Shown here: positions 1 to 64,000 of the stretch, piece after piece
Layout of the letters: every line of letters begins with the position of its first letter
Numbering within the stretch: the stretch's first letter is position 1
NCBI RefSeq assembly: GCF_003261635.1
Contig: NZ_QFXK01000035.1
Coordinates: 124,001 to 188,000 of the forward strand
Direction: 5' to 3'
Source of the DNA: Kribbella monticola
GTDB lineage: Bacteria > Actinomycetota > Actinomycetes > Propionibacteriales > Kribbellaceae
DNA: 64,000 bases
Notes under the pieces: model-generated
What the model was told of the DNA's origin: nothing
Database searches by the model: none
What the model saw: the letters and a program-made list of their open reading frames with translations, nothing else
Translations under genes and position numbers: made by a program

Positions 1-45
1 GTCAGCTTTCCGGGGTGCGACCCGCGCTGGGCCTGCGGGCCAAGG

Positions 46-51
46 TAATTT
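46..51 (+). promoter_or_regulatory. -10 box for leaderless MOSC gene
   Basis: TAATTT is followed by exactly six bases and then the GTG start at 58. In actinobacteria a TANNNT box placed this way puts the transcription start on the first base of the start codon. There is no Shine-Dalgarno between box and start, which fits a leaderless transcript. Prediction only. Confidence 0.45.
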
Positions 52-57
52 TGCGGG

Positions 58-915
58 GTGTCCACAGCCAAGGTTGCCGCGCTGAACTACTACCCGGTGA
101 AGGGTCTGGCCGGGGTATCGGTCGAGGAGGCCGAGGTGACGCCGACCGGTCTCCTGCACGACCGCAGCTTCATGCTCGTCGACCCCGAAGGCACCTTCCT
201 CAGCCAGCGAACCGTTCCCGCGATGGCGCCGCTGAAGGTGCAGGTCCTCGGCGACTCCCTGCGGCTGTCCGCCGACGGCGCCGACGATCTCGAAGTACCG
301 ATCCAGTACGACGGTAAGCGGCGCGACGTGAGCCTGTTCAACAAGTGGTTCGGGGCTGGTGTGGTCCAGGACCCGGCGGCGGCCGAGTGGTTCTCCGAGC
401 GTCTCGGACGTCCCGCGGCTCTGGTCCGCGTGACGCCCGAGCACGACCGTCCCGGTTGGGGCGTGCACAAGGGCCAGACCGGCTTCGGCGACGCGCACGC
501 GCTGCTGATCACGTCGTTGTCGTCGCTCGACGGGTTGAACGAGCGAATCGTGGAGCGCGGCGGCACCCCGATCCCGATGAACCGCTTCCGCCCGAACCTC
601 GTCATCTCGGGCTGGGACGAGTGGCACACCGAGGACCGCGTACTGCGTGCTTCGGCCGGCGAGGTCGACTTCGGGTACGCCGCCCGCGCGATCCGGTGCG
701 CCGTGCCGACCGTCGACCAGGCGACCGGCCGCAAGAGCGGACCCGAGCCGACGCGCACGCTCGCGACGTACCGGCGGCAACCCGACTACGGCGGCGGCGT
801 GAGCTTCGGAATGAAGGCGGCCGTGCTCAAGCCCGGCGTCGTCCGGGTCGGCGATGAGATCTTGGTACACGATTGGTTGCCGGAAGGCCCTGATCCCGCG
901 CCGCTGGCTCGATAG
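58..915 (+). CDS. MOSC domain-containing protein
   Basis: A 285-residue protein with an N-terminal MOSC beta-barrel domain (about residues 5-120; it opens with the typical YYPVKGLAG segment and has LLHDRSFMLVD) and a C-terminal MOSC domain. The conserved cysteine of the family is Cys214, in AIRCAVPTVDQATG, the position that binds molybdenum cofactor sulfur in mARC/YiiM-type proteins. Length and architecture match YcbX/mARC-like proteins, which reduce N-hydroxylated bases, but the substrate cannot be read from sequence. I chose the GTG start at 58 because a TAATTT box lies six bases upstream. The stop TAG overlaps a possible -10 box of the next gene. Cytoplasmic; no signal peptide. Confidence 0.88.
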   Translation: MSTAKVAALNYYPVKGLAGVSVEEAEVTPTGLLHDRSFMLVDPEGTFLSQRTVPAMAPLKVQVLGDSLRLSADGADDLEVPIQYDGKRRDVSLFNKWFGAGVVQDPAAAEWFSERLGRPAALVRVTPEHDRPGWGVHKGQTGFGDAHALLITSLSSLDGLNERIVERGGTPIPMNRFRPNLVISGWDEWHTEDRVLRASAGEVDFGYAARAIRCAVPTVDQATGRKSGPEPTRTLATYRRQPDYGGGVSFGMKAAVLKPGVVRVGDEILVHDWLPEGPDPAPLAR

Positions 916-920
916 CCTGC

Positions 921-942
921 GACTCCACCGACCTGTGGAGTC
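921..942 (+). promoter_or_regulatory. Hairpin occluding the M1 peptidase ribosome-binding site
   Basis: GACTCCAC, a six-base loop and GTGGAGTC form a perfect 8-bp stem. The right arm contains the GGAG Shine-Dalgarno for the ATG at 946. A TAGCCT box at 913-918 predicts a start near 925, which would leave out the outer half of the left arm, so only read-through RNA from the MOSC gene would form the full hairpin. The structure is seen; the regulatory role is inferred. Confidence 0.5.
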
Positions 943-945
943 GCC

Positions 946-2232
946 ATGCGCCGGATCGTTCTGCTGGTAGCCCTTTCCTTGCTCTTGGCCCCTATCTCTC
1001 CTGCTGTTGCTGTCAGCAACGATGGACCCCGGTACGACGTACGCCTCGGCGCCGACGCCAGTGGGGTGACCTGGACAGGGCGGGAGCGGGTGACCTTCAC
1101 GAACACGTCGGCGGGCACGCTGTCCGAGGTCTACCTACGTTTGTGGGGCAACGCATGGGACGGCTGCAACTCGTCACCGGTGCGGGTGAGCCACTTCGCG
1201 GGCGGGACGCCTGGTACTGCGTCCGTCGCGTGCACCGCCTTGCCGGTGGCTCTCACCCAACCAGTTGCTCCAGGCAAGCAGATCTCCATCGCCTTCGACC
1301 TCAGCATCACCGCGCCCGATCGGGCTGAGAAGTTCGGCCGGTCGGGCGACTACAGCTTCTTCGGCAATGCTCTGCCGGTGCTGGCGATTCACGACCAGGC
1401 CGGCTGGCACCTCGAACCGGATGTCGGCATCGGTGAGAGCTACTACGCGGCCGCCGCCGACTTCGCCGTACGACTGGATCATCCCGCCGCTGTGCAGGTT
1501 CCCGCGACCGGGACGGAATCGGGCGGTGTGATCACCGCCAAGCAGGTGCGCGACTTCGCTTGGGCCGCCGGGCCGTTCGAGCACTCGGAGGTGACCTCGC
1601 CCGGTGGCGTGAAGGTCCGCACCTGGTGGACCTCGGTGGTGACGGCGGGCGCCGTCGCCACTGCGCGAACCGGAGCAGTCGCCGCGGTCGACGATTTCGG
1701 CCGCCGCTTCGGGACCTACCCCTACGGCGAACTCGACCTCGTGCTCAACGACAAGTGGGCCGCCTTCAGCGGGATGGAGTACCCGGGCTTCGTGCTGCTC
1801 GTCGCCCCGCCGTACGGCGAAAGCGCCGCCGTCCACGAGGTGGCGCACCAGTGGTGGTACGGCATCGTCGGGAACAACGAGTACGCGGATCCCTGGCTGG
1901 ACGAGTCGTTCGCGACCTACTCCGCCGACCTCTTCGCCGGCGACGCGAAGCCGGGTTGCTGGCCGGGCTCCGTCGTGACCTCGATCACCAACTCGATGGC
2001 CTACTGGAAAGCCCACCCGACCAGCTACGGCACCTACGTCTACACCTACGGCGCCTGCATGCTCCACGACCTCGACCGCCTGATCGGCGGCCCGGCCATG
2101 GCCACCCTGCTGAAGACCTACGCCCTCACCCACTGGTACGGCATCGCCACCCCGGCAGCCTTCAAGCAGGCCGCCCAATCCGCAACAGCGATCGACCTGA
2201 CTTCCTTCTGGAGCGGTCACAGCATCGGCTAG
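946..2232 (+). CDS. Secreted M1-family zinc metallopeptidase
   Basis: A 428-residue gluzincin aminopeptidase-like protein. A signal peptide (MRRIVLLVALSLLLAPISPAVA) predicts export. The zinc site is complete: HEVAH at residues 297-301 with the third ligand Glu320 in WLDES, at the usual 18-residue spacing. The GMEYP segment upstream replaces the classical GAMEN exopeptidase loop, as in many short actinobacterial M1 proteins. At 428 residues it is about half the length of PepN: it keeps the beta-saddle and thermolysin-like domains and lacks the C-terminal helical domain. The start is fixed by GGAG six bases upstream. It ends convergently with the following metallo-hydrolase, sharing the four bases CTAG. 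Probable role: extracellular peptide hydrolysis. Confidence 0.92.
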   Translation: MRRIVLLVALSLLLAPISPAVAVSNDGPRYDVRLGADASGVTWTGRERVTFTNTSAGTLSEVYLRLWGNAWDGCNSSPVRVSHFAGGTPGTASVACTALPVALTQPVAPGKQISIAFDLSITAPDRAEKFGRSGDYSFFGNALPVLAIHDQAGWHLEPDVGIGESYYAAAADFAVRLDHPAAVQVPATGTESGGVITAKQVRDFAWAAGPFEHSEVTSPGGVKVRTWWTSVVTAGAVATARTGAVAAVDDFGRRFGTYPYGELDLVLNDKWAAFSGMEYPGFVLLVAPPYGESAAVHEVAHQWWYGIVGNNEYADPWLDESFATYSADLFAGDAKPGCWPGSVVTSITNSMAYWKAHPTSYGTYVYTYGACMLHDLDRLIGGPAMATLLKTYALTHWYGIATPAAFKQAAQSATAIDLTSFWSGHSIG

Positions 2233-3017
2233 AGGTCCATCGCGATGCCTGCGGTGGGGAGGCGGAGGCGGTCGGCCAGGTTGGCGGTGGTGAAGGTTTT
2301 GGCGAGGTGGGTGGGGCCTTCGCTGAAGTGGGCCCAACCTTCGGTGTGGACGGGGACGATGACGGCTGGGTTCAGGAGCCGGGCTGCTTCGACTGCGGCT
2401 TCCGAGGTGAGGGTGAGTGGGGCACCGTCCAGGAGGGGAGTGCGGGCGGCGCCGGCGAACAGTACTGCGACGTCCACCGAGCCGGCCTTGACGCCGGGGA
2501 TGGTGCCCGCGGCGAGGCGGGTGACGAGTTCGTCGACCAGGTCGACCGACGCGTTGTCGCCGGAGACGTAGACGGTCGGCAGGTCGTCGCCGGTGAGCAG
2601 GAAGCCGGTGACGATACCGGTCACCGGCTCGCAGCCCTCCGGGCCGTGGCGAGCGGGGAGGCCGGTCACCGTGAGGACACCACCGTCCGGGCGGGCGAGG
2701 TCGATCGATGCCCAGTTCTCCAGGCCGTGTACGCCGGGAACCCGCTCGGCGGCGGCCGTCGTCGACAACACCTTGGGCACGCTCGACAGCAGTTCCCGGC
2801 CGGACTCGTCCAGGTTGTCCTTGTGCTGGTCGTGCGACAGCAGAACGGCATCGATCGGCCCGAGCTCCGCGATCTCCAGCGCGCGGCCGGTCAGCTTGGT
2901 CATCACGCGCCCGGGCAGGTGGTACTCGCGGGGCTGGTCGAACGCGGGGTCGGTCAGCAGAGAGAGGCCGCCGATGGTGAGCAGGGCGGTCGGTCCGCCG
3001 ATGTGAGTGAGCAACAT
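2229..3017 (-). CDS. MBL-fold metallo-hydrolase (UlaG-like)
   Basis: A 262-residue metallo-beta-lactamase-fold protein. It starts with THIGGPTALLTIGGLSLLTDP, typical of the UlaG/YcbL-like lactonase branch, and carries the metal motif LSHDQHKDNLD near residue 78, with further metal-site segments RHGPEG, VSGDN and VPVHTEGW later in the chain. I chose the ATG at 3017, not an upstream start, because GAAGGA lies seven bases before it. Substrate unknown; relatives hydrolyse lactones or phosphodiester-like bonds. It is divergent from the GlxA-type regulator with 70 bases between starts, so that regulator may control it. Its 3' end overlaps the M1 peptidase stop codon. No signal peptide. Confidence 0.88.
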   Translation of the reverse strand: MLLTHIGGPTALLTIGGLSLLTDPAFDQPREYHLPGRVMTKLTGRALEIAELGPIDAVLLSHDQHKDNLDESGRELLSSVPKVLSTTAAAERVPGVHGLENWASIDLARPDGGVLTVTGLPARHGPEGCEPVTGIVTGFLLTGDDLPTVYVSGDNASVDLVDELVTRLAAGTIPGVKAGSVDVAVLFAGAARTPLLDGAPLTLTSEAAVEAARLLNPAVIVPVHTEGWAHFSEGPTHLAKTFTTANLADRLRLPTAGIAMDL

Positions 3018-3075
3018 GTCTTCATCCTTCAGCTTCGAAACCCTCCTGACCATTGGCCCGGAGGACATACTTGCT

Positions 3076-3081
3076 TAAGAT
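3076..3081 (+). promoter_or_regulatory. -10 box for leaderless GlxA-type regulator
   Basis: TAAGAT lies exactly six bases before the ATG at 3088. A possible -35, TTGGCC, sits at 3053-3058 with a 17-base spacer. No Shine-Dalgarno is present, so the transcript probably begins at the start codon. Confidence 0.55.
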
Positions 3082-3087
3082 CGGGCC

Positions 3088-4152
3088 ATGCGTTCGGTAG
3101 CGGTCCTCGCGTACGACGGGATGAGCCCGTTCCATCTGTCCGTGCCCTGCCTGGTGCTCGGCGACCGCCTCGGCGGCGAGCGGCAGTACGACGTACAGGT
3201 CTGTGCCGAGAAGCCCGGGCGCCTCGGCACCAACGCCGGATTCGACCTGCACGTCGAGCAGGGTCTCGCCGCGATGGACGACGCGGACGTGGTGATCCTG
3301 CCGAGCTGGGATCCGGACCTGGAGCCGTCCGATGCCCTGATCGAGGCGATCCGGGCGGCACACGCGCGGGGCGCGACCGTAGTCGGCCTGTGCATCGGGG
3401 CGTTCCTGGTCGCGGCGAGCGGGATCGCCGACGGGCGGGAAGTGGTGACGCACTGGCGATGGGCCGACCAACTGGCCGCGCGGTACCCCGGGATCGACGT
3501 ACGCGCCGACGTGCTCTGGTCGGACCTGGGCGACCTGCTCACCTCGGCCGGTACGGCGGCTTCGCTCGACTGTTGCCTTCACCTGGTCCGGACCCATCAC
3601 GGCCTCGAACTGGCGGAGCGGCTGGCCCGGACGATCGTGGTGGCGCCGTACCGGAGTGGGTCACAGGCGCAGTACATCCCGGCCCCGATGCCCTCCGATC
3701 CGGCCGACGACGTGATCGAACGAGCGATGGTGTGGGCCCGGTCCCGGCTCGACCAGCCGGTCTCCCTGGACGAGTGGGCGGCCGCGGTCGCGCTGTCACG
3801 GCGTACGTTCACCCGGCAGTTCCGGGCCAGGACGGGTAGCAGTGGACAGGCCTGGTTGCTGCGGCAACGGCTGGACCGCGCGCGGCTGCTGCTGGAGACC
3901 ACGGACCACCCGGTCGAGCGGGTCGCGGCCGAGAGCGGCTTCGGCAGCAGCGCGGCGCTCCGGCATCACTTCCACCTGGTCTTCGGTACGACGCCGCAAC
4001 GGCATCGCCAGGAGTTCGCGACGCCCAGGGACGGGCGAGGACTGCTCGGATCAGAGCAGCAGCAGGAGCGTGTAGAGCGCCGGGGCCGCGAAGGTGACCA
4101 GCAGGATCCAGGCCATCATCTTATGGCCGGGCTTGGCGCCGTCCAGCGATGA
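3088..4152 (+). CDS. GlxA-family regulator (DJ-1/PfpI plus AraC HTH)
   Basis: A 354-residue transcription factor. Residues 1-175 form a DJ-1/PfpI-type amidotransferase-like sensor domain, with the nucleophile-elbow cysteine in VVGLCIGAFLVA. Residues about 215-315 hold two AraC-type helix-turn-helix motifs (LDEWAAAVALSRRTFTRQF and VERVAAESGFGSSAALRHHF). Such proteins sense small metabolites and control amine, amino-acid or stress genes. Family members usually end near residue 320; here about 35 hydrophilic residues follow the HTH, and that tail runs antisense through the next gene for 102 bases, suggesting loss of an original stop. It is divergent from the UlaG-like hydrolase, its most likely target. 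Confidence 0.9.
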   Translation: MRSVAVLAYDGMSPFHLSVPCLVLGDRLGGERQYDVQVCAEKPGRLGTNAGFDLHVEQGLAAMDDADVVILPSWDPDLEPSDALIEAIRAAHARGATVVGLCIGAFLVAASGIADGREVVTHWRWADQLAARYPGIDVRADVLWSDLGDLLTSAGTAASLDCCLHLVRTHHGLELAERLARTIVVAPYRSGSQAQYIPAPMPSDPADDVIERAMVWARSRLDQPVSLDEWAAAVALSRRTFTRQFRARTGSSGQAWLLRQRLDRARLLLETTDHPVERVAAESGFGSSAALRHHFHLVFGTTPQRHRQEFATPRDGRGLLGSEQQQERVERRGREGDQQDPGHHLMAGLGAVQR

Positions 4153-4347
4153 GGCGAAATGGACCACCGCGCCCTCTTCGGTATGGCGGCTGAGGCCGAT
4201 CCGGCGGGCGTCCTCGGGTCGCCGGTCGGGACGTTCGTCCGCCAGGGCGTCGGGTGGGATGCCGTAGAGCGCAGGCCGGGCCGCATCGAGGTCGTCACGC
4301 TCGCCGTACATCCGGCCTCCCGCCAAGGTGGATGGAACTTCCTCCAT
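4051..4347 (-). CDS. Small C-tail-anchored membrane protein, unknown
   Basis: A protein of about 98 residues not assigned to a known family. The hydrophilic N-terminal two thirds are rich in Asp, Arg and Pro (PDALADERPDRRPEDARR); residues about 78-98 form one strongly hydrophobic helix (MMAWILLVTFAAPALYTLLLLL-like), so it is probably anchored by its C-terminus. The hydrophobic tail, and its natural stop opposite the unusual extension of the GlxA-type gene, argue that it is real. The ATG at 4347 is used; a GTG at 4365 would add six residues and neither has a strong Shine-Dalgarno. Function unknown. Confidence 0.55.
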   Translation of the reverse strand: MEEVPSTLAGGRMYGERDDLDAARPALYGIPPDALADERPDRRPEDARRIGLSRHTEEGAVVHFASSLDGAKPGHKMMAWILLVTFAAPALYTLLLLL

Positions 4348-4412
4348 GGTCGCACCAAACACCACCCCAGCGGCCCGACGCCGCCGAGCCGCTGTACTGA
4401 GTAGTCGAGCCG

Positions 4413-5270
4413 CTACCGGAAGTCAGCCACCCAGGCCACCCTGGTGTGGTAGCTGCAGAACAAATTCAGAAGGCCGCCGCAGGTCCTGTACCTGGCCGTG
4501 TCGCGGCCGACACCGAGCTCCCGCAGGCCGCAGTTGAGCACCGTGCCTGAGCTGTTGTTCTTCAGCCGATCGAACGCTGCCTGCGCGGACATGTCGTCGC
4601 CACCGGCCGACGCCTTGGACTGTTCGGTCGAGGAGACGTCGCCGCTGTCGGCCCGATCGCCGGCCTCGTTGCGGGCGCCGCCGGTGAGATCGCTGTCGCG
4701 GCCCAGCGGCGCGCAGCCGTTCTGCACCCGCGCGTCGTCGATCAGCGAGAACAACTGCTGCTCGTCGGCGCTCATGCTGCCGTCGTCGGTCGGTGGCTGA
4801 GTCGTCGGCGGCTTGCTGGGCACCGGCGTCGGCGTGGTGCTGTGCGAGTCCCCGCCGCGGGTCGGCTCGACCGGCGGTGTGCTCGTCTGGTCGCCCGGAC
4901 CGTCCGTCGGCACGGTCGTCGGACGACTTGAGGGCGTCCTCGTCGGGTCGTCGCCAGGAGTCGGTGTGGCGGACGGCGTACGGGTCGGCTTGGTCGGCGT
5001 GACGCGTGGAGTCGGCGTACTGGTCGACGGTGTGTCGCTCGTCTGCACCACCGGCTCGTTGGAGGCGGTGATGTAGGTGTCGTCGTCCCTGGTGACGTAG
5101 GGGATCGAGGCGTCGGCCTGGTCCGACTGCGGTTCGTGCAGGAGGATCCAGGAGATCGGGGTGATGACCAGGATGACGGTGCCGATCGCGACCAGCGTCC
5201 GCTTCAGCCTGGACGGAGTTTCAGCGGCTCGACGGCCGCGCCGGGCTCGTGTGGCACCGGGTGCTGACAT
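4413..5270 (-). CDS. CAP-domain-like secreted protein, degenerate
   Basis: 285 residues: a cytoplasmic Arg-rich stretch, a transmembrane or signal-anchor helix at about 24-44, a long Thr/Pro/Ser linker (about 75-165) and a C-terminal CAP-like domain (from about 170; SADEQQLFSLIDDARVQNGCAPL). The N-terminal helix of the CAP fold is recognisable, but the His and Glu residues of intact CAP domains are missing: where the two neighbours have H-x-x-D-M and GENIA, this protein has NEAGDRADSGD and GGDDMSAQ. The Cys in NGCAPL and in the C-terminal NCG segment are kept, with extra Cys near the end. It is the last of three co-oriented paralogues and probably a diverged copy with altered function. Confidence 0.78.
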   Translation of the reverse strand: MSAPGATRARRGRRAAETPSRLKRTLVAIGTVILVITPISWILLHEPQSDQADASIPYVTRDDDTYITASNEPVVQTSDTPSTSTPTPRVTPTKPTRTPSATPTPGDDPTRTPSSRPTTVPTDGPGDQTSTPPVEPTRGGDSHSTTPTPVPSKPPTTQPPTDDGSMSADEQQLFSLIDDARVQNGCAPLGRDSDLTGGARNEAGDRADSGDVSSTEQSKASAGGDDMSAQAAFDRLKNNSSGTVLNCGLRELGVGRDTARYRTCGGLLNLFCSYHTRVAWVADFR

Positions 5271-5316
5271 TGCTTGGTGTTCCCTTCACGGTCGCCGTCC
5301 CCCTCTGGCGTTGAGG

Positions 5317-6252
5317 TCAGTTCCGGCCGAAGTCCTGGACCCAGCTGCCCGGTCCCCACTCGGACTTCACCTGGCCAGGGTCGTACCCGATGCCGATCTT
5401 GTTGAACCTGCAGTTGAGGATGTTCGCGCGGTGCCCGTCGCTGTTCATCCAGGCGTTGAAAACCCTCTGCGCGGTGCTGTAGCCGGCGGCGATGTTCTCG
5501 CCCCAGCCCGAGCCGTGCCAGCCGGCGGCGGCCATCCGGTCGCCCGGGTCCTGCCCGTCCGGGTTCGTGTGATCCATGTAGTGGCGGCGGACCATGTCCG
5601 AGGCGTGCTTGCCGGCTGCCTCGACCAGGCTGTCGTCCAGCGACAACGGGCCACAGCCCTGGTTGCGCCGGGCCGCGTTGGTGAGGTCGAGGACCTCGCG
5701 CTCCTCGGCGCTGGTGCCGCCACCACCGGACGGCGGAGGCGGTGGGTCGTCCGGGGTCTGCGTGGCGGTGACCGTCTTCGTCGGCGTGCCGGTCGTCTTC
5801 GGCGGTTTCGGCTTGCCTTCGATCGTCCGCGGCGCCTTCGGCGTGACGGTCACCGTGGTGACCTCACCGGGGGTCGAGGCCGGCCCGCTCGAGGGGGTGG
5901 TGCCGGCGGTCGACTCGGCCGACCCGAGCTGCGGCGTACCGGACGGAGTGATCGTGGTGGTGACGCCGTTCGGCAGGGTCGCCGTGACGGTGACCTGCTT
6001 GCCCGGCAACTTGGCGGCGATGGTGCTGGTGTCGTCGACAGCGGCCGGGCCGGAGTCGTCCTGGGAGATGTTCAGCACCTTGGTGTCGTCCGTGGCGACA
6101 GCGGAGCCGTCGTGCGCGGTGACCAGCCAGACCACCGGGCCGATGGCCAGCAGAACCGACAATGCGCTGACGATCGGGCCGAGCAGGCCTCGTCGCTTCT
6201 TCGGCGCGGCTCGTCTACCGCGGTGTCGCCCAGGGGTTGGCGATTCCGTCAT
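5317..6252 (-). CDS. CAP-domain secreted protein (SCP/PR-1 family)
   Basis: 311 residues. A basic N-terminus (RRAAPKKRRG) precedes one membrane helix at about 25-45, then a Thr/Pro/Val-rich linker to about 180 and a complete CAP domain from about 183 to 311. The domain has the family residues: LTNAARRNQGCGPL, H in KHASDM, GWGENIA with its Glu, and the closing GHRANILN and GSWVQDFG motifs. CAP proteins in actinobacteria are exported and thought to act at the cell surface; no enzymatic activity is established for this group. The ATG at 6252 has a weak Shine-Dalgarno. Its nearest relative is the CAP gene immediately upstream, indicating tandem duplication. Confidence 0.9.
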   Translation of the reverse strand: MTESPTPGRHRGRRAAPKKRRGLLGPIVSALSVLLAIGPVVWLVTAHDGSAVATDDTKVLNISQDDSGPAAVDDTSTIAAKLPGKQVTVTATLPNGVTTTITPSGTPQLGSAESTAGTTPSSGPASTPGEVTTVTVTPKAPRTIEGKPKPPKTTGTPTKTVTATQTPDDPPPPPSGGGGTSAEEREVLDLTNAARRNQGCGPLSLDDSLVEAAGKHASDMVRRHYMDHTNPDGQDPGDRMAAAGWHGSGWGENIAAGYSTAQRVFNAWMNSDGHRANILNCRFNKIGIGYDPGQVKSEWGPGSWVQDFGRN

Positions 6253-6430
6253 GGGTGGGCGAATCCTCTTCAGTTCGTCGTACCGGAAGTCCGTCGTTCC
6301 CCGTCGTTCGTTGCCAGGCCCCCCTGGTTACCGAACAGTGACCCTAACCGATGCGTGAGGTCACCGTTACGGGTCGGTAAGGCGTCTTAACGATCACCGA
6401 AGGTTGCCCCTGGAAACGTGCCGCGACCGG

Positions 6431-7309
6431 TCAGCCGCCGAAGTCCTGGACCCAGCTTCCGTTGCCCCATTCGGGTTTGACCTGGCCGCTGTCGTAGCCG
6501 ATGCCGATCATCGTGTAGGAGCAGTTGAGGATGTTGCGGCGGTGTCCCTCGCTGTGCATCCAGCCGTCCACCACGGCCGCGGCGCTGCTGTACCCGACGG
6601 CGATGTTCTCCGCCATCGCACCACCGGTGAACCCGGCCGCCTTCATCCGGTCGAACGGGCTGCGGCCGTCCTGGCTGTTGTGGTCGAAGAAGTGGTGCAC
6701 GACCATGTCGGTCGCGTGCAGGTCGGCCGCACGGGTCAGCGCGCTGTTCGTCCGCAGCGGTCCGCAACCGGCCTTCGCCCGCTCGTTGTTCGTGAGCGCC
6801 AGAACCTGCGCCTCCTTCGAACCACTCGGCGCGGGCGGCTGCGTCGTCGGCTTGGTCGTGGGCTTCGTGGTCGGCTTGGTCGTGTGGCTGGTCCCTGGCG
6901 ACGTCGTTGTCGGCGTCGGCCGGGGCGTCCTGGTGGCGTGCCGGCTCGGTGCCGTCGTCGACCGCGTCGGTGTGGGAGTCGCGCTGGGGGTCTTGCTCGG
7001 CGTCTTCGACGGGGTCGGAGTGGCCTGAGGAGGCGTCGGTGTCGCGTCGTCGGTCGGGGGAGTGCTCACCTCGTCGGTCACCACCGACGTCAGCGGATCG
7101 TGCTGCCCGGTCGCGACCGCGTCCTTGCCGTCACGCGTCACGTACCAGCCGCCGGCGGCGACCAGACTCAGTACCGCCAGAGCTCCGACGATCGGCCCGG
7201 CCACACCGCGCTTGCGTCGACGGTGACCTCTCGGTTCCTCGTTGCTGTAGTCGTCGGGCCCGTTCTCCGAAGGAAAGAAGGGGTTCTGGCCGTTGGGCGG
7301 GTTCGTCAC
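6431..7309 (-). CDS. CAP-domain secreted protein (SCP/PR-1 family)
   Basis: 292 residues with the same plan as its downstream neighbour: an Arg/Lys-rich cytoplasmic start (GHRRRKRG), membrane helix at about 37-57, a Thr/Pro/Ser linker that includes repeated KPTTKPTT units, and a CAP domain from about 165 to the end. Key residues are intact (LTNNERAKAGCGPL, H in LHATDM, MAENIA, GHRRNILN, GSWVQDFG). The linker looks built for spanning cell wall and may be O-glycosylated, which is inference. It starts at GTG 7309, seven bases after a TACGGT box and without a Shine-Dalgarno, so it is probably leaderless. It heads the three-gene CAP run. Confidence 0.9.
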   Translation of the reverse strand: MTNPPNGQNPFFPSENGPDDYSNEEPRGHRRRKRGVAGPIVGALAVLSLVAAGGWYVTRDGKDAVATGQHDPLTSVVTDEVSTPPTDDATPTPPQATPTPSKTPSKTPSATPTPTRSTTAPSRHATRTPRPTPTTTSPGTSHTTKPTTKPTTKPTTQPPAPSGSKEAQVLALTNNERAKAGCGPLRTNSALTRAADLHATDMVVHHFFDHNSQDGRSPFDRMKAAGFTGGAMAENIAVGYSSAAAVVDGWMHSEGHRRNILNCSYTMIGIGYDSGQVKPEWGNGSWVQDFGG

Positions 7310-7316
7310 GCGAGGG

Positions 7317-7322
7317 ACCGTA
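7317..7322 (-). promoter_or_regulatory. -10 box for leaderless CAP gene
   Basis: On the minus strand TACGGT is followed by seven bases and the GTG start at 7309, with no Shine-Dalgarno between. It would drive the three CAP genes; the 178-base gap at 6253-6430 may carry a second promoter. Confidence 0.5.
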
Positions 7323-7439
7323 GCGGATCCCGTCGCCGACCACGAGACTTCGTGAGCTACCTGACCCCCGCATTGACGAAGCTTTGACGTACGGCGTCGG
7401 CGCGTACCGCGCTAGCCCACAACGCAAGGAGGAGACCGA

Positions 7440-8360
7440 GTGCGGGTGGTCGTAGGGGCAGGTGCCGTCGGTACGGCGGTCGCCAAACTCCTTGCAGAGC
7501 AGGGCGAACAGGTCAAGGTGGTGACGAGGAGCGGCGCCGGTCCCGACCACTCACGGATCGAAAAGGTCGCCGCCGACGCCAGTGATCCGACCGAGTTGAG
7601 CCGGATCGCGGCAGGCGCCGACACCCTCTTCAGCTGCGGCGGTCCGGCGTACGACAAATGGGCCACCGACTGGCCGCCGCTCGGTGCATCGCTCATCGGC
7701 ACGGCCCAGGCCACCGGCGCGTTGCTGGTCACCACCGGCAATCTCTACGGGTACGGCGCACCGACACATCCGATGACAGAACATGACGAGGAGCGGCCGA
7801 ACTCGGTCAAGGGCCGGGTCCGTGCGCGGCTCTGGGCCGACGCACTCGCCGCTCATCGCGATGGCCGGATCCGTACTGCGGAGGTCCGCGGCTCCGACTA
7901 CCTCGGCGCGGGAGCAGCCTCCTTCTTCACGGTCGGAGTCCTCCCCGGCGTACTCCGGGGCAAGGCGGCTCCCGTGCCCGCCGACCTCGATGCCGCGCAC
8001 AGCTGGACGTACGTCGGGGACGTGGCCCGCACCCTGATCGCTGTCGCCAAGGAGGACAGCGCCTGGGGGCGGGTCTGGCATGTGCCGACGGCCCCGCCCG
8101 TCTCCGTGCGCGAGCTGGCCACGCAGGCGGCCGCGATCGCCGGCGTCCGGGCTCCGCGGCTGATAGCCATGCCGCCGGCTCTGCTGTGGCTCGGTGGCTT
8201 GGTCAACAAGCAGGCCAGGGAGATTCGCGAACTGCAGTACCAGTTCCGGCAACCGTTCGTGCTCGACTCATCCGCCGCCGCGGAGAAGTTCGGCATCGAG
8301 CCGGTCGGCGCCGACCAGGCCCTGCGCGAAACCGTCACCCACCTGAAAGGGGCGGTTTGA
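7440..8360 (+). CDS. NAD(P)-dependent epimerase/dehydratase-like protein
   Basis: A 306-residue Rossmann-fold protein of the extended SDR/NmrA type. The nucleotide-binding motif is at the extreme N-terminus (VVGAGAVGTAVAKLL, residues 3-17). The canonical YxxxK pair is not obvious; GNLYGYG near residue 103 is the closest Tyr-containing stretch, so catalytic competence is uncertain. Residues 170-185 (SWTYVGDVARTLI) match the domain used by this family to position substrate. The GTG at 7440 is preceded by AAGGAGGAGA, an excellent Shine-Dalgarno. Substrate unknown. Its stop is one base from the stop of the convergent acetyltransferase. Confidence 0.85.
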   Translation: MRVVVGAGAVGTAVAKLLAEQGEQVKVVTRSGAGPDHSRIEKVAADASDPTELSRIAAGADTLFSCGGPAYDKWATDWPPLGASLIGTAQATGALLVTTGNLYGYGAPTHPMTEHDEERPNSVKGRVRARLWADALAAHRDGRIRTAEVRGSDYLGAGAASFFTVGVLPGVLRGKAAPVPADLDAAHSWTYVGDVARTLIAVAKEDSAWGRVWHVPTAPPVSVRELATQAAAIAGVRAPRLIAMPPALLWLGGLVNKQAREIRELQYQFRQPFVLDSSAAAEKFGIEPVGADQALRETVTHLKGAV

Positions 8361-8361
8361 G

Positions 8362-9024
8362 CTAGGCCGAGCGGGCGATGACTATGTCGGCGACGACCTT
8401 CCAGCCGAGGCTGCGGTAGAGCCGCAGGCCGTCGATCGAGGCGATCAGGATGCCGCGTTTGGCGCCCTGGGCCGCTGCGGTCTCGACCAGGGAAGCCATC
8501 ACCGCGCTGCCGAGTCCGCGTCGTCGGTGCGCCGGGTCGGTCTCGATCCGGTCGGCGACGGCGTCCTCGCCGACCACGGCCATCCGGCCGCTCGACACGA
8601 CTCCGCCGTGCAGCGTGGCCCGGGTGATGATCAGGTCGGACTCGAGCTCGGAGTGCAGCGAGTAGCGCTCGTTCAGGGTCAGCGCGGGCTGCTCCGACAG
8701 CTGGATCGTCATCAGCCAGTCCTGCTCGCGCTGCACCTCCAGCCCGAGGTCCTCCAGTTGCTCGACGCGGGCCTCGCGATCGTCGGTGGCCAGCGTGATC
8801 CAGCCCGCGCCGCGGCCACCGCCGGCGTTGAGCGCCAGCTCGGCGGCGCGCTCCACCCGCTCGGGTTTGTCGTCCGCGTCCAGGACGACGTACTCCATCG
8901 CGCGGTTGTCCTCACCCGCGCGGACGGTCAGGATCCCGTCGTTGTCGTCGTCGACCTTGGTCCAGCCCCGCGACACAGACCACCCGGCCTGCCAGCGGCG
9001 GACGAGTTCCTCACGATCTCTCAC
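8362..9024 (-). CDS. GNAT-family N-acetyltransferase
   Basis: A 220-residue protein whose C-terminal half is a GNAT domain: the acetyl-CoA pyrophosphate-binding loop is RRRGLGSAVM (about residue 165) and the closing segment GLRLYRSLGWKVV is typical. The N-terminal half (DGILTVRAGEDNRAMEYVVLD and following) may be a degenerate second GNAT fold. The acceptor is unknown. I placed the start at GTG 9024, since residues further upstream in the open frame are Arg-rich noise; TTGAAT six bases before it may be a weak -10 for a leaderless mRNA. It is in line with another GNAT gene 107 bases upstream. Confidence 0.82.
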   Translation of the reverse strand: MRDREELVRRWQAGWSVSRGWTKVDDDNDGILTVRAGEDNRAMEYVVLDADDKPERVERAAELALNAGGGRGAGWITLATDDREARVEQLEDLGLEVQREQDWLMTIQLSEQPALTLNERYSLHSELESDLIITRATLHGGVVSSGRMAVVGEDAVADRIETDPAHRRRGLGSAVMASLVETAAAQGAKRGILIASIDGLRLYRSLGWKVVADIVIARSA

Positions 9025-9131
9025 TCGTCGATTCAACCAGTCAGAACGCCGCACGGCGAGGGGAAGATGTGTCGGGCGGCACCAATTGGTCGCGTAGGGC
9101 GACGAAATCCGGCACGGATCGTTGCCCTTCG

Positions 9132-10286
9132 CTAACTTTCCGTCGCCACGGTCGCCGCGGTCGCCTGCGGGTGATCGGTCGCGAGGAGGTCGAAGCAGAG
9201 CAGGTTGTCGAAGCTGCCGTCGCGCCGGGGGCTCGCGGCGCGCGCCGTACCGGTCAGGGTGAAGCCGTTGGCGACGGCGACGTGCGCGGAGGCTGTGTTG
9301 CCTTCGGCAGCGAACAGCATCAGCCGCCGGCGGCCCAGACCGCCCTCGTCGATCGGCTTGAAGGCATGCCGGATCGCGAGCCCGACCGCGGCCGACATCA
9401 CGCCGCGCCCGCGCGCCTCGGGGTGCAGCCAGTAGCCGACCTCGCCGACGGTCGCGTCGATCCGGTTCTTCAGATCGAACACGCTGACGTTGCCGAGCAG
9501 GTCGTCGGTTTCCGGATCCGCGATCGCCCAGGAGACTCCTTCGCCGCTGGCCAGGTTCTCCAACCGGCCGGTGATGAAGGCCTCCGCATCCTCCAGTTGG
9601 TACGGCGACGGCATGCCGACCAGCCACTGCTGCGTCCGCTCGTCGTTGCACGCCTCCATCACCCGCTTGGCATCGGTACTACGGAGCGCTCGCAACCGCA
9701 GTCCCGCACCGTCCAGCGTCGGCACCTGCCACCAGTGGCCCACCGGCTCGCCGGAATCGTCCCGGCTCCGGGTGGCGACCCACTCGTCCTTCCGTACGCC
9801 GCGCGCGACCCCGCCGTCGGGAACCATCACCAGACCGCGGAACCCGGCCTTCCAGGCGACCCGGCGAGATCCCCAGTTGCCGACGTACGCGCGCCAGATC
9901 ACCCGCGTCCAGCCCCGCTCGAAGGCGTGGTCCACCGCCAGCTTCAAGGCTCTCGTCATCACCCCGTGGCCGCGAGCCCACGGTGCCACCGCGAACCCGA
10001 CTTCGCCGACGCCGCCGTCGCCGGGCCGCAGGTCGATCGTGCCGGCGTACCGGCCGTCGTACTCGATCGCCCAGGCCCAGGAATTACCCTCCCGCCAGCC
10101 GGCCGGGACGAACTCGGTGAGGTAGTGGACCGCGTTCCCCCACTCGTACGGCACCGGGATCGTGGTCCAGCGCTGCATCTCCGGGTCCTGGCACGCCTCG
10201 TACGCCGGTCCGACGTCGTCGGCGGTGTGCGCCCGCAGGGTCACCACATCGTCACGCAGCACCGGAACGTCCTCAGGGAATCGCAT
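9132..10286 (-). CDS. Tandem GNAT-domain acetyltransferase
   Basis: A 384-residue protein with two RimJ/RimL-type GNAT domains. The first (about 5-180) has the acetyl-CoA loop WARGHGVMTRAL and the RVAWKAGFR helix; the second (about 190-370) has ARGRGVMSAAV and the ASAHVAVANGFT helix. Tandem RimL-like proteins acetylate protein N-termini, antibiotics or small amines; the target here is unknown. The ATG at 10286 is chosen because GGGAGGG lies seven bases upstream, whereas an upstream in-frame start at 10325 lacks this. Both acetyl-CoA sites look intact, so both halves may be active. Confidence 0.88.
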   Translation of the reverse strand: MRFPEDVPVLRDDVVTLRAHTADDVGPAYEACQDPEMQRWTTIPVPYEWGNAVHYLTEFVPAGWREGNSWAWAIEYDGRYAGTIDLRPGDGGVGEVGFAVAPWARGHGVMTRALKLAVDHAFERGWTRVIWRAYVGNWGSRRVAWKAGFRGLVMVPDGGVARGVRKDEWVATRSRDDSGEPVGHWWQVPTLDGAGLRLRALRSTDAKRVMEACNDERTQQWLVGMPSPYQLEDAEAFITGRLENLASGEGVSWAIADPETDDLLGNVSVFDLKNRIDATVGEVGYWLHPEARGRGVMSAAVGLAIRHAFKPIDEGGLGRRRLMLFAAEGNTASAHVAVANGFTLTGTARAASPRRDGSFDNLLCFDLLATDHPQATAATVATES

Positions 10287-10445
10287 ACCCCACCCTCCCA
10301 AGCCACCTGCCTCAGCGGCAATCACATTTCAACCCACCAGGCGAACGGCACATCACCAACACCTACCCCGCCTTCCTTCCCTTCCCTTGAGTGCTGACGG
10401 CACATAAATCAACGTTTTCGCACTGCAAAGGGGGGCAGGACCGCT

Positions 10446-10451
10446 TAGGCT
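10446..10451 (+). promoter_or_regulatory. -10 box for leaderless deoR-type gene
   Basis: TAGGCT is followed by six bases and the GTG at 10458. This favours 10458 over the in-frame GTG at 10452. AAATCAACGTTTTCG at about 10407-10421 contains an AACGTT core and could be an operator, but that is weak. Confidence 0.5.
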
Positions 10452-10457
10452 GTGGCT

Positions 10458-11276
10458 GTGAGCGCAGCTGGAGTGAATGCCGAACCGTCCCGCGGCCGGG
10501 GCGGTCAGCTCGCTGCCCAGCGGCAGGCCACGATCGTTGCCGAGGTCAACAGCCGCGGCGCGATCACCGTCGCCGAACTGGTCGAGCGGTTCGGGGTGTC
10601 GGACATGACGATCCGCCGCGACCTGGACGCGCTCGACTCCAGCGGCCTGCTGCACAAGGTGCACGGAGGTGCCACCTCGGTCGGCCTGCGCAGCGCGCAT
10701 GAGCCCGGGTTCGACGCCAAGCTCACGCAGGAATCCGCCGCCAAGCAGGCGATCGCCGCCGAGGCCGCCCGCCGGGTGCAACCGGACAGTGCGATCGGCA
10801 TCGGCGCCGGTACGACGACGTACGCGCTGGCCCGCCAGTTGCTCCGGGTCGAGAACCTCACCGTGGTGACGAATTCGGCCCGGATCGCCGACGTGTTCCA
10901 CGGCAACGGCCGGTCGGACCGCACCGTCGTCCTGATCGGCGGCATCCGGACGCCGTCGGACGCGCTGGTCGGCCCGATCGCGACCGCCGCGCTGCAGTCG
11001 CTGCACCTCGACCTGCTCTTCCTCGGTGCACACGGCGTCGATGCCGAGCACGGCCTGAGCACGCCGAACCTGATGGAGGCCGAGACCAACCGGTCCTTCA
11101 TCGCCGCGAGCCGCGAGGTGGTCGTCGTCGCCGACCACACCAAGTGGGGCACGGTCGGCCTCAGCACGTTCGCCGGCTGGGGCGACCTCGACCTCGTCGT
11201 CACCGACTCCGGCCTCTCCACCGCCGCCCGCAAAGCCATGCGCGACACCAACTGCGAACTGATCATCGCCTCCTGA
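10458..11276 (+). CDS. DeoR/GlpR-family sugar-responsive regulator
   Basis: A 272-residue repressor-type protein. Residues about 12-68 form the DeoR winged helix (RQATIVAEVNSRGAITVAEL... FGVSDMTIRRDLDALD), followed by the short HGGA linker and a C-terminal DeoRC sugar-phosphate sensor domain (GIGAGTTTYALARQL, LGAHGVDAEHGLSTPN, ADHTKWG), all standard for GlpR/FruR/AgaR relatives. Ligands are usually phosphorylated sugars. It is convergent with galTK, separated by the palindrome array, so control of galactose genes is plausible but not proven. The start at GTG 10458 follows the leaderless -10 box; GTG 10452 is the alternative. Confidence 0.92.
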   Translation: MSAAGVNAEPSRGRGGQLAAQRQATIVAEVNSRGAITVAELVERFGVSDMTIRRDLDALDSSGLLHKVHGGATSVGLRSAHEPGFDAKLTQESAAKQAIAAEAARRVQPDSAIGIGAGTTTYALARQLLRVENLTVVTNSARIADVFHGNGRSDRTVVLIGGIRTPSDALVGPIATAALQSLHLDLLFLGAHGVDAEHGLSTPNLMEAETNRSFIAASREVVVVADHTKWGTVGLSTFAGWGDLDLVVTDSGLSTAARKAMRDTNCELIIAS

Positions 11277-11279
11277 CCA

Positions 11280-11493
11280 CCCACACTTTGAGGGGATGTC
11301 CCCCCAAAGTGTGGGCTGTCTGCCTGCATACTGCAGGGCAACCCGCCAGTTGGGGGGATATCCCCTCAAAGTGTGGGTGGTCAGGGTGGCTGCCGCGGCG
11401 TAACCCACCAGTTGAGGGGATGTCCCCTCAAAGTGTGGGTTGTCTGCCTGCATACTGCAGGGCAACCCGCCAGTTGGGGGGATATCCCCTCAG
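11280..11493. repeat. Four 20-bp palindromes at exact 62-bp spacing
   Basis: TTGAGGGGATGTCCCCTCAA-type palindromes occupy 11288-11307, 11350-11369, 11412-11431 and 11474-11493, each 62 bases apart. Copies 1 and 3 share one spacer almost identically (it holds a further TGCCTGCA/TGCAGGGCA inverted repeat), while copy 2 has a different spacer with the same ends. Flanks extend the symmetry: in copy 1 a 17-bp arm starting CCCACACTTTG pairs with its partner at 16 of 17 positions. The array lies between the convergent stops of the DeoR gene and galK and overlaps the galK stop. It may act as a multi-hairpin bidirectional terminator or as a protein-binding array. Confidence 0.85.
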
Positions 11494-12623
11494 AGGGGGA
11501 GGCGGGAGGCGCCGGGGGACGGGGTGGCGGCCAGGGAGGTGGGGGCGGTGAAGCCGTGGTCGGCGAAGGCCTTCTCGATCGCGGCGAGGGTGGCGTCGGC
11601 CGCGTCGGCTTCAACCAGCGCGATGATGCAGCCGCCGAAACCGCCGCCGGTCATCCGGGCGCCGAGCGCGCCCGCCGCCAACGCGGTGTCGACGGCGACA
11701 TCGAGTTCGGGCACGGTGATCTCGAAGTCGTCGCGCAACGACACATGCGATGCGGTGAACAGCGGACCGACATCGCGCAGCCGGCCGGCGTGCATCAGCT
11801 CGACCGCCTCCTCGACCCGGCGGATCTCGGTCACCACGTGCCGCACGCGACGGCGTACGACATCATCCGTCAACCGGGTAAGCGCATCGTCGAGCTCGTC
11901 GAAGGCAACCGAACGCAAAGCCGGTACGCCGAGCTCGGCCGCGGCCTGCTCGCAGCTCTTCCGCCGGGCGGCGTACTCGCCGTCGACGTGCCGATGCGGT
12001 GCCTTCACATCGACCACCAGCAAGGCGAGTCCGTCGGCCGCCGGGTCGAACGGGATCTGGTCGGTCGACATCGCGCGGATGTCGAAGTACAAGGCGTGTC
12101 CGGCGGTGCAGCACATCGACGCCATCTGGTCCATCAGACCGACCGGCGCACCGACGTACGAATTCTCGGCCTTCTGCGCGAGCCGGGCGACCTCGGCCGG
12201 ATCGACCTCGACGTCGCTCAATCCCAACAGGGCAACGGCTGTCGCGCACAACAGCGCTGCCGACGACGACAGGCCGGCCCCCGACGGGAGGTCGGAATCG
12301 ACCAGCAGGTTGGCCCCGCCGATCGGGTAACCGGCCTCACGCAGTACCCAGGCTGCTCCCGCCGGGTACGCCGCCCAGTCCTCGACGGACCCCGGTGCCA
12401 GGTCGGCCAGCGTGAACTCGATGACACCCGGCTGCCCCTTCGTCGCCACCGCGAACCGGCCGTCGGTGCGCGCGGAGGCGGTCACCACGATCTGGTTCGG
12501 CAGCGCGATCGGCATCACCAGGCCGTCGTTGTAGTCGGTGTGCTCGCCGATCAGGTTGACCCGGCCGGGCGCGCGCCAGGAGCCGTCGGGGGCGGTGTGG
12601 AAGATCTCCTCGAACGTGCTCAC
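11490..12623 (-). CDS. galK: Galactokinase
   Basis: A 377-residue GHMP-family kinase that phosphorylates alpha-D-galactose at C1 using ATP, the first Leloir step. All three GHMP signatures are present: GRVNLIGEHTDYNDG near the N-terminus (sugar binding), LPSGAGLSSSAAL (ATP phosphate loop) and MTGGGFGGC near residue 335; the catalytic Asp is in VGLMDQMASM. The GTG start at 12623 overlaps the galT stop by four bases (GTGA), so the two are translationally coupled. Its own stop lies inside the fourth palindrome of the adjacent repeat array. A longer open frame upstream is Arg/Pro-rich noise. Cytoplasmic. Confidence 0.96.
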   Translation of the reverse strand: MSTFEEIFHTAPDGSWRAPGRVNLIGEHTDYNDGLVMPIALPNQIVVTASARTDGRFAVATKGQPGVIEFTLADLAPGSVEDWAAYPAGAAWVLREAGYPIGGANLLVDSDLPSGAGLSSSAALLCATAVALLGLSDVEVDPAEVARLAQKAENSYVGAPVGLMDQMASMCCTAGHALYFDIRAMSTDQIPFDPAADGLALLVVDVKAPHRHVDGEYAARRKSCEQAAAELGVPALRSVAFDELDDALTRLTDDVVRRRVRHVVTEIRRVEEAVELMHAGRLRDVGPLFTASHVSLRDDFEITVPELDVAVDTALAAGALGARMTGGGFGGCIIALVEADAADATLAAIEKAFADHGFTAPTSLAATPSPGASRLPL

Positions 12624-13663
12624 GAACCAACCTTCCGCAGAGTCTCGGCGACGTCTTCCGGCCGGGTGTCGCTGATGAACGCGCCCATCCCGGACTCGGA
12701 ACCGGCAAGGTACTTGATCTTGTCCGCGGCCCGCCGGATCGACAACACCTCGAGGTGCAGGTAGCCGAGTTCGCGGTCGATGCGGACCGGCGCCTGGTGC
12801 CAGGCAGCGATGTAAGGCAGCGGATCGCCGTACAGGCCGTCGAGCCGGCGCAGTACGTCGAGGTAGAGCTGGGTGAAGTCGTCGCGCTCCGGGCCGGACA
12901 GCTCGGAGATGTCGGCGACCTGGCGGTGCGGGTACAGGTGCACCTCGACCGGCCAGCGGGCGGCCTCGGGGACGAAGGCGGTCCAGGTGCCGTTCTCGGC
13001 GATCACCCGGGTGCCCTGCTTGCGTTCGGTGGCGAGGATGTCGGCGAAGAGGTTGCTGCCGGCAACGGCCTGGTGTTCGCGCGCGCGGTCCAGCAGGGTG
13101 CGCATTCGCGGCGGCAGGAACGGGTAGGCGTAGATCTGGCCGTGCGGGTGGTTCAGCGTCACGCCGATCTCGCGGCCGCGGTTCTCGAACGGGAACACGT
13201 GCTCCACGTCCGGTCGCGCGCTCAGCTCGGCGGTCCGGTCGGCCCAGGTCTCGACGACGAGCCGGGCCTGGCCCTGGGAGAGGTTGGTGAAGGACTGGTC
13301 GTGGTCGCTGGTGAAGCAGACGACCTCGGCCCGGCCCGGACCGGCGAAGGACGGGAAGCGGTTCTCGAAGACGGCGACGTTGTAGTCGTGGTCGGGGATC
13401 TCGGTCGGGTTCCCCGGCTTGCTCGCGCACAGCGGGCACTGGTCCGCGGGCGGCAGGTAGGTCCGGGTGTTGCGGTGCGTCGCGTAGGTGATCGTGTCGC
13501 CGGTCAGCGGGTCGATCCGCAGGTCGACCTGCGGCTTCGGGGCCGGCAGTCCGCGGGTGTCCTCGAGCGGCACCCGGACGGCGGCGTCGGCGGGGTCGTA
13601 GTAGATCAGGTCCCGGCCGTCGGACAACTTGGTATCGGTCCGCCGCGCACCACGAATCGTCAT
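12620..13663 (-). CDS. galT: Galactose-1-phosphate uridylyltransferase
   Basis: A 347-residue HIT-superfamily enzyme that exchanges UMP between UDP-glucose and galactose-1-phosphate. The active-site HPH triad is in LNHPHGQIYAYPF (around residue 160), the middle residues carrying the uridylyl group; a zinc-binding CPLC pair is at about 73-76. Length matches the family. The ATG at 13663 sits six bases after TATGAT, a near-consensus -10 box, with no Shine-Dalgarno, so the galTK mRNA is probably leaderless. It is first in a two-gene operon with galK; no galE is present in the window. It is divergent from the CNNM/CorC-type gene. Confidence 0.95.
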   Translation of the reverse strand: MTIRGARRTDTKLSDGRDLIYYDPADAAVRVPLEDTRGLPAPKPQVDLRIDPLTGDTITYATHRNTRTYLPPADQCPLCASKPGNPTEIPDHDYNVAVFENRFPSFAGPGRAEVVCFTSDHDQSFTNLSQGQARLVVETWADRTAELSARPDVEHVFPFENRGREIGVTLNHPHGQIYAYPFLPPRMRTLLDRAREHQAVAGSNLFADILATERKQGTRVIAENGTWTAFVPEAARWPVEVHLYPHRQVADISELSGPERDDFTQLYLDVLRRLDGLYGDPLPYIAAWHQAPVRIDRELGYLHLEVLSIRRAADKIKYLAGSESGMGAFISDTRPEDVAETLRKVGS

Positions 13664-13669
13664 GGAGCG

Positions 13670-13675
13670 ATCATA
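13670..13675 (-). promoter_or_regulatory. -10 box of the leaderless galTK operon
   Basis: Minus-strand TATGAT, one base from the sigma-70 consensus TATAAT, lies exactly six bases before the galT ATG. No convincing -35 at standard spacing was seen, as is common in actinobacteria. Confidence 0.6.
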
Positions 13676-13716
13676 AACCAACAGATTCAAACATGCATCA
13701 AAGGACCTCCCGCCGC

Positions 13717-13722
13717 TACTCT
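13717..13722 (+). promoter_or_regulatory. -10 box before the CNNM/CorC leader ORF
   Basis: TACTCT lies exactly six bases before an ATG at 13729 that opens a 17-codon ORF rather than the main gene. By the same spacing rule that fits many genes here, the RNA would start on this ATG and have a 67-nt leader before the CNNM gene. Confidence 0.45.
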
Positions 13723-13728
13723 TGATCG

Positions 13729-13782
13729 ATGGACGTCGCCCTACTTCCGCGTCCCCTCCTGTTCTGCCGGAGAGGACGCTAG
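13729..13782 (+). CDS. Putative leader peptide upstream of CNNM/CorC gene
   Basis: A 17-codon ORF, MDVALLPRPLLFCRRGR, beginning at the predicted RNA 5' end. It is rich in Leu, Pro and Arg; Pro-rich leaders of bacterial magnesium transport genes regulate by stalling or slippage, which makes this composition suggestive. A strong stem (11-bp arms at 13749-13759 and 13769-13779, ten of eleven paired, nine-base loop) lies inside the ORF. The stop TAG at 13780-13782 overlaps the AGGAA Shine-Dalgarno (13781-13785) of the main ATG at 13796. Translation of the peptide would therefore melt the stem and deliver ribosomes to the main start. Too short to prove by composition. Confidence 0.4.
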   Translation: MDVALLPRPLLFCRRGR

Positions 13783-13795
13783 GAACTCCCAGCCC

Positions 13796-15139
13796 ATGAA
13801 AGAAACCCTGACCAACATCGTCCTGATCTTCGTCTTCGTGCTGATCGGCGGCGTCTTCGCGGCCGCCGAGATGGCCCTGGTCTCGCTGCGCGAGAGCCAG
13901 CTCAAGTCGATCGCACACCGCGGCAAGCGCGGCGAGACGGTGGCCCGGGTGGCCGCCAACCCGAACCGCTTCCTGTCCGCCGTGCAGATCGGCGTCACCC
14001 TGATGGGCTTCCTGTCGGCCGCCTTCGGTGGCGCGACCCTGGCCGACGGGTTGTCCCCGCACCTGCAGAACCTCGGCCTGCCGGAGTCGCTGGCCGACAC
14101 GGTCGCGCTGATCCTGATCACGATCGCGATCTCGTACGTGTCGATCGTCCTCGGCGAGCTGGCGGCGAAGCGGCTCGCGCTGCAACGGGCGGAGACCTTC
14201 GCCCTCGGGCTGGCGCCGCTGGTGGACCGGATCGCCTCGGCCGCCCGGCCGGTGATCTGGCTGCTGTCGAAGTCGACCGACCTGGTCGTCCGGGCGCTCG
14301 GTGGTGACCCGAACGCCAACCGCGAGGTGATGTCCGACGAGGAGCTGCGCGACCTGGTCTCCGCGCACGAGTCGCTCGGCGAGGAGGAACGCCGGATCGT
14401 CGACGACGTCTTCGAGGCGGGTGGCCGGCAACTGCGCGAGCTGATGCTGCCGCGGACCGAGGTGGACTTCGTCGACGCGGAGATGCCGGCGTACAAGGCG
14501 GTCAAGTTCGCGGCCGAACGGCCGCACTCGCGGTACCCGGTGATGAACGGGTCGGCCGACGACATCGTCGGGTTCGTGCACGTCCGCGACCTGTTCGACC
14601 CCGCGGTCGCGACCCGCTCGGTGCGGGTCGGCGACCTGGCGCGCGACGTCCTGATGCTGCCCGACACCGCGAAGCTGCTGCCGACACTGACCGAGATGCG
14701 CCGCCGCAGTACCCATCTCGCGATCGTGCTGGACGAGTACGGCGGTACGGCGGGCATCGTCACGATGGAGGACCTGGTCGAGGAGCTGATCGGCGACATC
14801 AAGGACGAGTACGACGAGGACTCGACCGAGACGACCCGGCTGCGCAGCGGCGACATCGAGGTCGACGGCCTGCTCAACCTGGACGACTTCGCCGAGGAGA
14901 CCGGGGTGGAACTGCCCGACGGCCCGTACGAGACGGTTGCCGGCTTCCTCGCCGCCCAGCTCGGCAAGGTGCCGGCGGTCGGCGAGGAGGGCGCGGTCGA
15001 CGGCTACAAAATCACCGTCACCGAGATGGACGGCCGCCGCGTCGCCCGGGTCCGGGTCCACCGCGTCGCGCCGGCCGAGGAGACCGCCGACGCGATGGCC
15101 GGCGATCCGGCTGATGCGAAGGCACCGCCTGCCGAGTGA
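13796..15139 (+). CDS. CNNM/CorC-family (HlyC/CorC) CBS-domain membrane protein
   Basis: A 447-residue integral membrane protein. Residues 1-190 form the CNNM (DUF21) domain with about four membrane helices; the first opens with IFVFVLIGGVFAAAEMALVSL and a later one has LILITIAISYVSIVLGELAAKR. A pair of CBS domains follows (about 215-335; MLPRTEVDFVDAEM, RYPVMNGSADDIVGFVHVRD, LAIVLDEYGGTAGIVTMEDL), then the C-terminal CorC_HlyC domain. Relatives export or sense magnesium and cobalt, with nucleotide bound at the CBS pair. The ATG at 13796 has AGGAA ten bases upstream. The upstream leader ORF and hairpin suggest translational control. Its stop is one base from the convergent MFS gene stop. Confidence 0.92.
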   Translation: MKETLTNIVLIFVFVLIGGVFAAAEMALVSLRESQLKSIAHRGKRGETVARVAANPNRFLSAVQIGVTLMGFLSAAFGGATLADGLSPHLQNLGLPESLADTVALILITIAISYVSIVLGELAAKRLALQRAETFALGLAPLVDRIASAARPVIWLLSKSTDLVVRALGGDPNANREVMSDEELRDLVSAHESLGEEERRIVDDVFEAGGRQLRELMLPRTEVDFVDAEMPAYKAVKFAAERPHSRYPVMNGSADDIVGFVHVRDLFDPAVATRSVRVGDLARDVLMLPDTAKLLPTLTEMRRRSTHLAIVLDEYGGTAGIVTMEDLVEELIGDIKDEYDEDSTETTRLRSGDIEVDGLLNLDDFAEETGVELPDGPYETVAGFLAAQLGKVPAVGEEGAVDGYKITVTEMDGRRVARVRVHRVAPAEETADAMAGDPADAKAPPAE

Positions 15140-15140
15140 C

Positions 15141-16415
15141 TCAGACGGCCTCTGGCTGTCCTACCGCGGGTTCTTCCTGGCCGGCCATCGTGTCGATCAG
15201 CACACGGCGACGGGCCAGGACGGCCAGGCCGCCGACGAAGAAGCCGAGACCCTGGAAGATCAGCACCGGGATGACCCCGACGACGTCGCCGAGGATGCCG
15301 GCCGCGACGGTGCCGGTGAGCACCGCGAGCCCCTCGGCGGCGAAGAGCGCGCCGAACACCCGGCCGCGCGAGGCGTCGTCGGTGAGCCGCTGGAGCACCG
15401 TCATCATCCCGGCGATCAGGAAGGCCCCGGGCACTCCGACCAGGATCATGCAGACGAACGCCGGTACGACGCTGTGCCAGACCAGCGGGTAGCAGAACAT
15501 CACCAGGTCGATCAGCCCGAACAGCACCGCGCCGACGCCCCACATCTTCGCCGCCGGGAACCGCGACCCGACGGCCGCCGCGATCAGCCCGCCAACGATC
15601 CCGCCGACCGCCTGCGAGGAGGTGATCAGCCCGTACGTCGTACCGCTGCCGCCCAACTCGGTGCTCACGAACGGCGCGAACAAGGTGCTCATCGCTCCCT
15701 CGCCCACGCCGGTGACGAGTCCGAAGACGAAGACCAGCCGCAGCGCAGCACCGCCGACGCAGATCCGCAGTCCCTCCATCCACTCGGCCTTGATCCGCTG
15801 GATGGCGCTGGTGGTCTTCTCCACCACGATCTTGGTACCGCGATGGCGGACAGCGAACAACAGCCCCATCGCGGCCAGATAGGTGGCCGCGTCTGCCATC
15901 GCCAGCAGGGGAATCCCGCCGATCGCGGCCAGTACGCCGCCCAGCGCCGCGCCGATCAACCGGGCGATGTCGCTGGACTGGCTGTTCAGCGCGTTCGCCG
16001 TGACGAGCTGGCGCGACTCGACCAGCAGCGGAATCAGCGCCTGCTCGGCCGGCCGGAAAAATTGCTGCAGGCAACTTTGTGCGAGGACGACCAGGTAGAC
16101 CACCCAGATCGTGCTGCCGTCGTGCACCAGCAACAACGGCAGCAGGACCAAAGCATGCAGGAGGTTGGTGACGATCATCGTGCGGCGCCGGTCCCACCGG
16201 TCGACGAAGACGCCGGCCAGGGAGCCGAGCAGGAACAGTGGCAGGAACGACGAGAGCAGCAGTCCACCGGAGGCCAAGGTCGATCCGGTCAGTGCGTAGA
16301 CGTAGTACGCCAGGCCGATCCGCAGGGTCCAGTCGCCGGTGAGGGAGATCAGTCCGGCGGTCAGCACGAGCCGGTAGTCGCGTTGCCGGGCGAGCACCTC
16401 CCACAAGTTCTTCAT
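15141..16415 (-). CDS. MFS transporter (drug efflux-like)
   Basis: A 424-residue major facilitator protein with about twelve hydrophobic helices and no signal peptide. The loop 2-3 signature resembles the MFS motif A (GVFVDRWDRRRTMI, about residue 70). The sequence belongs to the enterobactin-exporter/macrolide-efflux-like MFS_3 group (FRPAEQALIPLLV and the following NALNSQSSDIARLIGAALGG are typical). Substrate unknown. The ATG at 16415 overlaps the ArsR-type regulator stop by four bases (ATGA), so the two are co-translated and the regulator very likely controls this exporter. A much longer frame upstream is a shadow. Confidence 0.9.
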   Translation of the reverse strand: MKNLWEVLARQRDYRLVLTAGLISLTGDWTLRIGLAYYVYALTGSTLASGGLLLSSFLPLFLLGSLAGVFVDRWDRRRTMIVTNLLHALVLLPLLLVHDGSTIWVVYLVVLAQSCLQQFFRPAEQALIPLLVESRQLVTANALNSQSSDIARLIGAALGGVLAAIGGIPLLAMADAATYLAAMGLLFAVRHRGTKIVVEKTTSAIQRIKAEWMEGLRICVGGAALRLVFVFGLVTGVGEGAMSTLFAPFVSTELGGSGTTYGLITSSQAVGGIVGGLIAAAVGSRFPAAKMWGVGAVLFGLIDLVMFCYPLVWHSVVPAFVCMILVGVPGAFLIAGMMTVLQRLTDDASRGRVFGALFAAEGLAVLTGTVAAGILGDVVGVIPVLIFQGLGFFVGGLAVLARRRVLIDTMAGQEEPAVGQPEAV

Positions 16416-17017
16416 GGGCCGGTTTCTTCCGGCGCGACCGTGACGATGCGGGTGATGTCGACCAGCCGGCTGCCGGGCGGACGCGTGGACTTGTCGTCGA
16501 TCGGCCGTTCGTCGATGTAGCGCTGCAGCAGTCCGCTGATCTGCCGCTCCAACTCGGCCAGCTCCTCGCCGGTGAGGTAGATGCCGGTGTGGCCGATGCC
16601 GGCGTTCTCCCACCAGATCGGTTCTTCGCCGGCCCGCCGCTGCTGCCAGTCGGCCAGCGCGCCCAGCGCCCGCTCGGCGATCAACTGCTCCAGTACGTCG
16701 GCTGCCGCGGTCGCCTCCGGGCTCAGGCCCACCTCGCGCCACGACTGTGAGGTCGAGACCAGCCGCCAGGGCCGCTCCCGGTTGTCCTTGCCCGGCGCCG
16801 CTTCGACGAAGTCGTACTTCGCCAGCTGCCGCAGGTGATGCGAGGCCAATGCCTGGCTGATCCCGAGCCGGCGGGCCGCATCGGCCGCCGTCAGCGGGCC
16901 CTCCTTGCCGAGCAGGGCCTGCAGGTCCAGCCGGACCGGGTGCGCCATCGCCCGGATGGCCAGCGGATCGTCCAGCAGCCGCCGCCTGCGCGGGTCCTCC
17001 GAGGATTCCAAAGACAT
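16412..17017 (-). CDS. ArsR-type winged-helix regulator of the MFS gene
   Basis: A 201-residue regulator. Residues about 15-90 form an ArsR/HTH_20 winged helix (DPLAIRAMAHPVRLDLQALL, AADAARRLGISQALASHHLRQL, YDFVEAAPG); no metal-binding CxC motif is present, so it is not a classical metal sensor. The C-terminal 100 residues are helical and probably bind ligand. I prefer the ATG at 17017 over 17047 because the start region overlaps an inverted repeat that looks like an autoregulatory operator; CATATT lies six bases upstream as a possible weak -10. First gene of a two-gene operon with the MFS exporter. Confidence 0.87.
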   Translation of the reverse strand: MSLESSEDPRRRRLLDDPLAIRAMAHPVRLDLQALLGKEGPLTAADAARRLGISQALASHHLRQLAKYDFVEAAPGKDNRERPWRLVSTSQSWREVGLSPEATAAADVLEQLIAERALGALADWQQRRAGEEPIWWENAGIGHTGIYLTGEELAELERQISGLLQRYIDERPIDDKSTRPPGSRLVDITRIVTVAPEETGP

Positions 17018-17067
17018 GCTTGGAATATGACGCGCGACAGAACGCATGTCAAGCCGTTGCTTGGAAT
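17005..17067. promoter_or_regulatory. Candidate operator repeats of the ArsR-type regulator
   Basis: ATTCCAAAG (17005-17013) and GCTTGGAAT (17018-17026) form an inverted repeat with TTGGAAT half-sites across the start codon. A second GCTTGGAAT copy lies at 17059-17067, 41 bases (about four helical turns) away. Three half-sites around the start are what cooperative autorepression would need. Assignment to this regulator is inferred. Confidence 0.5.
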
Positions 17068-17077
17068 GCCCCCGGAC

Positions 17078-18304
17078 TCAGCGCTTCTTGGTCGACTTTT
17101 CCTTGGGTTCCTTGGGCGTCTTCGGGTGGCCCTTGGTCTTGCCCGGTTCCGCTGGTCCGTGGGTCGGTCGGCTGGTGGCCGGCGGCTTGACCGGCCGGTT
17201 GGTGATCGGCGCGGTGGTCGGCGGCCGCGTGGTACGGACCGTCGGTGGATGAGTGGTGACCGCGGCAGGCGTCGTACGAGGTGTGGACGGCGGTGTCGAC
17301 GGCAGGAGATCGGTCGCCGGAAGATTGCCGAGATCAGGGCCGAGCAGTACTGCGAGCGCGATCGCCGCGGCGGCGGCGGTCACTGCCGCGGCGCCGGCCA
17401 GCACGCCTCGCCTGGACCCACCGAGGACGGTCGCCGGAACGGTCGGGGCCTCGGCGGTCCGCGGTTCGAGCGGGGCGATCTCCGCGCCGGACGCGATGGC
17501 GGCGGCGGTCGGCCGCTGCTCCGGGTCCTTGGCGAGCATCCGGAACAGCAGCGTCTCGCACGGGCCGGCGAGCTCGGGGCGCAGGCCGCTCGGCGGGGCC
17601 GGGTCGACCTCGACGTGCTGGTACATGATCGAAGCGGGGTCCTCGGCCATGAACGGTGGATGGCCGGTGAGGAGCTGGTAGAGAACACAGCCGAGCGCGT
17701 AGACATCCGAGGCCGGGCCGGCCGGGCGGCCGAGGGCGCGTTCGGGAGCAAGGTAGAAGCTGGTGCCGACGACCTGGCCGGTCGCGGTCAGCGTGGTGGT
17801 GGTGTCGGCGAGGAAGCGGGCGATGCCGAAGTCGGCCACCTTGACGGTGCCGCCGGGGCCGAGCAGCAGGTTCCCCGGTTTGATGTCGCGGTGGACGATG
17901 TTCTCCCGATGTGCCGCGGCCAGCCCGGCCGCTGCCTGCCGGACGATGTCCAGCGCGTCGTCGGCCGGGAGCGGGCCGTTCGACCGGAGTTCTTCCGCGA
18001 CCGAGCGGCCCTCGACCAGTTCCATCACCAGGAAGTAGCCGTCGTCGTGCTCGCCGAAGTCGAGTGCCGCCACGACGTGTTCGTCGCTCAGCAGGGCAGC
18101 GGCATGGGCTTCCCGCCGGAAGCGTGCCGCGGCCATGTCGTCCTGACGGTTGGGCAGCAGGAACTTGACTGCGACCTCACGCCCGAGGAGTTCGTCCGTA
18201 CCGCGATAGACGGCACCCATTCCGCCGCGGCCGAGGGGCGAGCCCAGCCTGTAGCGATCAGCAACCAGCATCGCACCCGGGTACCCACCGGATGCCCCGG
18301 CCAT
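17078..18304 (-). CDS. Hanks-type serine/threonine protein kinase
   Basis: About 408 residues. The kinase domain covers roughly residues 15-270 with all key motifs: glycine loop GRGGMG, the VAVKF lysine, catalytic HRDIKPGN, DFG and SFYLAPE. A single membrane helix follows (about 300-322; GVLAGAAAVTAAAAAIALAVLL), then an external Pro/Thr-rich tail of about 85 residues that ends in a Lys-rich stretch (KTKGHPKTPKEPKEKSTKKR). There are no PASTA repeats, so it is not a PknB-type muropeptide sensor. The start at ATG 18304 is tentative; ATG 18271 (MLVADRYRLG) is an equally good alternative, and neither has a strong Shine-Dalgarno. The target is unknown. Confidence 0.92.
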   Translation of the reverse strand: MAGASGGYPGAMLVADRYRLGSPLGRGGMGAVYRGTDELLGREVAVKFLLPNRQDDMAAARFRREAHAAALLSDEHVVAALDFGEHDDGYFLVMELVEGRSVAEELRSNGPLPADDALDIVRQAAAGLAAAHRENIVHRDIKPGNLLLGPGGTVKVADFGIARFLADTTTTLTATGQVVGTSFYLAPERALGRPAGPASDVYALGCVLYQLLTGHPPFMAEDPASIMYQHVEVDPAPPSGLRPELAGPCETLLFRMLAKDPEQRPTAAAIASGAEIAPLEPRTAEAPTVPATVLGGSRRGVLAGAAAVTAAAAAIALAVLLGPDLGNLPATDLLPSTPPSTPRTTPAAVTTHPPTVRTTRPPTTAPITNRPVKPPATSRPTHGPAEPGKTKGHPKTPKEPKEKSTKKR

Positions 18305-18320
18305 GCGGCTCAGCCCCGGC

Positions 18321-19148
18321 TCACCTGTGGCCGGCCAGCCAGGGCAGGACAACGCCGATCTCGTCGAAGATGGTGAAATGGCTGGCCCCAGGAGCCAGCC
18401 GCAGCTCGGCCGTCGGGCAGTGCGCGGCCAGCCAGGCGCCGTGGGAGGCCGGAATGATGCGGTCCCGTTCGCCGTGCAGCAGCAGGATCGGGGCCTCGAT
18501 CGTGGTCGGGTCGCAGCCCCACGGGGTGACGTAGGAGATGTCGTCGTCGATCAGACCGTACGGACCGGCGTCGAGACCATGGCTCGCCACCGAACCGAGC
18601 CAGCCCCATTCACCTTCGAAGAGCGCGAAGTCGTCCTTGGTGAACTCCGGGTCGTACTCGACACCGGAGGCTTCGTGCGCGGCCTTCACCTCGCGTCCAC
18701 CCAGGGCCGCGCGCAGCGAGGCGACGCCCGACGGGACCATCCCGTCGAACCAGTCCAGCCCCTGTACGCCGTACGGCGCGATCGCGGCGAGGGTGACGGC
18801 CGCGGTGACCCGATCGCCCAAAGCGGCGGCGCAGCCGAGCGCGTACGAGCCGCCGCCGGAGTAGCCGGCGACCGCGAACCGGGCGATCCCGAGCTCATCG
18901 GCGACGGCCGCCGCGTCGCCCGCGACCGAGGCCATCGTCCGGCCGGGAGCAGGCGAGGAACCGCCGTACCCGGGCCGGTCGAACGAGATCCAGCGGACGC
19001 CGAGCCGCTCGCTCTCGGTCAGCAGGGGAGCAGGCGGCGCCCCGAGGTTCGGCGTGCCGTGGTTCCAGAAGACGGGCAGATCGCCGCTGCCGGTGTCGTA
19101 GACGTGCAGGGTGCGGCCGTCGCTCAACCGGAGGTCGTTCTCTTGCAT
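18321..19148 (-). CDS. Alpha/beta hydrolase
   Basis: A 275-residue alpha/beta-hydrolase-fold protein. It has the oxyanion HGTP motif near residue 31, the nucleophile elbow GYSGGG (Ser near residue 94), an acidic residue in LLHGERDRIIP and the catalytic His in GASHF close to the C-terminus, so the Ser-Asp-His triad appears complete. A cap region lies between about 130 and 205. Substrate unknown. The ATG at 19148 is preferred to GTG 19157 because TAAGGT lies seven bases before it, consistent with a leaderless mRNA. It is just upstream of the Ser/Thr kinase on the same strand, possibly co-transcribed. Confidence 0.9.
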   Translation of the reverse strand: MQENDLRLSDGRTLHVYDTGSGDLPVFWNHGTPNLGAPPAPLLTESERLGVRWISFDRPGYGGSSPAPGRTMASVAGDAAAVADELGIARFAVAGYSGGGSYALGCAAALGDRVTAAVTLAAIAPYGVQGLDWFDGMVPSGVASLRAALGGREVKAAHEASGVEYDPEFTKDDFALFEGEWGWLGSVASHGLDAGPYGLIDDDISYVTPWGCDPTTIEAPILLLHGERDRIIPASHGAWLAAHCPTAELRLAPGASHFTIFDEIGVVLPWLAGHR

Positions 19149-19155
19149 GGCGTTC

Positions 19156-19161
19156 ACCTTA
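19156..19161 (-). promoter_or_regulatory. -10 box for leaderless hydrolase gene
   Basis: Minus-strand TAAGGT is followed by seven bases and the ATG at 19148. The alternative upstream GTG would overlap this box. Confidence 0.45.
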
Positions 19162-19311
19162 GAGTCGCTGCGGGTGGGTCAGCCCGTACGTCGTACTCGG
19201 GTCCGGCCGGTCGACATTTGGCCCATTTCTGGGAAAACCGCGCGTTTGTCGAGAAGGTCCGCAGGCCTCCGACCTCGGCTGCAAGGATCCACTCGACCGA
19301 AAGGACCTGTC

Positions 19312-19695
19312 GTGAAGTACTTGTTGTTGATCCACAGCAACCCGGTGACCTGGGGACATCCCTCCTTCCTGCACGCCGAGGAGGGGATCAAACTGCCGAA
19401 GTCGGCTCGCGTGGCGCTGACCGCGCAGCTCGACGGCCTGATCGCCGAACTCAAGGAAAGAGGCGAACTGGTCGCGCTCGAACCGCTCGCCGCGCCCAAG
19501 ACCACGAAGGTGGTCCGCGTCCGCGAGGGCGTCCGGGCGGTCACCGACGGCCCGTACTCCGAGGCGAAGGAGCAACTGGCCGGCTTCTTCCTGATCGACG
19601 TCGACTCGCCCGAGCGGGCCGAGGAGGTCGCGGCCCGGATTCCCGAGGCGCAGTTCTTCGCCGTGGAGCTGCGCCCGATCGACGACCTCAGCTGA
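19312..19695 (+). CDS. YCII-related domain protein
   Basis: A 127-residue protein matching the YCII-like (DGPF/PhnB-associated) family: it opens with KYLLLIHSNP, has the conserved TDGPYSEAKEQLAGFFLID segment around residues 80-98, and ends with AEEVAARIPEAQF. Members are small ferredoxin-like dimers often encoded beside ECF sigma factors, and the biochemical role is unsettled. A conserved His/Asp pair (His9, Asp82 region) may form the active site, as proposed for YciI. AAAGGA six to seven bases upstream supports the GTG at 19312. The gene ends just before a bidirectional terminator. Confidence 0.85.
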   Translation: MKYLLLIHSNPVTWGHPSFLHAEEGIKLPKSARVALTAQLDGLIAELKERGELVALEPLAAPKTTKVVRVREGVRAVTDGPYSEAKEQLAGFFLIDVDSPERAEEVAARIPEAQFFAVELRPIDDLS

Positions 19696-19709
19696 CAGCA
19701 CCACGACGA

Positions 19710-19744
19710 CTCTGTACTACGGGCCGGCCACCCGTAGTACAGAG
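19710..19744. terminator. Bidirectional hairpin terminator
   Basis: CTCTGTACTACGGG and its exact complement flank a seven-base loop (CCGGCCA), giving a perfect 14-bp stem between two convergent genes. There is no T-run, as is usual for actinobacterial terminators. The flanks CACCA and TGGTG could lengthen the stem. Confidence 0.8.
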
Positions 19745-19752
19745 TGGTGGAG

Positions 19753-20790
19753 CTAGCTGACCAGGCGGGCGTGGTTGGCGCGGGTGGCCAAGGCCGGGTC
19801 GAGGGCGCCGAGGGCCAACCAGGTCGCGCCCCCGACGCCGTCGCGGGCGGTCAGTACCTCGCCGTCGAAGTGCTCGTGAATGTTTTGCCGAAGCAACCGC
19901 CCCACCGGAGACGATTCCCCGGCCACACTGCCGGCCAGCACCAGTGGGCCGTTGTCCGACGTTGTCCTGAGCCGGCTGACCGTTTCTATGAGCAGTTCGG
20001 CTGCGCGTTTCACCAAGGCGTGGGCGGTCTTGTCGTTCTGGTCGTACGCCGCCACGACCGTGCGGGCCAGTTCGGCCAGCATCACCGGTGGACGGTTGTT
20101 GACGGTGCGAACCAGCTCGTCACGCAGGTTGTCGTACCCCTCACGCTCCGCAGCGACCCGGAGTCCGGGGTCGGTGAGAGTGGCTGCCACCACGGCTTCG
20201 CCGAGGATGCCGAGCGGTTCCCGCAGATCGATGGATTGCAACACACTGCGCATTGCTTCCCGGCCGAGCCAGAAGCCGGATCCGTCGTCGCCGAGCAGCC
20301 AGCCGTGACCGCCGACGGTGCGGACCAGCGCGTGGTCGTGCACCAGGCCGACATTGCTGCCCGTCCCCGCGATCAGCACGGTGCCGTCCGGCTCAGGCGT
20401 GCCGGAGGCGAAGGCGATCTCCAGGTCGCCGATGTACCGCGGGTCGCAGACCAGGCCGGCACCGCTCCAGGCGGCGTCGAACTGGGCCCGGATGCCGGGG
20501 TTGGACAGCGCCGGACCGCCCGCCATACCGATCACCGCCGTCCTGACCAGCTGGGCGTCGATGCCGTCCAGAGCCTGGTGAATCGCCTGACCGAAGTTGG
20601 CCGCGGCGCTCGCGGGGTGGCTGGTCGGATTTCCGCCGGCCGCGGCCCCGCGGCCGATTACGTTGCCTTCATGGTCCGCGATCACGATCCGGGTGGAGGT
20701 GCCGCCGAGGTCGCCGCCCAGCACCAGTGCGGAGGCTGGCATCAAGACCACTGGGTCCCCAGGTTCGGGGACCGGCCGTTCGAGCGACAT
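19753..20790 (-). CDS. BadF/BadG-type sugar kinase (GlcNAc kinase-like)
   Basis: A 345-residue ASKHA-fold kinase. The first phosphate motif GGDLGGTSTRIVIAD is at about 24-38, GTGSNV near 140 and the characteristic GDDGSGFWLGREA at about 165, as in eukaryotic-type N-acetylglucosamine kinases and BadF/BadG ATPases. It would phosphorylate an amino sugar at C6 with ATP. The ATG at 20790 is preceded by TTGGAG. It is divergent from the SIS gene and ABC importer, and the four genes read as one catabolic unit: import, phosphorylation, then SIS-type conversion. The substrate (GlcNAc, MurNAc or a related sugar) is inferred from neighbours. Confidence 0.88.
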   Translation of the reverse strand: MSLERPVPEPGDPVVLMPASALVLGGDLGGTSTRIVIADHEGNVIGRGAAAGGNPTSHPASAAANFGQAIHQALDGIDAQLVRTAVIGMAGGPALSNPGIRAQFDAAWSGAGLVCDPRYIGDLEIAFASGTPEPDGTVLIAGTGSNVGLVHDHALVRTVGGHGWLLGDDGSGFWLGREAMRSVLQSIDLREPLGILGEAVVAATLTDPGLRVAAEREGYDNLRDELVRTVNNRPPVMLAELARTVVAAYDQNDKTAHALVKRAAELLIETVSRLRTTSDNGPLVLAGSVAGESSPVGRLLRQNIHEHFDGEVLTARDGVGGATWLALGALDPALATRANHARLVS

Positions 20791-20999
20791 AGGCAATGCT
20801 CCAAACTGCTCATAAGAGGCTAGGCGTGAACAACAACAAGCAAGGTCACGCAACGGTCCCGATCTGGAGGGAAGAGTGAGATGAGCCTTGACTTTAGCTG
20901 CCAGGTGAGAAAAGTTCTGTCCAGCAAACCGCAAACATGCGCACTTGTCGGCACTAGGTGTGTCGTGGTGAACACATTAGTCAAGGGGTGGGGCCTCTG
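20791..20999. promoter_or_regulatory. Divergent control region of the amino-sugar module
   Basis: 209 bases between the kinase and SIS gene starts. A plus-strand TTGACT (20888-20893) overlaps a minus-strand TAAAGT (complement of 20891-20896) that could serve as -35 and -10 for opposite promoters. I looked for a DasR-type TGGTCTAGACCA palindrome and found none, so control by a DasR homologue is not supported here. Confidence 0.3.
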
Positions 21000-21797
21000 A
21001 TGGCCAGCACGACAGACGGCAGCACCGGCGCCGACGGGACGAACCCGGGCGTGAGTGCGCAGTCCTATGTTCATGCGCTGACGCCGATCCTGGCGGCCGT
21101 GACCGAGCAGGCCGACGGCCCGATCCGGGCCGCCGCGGACCTGGTCACCGCTTCCCTGCGCGCGAACGGCGTCATCCAGGCCTTCGGGTCGGGCCACTCC
21201 GAAGCACTCGCGATGGAGATCGCCGGCCGCGCCGGCGGGCTGATCGCGACGAACCGGATCGCGCTGCGCGATCTGGTGCTGCTCGGGGGCGAGCCGCCCG
21301 AACTGCTCCGCGACGGCGAGCTCGAGCGCAACCCGTCGTACTCACGCAAGCTCTACGAACTGTCGGCCGCCCGCCCCGGCGACCTGTTCGTGATCGCGTC
21401 GAACTCCGGCGTGAACGGCTCGATCGTCGAGCTGGCCACCGTCGTGAAGGAAAAAGGACACCCGCTGATCGCGATCACCTCGCTGCAGCACACCAGCGGG
21501 GTCGACTCGCGGCATCCGTCGGGGAAGAAACTGATCGACTTCGCCGACGTGGTGCTCGACAACCATGCGCCGTACGGCGATTCTGTGCTGGAGCTACCCG
21601 ACGGCGGCAAGGTCTGCGCCGTGTCGTCCATCACTGCTGCGCTGATCGCGCAGATGCTGGTGGCCGAGGTACTGCGACGGTTCACCGAGGCCGGCGAGAC
21701 CCCACCGGTCTACCTGTCCGCGAACATCCCGGGCGGCGACGACCACAACCACGCCCTTGAAGCCCAGTACGCCGGCCGGATCCGTCGTACTGCTTGA
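21000..21797 (+). CDS. SIS-domain sugar isomerase-like protein (UPF0309 type)
   Basis: A 265-residue protein with one SIS phosphosugar-binding domain. The sugar-phosphate loop is GSGHSEALAMEIAGRAGG at about 60-77, with a second binding segment IASNSGVNGSIVELA near 130; HTSGVDSRHPSGKK and LDNHAPYGD complete the fold. The closest description I can give is the UPF0309 group of SIS proteins, which accompany amino-sugar transporters. It may interconvert or deaminate the phosphorylated sugar made by the divergent kinase, but no reaction is established. Start at ATG 21000; in-frame GTG codons further upstream are alternatives. It is first in a four-gene operon with the ABC importer. Confidence 0.85.
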   Translation: MASTTDGSTGADGTNPGVSAQSYVHALTPILAAVTEQADGPIRAAADLVTASLRANGVIQAFGSGHSEALAMEIAGRAGGLIATNRIALRDLVLLGGEPPELLRDGELERNPSYSRKLYELSAARPGDLFVIASNSGVNGSIVELATVVKEKGHPLIAITSLQHTSGVDSRHPSGKKLIDFADVVLDNHAPYGDSVLELPDGGKVCAVSSITAALIAQMLVAEVLRRFTEAGETPPVYLSANIPGGDDHNHALEAQYAGRIRRTA

Positions 21798-21821
21798 AAC
21801 ACTCCTTGGAAGGCGGGACCA

Positions 21822-23237
21822 ATGACCACTCCCAACATGTCGCGGCGCCTGTTCCTGCAGCGCGCAGCGGTCGGCACCTTGATGGCGACCGGCGGCAGCA
21901 CGCTGCTCGCGGCCTGTGCCAGCAGCGGCAGCGACGACAACGGTTCCTCCGGTGGCGGCGCCGACAAGACGGCCGACAACCCGTTCGGCATGGCGGACAA
22001 GGCGACCGTCGACGCGGTGATCTTCAACGGTGGCTACGGCTACGACTACGTGTCGTTCGCGGCTGACATCGCCCAGAAGAAGCACGCGGGCTCGACGTTC
22101 AAGGTCGCCCCGTCGACCCAGATCGCCCAGCAGCTGCAGCCGCGCTTCGTCGGCGGCAACCCGCCGGACCTAATCGACAACTCCGGCGCGAACCAGATCG
22201 GCTTCAACACGATCCTGGACCAGCTGGCGACGCTGGACGACGTCTTCGAGGCCAACAACTACGAGGGCACGAAGATCGCCGACACCCTGTACCCCGGCGC
22301 CAAGAACCCGGGCACGTTCGACGGCAAGTTCGTCGCGATGAACTACGTGCTCACGCTCTACGGCCTGTGGTACTCCGACAGCCTGTTCAAGGAGAACGGC
22401 TGGGAGCCGCCGAAGACCTACGACGCGCTGCTCGACCTCGGCGCCAAGGCGAAGGCGAAGGGCAAGTACCTGTTCGTCTGGGGCAAGGAAGCCGCGACCT
22501 ACTACCACACCCTGGCCGTCGACTCCGCGATCAAGGAGGGTGGCGACGAGGTCCGGCTGGCGCTGGAGAACCTCAAGGACAAGTGCTGGTCGCTGCCGCA
22601 GCTCCAGGGTGTCTTCAAGGCCATGGAGACCATGGTCAAGAACGGCTACTTCGTCCCCGGTGGTGCCGGTACCCAGTTCACCGCCGCCCAGGCGAAGTGG
22701 AGCAACGACCAGCAGGCCATCCTCTACCCCTCGGGCTCGTGGATCGAGAACGAGATGAAGAAGGCCACCAAGGCCGGCTTCAACATGAAGGGCATCCCGG
22801 AGCCGACCCTGACCGACAGCCCGAAGCTGCCGTACGAGTCGCTGCGCAGCGCGGCCGGTGAGCCGTTCATCGTCCCGGCCAAGGGCAAGAACGTTGCCGG
22901 CGGCAAGGAGCTGCTCCGGGCCATGCTGTCCAAGGAGGCGGCGACCAACTTCGCCAAGACGCGGCTCGCGCCGACCATCGTCAAGGGCCTGGTGCCCGCC
23001 GACGGCTTCGGTTCGACCGCGCTGCAGTCGCAGACCGCGATGCTGGACGCGGCCGGTACGAACATCTTCGACTACCAGGTCTTCGGCCTGTACGGCATGA
23101 ACACCGACCAGCTCGTGGTCTGGAACTCGTTCCTGTCCGGCCAGACCGACGCGGCCGGCCTGACGAAGGGCCTGCAGCAGATCACGGACAAGGTGCGCAA
23201 CGACAGCTCCGTCAAGAAGATCCCGGTCAACAAGTGA
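21822..23237 (+). CDS. ngcE: NgcE-like GlcNAc/chitobiose-binding lipoprotein
   Basis: A 471-residue ABC substrate-binding protein. The N-terminus has a twin-arginine motif (SRRLFLQRAA) and a lipobox (LLAACAS), so it is exported folded by Tat and anchored as a lipoprotein. The body matches the NgcE branch of family-1 sugar binders: NPFGMADKATVDAVIFNGGYG, the QLQPRFVGGNPPDLIDNSG region and LRAMLSKEAATNFA. NgcE of Streptomyces binds N-acetylglucosamine and N,N'-diacetylchitobiose. GGAAGG precedes the ATG by about nine bases. It is followed, with 4-base overlaps, by two permease genes; no ATPase is encoded, so an MsiK-like shared ATPase elsewhere is expected. Confidence 0.9.
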   Translation: MTTPNMSRRLFLQRAAVGTLMATGGSTLLAACASSGSDDNGSSGGGADKTADNPFGMADKATVDAVIFNGGYGYDYVSFAADIAQKKHAGSTFKVAPSTQIAQQLQPRFVGGNPPDLIDNSGANQIGFNTILDQLATLDDVFEANNYEGTKIADTLYPGAKNPGTFDGKFVAMNYVLTLYGLWYSDSLFKENGWEPPKTYDALLDLGAKAKAKGKYLFVWGKEAATYYHTLAVDSAIKEGGDEVRLALENLKDKCWSLPQLQGVFKAMETMVKNGYFVPGGAGTQFTAAQAKWSNDQQAILYPSGSWIENEMKKATKAGFNMKGIPEPTLTDSPKLPYESLRSAAGEPFIVPAKGKNVAGGKELLRAMLSKEAATNFAKTRLAPTIVKGLVPADGFGSTALQSQTAMLDAAGTNIFDYQVFGLYGMNTDQLVVWNSFLSGQTDAAGLTKGLQQITDKVRNDSSVKKIPVNK

Positions 23238-24229
23238 CCATGACGCCAGAGGTAGTGCCGGACGGCGGACCCCAGCGGTCCGCCGTCCGGCGGCGCCGGC
23301 CACTGACCTTCGACCGGATCAGCTTCATGGTCGTCTTTCTCGGCCTGCCGCTGGCGGTCTTCGTGATCTTCGTGGTCTCGCCGTTCGTGCAGGCGCTGTG
23401 GTACTCGCTGACCGACTGGTCCGGGTTCAGCTCGAAGATGAACTTCGTCGGCTTCGACAACTACGTCAGGCTGTTCCACGACGACATCTTCCTGAAGGCC
23501 GTGCGCAACAACATCGAGCTGGCGGTCGTCGTGCCGATCGTGACGATCGTGTTGGCGCTGACCCTTGCCACGCTGGTGACGATCGGCGGCTCGGGCACCG
23601 GGACCGTTCGCGGACTGCGCAACTCCGGTTTCTACCGGATCGTCTCGTTCTTCCCGTACGTGATCCCCGCGATCGTGATCGGCCTGATCTGGGCGCAGGT
23701 GTTCACCCCGAGTACGGGCATCCTGGACGCGTTGCTGTCGAAGGTCGGGCTGAAGGGATTCGCGGACTACGCGTGGCTCGGTGACGCCCGGACCGCGATG
23801 CCGGCCTCGATGTTCGTGATGATCTGGGGCTTCGTCGGCTTCTACATGGTGCTGTTCATCGCCGCCATCCGGGGGATCGACCCCGAGGTGTTCGAGGCGG
23901 CCCGGATCGACGGCGCCGGCCGGTTCCGGACAGCGGTGTCACTGACGCTGCCGCTGATCCGCGACAACGTGCAGACGGCGTACGTCTACCTGGGCATCGC
24001 CGCCCTCGACGCCTTCGTCTACATGCAGGCGCTCAACCCGGGCGGTGGCCCGCAGAACTCGACCCTCGTCATGCCCCAGCAACTGTTCACCACGGCCTTC
24101 GCCAAGGGTCAGTTCGGTTACTCGACGGCGATGGGCGTGATCCTGGCCGCGGTGACCATGCTGTTCGCGCTGCTGGTCTTCACCGTGAACTGGCTGACCG
24201 GCGGACGTGACCGGAAGGTACGCCGATGA
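23234..24229 (+). CDS. ngcF: NgcF-like sugar ABC permease
   Basis: A 331-residue MalF-type permease with six predicted membrane helices. The EAA loop, which contacts the ATPase, is EVFEAARIDGAGRFRTAVSLTLPLI (about residues 216-240). The N-terminal tail is hydrophilic. The GTG start overlaps the ngcE stop by four bases (GTGA), indicating coupled translation. With the next gene it forms the membrane channel of an amino-sugar importer. Symbol assigned from the NgcE-like partner and gene order, so substrate is inferred. Confidence 0.9.
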   Translation: MTMTPEVVPDGGPQRSAVRRRRPLTFDRISFMVVFLGLPLAVFVIFVVSPFVQALWYSLTDWSGFSSKMNFVGFDNYVRLFHDDIFLKAVRNNIELAVVVPIVTIVLALTLATLVTIGGSGTGTVRGLRNSGFYRIVSFFPYVIPAIVIGLIWAQVFTPSTGILDALLSKVGLKGFADYAWLGDARTAMPASMFVMIWGFVGFYMVLFIAAIRGIDPEVFEAARIDGAGRFRTAVSLTLPLIRDNVQTAYVYLGIAALDAFVYMQALNPGGGPQNSTLVMPQQLFTTAFAKGQFGYSTAMGVILAAVTMLFALLVFTVNWLTGGRDRKVRR

Positions 24230-25119
24230 CAACAACTACCGCCGACCGGGCCGAATTCGTCGCCGAGTCGCGCGTGCCCGGCAAGGGATCGCGGGAGGGC
24301 AGGGGCGTTGCGACCACCGCCCACATCGCGCTGATCCTGTGGTCGCTGCTGGTGATCCTGCCGCTGGTGTGGACAGTGCTGTCCTCGTTCAAGTCGACGC
24401 AGGAGGTGCTGGGCAACCCGCTGTCGTTGCCGGGCAAGCTGCGGTTCAGCAACTACGCCCACGCTTGGACGACGGCCGGTATCGGCCGCTACTTCACCAA
24501 CACGGTGATCGTCGTCGGCTGCGCTCTCGTGCTGGTGATGATCCTCGGCGCCATGTGCGCGTACGTACTGGCCAGGTTCACGTTCCGCGGCAACCGGCTG
24601 ATCTACTACAGCATGCTGGCCGGTCTGACCTTCCCGGTCTTTCTGGCGATCGTGCCGCTGTTCTTCGTGCTGAAGAACCTGTCGCTGCTGAACACGCTGC
24701 CAGGATTGATCATCACGTACGTCGCGTTCGCGCTGCCGTTCACCGTCTTCTTCCTGCACAGCTTCTTCAAGGCGCTGCCGGGTGAGATCTACGAGGCGGC
24801 GCAGATCGACGGCGCCGGCGAGTGGCGCACGTTCTTCTCGGTGATGCTGCCGATGGCCCGGCCCGGGATGGCGTCGGTCGCCATCTTCAACTTCCTCGGG
24901 TTGTGGAACCAGTTCCTGCTCCCCGTCGCCCTGAACACCGACTCGAGGAACTACGTGCTCTCGCAGGGCATGGCGTCGTTTGCCTCGCAGGCGGGTTATG
25001 CGGTGGACTTCGGTGCTCTGTTCGCTGCCGTGGTGATCACGGTCGCGCCGGTGCTGGTCGTCTACATCATCTTCCAGCGTCAACTCCAGGTCTCCGTCAC
25101 CGCCGGAGGCGTGAAGTAG
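24226..25119 (+). CDS. ngcG: NgcG-like sugar ABC permease
   Basis: A 297-residue MalG-type permease with six membrane helices. Its EAA loop is EIYEAAQIDGAGEWRTFFSVMLPMA (about 186-210), and the FNFLGLWNQFLLPV segment is typical of the MalG branch. The ATG overlaps the preceding permease stop by four bases (ATGA). This ends the four-gene importer operon, and no hairpin terminator is obvious before the next promoter at 25190. Works with the NgcE and NgcF homologues and an ATPase encoded elsewhere. Confidence 0.9.
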   Translation: MTTTTADRAEFVAESRVPGKGSREGRGVATTAHIALILWSLLVILPLVWTVLSSFKSTQEVLGNPLSLPGKLRFSNYAHAWTTAGIGRYFTNTVIVVGCALVLVMILGAMCAYVLARFTFRGNRLIYYSMLAGLTFPVFLAIVPLFFVLKNLSLLNTLPGLIITYVAFALPFTVFFLHSFFKALPGEIYEAAQIDGAGEWRTFFSVMLPMARPGMASVAIFNFLGLWNQFLLPVALNTDSRNYVLSQGMASFASQAGYAVDFGALFAAVVITVAPVLVVYIIFQRQLQVSVTAGGVK

Positions 25120-25189
25120 CCCAGCCGTGACGCTCGAGTAGCTTCACCTGCAACTCGCTAGCCCTCGCCGAATGCACCACGGCGGGGGC

Positions 25190-25195
25190 TAGTCT
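25190..25195 (+). promoter_or_regulatory. -10 box for the second NgcE-like gene
   Basis: TAGTCT lies exactly six bases before the GTG at 25202, with no Shine-Dalgarno. The second binding protein is therefore probably expressed from its own leaderless transcript rather than only from the importer operon. Confidence 0.5.
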
Positions 25196-25201
25196 GCGTT
25201 C

Positions 25202-26551
25202 GTGCTCAGACGGCGAACCGTGTTGCAAGGAGCCTTGGTGGCTGCCCTGGCGGCCGGGTGTTCTTCGGAGAAGCCCGTGGCGGGGCCGGTGCGGTCCGCC
25301 GGAAATCCGTTCGGGGTCGACGAGACGAAGCCGCTCGAAGTGGTGGTCGCGGAGGACTGGGGTGCGTACGGCGCCGCGGCGTACCGGAAGAAGTATGCGA
25401 AGGCGGTGGTGACGAGTACGCCGACCAAGCAATTGAAGGACCTGCTGGAATCCCGCTTCGCCGCGGGCAGTCCGCCGGATGTGGTGCTGAACGTCGGCCC
25501 GAAGGCGCTGCCGACCGGTCACCTGGTCGCGGAGAACCAGCTCGAGAACCTCGAGGAGTTGCTGAAGGCACCTTCCTGGAGCGACGAGAACGCGACGATC
25601 CAGGACGCCTTCCTGCCAGGCCTGCTCGACGCCGGCCGGTACGACGGGACGTTGCGCGCCCTCAACTACATCGCGACCGTTTACGGCTTCTGGTACTCGG
25701 CCCTGCTCTTCCAGCAGAAGAACTGGGACGTCCCCGCGACCTGGCCTGAACTGCTTGCCCTGGGCACCGAGATGAAAGCGGCCGGCGTCGGCCCGTTCGC
25801 CTACGCGGGCGTCCATCCGTACTACGTGTTCGAGGCGGTCCTCACCCTCGCGGCCAAGACCGGCGGCCACGACGTCGTCAAGCGGATCGACAACCTCGAG
25901 GACGGCGCCTGGAAGGACGAGAGCGTGACCCGGGCGATCACCGCGTTCGGCGAACTGGCCCGGCGCGGGCTGCTCGCGAAGGGCACCACCGAGCTGGATC
26001 ACCTCGCTTCCCAGACGCTGCTGATGAAGTCGAAGGCCGGCCTGCTGCCCTGCGGGAACTGGCTGGAGAACGAGATGAAGCCGGTGATCCCGGCCAACTT
26101 CGGGCTGAGCGTCTTCGGGATCCCGCCGCTGGACACCTCGGCGGCACTGCCGCGCGGCTTGCACGTGGCGCCCACCGCGCCGTTCGTCGTACCGGTGAAG
26201 GCCAAGAACCCCGAGGGTGGTTTCGACTACCTCCGGGCGATGCTGTCCAAGGAGGTCGCCGCGCAGGTGACCTCGGAGAGCAACCAGCTGACCGTAGTAC
26301 GAGGTGCCGCTGACGGGCTGGAAATCGGTACGGCGCTCCGCTCCGCGCGGGACCTGCTGACCGCCGCGGGGGATCAGGTCATCACCTGGTACTTCGCCGA
26401 CTGGTACCCCGAGCTCGGCAGGACGGCCGGGGAGGCGACCGGGCAATTCCTTGCCGGAGGCATCCGGGCGGACGAGTGGACGGCGCGGATCCAGGCCGCG
26501 GCGGACAAGGTGAAACAGGACCACGGGGTGACCAAGTATCACCGGGACTGA
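25202..26551 (+). CDS. Second NgcE-like sugar-binding lipoprotein
   Basis: A 449-residue extracellular solute-binding protein paralogous to the NgcE homologue 3.4 kb upstream. Shared landmarks are NPFGVDETKPLEVVV, RFAAGSPPDVVLN, YGFWYSALLF, NWLENEMK and YLRAMLSKEVAA. It has a Tat-like RRRTVLQ start and a lipobox (LAAGCSS), so it is a surface lipoprotein. It has no permeases of its own and probably feeds the adjacent NgcFG-like channel with a different sugar, or acts as a sensor; both are inference. Overall similarity to the first copy is moderate, so the duplication is old. Confidence 0.87.
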   Translation: MLRRRTVLQGALVAALAAGCSSEKPVAGPVRSAGNPFGVDETKPLEVVVAEDWGAYGAAAYRKKYAKAVVTSTPTKQLKDLLESRFAAGSPPDVVLNVGPKALPTGHLVAENQLENLEELLKAPSWSDENATIQDAFLPGLLDAGRYDGTLRALNYIATVYGFWYSALLFQQKNWDVPATWPELLALGTEMKAAGVGPFAYAGVHPYYVFEAVLTLAAKTGGHDVVKRIDNLEDGAWKDESVTRAITAFGELARRGLLAKGTTELDHLASQTLLMKSKAGLLPCGNWLENEMKPVIPANFGLSVFGIPPLDTSAALPRGLHVAPTAPFVVPVKAKNPEGGFDYLRAMLSKEVAAQVTSESNQLTVVRGAADGLEIGTALRSARDLLTAAGDQVITWYFADWYPELGRTAGEATGQFLAGGIRADEWTARIQAAADKVKQDHGVTKYHRD

Positions 26552-26561
26552 TCGGCATGAG

Positions 26562-26580
26562 TTAGGTTAGGGATACCTAA
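26562..26580. promoter_or_regulatory. IdeR/DmdR-type iron box
   Basis: TTAGGTTAGGGATACCTAA matches the DtxR-family 19-bp consensus TTAGGTTAGGCTAACCTAA at 16 of 19 positions, all three mismatches being central. It lies 22 bases before the start of a siderophore-binding lipoprotein gene, the place where an iron-loaded repressor would block transcription. Confidence 0.88.
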
Positions 26581-26602
26581 CTTCCGACTGTGAGGTCTCT
26601 CT

Positions 26603-27628
26603 ATGCGCTCCATCCTCCGGCCGCTCGCGCTGCTGGTCGCTTTGCCGTTGCTCGCCCTGACCGCCTGTGGCGGCACCGACCAGAAAGACGTCGCTGCGAC
26701 GCCCCAGGCGACCTCCGAAGCCGGCGCCTTCCCGGTGACGATCAAGAACAAGTACGGCGACACCGTCATCAAGGCGGCACCGAAGCGGATCGTGCTGGTC
26801 GGCCTCGTCGAGCAGGACGCCCTGCTGGCGCTCGGAATCACGCCAGCCGCCACCACCGAGTGGTTCGGCGACAAGCCCGGCGCCCTGTTCCCGTGGGCGA
26901 AGGCGAAGCTCGGCAACGGCGCGGTACCGCAGGTGCTGAGCGACAAGGACGGTCTGCAGTTCGAGAAGATCGCCGCGCTGCAGCCGGACCTCATCATCGG
27001 GCTGTACTCCGGGATCACGGCCGACGACTACAAGAAGCTGACCGCGATCGCGCCGACCGTCGCACAGGTCCCCGGCGCGCCGGACTACGGCATCAGCTGG
27101 CAGGACCTCACCCGGACCGTCGGCAAGGCCGTCGGAAAGCCCAAGCAGGCCGACGACCTGGTCAACGGGATCGAGGACCGCTTCGCCAAGGTGCGGGCCG
27201 AACACCCGGAGTTCAAGGGGAAGACGGCGCTGATGACCTCGGCGTACCAGGGCTATTTCATCTACGGTCGCCAGGATCCGCGGTCGCGGCTGCTGACCGA
27301 CCTCGGGTTCAGTTGGCCGGCCGATGTGGACAAGGCGATCGGCGACAAGTTCGGCGCCAGTATCAGCGGCGAGAAGGTGTCGCTGCTCGATGTCGGCGCG
27401 CTGATCTGGTTCCCGGAGAAGGGCGGTCTGGCGAAGCTCAAGAACGACCCGCTGCTGAAGAACCTGGCCGTCAGCAAGCAGGGACGCCAGGTCTACATCG
27501 AGGAGAACTACGACGACCCGCTGTACGGCGCGGTCAGCTTCGTCTCGGTGCTGAGCCTCCCGATCGTCCTCGACACCCTGGTCCCGAAGCTGGCCGCAGC
27601 AGTCGACGGCAACCCGGCGACCAGCTAA
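26603..27628 (+). CDS. Iron-siderophore ABC transporter binding lipoprotein
   Basis: A 341-residue FecB/FhuD-type periplasmic-binding protein. The signal peptide ends in the lipobox LLALTACGG, giving a lipid-anchored protein. The body has the class III fold hallmarks: GDTVIKAAPKRIVLVGLVEQDALLALGI near the start, QFEKIAALQPDLIIGLYSG in the first lobe and the long linking helix around residue 190. It binds ferric siderophores outside the membrane for an ABC importer not encoded here, so it is an orphan binding protein. The iron box just upstream predicts repression when iron is sufficient. The GAGG eight bases before ATG supports the start. The stop overlaps the convergent hydrolase stop by four bases (CTAA). 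Confidence 0.92.
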   Translation: MRSILRPLALLVALPLLALTACGGTDQKDVAATPQATSEAGAFPVTIKNKYGDTVIKAAPKRIVLVGLVEQDALLALGITPAATTEWFGDKPGALFPWAKAKLGNGAVPQVLSDKDGLQFEKIAALQPDLIIGLYSGITADDYKKLTAIAPTVAQVPGAPDYGISWQDLTRTVGKAVGKPKQADDLVNGIEDRFAKVRAEHPEFKGKTALMTSAYQGYFIYGRQDPRSRLLTDLGFSWPADVDKAIGDKFGASISGEKVSLLDVGALIWFPEKGGLAKLKNDPLLKNLAVSKQGRQVYIEENYDDPLYGAVSFVSVLSLPIVLDTLVPKLAAAVDGNPATS

Positions 27629-28170
27629 GGCCAGACCACCTGGTCCAGGAAGTCCTCGACGGCCGTCGCCGTCTGCCCCAGTACCGCGGCAGACGCGGCG
27701 AGCCGACCGGGGACGAACATCCCGTGGTCGGCCCCTTCCACCTCCAGCACGTAGGGCGTGAGCTCGCGGGCAAGCGCGGAATCCCACAACCCGTCCGCGC
27801 TGCCACCCACCAGCAGGAAGGGCGCGGTCGATCGCCGCAGCGCGTCGACCACGAACGAACTGGTCAACACCGGTGTCAACCACACGGCCGGCAGGTTCCG
27901 CTCGGCTGCGACGACCGCCGCATGCGTCCCCAGTGACTTCGCGATCAGCAGCGTGTCCGCCCGTACGTCGGGGACCGCTCCCGCGAGTTGGTCGAGAACC
28001 CACGGCCCCCGTTCCTCCGGCGTCAGCGTGAGCGGGCGATCGGGATCGTTCCACGAGATCGGCCGGATCTTGGCGCCGCGCTGCTCGGCGGCACAGGCGG
28101 CGTACATCAGGAGTGGGCTGTGCGGTCCGTACTGTCCGCCGGGCAGGACGATCACCTCGGGTGAACTCAT
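27625..28170 (-). CDS. Small alpha/beta hydrolase-like protein
   Basis: A 181-residue protein with a short alpha/beta-hydrolase core. The nucleophile elbow is probably AKSLGTH near residue 80 (Ser in S-L-G), with an Asp in GGSADGLWD and a His in GADHGMFVP, so a triad is possible. Similar short hydrolases occur next to many actinobacterial genes without known substrate. ATG 28170 is used: it is seven bases after TAGGGT, a likely -10, consistent with a leaderless mRNA. Upstream open frame is noise. Convergent with the siderophore-binding gene, sharing four bases. Confidence 0.8.
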   Translation of the reverse strand: MSSPEVIVLPGGQYGPHSPLLMYAACAAEQRGAKIRPISWNDPDRPLTLTPEERGPWVLDQLAGAVPDVRADTLLIAKSLGTHAAVVAAERNLPAVWLTPVLTSSFVVDALRRSTAPFLLVGGSADGLWDSALARELTPYVLEVEGADHGMFVPGRLAASAAVLGQTATAVEDFLDQVVWP

Positions 28171-28186
28171 AGTTTCCACCCTATGA

Positions 28187-29317
<1,131 letters not shown>

Positions 29318-29324
29318 GCGCCGG

Positions 29325-29837
29325 ATGGCGACAATCGGGGTCGCGATCCCGATCGTGGAACCCTACGGCACCGAACTGCAGAAGTACCGGGCCGAGTTCG
29401 GCGATCCGATGGCCTCGTCGATCCCGACCCACGTGACCCTGCTGCCGCCGACCGAGGTGGCCGACGCGGACCTGGCCGAGATCGACGACCACCTGCTCGA
29501 GGTGGCGGCCCGCTTCCCCAGCTTCCGGATCCGGCTCCGTGGTACGGCGACCTTCCGGCCGATCTCGCCGGTGGTGTTCGTCCCGCTGGTCGAGGGCATC
29601 TCGTCCTGCGAGCTGCTCCAGTCGCAGGTGCGCTCGGGACCGCTCGCGGTCGACCTGCGCTTCCCGTACCACCCGCACGTCACGGTGGCCCACGACCTGG
29701 AGAAGGACGCCCTGGATCGCGCGTACGACGCCCTGTCGGCGTACGACTGTGCCTTCGACGTCACCGAGTTCGGGCGGTACGAACACGGGGCCGACGGCGT
29801 GTGGCGGCCCCAACGCGGGTTCCCCCTGGCAGGCTGA
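29325..29837 (+). CDS. 2'-5' RNA ligase family protein
   Basis: A 170-residue 2H-phosphoesterase-superfamily protein. The two diagnostic H-x-T motifs are present, HVTLL near residue 36 and HPHVTVAH near residue 121, and these form the active site of LigT/ThpR cyclic phosphodiesterases. Such proteins open 2',3'-cyclic phosphates or ligate tRNA halves in vitro. It begins seven bases after trpS ends and is probably co-transcribed with it, which gives an RNA-related context, though the cellular substrate is unknown. Cytoplasmic. Confidence 0.85.
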   Translation: MATIGVAIPIVEPYGTELQKYRAEFGDPMASSIPTHVTLLPPTEVADADLAEIDDHLLEVAARFPSFRIRLRGTATFRPISPVVFVPLVEGISSCELLQSQVRSGPLAVDLRFPYHPHVTVAHDLEKDALDRAYDALSAYDCAFDVTEFGRYEHGADGVWRPQRGFPLAG

Positions 29838-29865
29838 ATCCCTCGTCACGGGGTACGGGAGAACC

Positions 29866-30981
29866 ATGGGCATCAAGCAACGAGCCAAGGCGGTCTGGGC
29901 ACGCTTCAGCCGCACACAGCTGTGGCGGGCCTGGAAGCGGTACGGCGACCGGCGCGGCAACCGGCTGGCGGGCGCGACCAGCTTCTTCGCCTTCTTGTCG
30001 ATGTTCCCGCTGATCGTGCTGGCGGCGGCGGTCACCGGCCGGCTGTTGAACAAGTCCGCGGTCAGCAATCTCAAGGACGCGCTGAAGACGAACCTGCCCG
30101 GTATCGGCGACCAGATCGACCTGGACTCGCTGATCAACAACGCGGGCACGATCGGGCTGATCTCGGGCGTCTCGCTGTTGCTCACCGGCCTGGGCTGGAT
30201 CGACTCGCTGCGCGCCTCGATCCGCTCGATGCACGAACTCGACGACCAGCCCGGGAACGCGATCAAACTCAAGGGTGTGGATCTCGGGGCGCTGATCGGG
30301 CTCGGACTGATCGGCCTGGTCGCGACCGGTGCCTCGTCGGTGCTGACCGGGCTGTCGAAGAAGATCATCGACTGGACCGGCCTGGAAGGCACCTGGTTCG
30401 CCAACTGGGGTCTCGACGTGATCAGCATCGTCGTCGGGATCGGTGCGGGCGCGCTGCTGTTCCTGTATCTGCAGACCGCGCTGCCGCGGATCATCCTGCC
30501 GCGCAAGGTCGCGATGATCGCCGCGCTCGCCGGTGGAATCTTGTTCTACCTGGCGCAGAAGCTCGGCAACGGGTACGTCAAGAACGTGATCGGCAACAAC
30601 GCGGCGTATGGGACGTTGGCTTTGCCGTTGGCGCTGCTGGTGTGGATCTACCTGATGACCCGGGTGATCATGCTGATCGCCGCGTGGACCAAGGAAGCCA
30701 CGCTGGACTACCGGTGGCACACGGGTGAGGCCGAGGAGGCGGCGCGGGCGGCGATGCCGTTCGAGCGCGAATCGTCGGTGCCGGAGTGGCGGCGTACGGA
30801 TGGCTTCGAGGCCGAGGACGACGGGTATCTGCCGGGGCCGCCCGGGAAGAAGTTCAAGGTGGTGCCGATCCCGGAGAAGAAGGCCGACACGGTCGCAGTG
30901 GCGGCCGGTGCCGTGCTGGGTGCTACAGCGACGGCGCTGGCCGTGCAGCTGGCCAGAGCGGCGCGCTCAGTACGCCGCTGA
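29866..30981 (+). CDS. YihY/BrkB-family inner membrane protein
   Basis: A 371-residue membrane protein. The YihY domain covers about residues 20-285 with six hydrophobic helices, beginning with the conserved GDRRGNRLAGATSFFAFLSMFPLIVL stretch and including the AYGTLALPLALLVWIYL helix near the end. The last 90 residues are hydrophilic and acidic-basic mixed, with a final small hydrophobic segment. Once misnamed ribonuclease BN, the family has no agreed function. GGGAG seven bases before ATG 29866 supports the start. It is third in a likely run trpS, RNA ligase-like gene, yihY. Confidence 0.88.
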   Translation: MGIKQRAKAVWARFSRTQLWRAWKRYGDRRGNRLAGATSFFAFLSMFPLIVLAAAVTGRLLNKSAVSNLKDALKTNLPGIGDQIDLDSLINNAGTIGLISGVSLLLTGLGWIDSLRASIRSMHELDDQPGNAIKLKGVDLGALIGLGLIGLVATGASSVLTGLSKKIIDWTGLEGTWFANWGLDVISIVVGIGAGALLFLYLQTALPRIILPRKVAMIAALAGGILFYLAQKLGNGYVKNVIGNNAAYGTLALPLALLVWIYLMTRVIMLIAAWTKEATLDYRWHTGEAEEAARAAMPFERESSVPEWRRTDGFEAEDDGYLPGPPGKKFKVVPIPEKKADTVAVAAGAVLGATATALAVQLARAARSVRR

Positions 30982-31105
30982 GCTCGTACCGCGCGGTTGG
31001 CGCGCCTGCGTCGGCGTACGCGGCGGCGTAGGGGCGTACGGCGTGCGGGTCGCGCGGCGGCGGAGCGGCGTACGGGCGCGGCAGCGGCGTACCGGCGTAC
31101 TGGGG

Positions 31106-32257
31106 CTAGTGGCGGCGGGCTTTGAGGCGGCGGGCCTGGGTTTTGAGGGCGCGGGGGCGGCGGAGGAAGAGCGGCAGCAGGAGGACCGGCGGGGCCGCGT
31201 AGAACCAGACGGGGACGCGGAACGCGAGGGACTGGACGGCCTGGCCGTGCTCGAGGACTGTCCGGCTGCGCTTCGGCAGCGGCGTACGGGTCGACGACTT
31301 CTTCGACACGTTCGGGCCGCCGCCGGCTTTCGACTCGGTGGTGATCGGCTTGATCAGGGTGCCGACCGGCGTCAGTGCGGTGTAGTTCTGGAAGGCCCAG
31401 TCGAGCAGGTTCGAAGCCTCCTCGGTGATGCCGTGCGGCGAGTTCATCATCGTCACCACGATCCGGTGACCGCCGCGCTGGGCCGCACCGATGAACGTGT
31501 TGCGGGCCAGCGTGGTGTAGCCCGTCTTCACCCCGAGGGCGCCGTCGTAGGTGAAGAGCAGATGGTTCTGGTTGGCGACCTGGTAGGTGCCCGGCTTCTT
31601 GACCAGCGGGAAGTTCGTGTACTTCGTCGACGCGTACCGGGCGAAGTCCTCCCGCTCGAGCCCCGCCCGCGCGAACAGAGCCAGGTCGTACGCCGACGAG
31701 AGCTGCCCGTCCGCGTCGAGGCCGGTCGGGTCCGTCACGTGCGTGTCCAGCGCGCCGATCTGGTTGGCGAGCTTGTTCATCCGATCGATCGTCGCCGGAA
31801 CGCCACCCTGGTCGTGCGTCGCCAGGGCGTGCACTGCGTCGTTCCCCGAGGCGAGGAACATGCCCTGGAAGAGCAGGTCGACGGTGTACTTACAGCCCGG
31901 GTACACCCCGACCTTGCTGCCCTCGATGCCCGCGTCCTGGTCCGTGCCGACCACCTGATCGGTCTTGTTGAGGCGGGGGAGCAGGACCAGCGCGGTGAGC
32001 GTCTTGAGCGTGCTAGCCGGTCGCAGCCTCGCATGTGGTGCCTTGGCGGCCAGTACCGCACCGGTGTCCAGGTCGGCGATCAAGAAGGCAGACGCGTGCA
32101 CCGCCGGCGGCGTCGCTCCTTGTGCGACAACCGTCGGCCCCGTAGTCAGCTGCGCCCCACCAACCGGACTCTGCGCAGCCCGACCAGCAGCGGTCGCAGC
32201 CAGCGGACCCGAGACCACCAGTGCGGTGGTCACGCAGGCCGTCAGCAGGACACGCAT
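31106..32257 (-). CDS. D-alanyl-D-alanine carboxypeptidase (S11)
   Basis: A 383-residue DacA/PBP5-type enzyme that trims the terminal D-Ala of peptidoglycan stem peptides. All three penicillin-binding motifs are present: STLK at 82-85 (catalytic Ser82), SGN at 137-139 and KTG at 244-246. A signal peptide (MRVLLTACVTTALVVSGPLAATA) exports it, and a C-terminal membrane helix near residue 350-368 followed by an Arg/Lys tail anchors it. The ATG at 32257 lies seven bases after TAGAGT, indicating a leaderless mRNA. The 124 bases beyond its stop, before the yihY stop, are low-complexity GGCGTACG-rich DNA with no gene. Confidence 0.93.
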   Translation of the reverse strand: MRVLLTACVTTALVVSGPLAATAAGRAAQSPVGGAQLTTGPTVVAQGATPPAVHASAFLIADLDTGAVLAAKAPHARLRPASTLKTLTALVLLPRLNKTDQVVGTDQDAGIEGSKVGVYPGCKYTVDLLFQGMFLASGNDAVHALATHDQGGVPATIDRMNKLANQIGALDTHVTDPTGLDADGQLSSAYDLALFARAGLEREDFARYASTKYTNFPLVKKPGTYQVANQNHLLFTYDGALGVKTGYTTLARNTFIGAAQRGGHRIVVTMMNSPHGITEEASNLLDWAFQNYTALTPVGTLIKPITTESKAGGGPNVSKKSSTRTPLPKRSRTVLEHGQAVQSLAFRVPVWFYAAPPVLLLPLFLRRPRALKTQARRLKARRH

Positions 32258-32264
32258 CGGCCGC

Positions 32265-32270
32265 ACTCTA
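32265..32270 (-). promoter_or_regulatory. -10 box for leaderless carboxypeptidase gene
   Basis: Minus-strand TAGAGT is followed by seven bases and the ATG at 32257, with no Shine-Dalgarno. Confidence 0.5.
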
Positions 32271-32643
32271 GACGCCCAACAGTCCACCAGTCACACCCAG
32301 CCCCGCCGACCCCACGTACGCCGACCCGCTTCGCGCCTCCTACGACGGCCGCTCGATCCACCCCTCCAGAGGGCGCGAGCTCAGTTATCAAACGCTCGAG
32401 GCTTCGTCCGCTCGGAAGCTCTGTCGAGCAGGCCCCTGTCGTTAGATGGAAACTTCCCATCCGTATGTGCAAATTCGTTTCCAGCCAAGCGACCACCAGC
32501 CCTTTCCCAGCCGCCCGCAGGTTCGACGGCCGCTGCGAAGCGCGCCTATCAAATCCCCACTGATTGACAGCGCTGTGCACCTGACGCCTACGATGGGGGT
32601 TAATGGACTGGCCGTAGACCAATAGAATGTACCGGGAGCGATA
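32271..32643. promoter_or_regulatory. Control region of the gamma-glutamylation cluster
   Basis: 373 bases without a gene. TTGACA (32564-32569) and TACGAT (32589-32594) could be -35 and -10, though the 19-base spacer is long. The perfect palindrome ACAGCGCTGT (32567-32576) overlaps the -35 and may be an operator. TAGAAT at 32623-32628 is a second -10 candidate. A four-codon ORF, MDWP, occupies 32603-32617 at the predicted RNA start. The part left of 32440 shows no signal I can name. Confidence 0.4.
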
Positions 32644-34008
32644 GTGGCTGCTGATCGTGGGAAGTTGAGTGTGCAGGCGCTTCGGGACCTGGTGGAGCAG
32701 GGGCGCATCGATACGGTGCTGGTGGCGATCACCGATATGCAGGGGCGGTTGCAGGGGAAGCGGTGTGGGGCGCGGTACTTCATGGAGGAAGTGCTCCGGC
32801 ACGGGACCGAGGGCTGTAACTACCTGCTCGCGGTCGATGTCGACATGAACACGGTCGACGGCTACGAGATGTCCTCCTGGGAACGCGGGTACGGCGACCT
32901 GCTGATGGCCCCCGACCTCGCCACCCTCCGCCTGCTCCCGTGGCTGGAAGGCACCGCACTCGTGCTCTGCGACGTGCAGTGGCTCGACGGCAAGCCGATG
33001 CCCGCCTCCCCGCGCCAGATCCTCAAGGCGCAGCTCGACCGCCTCGCCGAGCTGAATCTGAAGGCGTACGTCGGCACCGAGCTCGAGTTCATCGTCTTCA
33101 ACGACACGTTCGAGGCCGCCTGGGACAAGCGGTACCGCGGCCTCGACCCGGCCAACCAGTACAACGTCGACTACTCCCTGCTCGGCACCTCCCGGATCGA
33201 ACCGCTGCTGCGAGACATCCGCAACTCGATGGAGGGCGCCGGCCTGTACGTCGAGTCCGCCAAGGGTGAGTGCAATCTCGGCCAGCAGGAGATCGCGTTC
33301 CGGTACGACGAGGCGCTGGCCACCTGCGACAACCACTCGATCTACAAGACCGGGTCGAAGGAGATCGCGGCCAAGCACGGCAAGAGCCTCACGTTCATGG
33401 CGAAGTACGACGAACGCGAGGGCAACTCGTGCCACATCCACCTGAGCTTCCGCTCCACCGACGGGAAGGCCGTCCTGGCGGGGGACCGTGAGTACGGGTT
33501 CTCCCAGCTGATGGAGCAGTTCATCGCCGGCCAGCTCGCCTGCCTTCCCGAGCTCACCTACCTGCTCGCCCCGAACATCAACTCGTACAAGCGCTTCGTC
33601 CCCGGCAGCTTCGCGCCGACCGCGGTCGCCTGGGGTCTCGACAACCGCACCTGTGCGCTCCGCGTGGTCGGCCACGGCGAGTCCCTCCGCGTGGAGAACC
33701 GTCTCCCCGGCGGCGACGTGAACCCGTACCTCGCGGTCGCGGCCCTCATCGCGGCAGGCCTGCACGGCATCGAGAACGAACTCGAACTGGAACCGAGCTT
33801 CGAGGGCAACGCCTACGACTCCGACAAGCCGCACGTCCCGACCACCTTGCGCGAAGCGGCCGCCCTGTTCGCCGGGTCGAAGGTCGCGCGGGAGGCGTTC
33901 GGCGACGAGATGGTGGACCACTACACGAACGCCGCGCGAGTCGAACTCGACGCGTTCGACGCGGCCGTCACCGACTGGGAGCTGACCCGTGGCTTCGAAC
34001 GACTCTGA
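32644..34008 (+). CDS. Glutamine synthetase-like gamma-glutamyl-amine ligase
   Basis: A 454-residue GS-superfamily ligase of the GlnA3/PuuA branch. The GS catalytic motifs are present: YVGTELEF (Glu-rich metal site), ESAKGECNLGQQEIAF, NSCHIHLSF (the HxHxS metal/ATP motif), WGLDNRTCALR and RLPGGDVNPYLAVAA. The conserved adenylylation Tyr loop of housekeeping GS was not seen. PuuA and Streptomyces GlnA3 attach glutamate to putrescine or other polyamines, and the neighbours (hydrolase, aldehyde dehydrogenase, permease) make this role more likely than ammonia assimilation. GGGAG precedes the GTG at 32644. First gene of the cluster. Confidence 0.9.
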   Translation: MAADRGKLSVQALRDLVEQGRIDTVLVAITDMQGRLQGKRCGARYFMEEVLRHGTEGCNYLLAVDVDMNTVDGYEMSSWERGYGDLLMAPDLATLRLLPWLEGTALVLCDVQWLDGKPMPASPRQILKAQLDRLAELNLKAYVGTELEFIVFNDTFEAAWDKRYRGLDPANQYNVDYSLLGTSRIEPLLRDIRNSMEGAGLYVESAKGECNLGQQEIAFRYDEALATCDNHSIYKTGSKEIAAKHGKSLTFMAKYDEREGNSCHIHLSFRSTDGKAVLAGDREYGFSQLMEQFIAGQLACLPELTYLLAPNINSYKRFVPGSFAPTAVAWGLDNRTCALRVVGHGESLRVENRLPGGDVNPYLAVAALIAAGLHGIENELELEPSFEGNAYDSDKPHVPTTLREAAALFAGSKVAREAFGDEMVDHYTNAARVELDAFDAAVTDWELTRGFERL

Positions 34009-34030
34009 AGGAAAGGAAAGAAAGGAAAGA

Positions 34031-34210
34031 AAAGCGCTGGGGGCGTCAGGAGAGGGAAGGAAAGCGCTGGGGGTGTCAGGAGAGGGAAGGAAAGCGCAGG
34101 GGGCGTCAGGAGAGGGAAGGAAAGCGCTGGGGGCGTCAGGAGAGGGAAGGAAAGCGCAGGGGGTGTCAGGAGAGGGAAGGAAAGCGATGGTGGGGTCAGG
34201 AGAGACAGTT
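34031..34210 (+). repeat. Six tandem 30-bp units, each with a Shine-Dalgarno
   Basis: The unit AAAGCGCTGGGGGCGTCAGG plus AGAGGGAAGG repeats five times (34031-34180), followed by a diverged sixth unit (34181-34210); a GGAAAG-rich run (34009-34030) precedes them. Copies differ only at two positions, CTG/CAG and GCG/GTG. Each carries AGGGAAGGAAAG, a strong Shine-Dalgarno, about three bases before CTG or CAG; only in the last unit is that codon ATG (34187), the likely puuD start. The array is in frame with puuD and stop-free from GTG 33989, but would use AGG, AAA, TCA and GGA codons that are rare in neighbouring genes. Confidence 0.9.
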
Positions 34211-34915
34211 CGGCCGCGGATCGGCATCACTACCTACCTCGAGCCGACCGTCTGGGGAGTCTGGGAACGCGAAGCGGCCCTGCTTCCCCGTGTCTACCTC
34301 GACGCCGTCACCGCGGCCGGCGGCGTACCGCTGCTGCTCCCGCCCGTGGGCACCGACCCGACCGTCCTCGAACTCCTCGACGGCCTGATCATCGCCGGCG
34401 GCTGCGACGTGGATCCGGGCTCGTACGCCGCGCAGCCGCACCCCGAGACGCTCGACACCCGCCCGGGCCGCGACGAGCACGAGGCGACCCTGATCAAGGC
34501 GGCACTCGACCTCGACGTGCCGCTGCTCGCGATCTGCCGTGGCCTCCAGATGCTCAACGTCACCCTCGGTGGAACCCTCCAGCAGCATCTGCCGGACGTG
34601 GTCGCCCACGACGAGCACCGCCCATCGCCCGCCGTCTTCGGCCAGACCGAGGTCAAGGTCGAGCCGGATTCGCTGACCGGCCGGCTGTTCGGCGAGCGGA
34701 CCACGGTGCACTGCTACCACCATCAGGCCCTCGACATCGTCGCCCCCGCCCTCAAGATCACAGCCCGCGCAGGCGACGGAACGGTCGAGGCGGCCGAGGT
34801 CGAAGGCCGCGACTTCGCCATCGGGGTCCAATGGCATCCCGAGGAGAACCCCGAGGATCTCCGCCTGTTCACCGCTTTGGTTGCTGAAGGCAAGAAAAGG
34901 AGCGCGTCCCGGTGA
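34187..34915 (+). CDS. puuD: Gamma-glutamyl-gamma-aminobutyrate hydrolase-like (class I amidotransferase)
   Basis: A 242-residue peptidase C26/PuuD-type protein. The catalytic Cys is in LLAICRGLQMLNV (about residue 117), with the His-x-Glu pair in VQWHPEE near residue 221, completing the Cys-His-Glu triad; GCDVDPGSYA and HHQALD are family landmarks. It would release the amine product from its gamma-glutamyl carrier. I use the ATG at 34187, which has AGGGAAGGA upstream and gives the usual length. An in-frame GTG at 33989, inside the previous gene, would add 66 residues of a 10-residue repeat (ALGASGEGRK). The stop overlaps the aldehyde dehydrogenase GTG by four bases. Confidence 0.88.
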   Translation: MVGSGETVRPRIGITTYLEPTVWGVWEREAALLPRVYLDAVTAAGGVPLLLPPVGTDPTVLELLDGLIIAGGCDVDPGSYAAQPHPETLDTRPGRDEHEATLIKAALDLDVPLLAICRGLQMLNVTLGGTLQQHLPDVVAHDEHRPSPAVFGQTEVKVEPDSLTGRLFGERTTVHCYHHQALDIVAPALKITARAGDGTVEAAEVEGRDFAIGVQWHPEENPEDLRLFTALVAEGKKRSASR

Positions 34916-36270
34916 CGTACGACGTGATCAACCCCGCCACGGAAAAAGTGGTCCGGACGATCGAGCTCGCCTCGCTGGAGCAGGCCGATGCCGCGATCGA
35001 GAGAGCCGCCGCGGCGTACGCCGGGTGGCGGGCCGTGTCGCCCGCCGACCGGGGCAGACTGCTCAGACGGTTCGCCGATGCGGTCGACGCCGACCTGGAA
35101 ATCCTGGCGGCCCTGGAGGTCGAGAACGCCGGCCACACGATCTCCAACGCCCGCTGGGAAGCGGGCAACGTGCGCGATGTCCTCAACTACTATTCGGCGG
35201 CGCCGGAACGCCTGTTCGGCAAGCAGATTCCCGTTGCCGGAGGCATCGATCTCACCTTCGCCGAACCGCTCGGCGTGGTCGGCATCATCGTGCCGTGGAA
35301 CTTCCCGATGCCGATCGCCGGCTGGGGATTCGCCCCGGCGCTGGCGGCGGGCAACACCGTAGTACTGAAGCCGGCCGAGCTGACGCCGCTGACCGCCATC
35401 CGGCTGGGTGAACTCGCCTTGGAGGCAGGGATTCCGCCTGGTGTGCTGGAGATCGTGCCGGGCGCGGGGACCGTCGTGGGGCAGCGGTTCGTCACGCATC
35501 CCGCCGTACGTAAGGTCGTCTTCACGGGGTCGACCGGAGTCGGCAAGCAGATCATGGCCGGCTGCGCGGACCAGGTGAAACGCGTGACCCTGGAACTCGG
35601 CGGCAAGTCCGCGAACATCGTCTTCGCCGATTCTGACCTGGCGAAGGCGGCCGCGCAGGCCCCGTACGGCGTCTTCGACAACGCCGGCCAGGACTGCTGT
35701 GCGCGGTCGCGAATCCTGGTAGAGCGCACGGCGTACGACAAGTTCATGGAGTTGCTCGAGCCGGCCGTGCAGGGCGTCAAGGTCGGCGATCCCGGTGACC
35801 CGGCGACGGAGATGGGACCGCTGATCTCGGCGAAGCAACTGGAACGGGTTTCGAGCTATGTGCCGGACGACGCGGCCGTCGCCTTCCGGGGCAGCGCGCC
35901 GAGCGGTCCCGGTTATTGGTTCCCGCCCACGGTGCTGACGGCAGCACCCGGTGATCGCGTTGCGCAGGAGGAGATCTTCGGCCCGGTGGTGGCCGTGATC
36001 CCGTTCGAGGACGAGGCCGACGCGATCCGGATCGCCAACGATTCGCAGTTCGGGCTGTCGGGGTCGATCTGGACCAGGGACGTCGGGCGGGCGCTGCGGG
36101 TCGGTCGTGGCGTCGAGGCGGGCAACCTGTCGATCAACTCGCACTCGTCGGTGCGGTACTCGACGCCGTTCGGCGGCTACAAACAGTCCGGGCTCGGCCG
36201 TGAGCTCGGACCGGACGCGCTGGACGCGTTCACCGAGACCAAGAACATCTTCATCTCCACGGAGGACTGA
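34912..36270 (+). CDS. NAD(P)-dependent aldehyde dehydrogenase
   Basis: A 452-residue ALDH-superfamily enzyme. It has the Rossmann segments PWNFPMPIAGWGFAPALAAGN and FTGSTGVGKQIM, the general base Glu in VTLELGGKSA (about residue 228) and the catalytic Cys in NAGQDCCARSRIL (about 263). In this cluster it would oxidise the gamma-glutamyl-aminoaldehyde, or the free aminoaldehyde, to the acid, the step done by PuuC. The preceding oxidase step (PuuB) is not obviously encoded here. GTG 34912 overlaps the puuD stop (GTGA) and its own stop overlaps the SDR ATG, so translation is coupled across three genes. Confidence 0.92.
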   Translation: MTYDVINPATEKVVRTIELASLEQADAAIERAAAAYAGWRAVSPADRGRLLRRFADAVDADLEILAALEVENAGHTISNARWEAGNVRDVLNYYSAAPERLFGKQIPVAGGIDLTFAEPLGVVGIIVPWNFPMPIAGWGFAPALAAGNTVVLKPAELTPLTAIRLGELALEAGIPPGVLEIVPGAGTVVGQRFVTHPAVRKVVFTGSTGVGKQIMAGCADQVKRVTLELGGKSANIVFADSDLAKAAAQAPYGVFDNAGQDCCARSRILVERTAYDKFMELLEPAVQGVKVGDPGDPATEMGPLISAKQLERVSSYVPDDAAVAFRGSAPSGPGYWFPPTVLTAAPGDRVAQEEIFGPVVAVIPFEDEADAIRIANDSQFGLSGSIWTRDVGRALRVGRGVEAGNLSINSHSSVRYSTPFGGYKQSGLGRELGPDALDAFTETKNIFISTED

Positions 36271-37049
36271 TGAGTGACGTAAAGGCGAGCCGCTTGGAAG
36301 GCCGCGTGGCGGTGGTGACCGGCGGCGCGAGCGGGATCGGCCTGGCCAGCGTACGGCGGCTCGCGGCCGAGGGCGCCAAGGTCGTCGTCGGCGACCTCGA
36401 CCCGGCCGCGGGCAAGGCCGCCGCGGACGAGGTCGGCGGCCTGTTCGTGTCGGCGGACGTCACCAGCGACGCCGAGGTGGAGAACCTGTTCAAGCAGACG
36501 TTCGACACGTTCGGCAGCGTCGACATCGCGTTCAACAACGCGGGCATCTCCCCACCCGAGGACGGCTCGATCCTGGAGACCGGGCTGGACGCGTGGCGCA
36601 AGGTGCAGGAGGTCAACCTCACCTCGGTGTACCTGTGCTGCAAGCACGTCATCCCCTACATGCAGCGCCAGGGCAAGGGCTCGATCATCAACACGGCTTC
36701 GTTCGTGGCGGTGATGGGCGCGGCGACGTCACAGATCTCGTACTCCGCGTCGAAGGGCGGCGTCCTCGCGATGAGCCGTGAACTCGGCGTCGAGTTCGCC
36801 CGCGAGGGCATTCGCGTCAACGCCCTCTGCCCGGGTCCGGTGAACACCCCGCTGCTGAAGGAGCTGTTCGCCAAGGACGAGGAGCGCGCCAACCGCCGGC
36901 TCGTGCACGTCCCGATGGGCCGCTTCGGCGAGCCGGAAGAGATCGCCGCCGCGGTCGCGTTCCTGGCCAGCGACGACTCGTCCTTCATCACCGCCAACAC
37001 CTTCCTGGTCGACGGAGGCATCTCGGGCGCTTATGTGACTCCGCTCTAA
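36270..37049 (+). CDS. SDR-family oxidoreductase
   Basis: A 259-residue classical short-chain dehydrogenase. The cofactor motif is TGGASGIG (about 17-24), NNAG is at about 90, and the catalytic Ser and YSASK (Tyr about 160) are intact, followed by PGPVNTP. It resembles 3-oxoacyl-ACP reductase-like dehydrogenases. Asp in GDLDP after beta-2 suggests NAD preference. Its substrate in the amine pathway is not clear; it may reduce or oxidise an aldehyde or hydroxy intermediate. The ATG shares its first base with the aldehyde dehydrogenase TGA. Confidence 0.9.
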   Translation: MSDVKASRLEGRVAVVTGGASGIGLASVRRLAAEGAKVVVGDLDPAAGKAAADEVGGLFVSADVTSDAEVENLFKQTFDTFGSVDIAFNNAGISPPEDGSILETGLDAWRKVQEVNLTSVYLCCKHVIPYMQRQGKGSIINTASFVAVMGAATSQISYSASKGGVLAMSRELGVEFAREGIRVNALCPGPVNTPLLKELFAKDEERANRRLVHVPMGRFGEPEEIAAAVAFLASDDSSFITANTFLVDGGISGAYVTPL

Positions 37050-37083
37050 GCTATTGGGGTTTTCAACGGGGAGAAGGTGAGCT

Positions 37084-37818
37084 GTGACGGTCGCGGAACC
37101 GGGCAACCGGGCAGACGAGGCGTTGTTCCGCCCGGTGCGGGCCGGCAACCCGTTCGAGGAGACCGTCGAACGATTGCTGCAGGCAATCAAGCTGGGCGTC
37201 GTCGCGCCCGGCGAGCGGCTGCCGTCCGAACGCGACCTGGCCGCCCGGCTGAACGTCAGCCGGGTCACCCTCCGCGAAGCGATCCGCGCACTCACCGAAG
37301 CCGGCTACGTCGAGTCCCGCCGCGGCCGGTACGGCGGAACCTTCGTCAACTCGGTGCTCCCCAAGCCGCGCCGCGTCTCGGCGAAACAGCTCACCCGCGA
37401 ACTGGGTGCCGGCGTGGACGACGCCCTCGTACTGCGGTCAGCCCTCGAAACCGGAGCCGCCGAAGCAGCCGCGTCCCGCGAACTCACCGAAGCCGAGGCC
37501 GACCACCTTCGGCACTGCCTCGCCGAGACCTCCTCGGCATCACTGGCCGACTACCGCCGGATGGATTCGCGGCTCCACCTGGCGATCGCGGAGGTCAGCG
37601 GCTCCCCGTCGCTGACGTCGGCCACCGCCGACGTACGAATGCGCCTCAACGAACTCCTCGACGCAATCCCCTTGCTGGCAGTCAACCTGGACCATTCCAA
37701 CCACCAACACGAGGCGATCGTCGAGGCAATCCTGGCCGGCGACCCCGACGCGGCCCGCCAGACCATGCAGGAACACCTCTCCGGCACAGCGGCCCTCCTG
37801 CGCGGCTTCTTGACCTGA
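37084..37818 (+). CDS. FadR-subfamily GntR regulator
   Basis: A 244-residue regulator. The N-terminal GntR winged helix covers about residues 20-88 (GERLPSERDLAARLNVSRVTLREAIRAL, then RRGRYGGTFV), and the C-terminal FCD domain (about 105-235) has the Asp and His residues that bind metal or carboxylate ligand (DSRLHLAIAEVSGS, NHQHEAIVEAI). FCD regulators usually respond to carboxylic acids, which fits a repressor sensing a pathway product such as a GABA- or glutamyl-type acid. GAGAAGG lies six to eight bases upstream of the GTG. It is probably transcribed with the preceding genes and may act at the operator candidates on either side. Confidence 0.92.
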   Translation: MTVAEPGNRADEALFRPVRAGNPFEETVERLLQAIKLGVVAPGERLPSERDLAARLNVSRVTLREAIRALTEAGYVESRRGRYGGTFVNSVLPKPRRVSAKQLTRELGAGVDDALVLRSALETGAAEAAASRELTEAEADHLRHCLAETSSASLADYRRMDSRLHLAIAEVSGSPSLTSATADVRMRLNELLDAIPLLAVNLDHSNHQHEAIVEAILAGDPDAARQTMQEHLSGTAALLRGFLT

Positions 37819-37822
37819 TTGC

Positions 37823-37877
37823 TTGACACGGTCTGGGTCAGGTGTCTCAATGGGGCCTAAAGGTCTGCCTGAAGACC
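37823..37877. promoter_or_regulatory. Promoter and operator candidates of the permease gene
   Basis: TTGACA at 37823-37828 is a consensus -35; no good -10 follows at 17-18 bases. GACAC and GTGTC (about 37825-37845) and GGTCT-N6-AGACC (37862-37877) are inverted repeats that could bind the FadR-type regulator encoded just upstream. Inference only. Confidence 0.35.
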
Positions 37878-37929
37878 ATTGGTTCGATTGCGCCGCCACT
37901 CCGCCAGTAGTAGTACCGAGGAGGCCCTC

Positions 37930-39474
37930 GTGAGCAACGACAAGACCGAAGTGAGCACGGGCAGTACCGCGCTGAGTGAGGACGAGAAACGCCTGCACCA
38001 GCTGGGGTACGCGCAGGAGTTGTCCCGGACGATGTCCGGTTTCTCGAACTTCGCCGTCTCCTTCACCATCATCTCGATCCTGTCCGGCTGCCTGACCCTG
38101 TACGGCTTCGGCCTGAACACCGGGGGGCCGGTGATGATCGTCTGGGGCTGGCCGATCGTCGGCATCATGACCTTGCTGGTCGGCCTCGCGATGGCCGAGG
38201 TCTGCTCCAGCTTCCCGACCGCGGGCGGCCTGTACTACTGGTCAGCCAAGCTCGCGCCGTCGAACGGGGCGGCCTGGTCCTGGTTCACCGGCTGGTTCAA
38301 CTTCCTCGGCCAGGTGGCGGTGACGGCCGGGATCGACTTCGGCGCGGCCTTCTTCCTGAACGCGTTGCTGGACCTGCAGTTCGGCTTCTCCGCAACGCCG
38401 GGACACACCATCCTGCTGTTCGGCCTGATCCTGCTGGTGCACGCGCTGCTGAACTCGGTCGGTGTGAAACTCGTTGCCAAGCTCAACGATGTCAGCGTCT
38501 GGTGGCACATCGTCGGCGTGGCGTTCATCGTCGTCGTGCTCGCGTTCGTGCCCGACCATCACCAGTCGGCCGGGTTCGTGTTCGGGCACTTCGTGAACAA
38601 CACCGGCTGGGGTTCCACCTTCTACGTCGCGATGCTCGGGTTGCTGCTAGCGCAGTACACCTTCACCGGGTACGACGCGTCCGCGCACATGACGGAGGAG
38701 ACGCACGACGCGGCCCGGTCCGGCCCGCGCGGCATCGTGATGTCGATCATCGTCTCGCTGGTGGCGGGCTGGGTGCTGTTGATCGGGCTCACCTTCGCGA
38801 TCCAGAGCTACGACGGGGCGCTCAACAGCGACACCGCCGTACCGCCCGCGCAGATCTTCATCGACGCGGTCGGCTCGTCGCTGGGCAAGATCCTGCTGCT
38901 GGTCGTGGTCGGCGCGCAGTTGTTCTGCGGGATGTCGTCGGTGACGGCGAACTCGCGGATGATCTACGCGTTCTCCCGCGACGGCGCGCTGCCGGCCTCG
39001 TCCTTCTGGCACAAGATCAACCCGAAGACCCGGACGCCAACCAATGCGATCTGGCTCGCCGCGGTCGGCGCGTTCCTGCTCGGCCTGCCGTACCTGTGGA
39101 ACGCCACGGCGTACGCCGCTGTCACCTCGATCGCGGTGATCGGGCTCTACATCGCCTATGTGATCCCGACCCTGCTGCGCCTGCTCCAGGGCGACCGCTT
39201 CGTGCGGGGTCCGTGGCACCTCGGCCGGTGGAGCAAGCCGATCGGCGTGATCGCGATCGTCTGGGTCGTCTTCATCACGATCCTGTTCATGCTGCCGCAG
39301 GTCAGCCCGGTCAGCGCGAGCACCTTCAACTACACCCCGATCGCCGTGCTGGTGGTGCTCGGCTTCGCCGGCATCTGGTGGCTCGCGTCGGCCCGGAAGT
39401 GGTTCACCGGCCCCAAGGTCCAGGGCTCCGAGGAGGAACTCGCCGCGATCGAACGCGACCTCGAGTCGATCTGA
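37930..39474 (+). CDS. APC-family amino acid/amine permease
   Basis: A 514-residue APC-superfamily transporter with about twelve membrane helices. The start LSEDEKRLHQLGYAQELSRTMSGFSNFAVSFTIIS is typical of the GABA/amino-acid permease branch (BAT1/GabP-like), as are AMAEVCSSFPTAGGLYYW and YTFTGYDASAHMTEET. It would import the amine or amino acid used by this cluster, driven by proton or sodium symport. GAGGAGG lies about five bases upstream of GTG 37930. A strong intrinsic terminator follows 70 bases after the stop, closing the cluster. Confidence 0.9.
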   Translation: MSNDKTEVSTGSTALSEDEKRLHQLGYAQELSRTMSGFSNFAVSFTIISILSGCLTLYGFGLNTGGPVMIVWGWPIVGIMTLLVGLAMAEVCSSFPTAGGLYYWSAKLAPSNGAAWSWFTGWFNFLGQVAVTAGIDFGAAFFLNALLDLQFGFSATPGHTILLFGLILLVHALLNSVGVKLVAKLNDVSVWWHIVGVAFIVVVLAFVPDHHQSAGFVFGHFVNNTGWGSTFYVAMLGLLLAQYTFTGYDASAHMTEETHDAARSGPRGIVMSIIVSLVAGWVLLIGLTFAIQSYDGALNSDTAVPPAQIFIDAVGSSLGKILLLVVVGAQLFCGMSSVTANSRMIYAFSRDGALPASSFWHKINPKTRTPTNAIWLAAVGAFLLGLPYLWNATAYAAVTSIAVIGLYIAYVIPTLLRLLQGDRFVRGPWHLGRWSKPIGVIAIVWVVFITILFMLPQVSPVSASTFNYTPIAVLVVLGFAGIWWLASARKWFTGPKVQGSEEELAAIERDLESI

Positions 39475-39545
39475 CCCGATCAGGCCGGGCCGCTCGACTG
39501 GCACTGATCGGCCAGCGCCGGTCGGTCGGCCGCAAACCTCGCGAC

Positions 39546-39591
39546 CCGCCCGGGCCGCCGCCCTCGTCGGCGCGGCTCCGGGCGGTTTTTT
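39546..39591 (+). terminator. Intrinsic terminator after the permease gene
   Basis: CCGCCCGG (39546-39553) pairs with CCGGGCGG (39578-39585); the intervening bases form a second GC-rich inner stem. Six T residues follow directly (39586-39591). This is the one classical rho-independent terminator with a T-run found in the window. Confidence 0.85.
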
Positions 39592-39763
39592 GGTGTGAAA
39601 TCGGGCGACACGCCGAGCGGGCGCGCATCTGTGAACTGCGGCGCGCAGAACAGAAAGGTAACGAGGTGATGGCCGATGCGTCTCTATATGTGACACTCGC
39701 CGTGTCCACTGGCACTCGACTGTGATGTCGGCGAATGTAATCCTTCGGGGAGAATGTTGATCG

Positions 39764-42535
39764 ATGACTGACGACGAGCTGGTCGGGCGCGCCGGACTGG
39801 TCGAGCGTGCCAAGAAGCAGCTCGAGACCAGTGGCTCCGTGCTGCTCTACGGGCCTACCGGGATCGGGAAGTCCGCAGTAGGCCGTGCGTTGGTCGCCGA
39901 GCGCACCAGGGCCGGCTGCCGCATCCTCAGCGCCGCCCCGTCGCAGAGCGAAGCTGCCCTGCCGTATGTCACTCTCCTCGATCTCCTGTCCAACCAGCTC
40001 GAGCTCGCCTGGCAGGTGCTGCCCGACCACCTCCGGCAGCCGCTGGAGGTGGCCTTGCTCAAGGCCAGCGCTCCCGACACCGTCCGGGACGAGCTGGCCG
40101 TCCGGCTGGCCGTTCTGCACGTACTACGGCGTCTGGCGGCCTCAGGGCCGGTCCTGCTCGTCGTGGACGACATCCAGTGGGTCGACCCGTCCAGCCTCGA
40201 GGTGCTGACCTTCTGCGCGCGCCGGCTGACCGAAGGCGTGCACATGCTCGCGACGGAGCAGGTGGCCGACGGCGACCTGCCGACGATGGCCGAGGCCTGC
40301 CCCGAGCCCGTGCTGCAGCTGGAGGTGCCGCCGCTGGTCGAGGCCGACGTCCTGTCGCTCCTTCGCCAGCGCCTGTCCAGCCCGCTCCCGGTCCGAACCG
40401 CTCGCCGCATCTTCACCGCCAGCGACGGCAACCCTTTCATGGCCCTGGAGCTGGGCCGCGCAGTACTGCGTCACCCGCAGGGCGTCTCGCCGAACGACCC
40501 GCTGCCGGTGTCGAGCCGCCTCAAGATCCTCCTTGGTGACCGGCTCGCGGACCTCAGCCCCGCGACCCACGAAGTACTGCTGCACGCCGCATCCTCGCCA
40601 CGACCCACCACGACTCAGCTCAGCCAGTCGCTGTGCCGCTCTGTCGACGTCGAGCTCGCCGAAGCGGAGGACCTGGGCCTGATCGACGTCTCCGAGCAGC
40701 GGCTGCGCTTCGCCCACCCATTGCTGCGCGAGTTCGTGTACGCCGAGGCGACGTCCGCCGCGCGACGCCAGGCCCACGCCCGGCTGGCCGCGGTGGTCGA
40801 CGAGCCGGTGGAGAACGCGACCCATAGGGCTCTGGCGACGCAGGAGGCCGACGCGGACCTCGCCAGCACCATAGAAGCGGCAGCAGCAGTCGCGGGCGCG
40901 CGTGGTGCCCTTGGAGCGGCTGCGACGCTGTGGCGACTGGCTGCTGAACGTACGCCGCCGATTCTTCAGGACGAGCGGGCCCGGCGACTCACGCGCGCTG
41001 CGGACGATGCCGCCGCTGCCGGGCACCTGGTGGAATCGGCGGAGATGGCGCGACTCGCAGTACAGGCTGCCAGCCGGCCGGAGACCAAGGTGACCGCGCT
41101 GCTGCTCTTGGTGGACGCGGCGTGGCCGGAGCGGGAGCAGCGGATCGAGTTGCTCGCGCAGGCGTTCGAGGCGGCGGCTGGTGACGACCGACTCGAAGCA
41201 CGGGTGCGGATTGCCCGCAGTACGAGTGCGTACTTCGACCGGCGGTTCGACGAGGCGCGGGAGGACGCCCAGGTGGCAGAGCAGCTTGCTCGCGCTTGTG
41301 GTGACACCGAGGCGGTCGTGGACGCTTTGAGCGCCGCTAGTTCCGTGCAGATCGCCGCGGGTGGCGAGACGACCTCGGACGAATTGCTGGAGCAGGCCGC
41401 GGAGCTGTCGGTTGGCCTGCCGTTGACGAAGACAGTGCTGGGTGCGCGGCAGATGGCCGCTATGCGGGAACTGTTCCGCGGCCACAACCAAGAGGCGATC
41501 ACGGCAATCACCGCGCTCCTGGACGAGGTACGGGCGGGTGGTGCTGTCCGCTGGCTCGCCTCGGCGCTGATCTCCGCCACCGCGATCTACGAACGCAGCG
41601 GCCACGGTGCACAGGCACTGGCCGCGGGCCACGAGTGCTACCAGTTGATGCAGGACATCGGCGACGAGCCCGAGGTCGGCCTGGTCATCGCCTGCCGCGC
41701 CGAATGGGCCGGCGGTACGGCGACCATGGCGCGCGAGCTGGCCGAGGCAGCGCTCGAAGGTGTCCGCGTGGTCGGCAACGACGAATGGATCGGCCCGGCG
41801 CTCGCGGGGATGGGGCAGGTCGGCGTACTGGCTGGTGACCCGCAACGGGCGGTCGAGGCCTTCGACGCGATCGCCGACTGTGGCGAAGGAGCGATGCCGT
41901 ACGACCCCGCCGTGATCCCGTGGCACGCCGACTATGCCGAGGCGCTCGTCGCTGCTGGGCGTCTGGACGACGCGGCCCGGCTGATCGCCGAGATCCGCCA
42001 GCGCGCGGAGACCCTGGACCGCGGCGTGGTCCTGATCGGCCTGGCCCGTTCGGAAGCGTTGCTGATCGCCAAGCAGGGCGACCCGGCGGCAGCGCTCGAC
42101 CTACTGGAGAAGACCGTCGTCACGGCCGGCGACCGCGTCTACCCGCTCGACATCGCCCGCTGCGAACTGACCCGCGGCCGGGTAGCCCGCCAGGCCCGCC
42201 GCCGCTCAGTCGCCCGAACCGCCTTCCTCGACGCGATCGAGCAGTTCGAGACGTACGGCGCGCCCGCGTGGCGCGAGGTCGCCGAAACCGAGCTCGCCCG
42301 CCTCGACGTCCCGAGCCGCAGCCGCCAGCCCTCCGAACTCACCGACAACGAACAACAGATCGTCGCCATGGTCCGGGACGGCTCCACCAACCGCGAGATC
42401 GCCGCCGCCCTCTACCTCAGTGTCAAGGCCGTCGAATCCCAACTGACCCGCCTCTACCGCCGCTTCGGCGTAGCCAACCGCACCCAACTCCTCCGCACAG
42501 TAGACCGCAACGGCCCCGACCTAGCCCCCCGCTGA
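39764..42535 (+). CDS. Large LuxR-type (LAL) ATPase transcription regulator
   Basis: A 923-residue regulator. The N-terminal AAA/NACHT-like ATPase has Walker A GPTGIGKSA (about 28-36) and Walker B VLLVVDDIQW (about 127-136). A long helical region of TPR-like repeats fills residues 330-840. The C-terminal LuxR/FixJ helix-turn-helix is at about 855-915 (ELTDNEQQIVAMV, STNREIAAALYLSVKAVESQLTRLYRRFG). LAL proteins (MalT-like) bind inducer through the TPR region and activate catabolic or antibiotic genes. It stands alone, with the permease terminator before it and convergent SDR after it, so its target is unclear. The preceding 170 bases hold no clear -10. Confidence 0.93.
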   Translation: MTDDELVGRAGLVERAKKQLETSGSVLLYGPTGIGKSAVGRALVAERTRAGCRILSAAPSQSEAALPYVTLLDLLSNQLELAWQVLPDHLRQPLEVALLKASAPDTVRDELAVRLAVLHVLRRLAASGPVLLVVDDIQWVDPSSLEVLTFCARRLTEGVHMLATEQVADGDLPTMAEACPEPVLQLEVPPLVEADVLSLLRQRLSSPLPVRTARRIFTASDGNPFMALELGRAVLRHPQGVSPNDPLPVSSRLKILLGDRLADLSPATHEVLLHAASSPRPTTTQLSQSLCRSVDVELAEAEDLGLIDVSEQRLRFAHPLLREFVYAEATSAARRQAHARLAAVVDEPVENATHRALATQEADADLASTIEAAAAVAGARGALGAAATLWRLAAERTPPILQDERARRLTRAADDAAAAGHLVESAEMARLAVQAASRPETKVTALLLLVDAAWPEREQRIELLAQAFEAAAGDDRLEARVRIARSTSAYFDRRFDEAREDAQVAEQLARACGDTEAVVDALSAASSVQIAAGGETTSDELLEQAAELSVGLPLTKTVLGARQMAAMRELFRGHNQEAITAITALLDEVRAGGAVRWLASALISATAIYERSGHGAQALAAGHECYQLMQDIGDEPEVGLVIACRAEWAGGTATMARELAEAALEGVRVVGNDEWIGPALAGMGQVGVLAGDPQRAVEAFDAIADCGEGAMPYDPAVIPWHADYAEALVAAGRLDDAARLIAEIRQRAETLDRGVVLIGLARSEALLIAKQGDPAAALDLLEKTVVTAGDRVYPLDIARCELTRGRVARQARRRSVARTAFLDAIEQFETYGAPAWREVAETELARLDVPSRSRQPSELTDNEQQIVAMVRDGSTNREIAAALYLSVKAVESQLTRLYRRFGVANRTQLLRTVDRNGPDLAPR

Positions 42536-42568
42536 GGTCACTCCAGTGCCCGCCGCTGGCTCTAGGCG

Positions 42569-43405
42569 TTATGGGTAGAGGGGTTCGCCGAGGAGCTGTT
42601 CGGTGAGGTGGTGGAGGTTGGTGCGGGCGGTGGGGTCGTAGGCCTGGGGGTCGGCTTTGGCTGGGTGGTCGATAGAGAAGTAGGCGCCGGTGACGGTGGC
42701 CAGGGTCGGGTCGTGGGCGAGTCTGCTGGTGGCTTTGATGCCGGTCTCGAGGGTGTCGATGGTGTGTCCTACGAAGTTCAGCACCATCTTGGTGGGCATG
42801 TAGCTTCCCGGGTGCAGGCTGTTGACGGTGAGCTGGTCGGCCGGGAAGCGCTCGGCGAGATCGAAGCCGAACATGATCAGCGCCAGCTTGCTCTGGCAGT
42901 AGGCGCGCATTCCGGAGTAGCCGAGGGTCAGCATCGGATCGGTGAAGTCCAGTGCCTGTTGGCCGGCCGACGCCACGTTGACGATCCGGGCGCCCGGCCG
43001 AGTACGAAGTACGGGAAGTAGCCGGGCAGTCAGCAGCGCCGGCGCGAGGTAGTTCACAGCGAACCGCAGCTCGTGTCCTGCCGTGGTCGTGGCTCGCGTG
43101 ACCGGGGCTGGCGCGCCGGCGCCGATACCGGCGTTGTTGATGAGAACGTCGATGGCGAGCTGCCGTCCGATGAGGTCGTCAGCCGCTTTCCGTACGTCGT
43201 CGAGCTCGGCGAAGTCCGCCAGCACGGTGTGCACGGTGACGCCGGCACCCCGGAGCTCGTCCGCGAGTTCGGCCAGCGCATCGGGCCGGCGGCCGTGCAG
43301 GATCAGTTGGGCGCCGCGCCGGGCGAGATCGTGTGCCAAGCCGCGGCCGAGACCGTCCGTGGCACCGGTGATCAGGATCGTTCGATCAGCGAGCGATGTC
43401 GTCAT
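42569..43405 (-). CDS. SDR-family NAD(P)-dependent oxidoreductase
   Basis: A 278-residue short-chain dehydrogenase. It has TGATDGLGRG (cofactor loop, about 12-21), NNAG at about 90, catalytic Ser in VASAGQQ and a Tyr-x-x-x-Lys motif in YCQSK (about 167-171). Arg in HGRRPDA after the second strand suggests NADP preference. It resembles retinol-dehydrogenase/WW-domain-oxidoreductase-like SDRs. The ATG at 43405 overlaps the TetR stop by four bases, so it is the coupled second gene of the TetR operon and the likely effector of that regulon. Confidence 0.9.
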   Translation of the reverse strand: MTTSLADRTILITGATDGLGRGLAHDLARRGAQLILHGRRPDALAELADELRGAGVTVHTVLADFAELDDVRKAADDLIGRQLAIDVLINNAGIGAGAPAPVTRATTTAGHELRFAVNYLAPALLTARLLPVLRTRPGARIVNVASAGQQALDFTDPMLTLGYSGMRAYCQSKLALIMFGFDLAERFPADQLTVNSLHPGSYMPTKMVLNFVGHTIDTLETGIKATSRLAHDPTLATVTGAYFSIDHPAKADPQAYDPTARTNLHHLTEQLLGEPLYP

Positions 43406-43983
43406 TGGTCGCCTGTCGGGGTGAGGAGGGTGACGAGTTCGGTGACGAGATCGTCGTCGAACTCGGTGGGCAGGATCAGCAGTCGGTACCAGATGACGCC
43501 GAAGACGACGTCCACCAAGGTGCTGGTCCGTACGGGTGCGGGCCTGCGGCCCTCGTCGCGGGTCAGGATCGTTGTCAGAGCGGCGCGTCGATGGTCGACG
43601 AAGGTGGCGCGGAATCGCTCGGCGAAGTCCGGATTCAGCTGGGCCTCGGCGGCCAGCGCACGGAGCAGTTCCACCACTTGCGACATCCGCCCGAACCGCA
43701 GCGAGGTCGTCAGGAACTGGCGCAGGTCGGCCTCCAGGGACCCCGTGTCGGGGATCGGGATGTTCACCTCGACCTTGTGCAGCAGCGCTTCCATGACGAC
43801 ATCGGCCTTGGTCGGCCACCAGCGGTAGACCGTCTGCTTGCCGACGCCGGACTCCCGGGCGATCCGCTCGATCGACAGCGCGGCGTACCCGTCGGTTCCG
43901 ATGATCTGAGTCGCGGCCGCGAGGACCGCCTGCCGGCTGACCTCGCTGCGTGCCCGGCCTCGAGCAGCCCGTTGCGTTTCCAT
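43402..43983 (-). CDS. TetR-family repressor
   Basis: A 193-residue TetR/AcrR regulator. The N-terminal helix-turn-helix is at about 10-60 (VLAAATQIIGTDGYAALSIERIARESGVGKQTVYRWWPTK), and the rest is a helical ligand-binding domain of the TetR_C type. The ATG at 43983 is chosen over a start four codons earlier because TATGCT lies seven bases before it, consistent with a leaderless mRNA. It is divergent from an atypical SDR, with a TACGA-N6-TCGTA inverted repeat between them, and overlaps its downstream SDR by four bases. Likely represses both directions. Confidence 0.92.
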   Translation of the reverse strand: METQRAARGRARSEVSRQAVLAAATQIIGTDGYAALSIERIARESGVGKQTVYRWWPTKADVVMEALLHKVEVNIPIPDTGSLEADLRQFLTTSLRFGRMSQVVELLRALAAEAQLNPDFAERFRATFVDHRRAALTTILTRDEGRRPAPVRTSTLVDVVFGVIWYRLLILPTEFDDDLVTELVTLLTPTGDQ

Positions 43984-43990
43984 GAGCACC

Positions 43991-43996
43991 AGCATA
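43991..43996 (-). promoter_or_regulatory. -10 box for leaderless TetR gene
   Basis: Minus-strand TATGCT is followed by seven bases and the ATG at 43983. The operator candidate begins 11 bases upstream. Confidence 0.5.
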
Positions 43997-44006
43997 CGCT
44001 AAACAT

Positions 44007-44022
44007 TACGAACCGTCTCGTA
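44007..44022. promoter_or_regulatory. Candidate TetR operator
   Basis: TACGA-ACCGTC-TCGTA is a perfect inverted repeat with five-base arms and a six-base centre. It sits between the divergent TetR and SDR genes, at the -35 region of the TetR promoter and just before the SDR ribosome-binding site. The layout is that of an autoregulated TetR operator. Confidence 0.6.
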
Positions 44023-44039
44023 TTGAATTGGAGCTTGTG

Positions 44040-44765
44040 GTGGATGTAGTGGTTGGCAGGACGGCCTTGGTCGTCGGCGGGTCCTCCGGAATCGGGCTGG
44101 AGACGGCGCGGCAGCTGGCCGCTCGCGACTACACGGTGCACATCGTTGGCAGGGACGCCGAAAGACTGTCCAAGGCGGCCGCCGAGGTACCGGGGCTGGT
44201 GACCCACCAAGCAGATGCCGGCGACAAGGCTGTGATCACGGCACTGGCGTCGGCGCTTGGTCGCGTGGATGTTCTTGTGGTGACAGTCAGCGGCTCGGAA
44301 GGCGTCGGCGCCTTCGCCGACCTCGACCTGACGACGCTGCGGCGAGCCTTCGACGCCAAGTTCTGGGCCCACGTGACGACGATCCAGGCCGTCCTGCCGT
44401 ACTTGGCGCCCCAGGCATCGATCACGCTCGTCGGCGCCATCACGGCCCGAGCAGCGATGGCCGGTACTGCGGGAGTCGGTGCCCTCAACGCAGCGGTCGA
44501 AGCACTGGTGAAGCCGCTCGCGGTGGAGCTTGCACCGTGCCGCGTCAACGCGGTCTCACCGGGCTTCGTCGACACCCCTTGGTGGGAAGGCATGCCCGAA
44601 GCGGATCGAGTCGCCTACTTCGACCATGCCGCCAGCGTGCTGCCGGCCCGGCAGATTGCGACGGCAGCCCACATCGCCGAGGCGGTCGTCCTGGCCGCGA
44701 CCAACCCGAACCTCACCGGCACAGTCATCGAATCCGACGCAGGAGCCCGCTTGGTCAGCATCTGA
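44040..44765 (+). CDS. Atypical SDR lacking the YxxxK pair
   Basis: About 241 residues with an SDR Rossmann core: GGSSGIG cofactor loop (about 10-16), a VGRD segment after beta-2 suggesting NADP, and the terminal PGFVDTPWW and TGTVIESDAG motifs. The active site is altered: where classical SDRs have YSASKAAVEAL this protein has VGALNAAVEAL, so Tyr and Lys are replaced by Val and Asn, and NNAG is TVSGSEG. It is probably not a standard dehydrogenase and may be a nonenzymatic or mechanistically different SDR. The GTG at 44040 follows TTGGAG by six bases; other GTG codons nearby are possible. Divergent from tetR. Confidence 0.75.
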   Translation: MDVVVGRTALVVGGSSGIGLETARQLAARDYTVHIVGRDAERLSKAAAEVPGLVTHQADAGDKAVITALASALGRVDVLVVTVSGSEGVGAFADLDLTTLRRAFDAKFWAHVTTIQAVLPYLAPQASITLVGAITARAAMAGTAGVGALNAAVEALVKPLAVELAPCRVNAVSPGFVDTPWWEGMPEADRVAYFDHAASVLPARQIATAAHIAEAVVLAATNPNLTGTVIESDAGARLVSI

Positions 44766-45001
44766 CCGGCGCTCACCCACGCATCCGGCTTCGACAACTT
44801 CCAGCTCGAAAGCGCCCTCGCCGGCCTGTCGCGTTCCGGCTGATCGAACGGATTGGCGCCGTCACCGACGCGCCGTTCGCCACGATTCAGGACCTGCCCC
44901 TGACGGCCATCGGCACCCTGATCGAGCGGGACGTCAAAGAACTGCTCGGCGACGTCACCGCACCACCACCCCCACAGCCGACCAACGGCTACCTGTGGTG
45001 A
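44766..45001 (+). pseudogene. Frameshifted gene remnant, unrecognised
   Basis: Directly after the SDR stop two protein-like stretches lie in different frames: THASGFDNFQLESALAGLSR ending in TGA near 44853, then LIERIGAVTDAPFATIQDLP and further residues ending in QPTNGYLW at about 45000. The composition of each is normal while the alternate frames are Arg/Pro-rich, which suggests one gene with a single-base frameshift near 44845. No start codon or family was recognised. Confidence 0.35.
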
Positions 45002-45141
45002 CCAGCACTGTCACTTGAACGCGCTGTGTACGCGCTGTGTACAGGGAAACCCTTGTGGTGACCCGCGAGTAGGTGCGGGAGGGTTGCTGGGGGTGGGGCG
45101 GACGCAGGAGTCTCGTGTGCACGTGGAGGGTTCGCCCTTGT

Positions 45142-45172
45142 CGGGGCGGCCGAGTGAGGTGCGGCCGCCCCG
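45142..45172. terminator. Strong hairpin in the gap before the SCO4848-like gene
   Basis: CGGGGCGGCCG pairs perfectly with CGGCCGCCCCG around a nine-base loop. It could terminate transcription from the left. The surrounding stretch 45002-45199 has no convincing gene; it also holds a tandem pair of GCGCTGTGTAC (45021-45042). Confidence 0.55.
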
Positions 45173-45187
45173 TTACGTAGTACTGCG

Positions 45188-45193
45188 TAGCCT
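45188..45193 (+). promoter_or_regulatory. -10 box for leaderless small membrane protein gene
   Basis: TAGCCT lies exactly six bases before the GTG at 45200, without a Shine-Dalgarno. Confidence 0.55.
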
Positions 45194-45199
45194 GGCGGG

Positions 45200-45427
45200 G
45201 TGAAACTCGAACGCAAGCACGCCCTGGTACTCATCGGCATCGCCGTCTGGAATGTGGTCACGTACGTGACGTTCATCAAGAACCTGGCCGGTACCGAAGG
45301 GCGGCCGACCGGGTACTACGTGGCGCATACCGTGTTGATCATTGTGAATCTGGTGATCGCCGCTGTGCTGGGCACCTGGGGGGTCAGGGCGTACAAGGCG
45401 ACTCGTAGTACAGGGGTCAAGGTCTGA
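45200..45427 (+). CDS. SCO4848-like small membrane protein
   Basis: A 75-residue protein with two membrane helices (about 8-26 and 42-63), joined by a short polar loop (KNLAGTEGRPTGYYVAH). The pattern WNVVTYVTFIKNL and YYVAHTVLIIVNL resembles the actinobacteria-wide SCO4848 family of unknown function. The predicted leaderless start at GTG 45200 gives a full-length family member. Its last 11 bases overlap the 3' end of the convergent AraC-type regulator. Confidence 0.75.
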   Translation: MKLERKHALVLIGIAVWNVVTYVTFIKNLAGTEGRPTGYYVAHTVLIIVNLVIAAVLGTWGVRAYKATRSTGVKV

Positions 45428-46208
45428 CGAACTGGCCGGGGGAGACGCCGAGCATCTTGCGGAAGTGGCGGGTCAGGTGGGACTGGTCGTAGAACCCTGC
45501 CAGGGTTGCGACTTCGGAGGGTGGGCGACCTTCCAGGAGATAGCGGCGGGCCAGGTCGACGCGTCGGCCGGTGAGGTAGCGGTGCGGGGGCATGCCGTAC
45601 TCGCGGGTGAAGGCGCGCACCAGGTGGGTCGGATGCGCGTGTACCAGGAGCGCTGCCTCATCGAGGGTGATGCCGGTCGGCAGATGGCCGTCCAGGACGT
45701 CTCGTAGCCGGCTGGCGACTCCTGGGTCGCGGCGATCCGGCGGGGGAGTCACCTGACGGCGGAGGTGTTGTTGGAGGCGTTGCTCGATCAGGGCCAGGCG
45801 GCTCTCGGATTCGAGCGGTTCCGTGCCGTTGGTCAGTACTTCGTGCAGCTGGTGGATGCGCCGGCGTAGTACTGGATCCACGTACTCCGGGCGGTCTACG
45901 GCCGCGCCGATGAGGTCGGTGCCGAGTCGTGAGGGCTCCAGGTAGAGCACCCGCTTGCGGAAACCTTCGGGGCGTACCGAGCGGCCGTCGTGGGGGACGT
46001 TCGGTGGTAACAGCGAGACCTGGGCCTGAGCGAGGCCGTGCTCGCGGTGGTCGAGGTCGTATCGCACGACGCCTTCGTCGACGATCAGGACGGTCCAGGC
46101 GTCGTGGGTGTGGCTCGGGTACGCGTGGGAAGGGAAGTAGGCATGCAGTACTTCGACGACGCCGTCCAGTTCCGGCCGCCAGGCATGTACCTGTGCACTT
46201 CCGCTCAC
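45417..46208 (-). CDS. AraC-family regulator (cupin sensor)
   Basis: A 263-residue regulator: an N-terminal AraC_binding cupin domain (about 20-100; HAYPSHTHDAWTVLIVDEG and LLPPNVPHDG supply the His-rich pocket) and a C-terminal double helix-turn-helix (about 165-263; LDEAALLVHAHPTHLVRAFTREYG, PPSEVATLAGFYDQSHLTRHFRKMLGVSPGQF). Its GTG start is only 23 bases from the start of the divergent M55 peptidase, and its predicted -10 box overlaps that gene's -10. It therefore probably controls the peptidase, or is controlled by competition with it. No Shine-Dalgarno beyond a weak AAGG. Confidence 0.9.
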   Translation of the reverse strand: MSGSAQVHAWRPELDGVVEVLHAYFPSHAYPSHTHDAWTVLIVDEGVVRYDLDHREHGLAQAQVSLLPPNVPHDGRSVRPEGFRKRVLYLEPSRLGTDLIGAAVDRPEYVDPVLRRRIHQLHEVLTNGTEPLESESRLALIEQRLQQHLRRQVTPPPDRRDPGVASRLRDVLDGHLPTGITLDEAALLVHAHPTHLVRAFTREYGMPPHRYLTGRRVDLARRYLLEGRPPSEVATLAGFYDQSHLTRHFRKMLGVSPGQFVRP

Positions 46209-46215
46209 CCTTCAG

Positions 46216-46225
46216 AACATACGCT
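46216..46225. promoter_or_regulatory. Overlapping divergent -10 boxes
   Basis: The 10-bp string AACATACGCT contains TACGCT (46220-46225, plus strand), six bases before GTG 46232, and on the other strand TATGTT (complement of 46216-46221), seven bases before GTG 46208. The two boxes share two base pairs, so both promoters could hardly be occupied at once. Confidence 0.55.
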
Positions 46226-46231
46226 GCTCCG

Positions 46232-47062
46232 GTGAAGGTCTACATCAGCGCGGACATGGAAGGCATCACCGGGCTGGTCGACGCGGAGGACGTCCAGCCA
46301 CCCGGGCGGGACTACGAGCGCGGGCGCGTGATGATGACCGAGGACGTGAATGCCGCCGTCCGCGGTGCATTCGCTGCCGGAGCGTCGGAGGTGCTGGTCA
46401 ACGACGCGCACGGGCCGATGCGAAACCTGCTACCCGACCTGCTCGACCAACGCGCCGTACTGATCAAGGGCCGGCCGAAGGTGATGGGCATGATGGAGGG
46501 CCTGAGCGCGGAGTACGACGCTGCGCTGTGCATCGGGTTCCACGCGCGGGCCGGCATCCTCGGCGTTTTGAGCCACAGCTTCATGGGTCACGAGATCGAG
46601 GACATCTGGCTCGACGACCGCCCGGTCGGCGAGATCGGGCTGCTCCATGCGACGGCGGCCGCGTACGGCGTACCGGTGGTGCTCCTGACCGGGGACGACG
46701 CTGCGTGTGCCGAGCTGACCGCTTGGGATCCGTCGGTCGCCACGGTCCCGGTCAAGTACGCCAAGGACCGCTTCGCCGCCCAGTTGGTCCCCGTCGCCGA
46801 GGCACGCGCCGCGATCGAGGATGCATCGGCGAAGGCTCTGAGCTCTCGCTTCAAGGTGCCCACCGTCGACAACCAGGATCGGACCCTCGCGGTCCGCTGG
46901 CAGTCCGCGTCGGTGGCATCGCATCTCCCGGCGATCCCCGGCGTCGGCAAGCGAGACGACCGCACAGTCGAGGTCACCGGCACGATGCCCGACCTCTACC
47001 GCCTCTTCAACCTCTTCCTCCGCGTCGCCACCGCCATCACCTCCAACCCGCCCTACTGCTGA
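46232..47062 (+). CDS. M55-family D-aminopeptidase (DppA-like)
   Basis: A 276-residue zinc metallopeptidase of the DppA family, which releases N-terminal D-amino acids from peptides, for example from peptidoglycan fragments. The metal-binding signature SADMEGITG (Asp8 and Glu10-type ligands) is at the N-terminus; VNDAHGPM and IGFHARAG provide the His ligands and GEIGL the final Glu region. The GTG at 46232 lies six bases after TACGCT, so the mRNA is probably leaderless. DppA is usually encoded with a dipeptide importer; here the partner is only the divergent AraC regulator. Cytoplasmic. Confidence 0.93.
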   Translation: MKVYISADMEGITGLVDAEDVQPPGRDYERGRVMMTEDVNAAVRGAFAAGASEVLVNDAHGPMRNLLPDLLDQRAVLIKGRPKVMGMMEGLSAEYDAALCIGFHARAGILGVLSHSFMGHEIEDIWLDDRPVGEIGLLHATAAAYGVPVVLLTGDDAACAELTAWDPSVATVPVKYAKDRFAAQLVPVAEARAAIEDASAKALSSRFKVPTVDNQDRTLAVRWQSASVASHLPAIPGVGKRDDRTVEVTGTMPDLYRLFNLFLRVATAITSNPPYC

Positions 47063-47107
47063 CTTGGTTAGAAACGTACAAGACCCGGCGCTCGGTGCGA
47101 CGGCAAA

Positions 47108-47548
47108 GTGAGGTCTGTGGACAACGAGAACGAGCCGATTCGGTTTGATACGAAGATTGCGGTGTTGCTGAGGGACGATCTGGCGTCCTGGCAGCGGTTG
47201 AATGTGACGGCGTTTCTGGTGAGTGGGATCGCGGCGACCAGGCCGGAGACGGTCGGGGAGGCGTACGAGGACGCGGACGGTACGGCGTACCTGCCGATGT
47301 TCCGGCAACCCGTCCTCGTCTTCGAGGGCTCCAAGGAGTTCATGGCAGCCGCTCACGGGAGAGCGCTGAGCCGGGAGATCCCGCACTCCGTCTTCACCCA
47401 GGATCTCTTTGCCACCGGCAACGACCGCGACAACCGAGCCGCCGTACGGGCCGTCCCGCAGGCCGAGCTCGACCTGGTGGGACTAGCCCTGTACGGCCCG
47501 AAGAACGCCGTCGACAAGGTGCTCAAGGGCGCGAAGATGCATCCCTAA
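47108..47548 (+). CDS. DUF2000-domain protein
   Basis: A 146-residue protein that fits the DUF2000 family: FDTKIAVLLRDDLASWQRLNVTAFLVSGIA at the start, YLPMFRQPVLVF in the middle and LYGPKNAVDKVLKGAK at the end are the conserved blocks. No catalytic role is established for the family. The GTG at 47108 is used; GTG 47120, with GAGG just upstream, is possible. Its stop TAA overlaps the stop of the convergent Asp-box protein by four bases (CTAA). No signal peptide. Confidence 0.8.
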   Translation: MRSVDNENEPIRFDTKIAVLLRDDLASWQRLNVTAFLVSGIAATRPETVGEAYEDADGTAYLPMFRQPVLVFEGSKEFMAAAHGRALSREIPHSVFTQDLFATGNDRDNRAAVRAVPQAELDLVGLALYGPKNAVDKVLKGAKMHP

Positions 47549-48726
47549 CGCGGCTCGAAGGTTCGCCACGTCCTTCCTTGGTCGGTGCTGACGGCAACCT
47601 TCTGGGCGGTCGGCCTTTCGAGCTGGATCCCGTACAGGAGCCGTTCGTCGCCGGCCAGATCGTCGAGCTGGTCCGGTACGCCGTTGAGCGGTTTCGCCCG
47701 CCCCGCGCTGATGCCGTAGAGCGACGAAGTGGGGTCGCTCAGCTTCTGCCCGAGCATGACCGCCGAGCCGTTGAAGACGACCGGCCCACCACCGCGCGCC
47801 CAGGGCTTGTCAGCGACCGTGGTCCAGTGCGCCCCGCGATCCGTCGACATCCTCAGCAGACCGATCGCCTCCAGCGTCGCGCCGTCGACCCAGGAACTCG
47901 CCACCACCGTCCGGCCGTCCGGACTGACCGCGATCTTCGCGCCCGGGTTGGCTGGATCCAGCAGCGCCTTCGCCCAGGTCTTACCGCCGTCGTCGGTCCA
48001 GGCGATGTCACTGCGCGAACCACTGGTGGATTTCCCCGTGACTACCCACCACCGTCCGGTGTTGTCCCGGACAGGCGAACGCGCGCCGTCCAGTCCGGCC
48101 GGGCGGAGTTGGCGCAGCGTGGAGTCCTGCAGATTCAGCACCCGCAACTCGCCGTTCCCACCAAGCCGGTCCGTCAGAATCTCGCCGGTTGTGAAGTCGG
48201 CCGTGGGTTTCGCATAGTGCAGTGCCGTCCGGAGGCCGTCGAGGCGAAGCAGGACGGTCTCCGGCCAAGTCGGGTCGGCAGAATCCAGCGCGGCACCCGA
48301 CGGAGCGGCAACCGCGATCGGCTCGTCTCCGGCACGCAGAGCCACGAACGGCAACGCTCCACCGAGGCCGGTCACCTTGCTGCCGTGGCGGCTCACTGTG
48401 GCGCCATAGCGGCAGGGCTGCGACGCGCAATCCGCCCACGAGGCTGACCAATCTCCCGCAGTCGCCATCGCCACGGAGCGAACCTCGGCAGTCTTGCTGA
48501 GGACCACCGGATCGCTCTCCTTCACGACGGGTGGTTGCTGGCTCCGGGCATTGCCGCCCAGCGGGAGCAGCACAACCAGTACTGCGACCGTCGCACCGGC
48601 CGCCGCTGCTCCGGTGAGCACCTGGCGTCGCCTGCGCCGCCGTACGCCGCGGCGCTCGAGTTGCTCGAACGGCGCCGGTTGGACGGATTCCTGGACGGTC
48701 CAGGCGAGTTCCTTCAGTTCAGACAT
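47545..48726 (-). CDS. Membrane protein with Asp-box repeats, sigma-linked
   Basis: 393 residues. A cytoplasmic N-terminus of about 35 residues (Arg-rich RRGVRRRRRRQ) precedes one membrane helix (about 37-55), with the remaining 335 residues outside. The external part carries sialidase-type Asp-boxes (DDGGKTWAKA, DRGAHWTTV, DQGRTWRTF), indicating a beta-propeller fold. The start overlaps the ECF sigma gene by eight bases, so the pair is co-translated; the short cytoplasmic part could act as an anti-sigma domain, though no zinc HxxxCxxC motif is present. A propeller sensor linked to a sigma factor is the best guess. Propeller ligand unknown. Confidence 0.78.
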   Translation of the reverse strand: MSELKELAWTVQESVQPAPFEQLERRGVRRRRRRQVLTGAAAAGATVAVLVVLLPLGGNARSQQPPVVKESDPVVLSKTAEVRSVAMATAGDWSASWADCASQPCRYGATVSRHGSKVTGLGGALPFVALRAGDEPIAVAAPSGAALDSADPTWPETVLLRLDGLRTALHYAKPTADFTTGEILTDRLGGNGELRVLNLQDSTLRQLRPAGLDGARSPVRDNTGRWWVVTGKSTSGSRSDIAWTDDGGKTWAKALLDPANPGAKIAVSPDGRTVVASSWVDGATLEAIGLLRMSTDRGAHWTTVADKPWARGGGPVVFNGSAVMLGQKLSDPTSSLYGISAGRAKPLNGVPDQLDDLAGDERLLYGIQLERPTAQKVAVSTDQGRTWRTFEPR

Positions 48727-49228
48727 GGTCAGCCTCCTGAATGTCGTCGGCGAACTCTCGGACGAGCGGCGCGAGCCGGGCCCGGCCGCGCGTCAGCCGC
48801 GCCTTGACCGTCCCCTCCGGGACGTCCAGTTGGACGGCGATCTCGCGGACCGGAAGATCGACGATGTGGTGCAGGGTGATCGCTTCGCGTTGTTCGTACG
48901 GCAGCTGGCGCAGCGCTTCGACCAGCGCGACATGGTCGGGCGACATCCCCGGCACCGGTCCAGCAGGCGCCATCGCGTTGGTGACGAGCCACTGATGCCG
49001 TCCAGCGCGACGGAACCTGCTCCGTACGACGTTCAGCGCGACGGTTCGCAGCCAGGCCTCGGGATTGTCGACCTGGGCGAAGCGGCGGGGCTTCTCCACC
49101 GCCCGTACGAAGGCCTCCTGGACGGCGTCCTCGGCCTCGCCGAGGCTTCCGCAGATCGAGTACAGCTGCCCGACCAGGCGGCGGTAGCACCCGTCGTACA
49201 GGTCACGCAGGCTGTCCTGCTCCGCCAT
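48719..49228 (-). CDS. ECF sigma-70 factor (SigE-like)
   Basis: A 169-residue extracytoplasmic-function sigma factor. Region 2 is at about 5-75 (SLRDLYDGCYRRLVGQLYSICGSLGEAEDAVQEAFVRAV and DNPEAWLRTVALNVV), and region 4 at about 100-155 (ALRQLPYEQREAITLHHIVDLPVREIAVQLDVPEGTVKARLTRGR). It lacks the C-terminal SnoaL extension of ECF41 types. GGGAGGG lies about three bases before the ATG. It is followed, with an eight-base overlap, by a membrane protein with Asp-boxes that probably controls its activity. The hairpin just upstream separates it from the sdh operon. Confidence 0.93.
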   Translation of the reverse strand: MAEQDSLRDLYDGCYRRLVGQLYSICGSLGEAEDAVQEAFVRAVEKPRRFAQVDNPEAWLRTVALNVVRSRFRRAGRHQWLVTNAMAPAGPVPGMSPDHVALVEALRQLPYEQREAITLHHIVDLPVREIAVQLDVPEGTVKARLTRGRARLAPLVREFADDIQEADHV

Positions 49229-49231
49229 CGG

Positions 49232-49279
49232 CCCTCCCGTCGTCGCAAAGCTCCTTTGCTGCGACGACGCGTGGGAGGG
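49232..49279 (-). terminator. Long hairpin between sdhB and the sigma factor gene
   Basis: CCCTCCC and GGGAGGG bound an inner structure in which TCGTC-GCAAAG pairs with CTTTGC-(TGC)-GACGA. It lies just past the sdhB stop and just before the sigma factor start on the same strand, so it probably terminates sdh transcripts. The outer right arm, read on the minus strand, supplies the sigma gene's Shine-Dalgarno, so it could also affect its translation. Confidence 0.6.
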
Positions 49280-49308
49280 CGAGGTTGGTTGCAGTCAGGC
49301 GAAAGAAA

Positions 49309-50013
49309 TCAGACCCGGCGGAAGATCAGGGCTCGTTTGACCTCTTGGATGGCCTTGGTGACCTCGATGCCGCGCGGGCAGGCCTCGGTGCAGTTGAAGG
49401 TGGTGCGGCAGCGCCAGACACCTTCCTTGTCGTTCAGGATCTCCAGGCGCTGTTCGGTGCCCTCGTCGCGGCTGTCGAAGATGAACCGGTGCGCGCCGAC
49501 GATGGCCTGCGGGCCGAAGTACTGGCCGTCGGACCAGAACACCGGGCAGGACGTCGTGCAGGCGGCGCACAGGATGCACTTGGTGGTGTCGTCGAAGCGC
49601 TCGCGGTCGGCCTGCGACTGGATCCGCTCCCGGGTCGGCTCGTGGCCGCTGGTGACCAGGAACGGCATGATCGAGCGGTACGCGTCGAAGAACGGCTCCA
49701 TGTCGACGACCAGGTCCTTGAGCACCGGCAGGCCCTTGATGGGCTCGACGGTGATCTCCTTGTCCGGGTTCAGGTCCTTGATCAGCGTCTTGCAGGCCAG
49801 CCGGTTACGGCCGTTGATCCGCATCGCGTCCGAGCCGCAGACGCCGTGCGCGCAGGACCGCCGGAACGTCAGCGTGCCGTCCTGCTCCCACTTGATCTTG
49901 TGCAGCGCGTCGAGCACCCGGTCGCCGGGCAGCAGGGTGACCGAGTAGGTCTTCCACTCGGACTCGTCCAGCACCTCGGGGTTGTACCGAAGGATCTTGA
50001 CCTTGACGTCCAT
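49309..50013 (-). CDS. sdhB: Succinate dehydrogenase iron-sulfur subunit
   Basis: A 234-residue electron-transfer subunit of complex II. The [2Fe-2S] ligands are in SCAHGVCGSDAMRINGRNRLAC (about 53-74) and the [4Fe-4S]/[3Fe-4S] ligands in CILCAACTTSCP and CTEACPRGI (about 144-155 and 205-213). It passes electrons from FAD in SdhA to quinone at the membrane anchor. Its ATG shares one base with the sdhA TGA, so translation is coupled. Last gene of sdhCDAB; a long hairpin follows. Confidence 0.96.
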   Translation of the reverse strand: MDVKVKILRYNPEVLDESEWKTYSVTLLPGDRVLDALHKIKWEQDGTLTFRRSCAHGVCGSDAMRINGRNRLACKTLIKDLNPDKEITVEPIKGLPVLKDLVVDMEPFFDAYRSIMPFLVTSGHEPTRERIQSQADRERFDDTTKCILCAACTTSCPVFWSDGQYFGPQAIVGAHRFIFDSRDEGTEQRLEILNDKEGVWRCRTTFNCTEACPRGIEVTKAIQEVKRALIFRRV

Positions 50014-51755
50014 CAGTACTTCCGCTCCATCGGCTTGTAGCGAGTCTGGACGACCGGCTTGTAGTCCAGCCGGATGTTCACGTTGCCTTCGGCATCGATG
50101 GTCCGGTAGGCCATCGTGTGCCGCATGAAGTTCACGTCGTCGCGCTTGTCGTAGTCCTCGCGGAAGTGCCCGCCGCGAGACTCCTTGCGGGCCAGGGCGG
50201 ACACCACCAGTACTTCGGCCAGGTCGAGCAGGAAGCCCAGCTCGACCGCCTCCAGCAGATCGGTGTTGAACCGTTTGCCCTTGTCCTGCACCGAAACCTG
50301 GGCGAATCGTTGCTTCAGGCCCTCGATATCGGTCAGCGCCTGCTTCAGCGAGCCCTCGGTCCGGTACACCTGCGCGTTGATGTCCATCGTCGCCTGCAGA
50401 TCGGTCCGGATCGCCGCCACCCGCTCGGTCCCCTCCGCGCTCCGCATGCCCTCGATCAGGTCGACCACGAACGCCTCGGGCTCCGGCGGCAGCTCTTCGA
50501 AATCGACCCCGGCCGCGTACTCCGCGGCGGCGATCCCGGCCCGCCGCCCGAACACGTTGATGTCGAGCAGCGAGTTCGTGCCGAGCCGGTTCGCGCCGTG
50601 CACCGAGACACACGCGACCTCGCCCGCGGCGTACAGGCCGGGGATGACGTCGTCGTTGTTGGCCAGCGCCTCGCCCTGGATGTTGGTCGGGATGCCGCCC
50701 ATCGCGTAGTGCGCGGTCGGGAACACCGGAATCTGTTCGGTGTAAGGCTCCACACCCAGGTACGTCCGCGCGAACTCGGTGATGTCCGGCAGCTTCGCGT
50801 CGATGTGCGCGGGCTCGAGGTGGGTCAGGTCGAGCATTACGTACGCGCCGTCGGGACCACAGCCACGGCCTTCGCGTACTTCGTTCGCCATTGCCCGGGC
50901 GACCATGTCGCGCGGCGCGAGATCCTTGACGGTCGGCGCGTACCGCTCCATGAACCGCTCGTTGTCCTTGTTGCGCAGGATTCCGCCCTCACCGCGGGCG
51001 GCCTCCGACAGCAGTACGCCGAGGCCGGCCAGCCCGGTCGGGTGGAACTGGAAGAACTCCATGTCCTCCAGCGGCAGACCCTTGCGCCAGACGATGCCCA
51101 TCCCGTCGCCGGTCAGCGTGTGCGCGTTCGAGGTGGTCCGGAAGACCTTGCCGAAGCCGCCGGAGGCGAACACGATCGACTTGGCCGAGAAGATGTGCAG
51201 CTCGCCGGTGGCCAGTTCGTAGGCGACGACACCGGTGGCGCGACCGCCGACCATCAGCAGGTCCAGCACGTAGAACTCGTTGAAGAACTCCACGTTCTGC
51301 TTGATGCACTGCTGGTACAGCGTCTGCAGGATCATGTGGCCGGTGCGGTCCGCGGCGAAGCAGGACCGGCGTACGACGGCCTCGCCGTGGTTGCGGGTGT
51401 GCCCGCCGAAGAAGCGCTGGTCGATCTTGCCCTCGGCCGTCCGGTTGAACGGCAGGCCCATCTTCTCCAGGTCCAGCACCGCGTCGACGGCCTCGCGGCA
51501 CATCACCTCGGCCGCGTCCTGGTCGACCAGGAAGTCGCCACCCTTGACCGTGTCGAAGGTGTGCCACTCCCAGTTGTCCTCCTCGACGTTGGCCAGCGCG
51601 GCGCACATGCCGCCCTGGGCCGCGCCGGTGTGCGACCGGGTCGGGTAGAGCTTGGTGAGTACTGCGGTCCGCGTGCGCTTGCTGGACTCCAAGGCGGCGC
51701 GCATACCCGCTCCACCCGCGCCGACGATGACCACGTCGTACTGATGCCGCTGCAT
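50013..51755 (-). CDS. sdhA: Succinate dehydrogenase flavoprotein subunit
   Basis: A 580-residue FAD subunit that oxidises succinate to fumarate in the TCA cycle. The FAD-binding GAGGAGMRAALES loop is at about 11-23; the His for covalent FAD is in RSHTGAAQGG (about 42); active-site segments HPTGL and RLGTNSLLD and Arg in the SEAARGEGG region are intact. Length matches actinobacterial SdhA. AAGGA about ten bases upstream of ATG 51755 supports the start. Third gene of the operon, 13 bases after sdhD. Confidence 0.97.
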   Translation of the reverse strand: MQRHQYDVVIVGAGGAGMRAALESSKRTRTAVLTKLYPTRSHTGAAQGGMCAALANVEEDNWEWHTFDTVKGGDFLVDQDAAEVMCREAVDAVLDLEKMGLPFNRTAEGKIDQRFFGGHTRNHGEAVVRRSCFAADRTGHMILQTLYQQCIKQNVEFFNEFYVLDLLMVGGRATGVVAYELATGELHIFSAKSIVFASGGFGKVFRTTSNAHTLTGDGMGIVWRKGLPLEDMEFFQFHPTGLAGLGVLLSEAARGEGGILRNKDNERFMERYAPTVKDLAPRDMVARAMANEVREGRGCGPDGAYVMLDLTHLEPAHIDAKLPDITEFARTYLGVEPYTEQIPVFPTAHYAMGGIPTNIQGEALANNDDVIPGLYAAGEVACVSVHGANRLGTNSLLDINVFGRRAGIAAAEYAAGVDFEELPPEPEAFVVDLIEGMRSAEGTERVAAIRTDLQATMDINAQVYRTEGSLKQALTDIEGLKQRFAQVSVQDKGKRFNTDLLEAVELGFLLDLAEVLVVSALARKESRGGHFREDYDKRDDVNFMRHTMAYRTIDAEGNVNIRLDYKPVVQTRYKPMERKY

Positions 51756-51768
51756 ATTCAGAGGTTCC

Positions 51769-52224
51769 TTACTTGCAGACCGACAGCGTGGAGCTGGGGT
51801 CCAGGCAGGGATCGAAGGTGAAGATGACCAGGGTGCCGAGGACGACGATCACGATCGCCGCGGTGATCAGCAGGGCTTTCAGCCAGAACCTGGTCTGGTC
51901 CTTCTCGGCGTAGTCGTTGATGATCGTGCGCATCCCGTTGCTGCCGTGCAGCATCGCCAGCCAGAGCATCAGCAGGTCCCAGACCTGCCAGAGCGGGTTG
52001 GCCCACTTGCCGGCCACGAACCCGAAGTCCAGCGCGGTGATCCCGCCGCCGAGCATCAGGTTGGTGAACAGGTGGCCGAGCACGAGCACGACCAGGGCGA
52101 GCCCGGACAGCCGCATGAACAGCCAGCTGTAGAGCTCGAAGTTGGTCTGGCCGGAGCGGTTGCGGCCGCCGCCCTTGAGCGAGCGGGAGCGGGTGGACGA
52201 TCGCGGTGCGGCGATATCGGACAT
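51769..52224 (-). CDS. sdhD: Succinate dehydrogenase membrane anchor subunit
   Basis: A 151-residue membrane subunit with three helices (about 38-58, 75-95 and 115-137). Family landmarks are the heme-ligand region MRLSGLALVVLVLGHLFTNLM and WLAMLHGSNGMRTIINDYAE. The N-terminal 28 residues are basic and polar. GGAGG precedes the ATG by five bases, and the start is one base past the sdhC stop. With SdhC it binds heme b and the quinone and anchors SdhAB to the inside of the membrane. Confidence 0.92.
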   Translation of the reverse strand: MSDIAAPRSSTRSRSLKGGGRNRSGQTNFELYSWLFMRLSGLALVVLVLGHLFTNLMLGGGITALDFGFVAGKWANPLWQVWDLLMLWLAMLHGSNGMRTIINDYAEKDQTRFWLKALLITAAIVIVVLGTLVIFTFDPCLDPSSTLSVCK

Positions 52225-52225
52225 C

Positions 52226-52615
52226 TCAGCCTCCGAAGACGTGGCTCAGGTGCCGGATCACGAACGGCACGAACAACACGACCCAGATGATCCCGACGGC
52301 GATCATCAGCTTGCGCTGGTGCCGCGGGCCCTTGGCCCAGAAGTCGACCAGGATCAGCCGGATGCCGTTGAAGGCGTGGAACAGGATCGCCCCGACCAGG
52401 CCGACCTCCATCAGGCCGACGACCGGGTTCTTGTAGGTCCCGATCACCTCGTTGTAGGCCTCCGGGGAGACCCGGACCAGCGCGGTGTCGAGTACATGGA
52501 CCAGGAGGAAGAAGAAGATCCCGACCCCGGTGATCCGGTGCGCCACCCACGACCACATGCCTTCGTGGCCGCGATACAGCGTGCCGGGGGGAATGATGCG
52601 CGGTTTGCTGGGCAA
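52226..52615 (-). CDS. sdhC: Succinate dehydrogenase cytochrome b556 subunit
   Basis: About 129 residues with three membrane helices. The conserved SdhC opening GTLYRGHEGMWSWVAHRITGVGIFFFLLVHVLDTALV includes the Ser, Arg and His of the quinone and heme sites. I chose a TTG start at 52615 (MPSKPRIIPPGTLYRG) because GGAGG lies six bases upstream and the length then matches homologues; a GTG at 52657 would add 14 residues of poor similarity. First gene of sdhCDAB. Confidence 0.9.
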   Translation of the reverse strand: MPSKPRIIPPGTLYRGHEGMWSWVAHRITGVGIFFFLLVHVLDTALVRVSPEAYNEVIGTYKNPVVGLMEVGLVGAILFHAFNGIRLILVDFWAKGPRHQRKLMIAVGIIWVVLFVPFVIRHLSHVFGG

Positions 52616-53016
52616 ACCGATCCTCCGATCGGACGACAGACCAGAGCCGGGGACCACGGCGACTCCGGGGCGTCCAGAGCAGCCTCGACGCCAAGGCGAG
52701 GAGGCCGGGGTGGCAAAGGGGCCGCGGTCGGCTCGGCCCGGCAGGAAACCAGGCCGTTCTTGATGCTATCCCTGCGCTGCGCCGGTTCCGGCACGCTCAC
52801 GTGTGACATCGCTCTCTGAGACCTCACCCACGCGGTGATGACGAAGAGTGATCGAGCGCGCACCGGGCCGCTGTTGATCTCAACCGCGCTTGAACTCGGA
52901 GGATGAATGGCCCGCCGCATCCGGTCTCCAGTGGACCAGTACGGCGGACCCGGCCGGATCTAGTGTTGAACGGCGACGAGCAGACCCGGCGAGCGCCGGG
53001 AGAAGAGGGGACGAGA
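52616..53016. promoter_or_regulatory. Divergent region between sdhC and a metallo-hydrolase gene
   Basis: 401 bases without a gene. Minus-strand TAGCAT (complement of 52763-52768) is a possible -10 for sdh, implying an untranslated leader of about 140 bases. Plus-strand TAGTGT (52960-52965) may serve the metallo-hydrolase, whose leader contains a CCCGGC-GAGC-GCCGGG hairpin (52985-53000) just before its ribosome-binding site. No known regulator motif was recognised. Confidence 0.4.
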
Positions 53017-53832
53017 GTGAGTTTCTGGATCTGTGAGACCTGCGCGGTCGAGCACTCCGAGCAGGTCGAGGTGTGCGCGATCTGCGCCGACGAACGACAG
53101 TGGGTGCCCGCCGACGGGCAGCACTGGACGACGCTCGAGGAGCTGTCCGCCGCCGGCTACAAGGTTGAGGTGAAGAACGTCGAGCCCGGCCTGTACGGCG
53201 TGACGTCGACCCCGAGCGCCGGGATCGGCCAGCAGTCGATGCTCGTCCAGACTGCCGAGGGCAACCTGCTCTGGGACCCGATCGGCTACCTCGACGACGA
53301 CGCGGTGGAGCAGGTCAGCGCGCTCGGTGAGGTGAAAGCGATCATCGCGAGCCACCCGCACATGTACGGCGTACAGGTCGAGTGGAGTCGCCGGCTCGGC
53401 GGCGTACCGGTCTATGTGTCCGAGGCCGATGCCGAATGGGTCGCCCGGCAGGACCCGGTGATCAAGACCTGGTCGGGCACGCTCGACCTGCTGCCCGGCG
53501 TCACGCTGATCCAGCCGGGCGGGCACTTCCCGGGCAGCGCAGTGGTGCACTGGGCAGAAGGTGCCGAGGGCAAGGGAGTGATCCTTGCCGGGGACACCAT
53601 CTTCGCGAACCCGGACCGTACGTCGGTCAGCTTCATGCGCAGCTACCCGAACCGGATCCCGCTGTCCGGCGCGGTCGTCGACCGGGTCGCGAAGGCGCTC
53701 GACGTGTTCTCCTACGACCGCCTCTACGGCAACTTCGGCGCATCCATCCCGGCCGATGCACGCAACGTCGTACGCCGCTCCGCCGACCGCCACGCCGCCT
53801 GGGTCCGCGGCGACTTCGACCACCTGACCTGA
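53017..53832 (+). CDS. MBL-fold metallo-hydrolase with N-terminal zinc ribbon
   Basis: A 271-residue protein. The first 30 residues contain two CxxC pairs (CETC and CAIC), forming a small zinc ribbon or rubredoxin-like knuckle ahead of the MBL fold (about 45-250). The metal motif is reduced: ASHPHMYG stands where HxHxDH is expected, with later GGHFPGS and LAGDT supplying His and Asp. Several canonical metal ligands are thus present but the first motif is atypical, so activity is uncertain. GAGGGGACGAGA precedes GTG 53017. Ends convergently with the glycosyltransferase pair. Confidence 0.85.
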   Translation: MSFWICETCAVEHSEQVEVCAICADERQWVPADGQHWTTLEELSAAGYKVEVKNVEPGLYGVTSTPSAGIGQQSMLVQTAEGNLLWDPIGYLDDDAVEQVSALGEVKAIIASHPHMYGVQVEWSRRLGGVPVYVSEADAEWVARQDPVIKTWSGTLDLLPGVTLIQPGGHFPGSAVVHWAEGAEGKGVILAGDTIFANPDRTSVSFMRSYPNRIPLSGAVVDRVAKALDVFSYDRLYGNFGASIPADARNVVRRSADRHAAWVRGDFDHLT

Positions 53833-53848
53833 GGCACGGCGTCGGACA

Positions 53849-54949
53849 TCAAGCGGCCGCGCGCATGCTCAACCGCGTGTGCAGGTTGAGCATGCGCTGC
53901 ACGCAGGTATCCCAGTCGTAGAGCTCGGCCCGCTTCCGGGCCGCAGCTCGACGACCTGGCTGCTGAACGAGTTCCAGTACTGCGTCCGCCAGCTCCCCGG
54001 CCTTCGCGGGCGCCCAGCGGCCGCAGCTGGAGTCGACCAACTCCCTTGCGCCGCCGGTGTTCGCCGTCACCACCGGCGTACCGGCGGCCAGCGCCTCCAG
54101 TACGGCGAGTCCGAACGTTTCTCCAGGGCAGACCGACAAGGCCACATCCGCCTCGGCCAGGTGGCGCGCCAGGGCGACCCGGCCGTCGACGTACCCGTGG
54201 AAGAAGATCGGCGCGCTGCCTGCGATCGCGAGCAGCTCGTCCAGGTGCGGGCCCGAGCCGTAGACGTCCAGCCGCACCGGTACGCCGCGTCGGTGCAGCT
54301 CGACTGCTGTGGCGACAGCGAGGTGTGGGCTCTTCTCGCGTGACAGCCGGCCGGCGTGGACGAGCTTGATGATCCCGTCGTCTACCGGCACGGCTCTCGA
54401 TGGGTGGAACGTGTCAAGGTCGACGCCGAGCGGGATGCGGATCAGCGGCGTGGTGACCTCGTCGAACTCCGCGGCTGCATAGCGGGAGGTGACCACCACC
54501 GCGTCGTACGTGCGGCTCAGCAGTTTGTAGAGCGCGCCGACGCCGGACGCGATCCCCAACTGACGGCCCGTCCGCAGGGACAGCATCGCGTCCAAGCGTT
54601 CGTGGCTGAACAGGACCGAGCCGATGCCCTGGCGTCGCGCCCACCTCGCCACCGGCAACAAAGTCGACTTGTCGGAGATCTCGACCGTGGTCGGGCCGAA
54701 CCGCTCCAGCGCCTCGATCACCTTCCACGGATCGGTGATCAGGCGGTAGCCGCCGCCGACCTTCGGTGCTTTGATGCGCACGATCGTGCCGACCTCGGTC
54801 TGCGTGACGCTGTCGCGCTCGCCGGGGGTGATCAGGATGCGGTCGGCACCGGCCTCGGTATAGCCCCGGCCCAGGTGCTCGATGGCGGTCCGCATGCCAC
54901 CGGAGGTCGGGCCGACGAAGTTCGCGAGCTGGGCGATCCGCAGCGTCAT
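53849..54949 (-). CDS. GT4-family glycosyltransferase
   Basis: A 366-residue GT-B-fold retaining glycosyltransferase. The N-terminal acceptor domain begins RIAQLANFVGPTSGGMRTAIEHL; the donor-binding domain has HAGRLSREKSPHLAVATAVEL (about 205) and the nucleotide-sugar E-x7-E motif in PGETFGLAVLEALAAGTPVV (about 295-315). Relatives are mannosyl- or glucosyltransferases of lipid and cell-wall glycans. The ATG at 54949 overlaps the upstream glycosyltransferase stop by four bases (ATGA), so the two probably act sequentially on one glycolipid. Acceptor unknown. Upstream open frame is noise. Confidence 0.9.
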   Translation of the reverse strand: MTLRIAQLANFVGPTSGGMRTAIEHLGRGYTEAGADRILITPGERDSVTQTEVGTIVRIKAPKVGGGYRLITDPWKVIEALERFGPTTVEISDKSTLLPVARWARRQGIGSVLFSHERLDAMLSLRTGRQLGIASGVGALYKLLSRTYDAVVVTSRYAAAEFDEVTTPLIRIPLGVDLDTFHPSRAVPVDDGIIKLVHAGRLSREKSPHLAVATAVELHRRGVPVRLDVYGSGPHLDELLAIAGSAPIFFHGYVDGRVALARHLAEADVALSVCPGETFGLAVLEALAAGTPVVTANTGGARELVDSSCGRWAPAKAGELADAVLELVQQPGRRAAARKRAELYDWDTCVQRMLNLHTRLSMRAAA

Positions 54950-56070
54950 GCGGCCCGCCGGACGGCCGCGACCTCGGCGAGTACCTCGGCGTAGTGCCGG
55001 TCGATCAGGTCGTCGACTACGGCCGGCCAAGTTCGCGTCTGGACCCGGCGACGGCCGGCCGCTGCCATCGCCGTACGGGCGTCGGGGTTGTCCAGGAGGT
55101 GCGCGACTGCTTCGCGGAGCGAGCCGGGTTTGCCTGGTTCGAAGAGCAGCCCGGTCTCGCCTGGCCGGATCAGGTCCAGCGGGCCGCCCGCGGCGGGGCC
55201 GACGGTGGCGACGCCGGAGGCCTGCGCCTCCTGGATGGTCTGGCAGAAGGTCTCGTGCTCGCCGGTGTGCACGAACAGGTCGAGGCCGGCGAAGATCGAG
55301 GCGAGGTCGCTGCCTCGGCGCATCCCGAGGAAGGTTGCTTTGGGCAACGTGGTTTCCAGCGCGGCGCGATCGGGGCCGTCGCCGACGATCACCAGGTGGC
55401 AGTCGAGTTCGCTCAACTCCGCGAGGCGTTTCACCTTCTTCTCCGCGGCCAGCCGGCCGACGTACCCGACGATCGGCTTGCCGTCCGGGGCGATTTCGTT
55501 GCGCCAGGCATCGTTTCGGTGCGAGGGGTCGAAGAGGTCGAGGTTGACACCGCGACCCCAGTGGTGGACTCGCGGTACGCCCTCTTGGACGAGTTGCGCG
55601 ACGGCGGAGGACGACGGCGCGAGGGTGCGATCGCAGCGCGAGTGGATCCTGCGGATCCAGGCCCAGCAGCCGCGATCGGCCTTGGCGAACCACGGGTACT
55701 GCCTGGCGAAGCCGGCCAGGTCGGTCTGGAACACCGCGACCGTCGGCAACCCGAGCCGCCGCGCGCTGCGCAGCCCATAAGCGCCGAGCGCGAACGGGGC
55801 TGCCAGATGAACCAGATCAGGCCCGAACTCGGCCATCGCCCGCTCGATCGCGGGATCGGGCAGCCCGACCGGAATCTCCTTGTACCCAGGGATCCCGAAG
55901 CTCCGGGCCCGTAGTACCCGGACGCCGTTGTAGGTCTCCGGACCAGGGCCGGCGGTGATGATCAGCAGCTGGTGCCCGCGGGCAACCAGCCGGTCGGCGA
56001 CGTGGCGAGCTGTGTTCGCCACGCCATTGATCTGCGGCAGGAAGCACTCGGCAACCATCACTATTCGCAC
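54946..56070 (-). CDS. GT4-family glycosyltransferase (MgtA/PimB-like)
   Basis: About 374 residues with the GT-B fold. The start RIVMVAECFLPQINGVANTARHVAD matches GDP-mannose-dependent alpha-mannosyltransferases such as MgtA; donor-domain motifs are YVGRLAAEKKVKRLAEL (about 205) and the E-x7-E motif in HETFCQTIQEAQASGVATV (about 290). The GTG at 56070 gives the family length, with GGGAA nine bases upstream; ATG 56094, with GAGGG close by, is an alternative. It forms a two-gene operon with the next GT4 gene, in an arrangement seen for mannosyl-lipid synthesis. Substrates inferred from family only. Confidence 0.88.
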   Translation of the reverse strand: MRIVMVAECFLPQINGVANTARHVADRLVARGHQLLIITAGPGPETYNGVRVLRARSFGIPGYKEIPVGLPDPAIERAMAEFGPDLVHLAAPFALGAYGLRSARRLGLPTVAVFQTDLAGFARQYPWFAKADRGCWAWIRRIHSRCDRTLAPSSSAVAQLVQEGVPRVHHWGRGVNLDLFDPSHRNDAWRNEIAPDGKPIVGYVGRLAAEKKVKRLAELSELDCHLVIVGDGPDRAALETTLPKATFLGMRRGSDLASIFAGLDLFVHTGEHETFCQTIQEAQASGVATVGPAAGGPLDLIRPGETGLLFEPGKPGSLREAVAHLLDNPDARTAMAAAGRRRVQTRTWPAVVDDLIDRHYAEVLAEVAAVRRAA

Positions 56071-56249
56071 AACCGAAGGTTCCCGCCCCCACATGAACCC
56101 TCAGCGACACTCCAGCAACACCCCGCAGATCCCCTGGCAACAGCCAGTCGGCACATCCGGCGGGCTGATGGGCGTAGGGAGAGACTCGGGTCACACAGCG
56201 TGCTGGATGTCACCTGGGGGATGGATACCAGTGGGTGGGTGGTCGGGCC

Positions 56250-56255
56250 TACGGT
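56250..56255 (+). promoter_or_regulatory. -10 box for leaderless mutase gene
   Basis: TACGGT lies exactly six bases before the ATG at 56262, with no separate Shine-Dalgarno. Confidence 0.5.
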
Positions 56256-56261
56256 GGGTGG

Positions 56262-57826
<1,565 letters not shown>

Positions 57827-57842
<16 letters not shown>

Positions 57843-57874
57843 CCCGTACTACGTGAGCCGCCGACACCTTCTGA
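57827..57874 (+). repeat. Duplicated 16 bp spanning the mutase stop codon
   Basis: CGCCGACACCTTCTGA occurs at 57827-57842, ending with the mutase stop, and again at 57859-57874, 32 bases further. The copy encodes the same ADTF-stop end but lies beyond the real stop. Confidence 0.8.
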
Positions 57875-57881
57875 ACGAGTT

Positions 57882-59069
57882 TCAGTCCAGGAGGGCGGCG
57901 GCGACCAGGACTGCGGTGCCCAGGGTGATGGCGTCTTCGGAGGGGTTGAAGCCGGGGGTGTGGAGGTCGGCTGCTGTGTCCGAGCCGGGTGGGCGGACGC
58001 CTAGACGGGCCATGGCGCCGGGGACGTGTTCGAGGTACCAGGCGAAGTCTTCGCCGCCGAGGCTCTGGTCGGTCGGGGCGACGGCCGCCGGGCCGAGCGT
58101 GTGGCCTACCGCAGTACGGAACACCTCGATGGCGGCCGGGTCGTTCATCACCGGCGGCACGCCGTGCGTGACCTCGGTGTCGACCTCCACGCCGAACGGC
58201 GCGGCCAGTTGCGCCGCCAGCGAAGGGATCAGCTCCTCAGCGAGCCGCCAAGCGTTCACGTCGAGGCAGCGCAGGGTGCCCTCCGCCTCCCCGCGCGCGG
58301 GGATCGCATTGGCCGCGGAACCGGAAGTGATTCGCCCCCAGACCAGCGACATCCCCGCCCGCGGATCGACCCGCCGCGACAACGCGGCCGGAAGCTCGGT
58401 CACCAGCGTGGCCAGGGCATAGACGAGATCTGCAGTCAGATGCGGCCGAGACGTGTGTCCACCGGGCCCGGTGAGCCGCACAAGGATCCGGTCAGCCGCA
58501 GCAGTGAGCGCACCGACGCGCAGCCCGACCTGCCCAACGTCCAGCCGCGGATCACAGTGCAACCCGTAAATACGCCGTACGCCGTCCAGCCCGCCCGCCG
58601 CGATCACCCCGAGCGCGCCGCCCGGCATCACCTCTTCGGCGGGCTGGAAGATCAGCCGCACCCGCCGCTCGAGCAGGCCGTCCCGAGCCATCCCGGCAAG
58701 AACCAGACCGGCTCCGACCAGGGCAGCAGTGTGTACGTCGTGCCCGCACGCATGCGCGACACCGTCGACGGTCGACCGGTGCGGGGCCACCACGGCGTCC
58801 GGCACGGGCAGTGCGTCGATATCGGCCCGCAGCGCGATACAGGAGTCGCCGGAGCCGATGTCGCAGATCAGCCCGGTCCCGGTCGGCAGTACCTGCGGGG
58901 ACAGACCCGCCTCGGTCAGTCGCTGACGCAGTACTTCGGTCGTGCGGACCTCGTTCCAGCCGAGCTCGGGGTGCGCGTGCAGGTCGCGGCGGAGGGCGAG
59001 GGTCTCGTCGCGAACCTCGTCCACCCGCGCTTTCGAGTCCGCCACCAGCAGCTGTCCCGCAGTCGTCAT
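57882..59069 (-). CDS. M20D amidohydrolase (IAA-amino-acid hydrolase-like)
   Basis: A 395-residue zinc peptidase-like hydrolase. The M20D metal ligands are present: HACGHDVHTA (about 97-106, including the Cys typical of this branch), AEEVMPGGA (catalytic Glu), GLHCDP and the C-terminal SLGGEDFAWYLE. A dimerisation domain is inserted at about 185-300. Relatives cleave N-acyl amino acids, N-acetyl-diaminopimelate or auxin conjugates. The ATG at 59069 follows CAGAAT by six bases, which may be a weak leaderless -10. It is convergent with the mutase and divergent from the BMP operon. Confidence 0.92.
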   Translation of the reverse strand: MTTAGQLLVADSKARVDEVRDETLALRRDLHAHPELGWNEVRTTEVLRQRLTEAGLSPQVLPTGTGLICDIGSGDSCIALRADIDALPVPDAVVAPHRSTVDGVAHACGHDVHTAALVGAGLVLAGMARDGLLERRVRLIFQPAEEVMPGGALGVIAAGGLDGVRRIYGLHCDPRLDVGQVGLRVGALTAAADRILVRLTGPGGHTSRPHLTADLVYALATLVTELPAALSRRVDPRAGMSLVWGRITSGSAANAIPARGEAEGTLRCLDVNAWRLAEELIPSLAAQLAAPFGVEVDTEVTHGVPPVMNDPAAIEVFRTAVGHTLGPAAVAPTDQSLGGEDFAWYLEHVPGAMARLGVRPPGSDTAADLHTPGFNPSEDAITLGTAVLVAAALLD

Positions 59070-59306
59070 CCGGCGATTCTGTCATCCGATCGGCACCCGA
59101 CCGGGCCGGACCCGGCCGATGTCACGGATCGTGACCGGAACTGACAGTGAGCAAACCGTGGGCCCGGAGGCGGGAATTCACCGGTGCGTGACCTGGATCG
59201 AGCAGACGGTAGCCATACCGCAGGAGTTACGTCACAATGCTTCGCGCGCCGGTCACTTTCCGGTATCGAGGCCCTCGCGCCGTTCAAAGAAGGCTCCGCT
59301 GGCCCC

Positions 59307-59312
59307 TATAGT
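59307..59312 (+). promoter_or_regulatory. -10 box of the BMP transporter operon
   Basis: TATAGT, near consensus, is followed by exactly six bases and an ATG at 59319. That ATG opens a 21-codon ORF, not the binding-protein gene. TTCAAA at 59283-59288 is a weak -35 with an 18-base spacer. The rest of 59070-59306 shows only small inverted repeats. Confidence 0.55.
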
Positions 59313-59318
59313 CTGCGG

Positions 59319-59384
59319 ATGCGGCACGCTGGGGAAGGCGTGCCGGGGCAGATATTTCTGGTCGACGAAGGAGACCTCCGGTGA
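59319..59384 (+). CDS. Putative leader peptide overlapping the BMP gene start
   Basis: A 21-codon ORF, MRHAGEGVPGQIFLVDEGDLR, beginning at the predicted RNA 5' end. A perfect hairpin GGCACGC / GCGTGCC (59323-59344) lies in its first codons with GGGGAAG in the loop. Its codons 17-19 contain the GAAGGAG Shine-Dalgarno of the binding protein, and its TGA (59382-59384) overlaps that gene's GTG (59381). Ribosomes ending the peptide could restart directly. Alternatively the stretch is just a 62-base untranslated leader. Confidence 0.4.
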   Translation: MRHAGEGVPGQIFLVDEGDLR

Positions 59385-60457
59385 AGAAGTACGTGCGGGG
59401 ACTGGCGATCGTGAGCGTGCTGACGCTCGCCGTCGCCGCTTGTGGCAGCAAGCCGACTGACAACGCGTCCGGCGGCAGCGCCAACAAGGACTTCAAGGCC
59501 TGCATGGTCTCGGACTCGGGTGGCTTCGACGACAAGTCGTTCAACCAGACCTCGTACGAGGGTTTCCAGGCCGCCATCAAGGCCAAGGGCCTGACCGAGG
59601 TCAAGGCGGAGTCGAAGTCGGACAACGACTACCCGACCAACATGACCGCGATGGTCAACGCCAAGTGCAAGGTGATCGTTGCCGTCGGCTTCAAGCTCGA
59701 GGACGCCACCGACAAGGCCGCGACCGCGAACCCGGACATCAAGTTCGCCATCGTCGACTCGGCCCCGGCCAAGCCGATCGCGAACGTGAAGCCGCTGCTG
59801 TTCAACACCGCGCAGGCTGCCTTCCAGGGCGGTTACCTGGCCGCGGCGATGACCAAGACCGGCAAGGTCGGCACCTTCGGCGGCATCAAGATCCCGCCGG
59901 TGACGATCTACATGGACGGCTTCGCCGAGGGCGTGCGGTACTACAACAAGCAGAAGAGCAAGAACGTCCAGGTGCTGGGCTGGGACGACGCGAAGCAGAC
60001 CGGCCTGTTCACCGGTGACTTCGAGGACAAGGCGAAGGGCCAGAACACCGGCCAGAACCTGATCACCCAGGGCGCGGACATCATCTTCCCGGTGGCCGGC
60101 CCGTCGGGTCTGGGCGGTCTGCAGGCGGCCAAGGCCAGCAACGGCAAGGTCAACGCGATCTGGGTCGACACCGACGGCTGCGTGAGCGCCGCGGAGTACT
60201 GCTCGGTGTTGATCAGCTCGGTGAACAAGGGCATGGACGTCGCCGTCCAGGACGCCGTCACCTCCGTGGTCGACAACAAGTACGACAGCAAGCAGTTCGT
60301 CGGCACGCTGGAGAACGGCGGCACCTCGCTGGCTCCGTTCCACGAGTTCGACGGCAAGGTTCCGGCCGAGGTGAAGACCGAGCTGGACCAGATCAAGGCC
60401 GACATCATCTCCGGCAAGATCACCATCGCGTCCAAGGCGCAGCCGGCCGCGTCCTGA
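59381..60457 (+). CDS. BMP-family substrate-binding lipoprotein (nucleoside-type)
   Basis: A 358-residue PnrA/BMP-type binding protein. The signal peptide ends in the lipobox LAVAACGS. Body motifs are typical: MVSDSGGFDDKSFNQTSYEGFQAA, KFAIVDSAP, FQGGYLAAAMTKTGKVGTFGG and VFPVAGPSGLGG. BMP proteins with this transporter type bind purine nucleosides. GAAGGAG is the Shine-Dalgarno for GTG 59381. It is first in an operon with one ATPase and two permease genes; an intercistronic hairpin follows, which usually keeps binding-protein mRNA in excess. Confidence 0.93.
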   Translation: MKKYVRGLAIVSVLTLAVAACGSKPTDNASGGSANKDFKACMVSDSGGFDDKSFNQTSYEGFQAAIKAKGLTEVKAESKSDNDYPTNMTAMVNAKCKVIVAVGFKLEDATDKAATANPDIKFAIVDSAPAKPIANVKPLLFNTAQAAFQGGYLAAAMTKTGKVGTFGGIKIPPVTIYMDGFAEGVRYYNKQKSKNVQVLGWDDAKQTGLFTGDFEDKAKGQNTGQNLITQGADIIFPVAGPSGLGGLQAAKASNGKVNAIWVDTDGCVSAAEYCSVLISSVNKGMDVAVQDAVTSVVDNKYDSKQFVGTLENGGTSLAPFHEFDGKVPAEVKTELDQIKADIISGKITIASKAQPAAS

Positions 60458-60483
60458 TCGACAGCGTCAGCACGTAGTACGGT

Positions 60484-60527
60484 GCGAGCCAGGAAGTAGC
60501 CCCGACCGGGGCGGCTTCCTGGCTCGC
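60484..60527 (+). terminator. Intercistronic hairpin after the BMP gene
   Basis: GCGAGCCAGGAAG pairs perfectly with CTTCCTGGCTCGC, and inside it GCCCC pairs with GGGGC around a GACC loop. It has no T-run. Placed between the binding-protein and ATPase genes it is likely a partial terminator or RNA-stabilising stem that gives excess binding protein. Confidence 0.8.
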
Positions 60528-60549
60528 CGTCTGAGAGGAAGGCCGCGGC

Positions 60550-62100
60550 ATGCATCTCGAGCTCTCGGGGCTGACCAAGAGCTTCGGCTCGCTGGTCGCC
60601 AACGACCACATCGATCTCGTCATCGAGCCCGGTGAGATCCACTGCCTGCTCGGCGAGAACGGGGCCGGCAAGAGCACTCTGATGAACATGCTCTACGGGC
60701 TGCTGCAGCCCGACTCCGGCGAGATCGTGATCGACGGGGAGAAGGTCGTGATCAGCTCGCCGAGCGACGCGATCGAGCACGGCATCGGGATGGTGCACCA
60801 GCACTTCATGCTGGTGCCGGTGTTCACCGTCGCGGAGAACATCATGCTCGGCCGGGAGAACACCCACCCCGGCGGCATCCTGGACCGCAAGAAGGCGCAC
60901 GCGCTGGTCACCGAGCTGTCCGAGCGGTACGGGTTCGAGGTGAACCCCGAGGCGCTGGTCGAGGACATCCCGGTCGGCGTCCAGCAGCGGGTGGAGATCA
61001 TCAAGGCGCTCACCAACGACGCCAAGGTGCTGATCCTCGACGAGCCGACCGCGGTACTCACCCCCGCCGAGATCGACGAGCTGATCACGGTGATGCGGCG
61101 GCTGAAGGAGAACGGCACCTCGATCGTCTTCATCACCCACAAGCTCAAAGAGGTCAAGGCGATCGCGGACAAGATCACCGTGATCCGCCGCGGCAAGGTG
61201 GTCGGCCAGGCCGACCTGAGCGAGACCGAGGAAGGCCTGGCGCAGATGATGGTCGGCCGCGCGGTCGACCTGGTGGTGGACAAGCAACCGGCCCGGCCGG
61301 GCGAGCCGGTGCTGCAGATCAAGGGCCTGACGGTGATCGACGAGCGCGGGTTCACCGCCGTCGACGGCGTCGACCTGGAGGTCCGGGCGGGCGAGATCCT
61401 CGCCGTGGCCGGTGTCCAGGGCAACGGCCAGACCGAGCTCGCGGAGGCGCTGCTCGGGCTCACCCCGATCGCGGCCGGCAGCGTTTCGCTGGACGGCAAG
61501 GACCTGACCGGGGTGAACACCAGACAGCGGCTCGACGCCGGGATCGGATACGTGCCGGAGGACCGCGGCCGGGACGGGTTCGTCGGACCGTTCACGGTCG
61601 CCGAGAACCTGGTCCTCGACCTGTTCCGCCGGGCGCCGTTCGGCGACGGCCTGATGCTGCACACCGACGAGATCGCCAAGAACGGCGAGCAGCGGGTCGA
61701 GGAGTTCGACATCCGCACCCAGAGCATCGATCTGCCGGTCTCCTCGCTGTCCGGCGGCAATCAGCAGAAGGTGGTGCTGGCTCGCGAACTGTCCCGGCCG
61801 CTGAAGCTGCTGGTCGCCTCGCAGCCGACCCGCGGTGTGGACGTCGGCTCCATCGAGTTCCTGCACGAGCGGATCGTGCAGGAACGCGACAACGGCACCG
61901 CGGTCCTGATCGTGTCCACCGAACTGGACGAGATCGCCGCGCTGTCCGACCGGGTCGCGGTGATGTACCGCGGCAAGGTGGTCGGCGTCGTACCGTCCGA
62001 CACGCCCCGCGACGAACTCGGCCTGATGATGGCCGGCGCCTCCCGGACCGAGGCCCACGAAGCCGCGATCGAGCACCCCACCACGTTGGGAACCATCTAG
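60550..62100 (+). CDS. ABC transporter ATPase with two nucleotide-binding domains
   Basis: A 516-residue fused ATPase. The first domain (about 1-235) has Walker [13 protein letters not shown], signature-region [13 protein letters not shown] and Walker B VLILDEPT. The second (about 250-500) has a degenerate Walker [15 protein letters not shown], where the Lys is replaced, and an intact [15 protein letters not shown] signature followed by [12 protein letters not shown] with Asp lost from Walker B. This asymmetry is normal for sugar- and nucleoside-type (RbsA/NupA-like) ATPases. GAGAGGAAGG precedes the ATG. It directly abuts the next permease gene. Confidence 0.94.
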
Positions 62101-63306
62101 ATGAGTACTGACACCACCACCGAGCCGGAGAAGGCCGCGCCGGTGCCGGCCAAGGAGCCGCAGCGGTCCGGGTTGCCCAGTTGGGCGATTCAGGGGCTGG
62201 TCTCGCTGAGCGCGATCGTGCTGGCGCTGGTCGTCGGCGCGATCCTGATCATCATCGGCGACGACCAGGTGAAGGCCGCCGTCTCGTATTTCGGCGCCGC
62301 GCCGATGGACACCTTCTCGGCCGCCTTCAGCGCTGTCGGGGAGGCGTACAAGGCGCTCGCGGCCGGCGCGATCGGCGGAGTCACCCCGATCACCGAGTCG
62401 CTGACCCAGGCCACGCCGCTGATCTGCGGCGGTCTCGCGGTGTCGCTGGCGTTCCGGACCGGGCTGTTCAACATCGGCGCCCAGGGGCAGCTGATCATCG
62501 GCGCGATCCTGGCCGCCTGGGTCGGGTTCGCCTGGCACCTGCCGCCCGGACTGCACCTGATCCTCGCGGTGATCGCGGGCCTGGTCGGTGGGGCGATCTG
62601 GGGTGGCGTCGTCGGCCTGCTGAAGGCCCGTACCGGCGCCCACGAGGTGATCGTCACGATCATGCTCAACTACGTGGCGATCTACCTGCTCCAGTGGTTG
62701 CTCACGACAACGACCTTCAAGCGTCCCGGCCGGACGGACCCGATCAGCCCGATCGTGGACGCGAACGCGCAGTACCCCCAGTTCGGCAGCACCCGGTTGC
62801 ACGTGGGCTTCCTGCTCGCCCTGCTGGCCGCGGCGTTCGTCTGGTGGCTGCTGAACCGCTCGACGGTCGGCTTCGAACTGCGCGCGGTCGGCGCGAACGC
62901 GGACGCCTCCCGTACCGCGGGCATGAGCGTCGGCAAGGCCTACTTCATCGCCATGCTGGTCGCCGGAGCCCTGGCGGGCCTGGCCGGAACCCAGCAGGTG
63001 CTCGGCACCGACCTGCCGCTCACCGACGGTGTGGCCGCCTCGGTCGGGTTCGACGCCATCACGGTGGCGCTGCTCGGTCGCGGTACGCCGCTCGGTACAG
63101 TGCTGGCCGGTCTGCTCTTCGGCGCCCTGAACGCCGGCGGTCTGCAGATGCAGTTGGAGACCCAGACCCCACTGACGCTGACCACTGTCCTGCAGGCCGT
63201 GATCGTGCTGTTCGTGGCCGCACCGGCCCTGGTTCGCTCGGTCTTCCGGTTCCTGCCCAAGGAACGCGGCGCCGGCACGGTCCTCGCGAAAGGCTGGAAC
63301 GGATGA
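62101..63306 (+). CDS. ABC permease (BPD_transp_2, nucleoside-type)
   Basis: A 401-residue permease with about ten membrane helices after a charged N-terminal tail (PAKEPQRSG). The BPD_transp_2 core has PLICGGLAVSLAFRTGLFNIGAQGQLIIGA, the GAHEVIVTIMLNYVAIYLL helix and VGFDAITVALLGRGTPLGT. It pairs with the following permease to form the channel. It starts on the base after the ATPase stop TAG and its own stop overlaps the next ATG by four bases, so the operon is fully coupled. Confidence 0.93.
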   Translation: MSTDTTTEPEKAAPVPAKEPQRSGLPSWAIQGLVSLSAIVLALVVGAILIIIGDDQVKAAVSYFGAAPMDTFSAAFSAVGEAYKALAAGAIGGVTPITESLTQATPLICGGLAVSLAFRTGLFNIGAQGQLIIGAILAAWVGFAWHLPPGLHLILAVIAGLVGGAIWGGVVGLLKARTGAHEVIVTIMLNYVAIYLLQWLLTTTTFKRPGRTDPISPIVDANAQYPQFGSTRLHVGFLLALLAAAFVWWLLNRSTVGFELRAVGANADASRTAGMSVGKAYFIAMLVAGALAGLAGTQQVLGTDLPLTDGVAASVGFDAITVALLGRGTPLGTVLAGLLFGALNAGGLQMQLETQTPLTLTTVLQAVIVLFVAAPALVRSVFRFLPKERGAGTVLAKGWNG

Positions 63307-64000
63307 GCGAGTCGACGACGGCGGCCGACACCGTCAAGGTCCCGGCCCCGGCGGCCATCGAGGCGCCGGCCGAGCGGACCCGCCGGTTGCGGGTCGGTGG
63401 CCTGATGGTGGTCTTCGCCCTGATCGGGCTCGGCCTGGCGATCGGCACCAAGGGCGGCAAGGCGACCTTCCAGCTCACCTCGGGCGACCTGGAGAACAAC
63501 CTGCTGCACCTCCCCGCACAGCCGGTGGGCATCTTCCTCGGCATCCTCGGGCTCGCCGCCGCCGTGGCGTATGTGCTGCGCAGGATCCCGCAGCGGTACG
63601 CCGCCTGGCTGGCCGCCGTACTGGGCATCTGCTTCATCGGGGCCTTCCTGTGCTGGGCCGCCGCGGGCAAGACGTTCCCGCTGGCGAACCAGTTCCAGGG
63701 CACGCTGAACTTCGCCACGCCGCTGATCCTGGGCGCGCTGGCGGGCGTGATGTGTGAGCGTGCCGGTGTCATCAACATCGCGATCGAAGGCCAGTTCCTG
63801 GTCGGGGCCTTCACTGCCGCGGTGGTCTCCAGTACGACGCACAACAATGCGGCGGCCCTGATCGCGGCAGCGGTGACCGGTGTCCTGATGGCCGCGCTGC
63901 TCGCGGTCTTCTCGATCAAATACCTGGTCAACCAGGTGGTGCTCGGTGTCGTTCTGGTGGTGTTCGCGTCCGGGATCACCGGCTACCTCTTCGACCAGTT
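63303..64000 (+). CDS. ABC permease (BPD_transp_2), cut by window end
   Basis: The first 232 residues of a second permease. After a hydrophilic N-terminus (ESTTAADTVKVP) come several membrane helices and the family signature LNFATPLILGALAGVMCERAGVINIAIEGQFLVGAF. The start codon overlaps the preceding gene by four bases (ATGA). The C-terminal part lies beyond the window; homologues suggest about 190 more residues. Confidence 0.9.
   Translation, partial: MSESTTAADTVKVPAPAAIEAPAERTRRLRVGGLMVVFALIGLGLAIGTKGGKATFQLTSGDLENNLLHLPAQPVGIFLGILGLAAAVAYVLRRIPQRYAAWLAAVLGICFIGAFLCWAAAGKTFPLANQFQGTLNFATPLILGALAGVMCERAGVINIAIEGQFLVGAFTAAVVSSTTHNNAAALIAAAVTGVLMAALLAVFSIKYLVNQVVLGVVLVVFASGITGYLFDQ

Follow-up and report, generated by a model that had tools for sequence, protein, structure and literature searches.

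In the 64-kb stretch of DNA analysed here (the window), a gene of the CNNM/CorC type is preceded by a short open reading frame that begins six bases downstream of a −10 element and contains a stem. The features, all on the forward strand, are as follows.

13717..13722, + strand: −10 element TACTCT (TANNNT class), six bases 5' of the leader ATG
13729..13782, + strand: leader ORF (uORF) MDVALLPRPLLFCRRGR with its stop, presumed leaderless, 17 codons, TAG at 13780-13782
13749..13759, + strand: 5' arm of the stem (GCGTCCCCTCC), pairing with the 3' arm
13769..13779, + strand: 3' arm of the stem (GGAGAGGACGC), adjoining the uORF stop, 10/11 paired
13780..13785, + strand: TAGGAA, the uORF TAG overlapping the Shine-Dalgarno (SD) sequence AGGAA (13781-13785), as read from the sequence
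13796..15139, + strand: CNNM/CorC-type gene, 447 aa, with CNNM, CBS and CorC_HlyC domains (Pfam)

The preliminary description had reported TACTCT six bases before the ATG of a leader ORF, an 11-bp stem with 10 of 11 positions paired and its 3' edge touching the TAG, and an overlap of this TAG with the AGGAA of a downstream CNNM/CorC gene. Positions, stem and overlap were all confirmed, and the Pfam domains bear out the type of the gene. The stem has one C·A mismatch and a 9-base loop, and 13 bases lie between the uORF TAG and the CNNM ATG at 13796. The combination TANNNT-N6-ATGGAC occurs once in the window, where 0.08 occurrences are expected. A σ70 consensus scan that also required a −35 box gave no promoter in 13600-13850, and the same region contains no terminator-like site (a stem followed by a T run). 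No Rfam match was obtained for 13400-14100 up to an E value of 1, and a terminator or a known RNA family at the locus was therefore rejected. The closest named loci of the CNNM gene (at least 85% identity) all belong to Kribbella except one filed as Streptomyces sp.

Within Kribbella, promoter-to-ATG spacing, open frame, stop position and stem are all conserved. After duplicates were collapsed, the sample comprised 38 distinct upstream regions, and 37 of them contain TANNNT, exactly six bases, an ATG and an open uORF; it is mainly because of this conservation that we do not regard the window arrangement as a product of chance. The exception (L028, whose upstream region is identical to that of K. 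steppae, L033) lacks the arrangement. Thirty-six of the 37 leaders have 16-18 codons and a TAG 12-13 bases 5' of the CNNM start, while in the remaining one (L020) a loop insertion and loss of the TAG, as judged by eye, let the frame end at an ATGA overlap with the CNNM start. The preliminary description had named a frame broken by indels in close relatives as evidence against the leader; 1 of the 38 regions lacks the arrangement, and all 37 leaders that were found have lengths (51, 54, 57 or 93 nt) that are multiples of three. The spacer and loop of the stem vary in length (20+9, 21+8, 18+11, 20+6, 24+8 and 23+9 bases) and the frame nevertheless stays open, indicating that one-base changes have been balanced. 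Spacers of 20 and 21 bases distinguish the two main Kribbella clades, so that the 5' arm of the stem differs by one base in its position relative to the reading frame. An AGGA lies 5' of the CNNM start in 37 of the 38 regions.

In the Kribbella alignment, from which L020 and L028 were omitted, many leader residues are replaced between species, and the peptide is poorly kept except for Met-Asp at its beginning and the stem-encoded Arg-Gly-Arg/Leu at its end. The stem shows compensatory changes at two of its 11 pairs, namely pair 4 from the TAG (T-A, C-G and T-G) and pair 11 (C-G versus G-C); this outermost pair is formed in 13 of 37 rows of the stem table and unpaired in the other 24. L020 was also left out of this table, where L028 is a poor fit. 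The leaders of the genus fold more stably than their shuffled counterparts, with a mean z of −2.92 and 36 of 37 values below −1. The SD sequence lies outside the conserved stem. In fold predictions made without a shuffle control, 35 of 36 leaders have its GG mostly base-paired (probability of being unpaired no higher than 0.33), with partners that differ between leaders. In a few folds, the ATGGAC segment was seen by eye to pair with an AGTCC further downstream.

We then looked at the same position in other actinobacteria. The genome search covered 255 genomes of the order, 207 of which had a match, and 296 genomes of the class, 162 of which had a match. Upstream regions were read for 80 of the 169 non-Kribbella matches in the order and for 60 of the 162 in the class, largely the best-scoring ones, so the fractions given below hold for close relatives of the window CNNM gene. 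Together with named loci, and minus duplicates and unusable rows, these gave 141 distinct non-Kribbella regions; excluded beforehand were L167 (start not found), L229 (masked) and L116, L119 and L218 (duplicates of named loci), and 16 distant ones of the 43 named loci, with no N-terminal tblastn match at 1e-8, were left unscanned. A coupled uORF was defined as TANNNT, 5-9 bases, ATG or GTG and at least five codons, with its end at −20 to +10 of the CNNM start.

Such a coupled leaderless uORF was found in 74 of the 141 regions, compared with a mean of 2.6 in shuffled sequences (at most 7 in any of 200 sets). In a further 28 regions (2.2 expected from shuffles) the CNNM gene itself lies at the leaderless distance, and the remaining 39 have neither arrangement. 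The uORF occurs in 15 of the 26 families and 39 of the 71 genera sampled, Kribbella and the named loci uncounted, and is absent from the other 11 families. When the stop was left unconstrained (spacing 6-8, at least five codons), 64 of 70 uORFs ended at 0 to +10 and four at −20 to −1; the remaining two ended outside this range, one on either side. Stop and CNNM start overlap, the uORF ending at +1 to +8, in 66 of all 141 regions, or 66 of the 74 with a uORF. In control stretches such a uORF precedes 7 of 480 gene calls, made in 800 kb by a crude gene finder, and an earlier run on overlapping stretches gave 4 of 267. An SD-like 4-mer precedes the coupled CNNM start in 20 of the 74 regions and was not seen in 54, and in these 54 the CNNM gene would therefore depend on coupling. 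The stem does not share this distribution. Fold strength outside Kribbella has a mean z of only −0.47, a value helped by a 13-base outlier (L189), with 20 of 74 leaders below −1 and 13 above +1. Some lineages do have strong stems (L170-L173 and L216-L221 among them), and the stem as a general feature was rejected; it is clear only in Kribbella and some other lineages.

Three groups of loci showed features of their own. In the window's own genome, the first gene of a tandem CNNM pair (L276, 1465-1479) has TAAGGT, six bases and an ATG, and is thus directly leaderless without a uORF. L247 and L248, both of family f20, have no uORF; upstream of CNNM both carry a palindrome resembling CAGCATATGCTG and a block resembling TTTATTTATGTAAG, perhaps an operator as judged by eye. 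L235, L239, L242 and L251 carry leaders of the types MDDPCSS, MTDGCST and MDDVPDRP without TANNNT at the leaderless distance; by eye, their sequences resemble the leaderless leaders of other families.

The preliminary description had also drawn an analogy with the Pro-rich leader peptides of enterobacterial magnesium genes (mgtL, mgtP), which raises the idea of a sensor made of Pro and Arg codons. The alignment across relatives upheld one part of the expectation, in that ATG, open frame, stem and stop are conserved, and left the codon sensor unsupported. Pro and Arg make up fractions of 0.125 and 0.251 of the Kribbella leaders (n = 36; PP in 17), and in the window leader these codons lie within or overlap the stem arms, one of which is a base out of step between the clades, and many leader residues are replaced between species. 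The 74 non-Kribbella leaders have poorly conserved peptides, with Pro at 0.119 and Arg at 0.145 against 0.127 and 0.161 in shuffled sequences, and PP in 4. A common Pro/Arg sensor motif was rejected on the grounds of this codon placement and of the lack of enrichment outside Kribbella, and the Pro-codon analogy with mgtL is weakly supported.

Acidic residues near the leader start gave a different picture, in tests that were chosen post hoc with the peptides already seen. Asp or Glu occurs in residues 2-5 of 52 of the 74 non-Kribbella leaders, compared with 27 of 65 leaderless gene candidates from the control stretches, which are defined by motif only; for an acidic pair (within one residue) the counts are 26/74 versus 7/65, and for Asp/Glu-Pro 18/74 versus 7/65. 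The enrichment is modest, and after collapsing relatives (n = 40) it amounts to 25 leaders with Asp/Glu (p 0.045), 12 with the pair (p 0.018) and 11 with Asp/Glu-Pro (p 0.035). Examples are MDDP, MSDPDSP, VDDPDP and MDEG. In Kribbella, 24 of 36 leaders start with MDD or MDE, while the clade of the window (MDV..., 12 of 36) has Val at residue 3 and no early acidic pair; the window leader, MDVALLPRPL, contains one acidic residue and no EPDP-like combination of an early acidic pair with Pro. These acidic early residues are only suggestive as a sign of a Mg2+ response.

Two further patterns, the first of them recognized post hoc, concern codons rather than residues. An AGW-CC/AC codon pair is present in 26 of the 74 leaders, whereas codon-order shuffles have 8.7 on average and at most 18. 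The base motif NNT-AGN occurs in 28 of 74 leaders; dinucleotide shuffles give 6.6, but codon-order shuffles give 19.6 and reach 30. The TAG that it creates out of the uORF frame falls in the CNNM frame in 21 cases and in the third frame in 8, whereas TGA is distributed 41 versus 39, and codon usage may lie behind the phase of the NNT-AGN stops. An NNT-AGW-CC codon stretch (for instance CATAGACCC or TCTAGTCCG) was noticed inside uORFs of several families (L131, L195, L216, L222 and others). A Cys-containing variant (DGCHR/DPCST), also defined post hoc, is found in 13 of the 74 leaders.

We suggest that leaderless initiation followed by termination and reinitiation at CNNM is the best explanation of the locus, and we consider it likely. 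The promoter at 13717 would place the mRNA 5' end at the leader ATG or immediately beside it, judging from the −10 spacing, and 70S ribosomes would initiate there without a ribosome-binding site. Translation of the 17 codons would open the internal stem, the ribosomes would terminate at the TAG overlapping AGGAA, and part of them would reinitiate at the CNNM ATG 13 bases further on. The leader would thereby act as a ribosome-delivery cistron that couples a Mg2+-transporter gene to leaderless initiation, and the CNNM transporter would probably be translated by ribosomes that have just finished the mini-gene. It is from the sequence that we infer the RNA 5' end, the translation of the leader, the reinitiation and any regulation by conditions that alter leader translation. 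The CNNM starts of Kribbella have an SD sequence of their own, so that independent initiation is possible there.

Leaderless small ORFs coupled to the following gene have been described in mycobacteria, including a case in which the linkage is kept but not the peptide (Shell et al. 2015, PMC4633059). They are reported to resemble the present leaders in having an RTG at the RNA 5' end (here placed there by the −10 spacing only), a short ORF, a stop that coincides with the next start or closely precedes it, and a linkage that is kept more than the peptide. The window uORF, with its 17 codons and its end before the start of the next gene, falls within the leaderless-uORF definition given there (5-50 codons, end before the next gene's start), and it lacks an RTGA overlap of its stop with the downstream start, the two being 13 bases apart. 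From its sequence, it would thus belong to a class with an upstream stop, and 66 of the 74 relatives to an overlapping class. Unlike the coupled ORFs reported there, the Kribbella leaders have their stop 12-13 bases upstream, on the SD sequence, and contain a covarying stem; in addition, we traced conservation across 15 families upstream of a single gene family, with starts predicted from sequence. Ribosome delivery is the simplest account of these observations, and as this kind has been described in mycobacteria, we class the leader with the mycobacterial coupled leaderless small ORFs.

Among the matches listed in searches of a largely open-access literature, none deals, by its title or abstract, with a leader ORF upstream of a CNNM gene in actinobacteria. 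Polycysteine leaderless attenuators were reportedly described by Canestrari et al. in 2020 (cited in PMC9094748). They are like the window leader in being leaderless leader ORFs before an actinobacterial gene; the window leader has neither a cysteine run nor a link to cysteine genes.

Two enterobacterial leaders are also relevant, since the CNNM/CorC family has been tied to Mg2+ efflux (PMC12421838). The MgtL leader of mgtA resembles the present leaders in that it is short, precedes a Mg2+ gene and has early acidic and Pro residues, as do many of the relatives; its EPDP motif is reported to cause ribosome drop-off at low Mg2+ (PMC11282234). However, MgtL is reported to act on a Rho-dependent terminator and to repress an importer, whereas the leader described here would favour a putative exporter by coupling, and the window leader has no acidic pair. 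YoaL of mgpA/yoaE overlaps the region before a CorC-domain gene and is reported to raise translation, in that changing its start codon to a stop lowers MgpA translation (PMC12421838). Unlike the window leader, YoaL is enterobacterial, precedes a protein of another architecture and is not known to be leaderless. According to the same source, high Mg2+ induces Salmonella corC and mgpA by a mechanism stated to be unclear, and a sequence that destabilises ribosomes is present at the CorC N-terminus.

Ribosome delivery may also have arisen as a passive relic, a reading that we hold to be possible but short of probable. An ancestral CNNM gene would have been directly leaderless and without an SD sequence, the transcription start would have moved upstream, and expression would have been kept by a new 5' ATG that delivers ribosomes to the old start, with no sensing. 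The 28 of 141 regions that are directly leaderless speak for such an ancestry, as does the TAAGGT-N6-ATG of the first gene in the tandem pair of the same genome, and poorly conserved peptides are compatible with it because coupled linkage is reported to be able to persist without the peptide sequence (PMC4633059). Against it, the covarying Kribbella stem, the recurrent acidic N-terminus and the AGW-CC/AC codon pair (post hoc) suggest added constraints on the sequence. Another reading is a Mg2+-sensing leader that mirrors mgtL: ribosomes would drop off at early acidic (and Pro) residues at low Mg2+, leaving the exporter unmade, and would complete the leader at high Mg2+, so that CNNM is translated. 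The enrichment of these residues outside Kribbella and the MDD/MDE starts of 24 of 36 Kribbella leaders point this way, along with the reported EPDP drop-off of MgtL (PMC11282234) and the high-Mg2+ induction, CorC N-terminal sequence and YoaL effect reported in PMC12421838. The modest size and post hoc nature of the enrichment count against it, as do the missing acidic pair in the window leader and its clade (12/36) and the lack of Mg2+ data for an actinobacterial CNNM in the literature searched, and we consider this sensor unlikely.

Two further readings fare worse. An attenuator, in which the pace of ribosomes across Pro/Arg codons determines terminator formation, could draw on the frequency of these codons in Kribbella (0.125 and 0.251, PP in 17/36); their location in or across the stem arms, the missing terminator-like site and Rfam match, and the 74 other leaders, in which Pro/Arg is not enriched and PP occurs in 4, make it very improbable. 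We likewise give hardly any weight to the stem as an RNA or DNA element that functions alone with the ORF incidental: the stem is strong in Kribbella, yet all 37 leaders are multiples of three, stops cluster at the CNNM start, and in many relatives the uORF is present with a fold no stronger than shuffles.

Thus, translational coupling from a leaderless leader remains our preferred reading. Because a single leaderless mini-cistron has been retained in front of this gene family in 15 of the 26 actinobacterial families sampled, the system offers a good natural test of the purpose of coupled leaderless ORFs. From the nature of the gene family we hypothesize that the leader may be under Mg2+ control, and it would then be, in a different phylum, a specific and testable candidate for the mechanism behind an induction by high Mg2+ such as that reported for Salmonella corC/mgpA (PMC12421838). 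The broadest form of this idea, which we think quite doubtful, is an ancient Mg2+ thermostat of actinobacteria that operates via ribosome stability, in which an acid-rich leaderless mini-cistron is completed only at ample Mg2+ and its completion is the main route to translation of the CNNM exporter. If true, it would reverse the logic of mgtL, act on 70S leaderless initiation and be common to many families of the class.

In the neighbourhood of the leader, a divergent gene on the minus strand (galT-like by eye; window 13661-13675) also looks leaderless, with TATGAT, six bases and an ATG at 13663. Between its promoter and that of the leader lies a block that, by eye, is conserved in many Kribbella relatives. 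Further away, at 11272-11495 of the window, palindromic units (ACCCACACTTTGAGGGGATGTCCCC...) recur at a 62-base spacing between genes that by eye are DeoR-like and galK-like.
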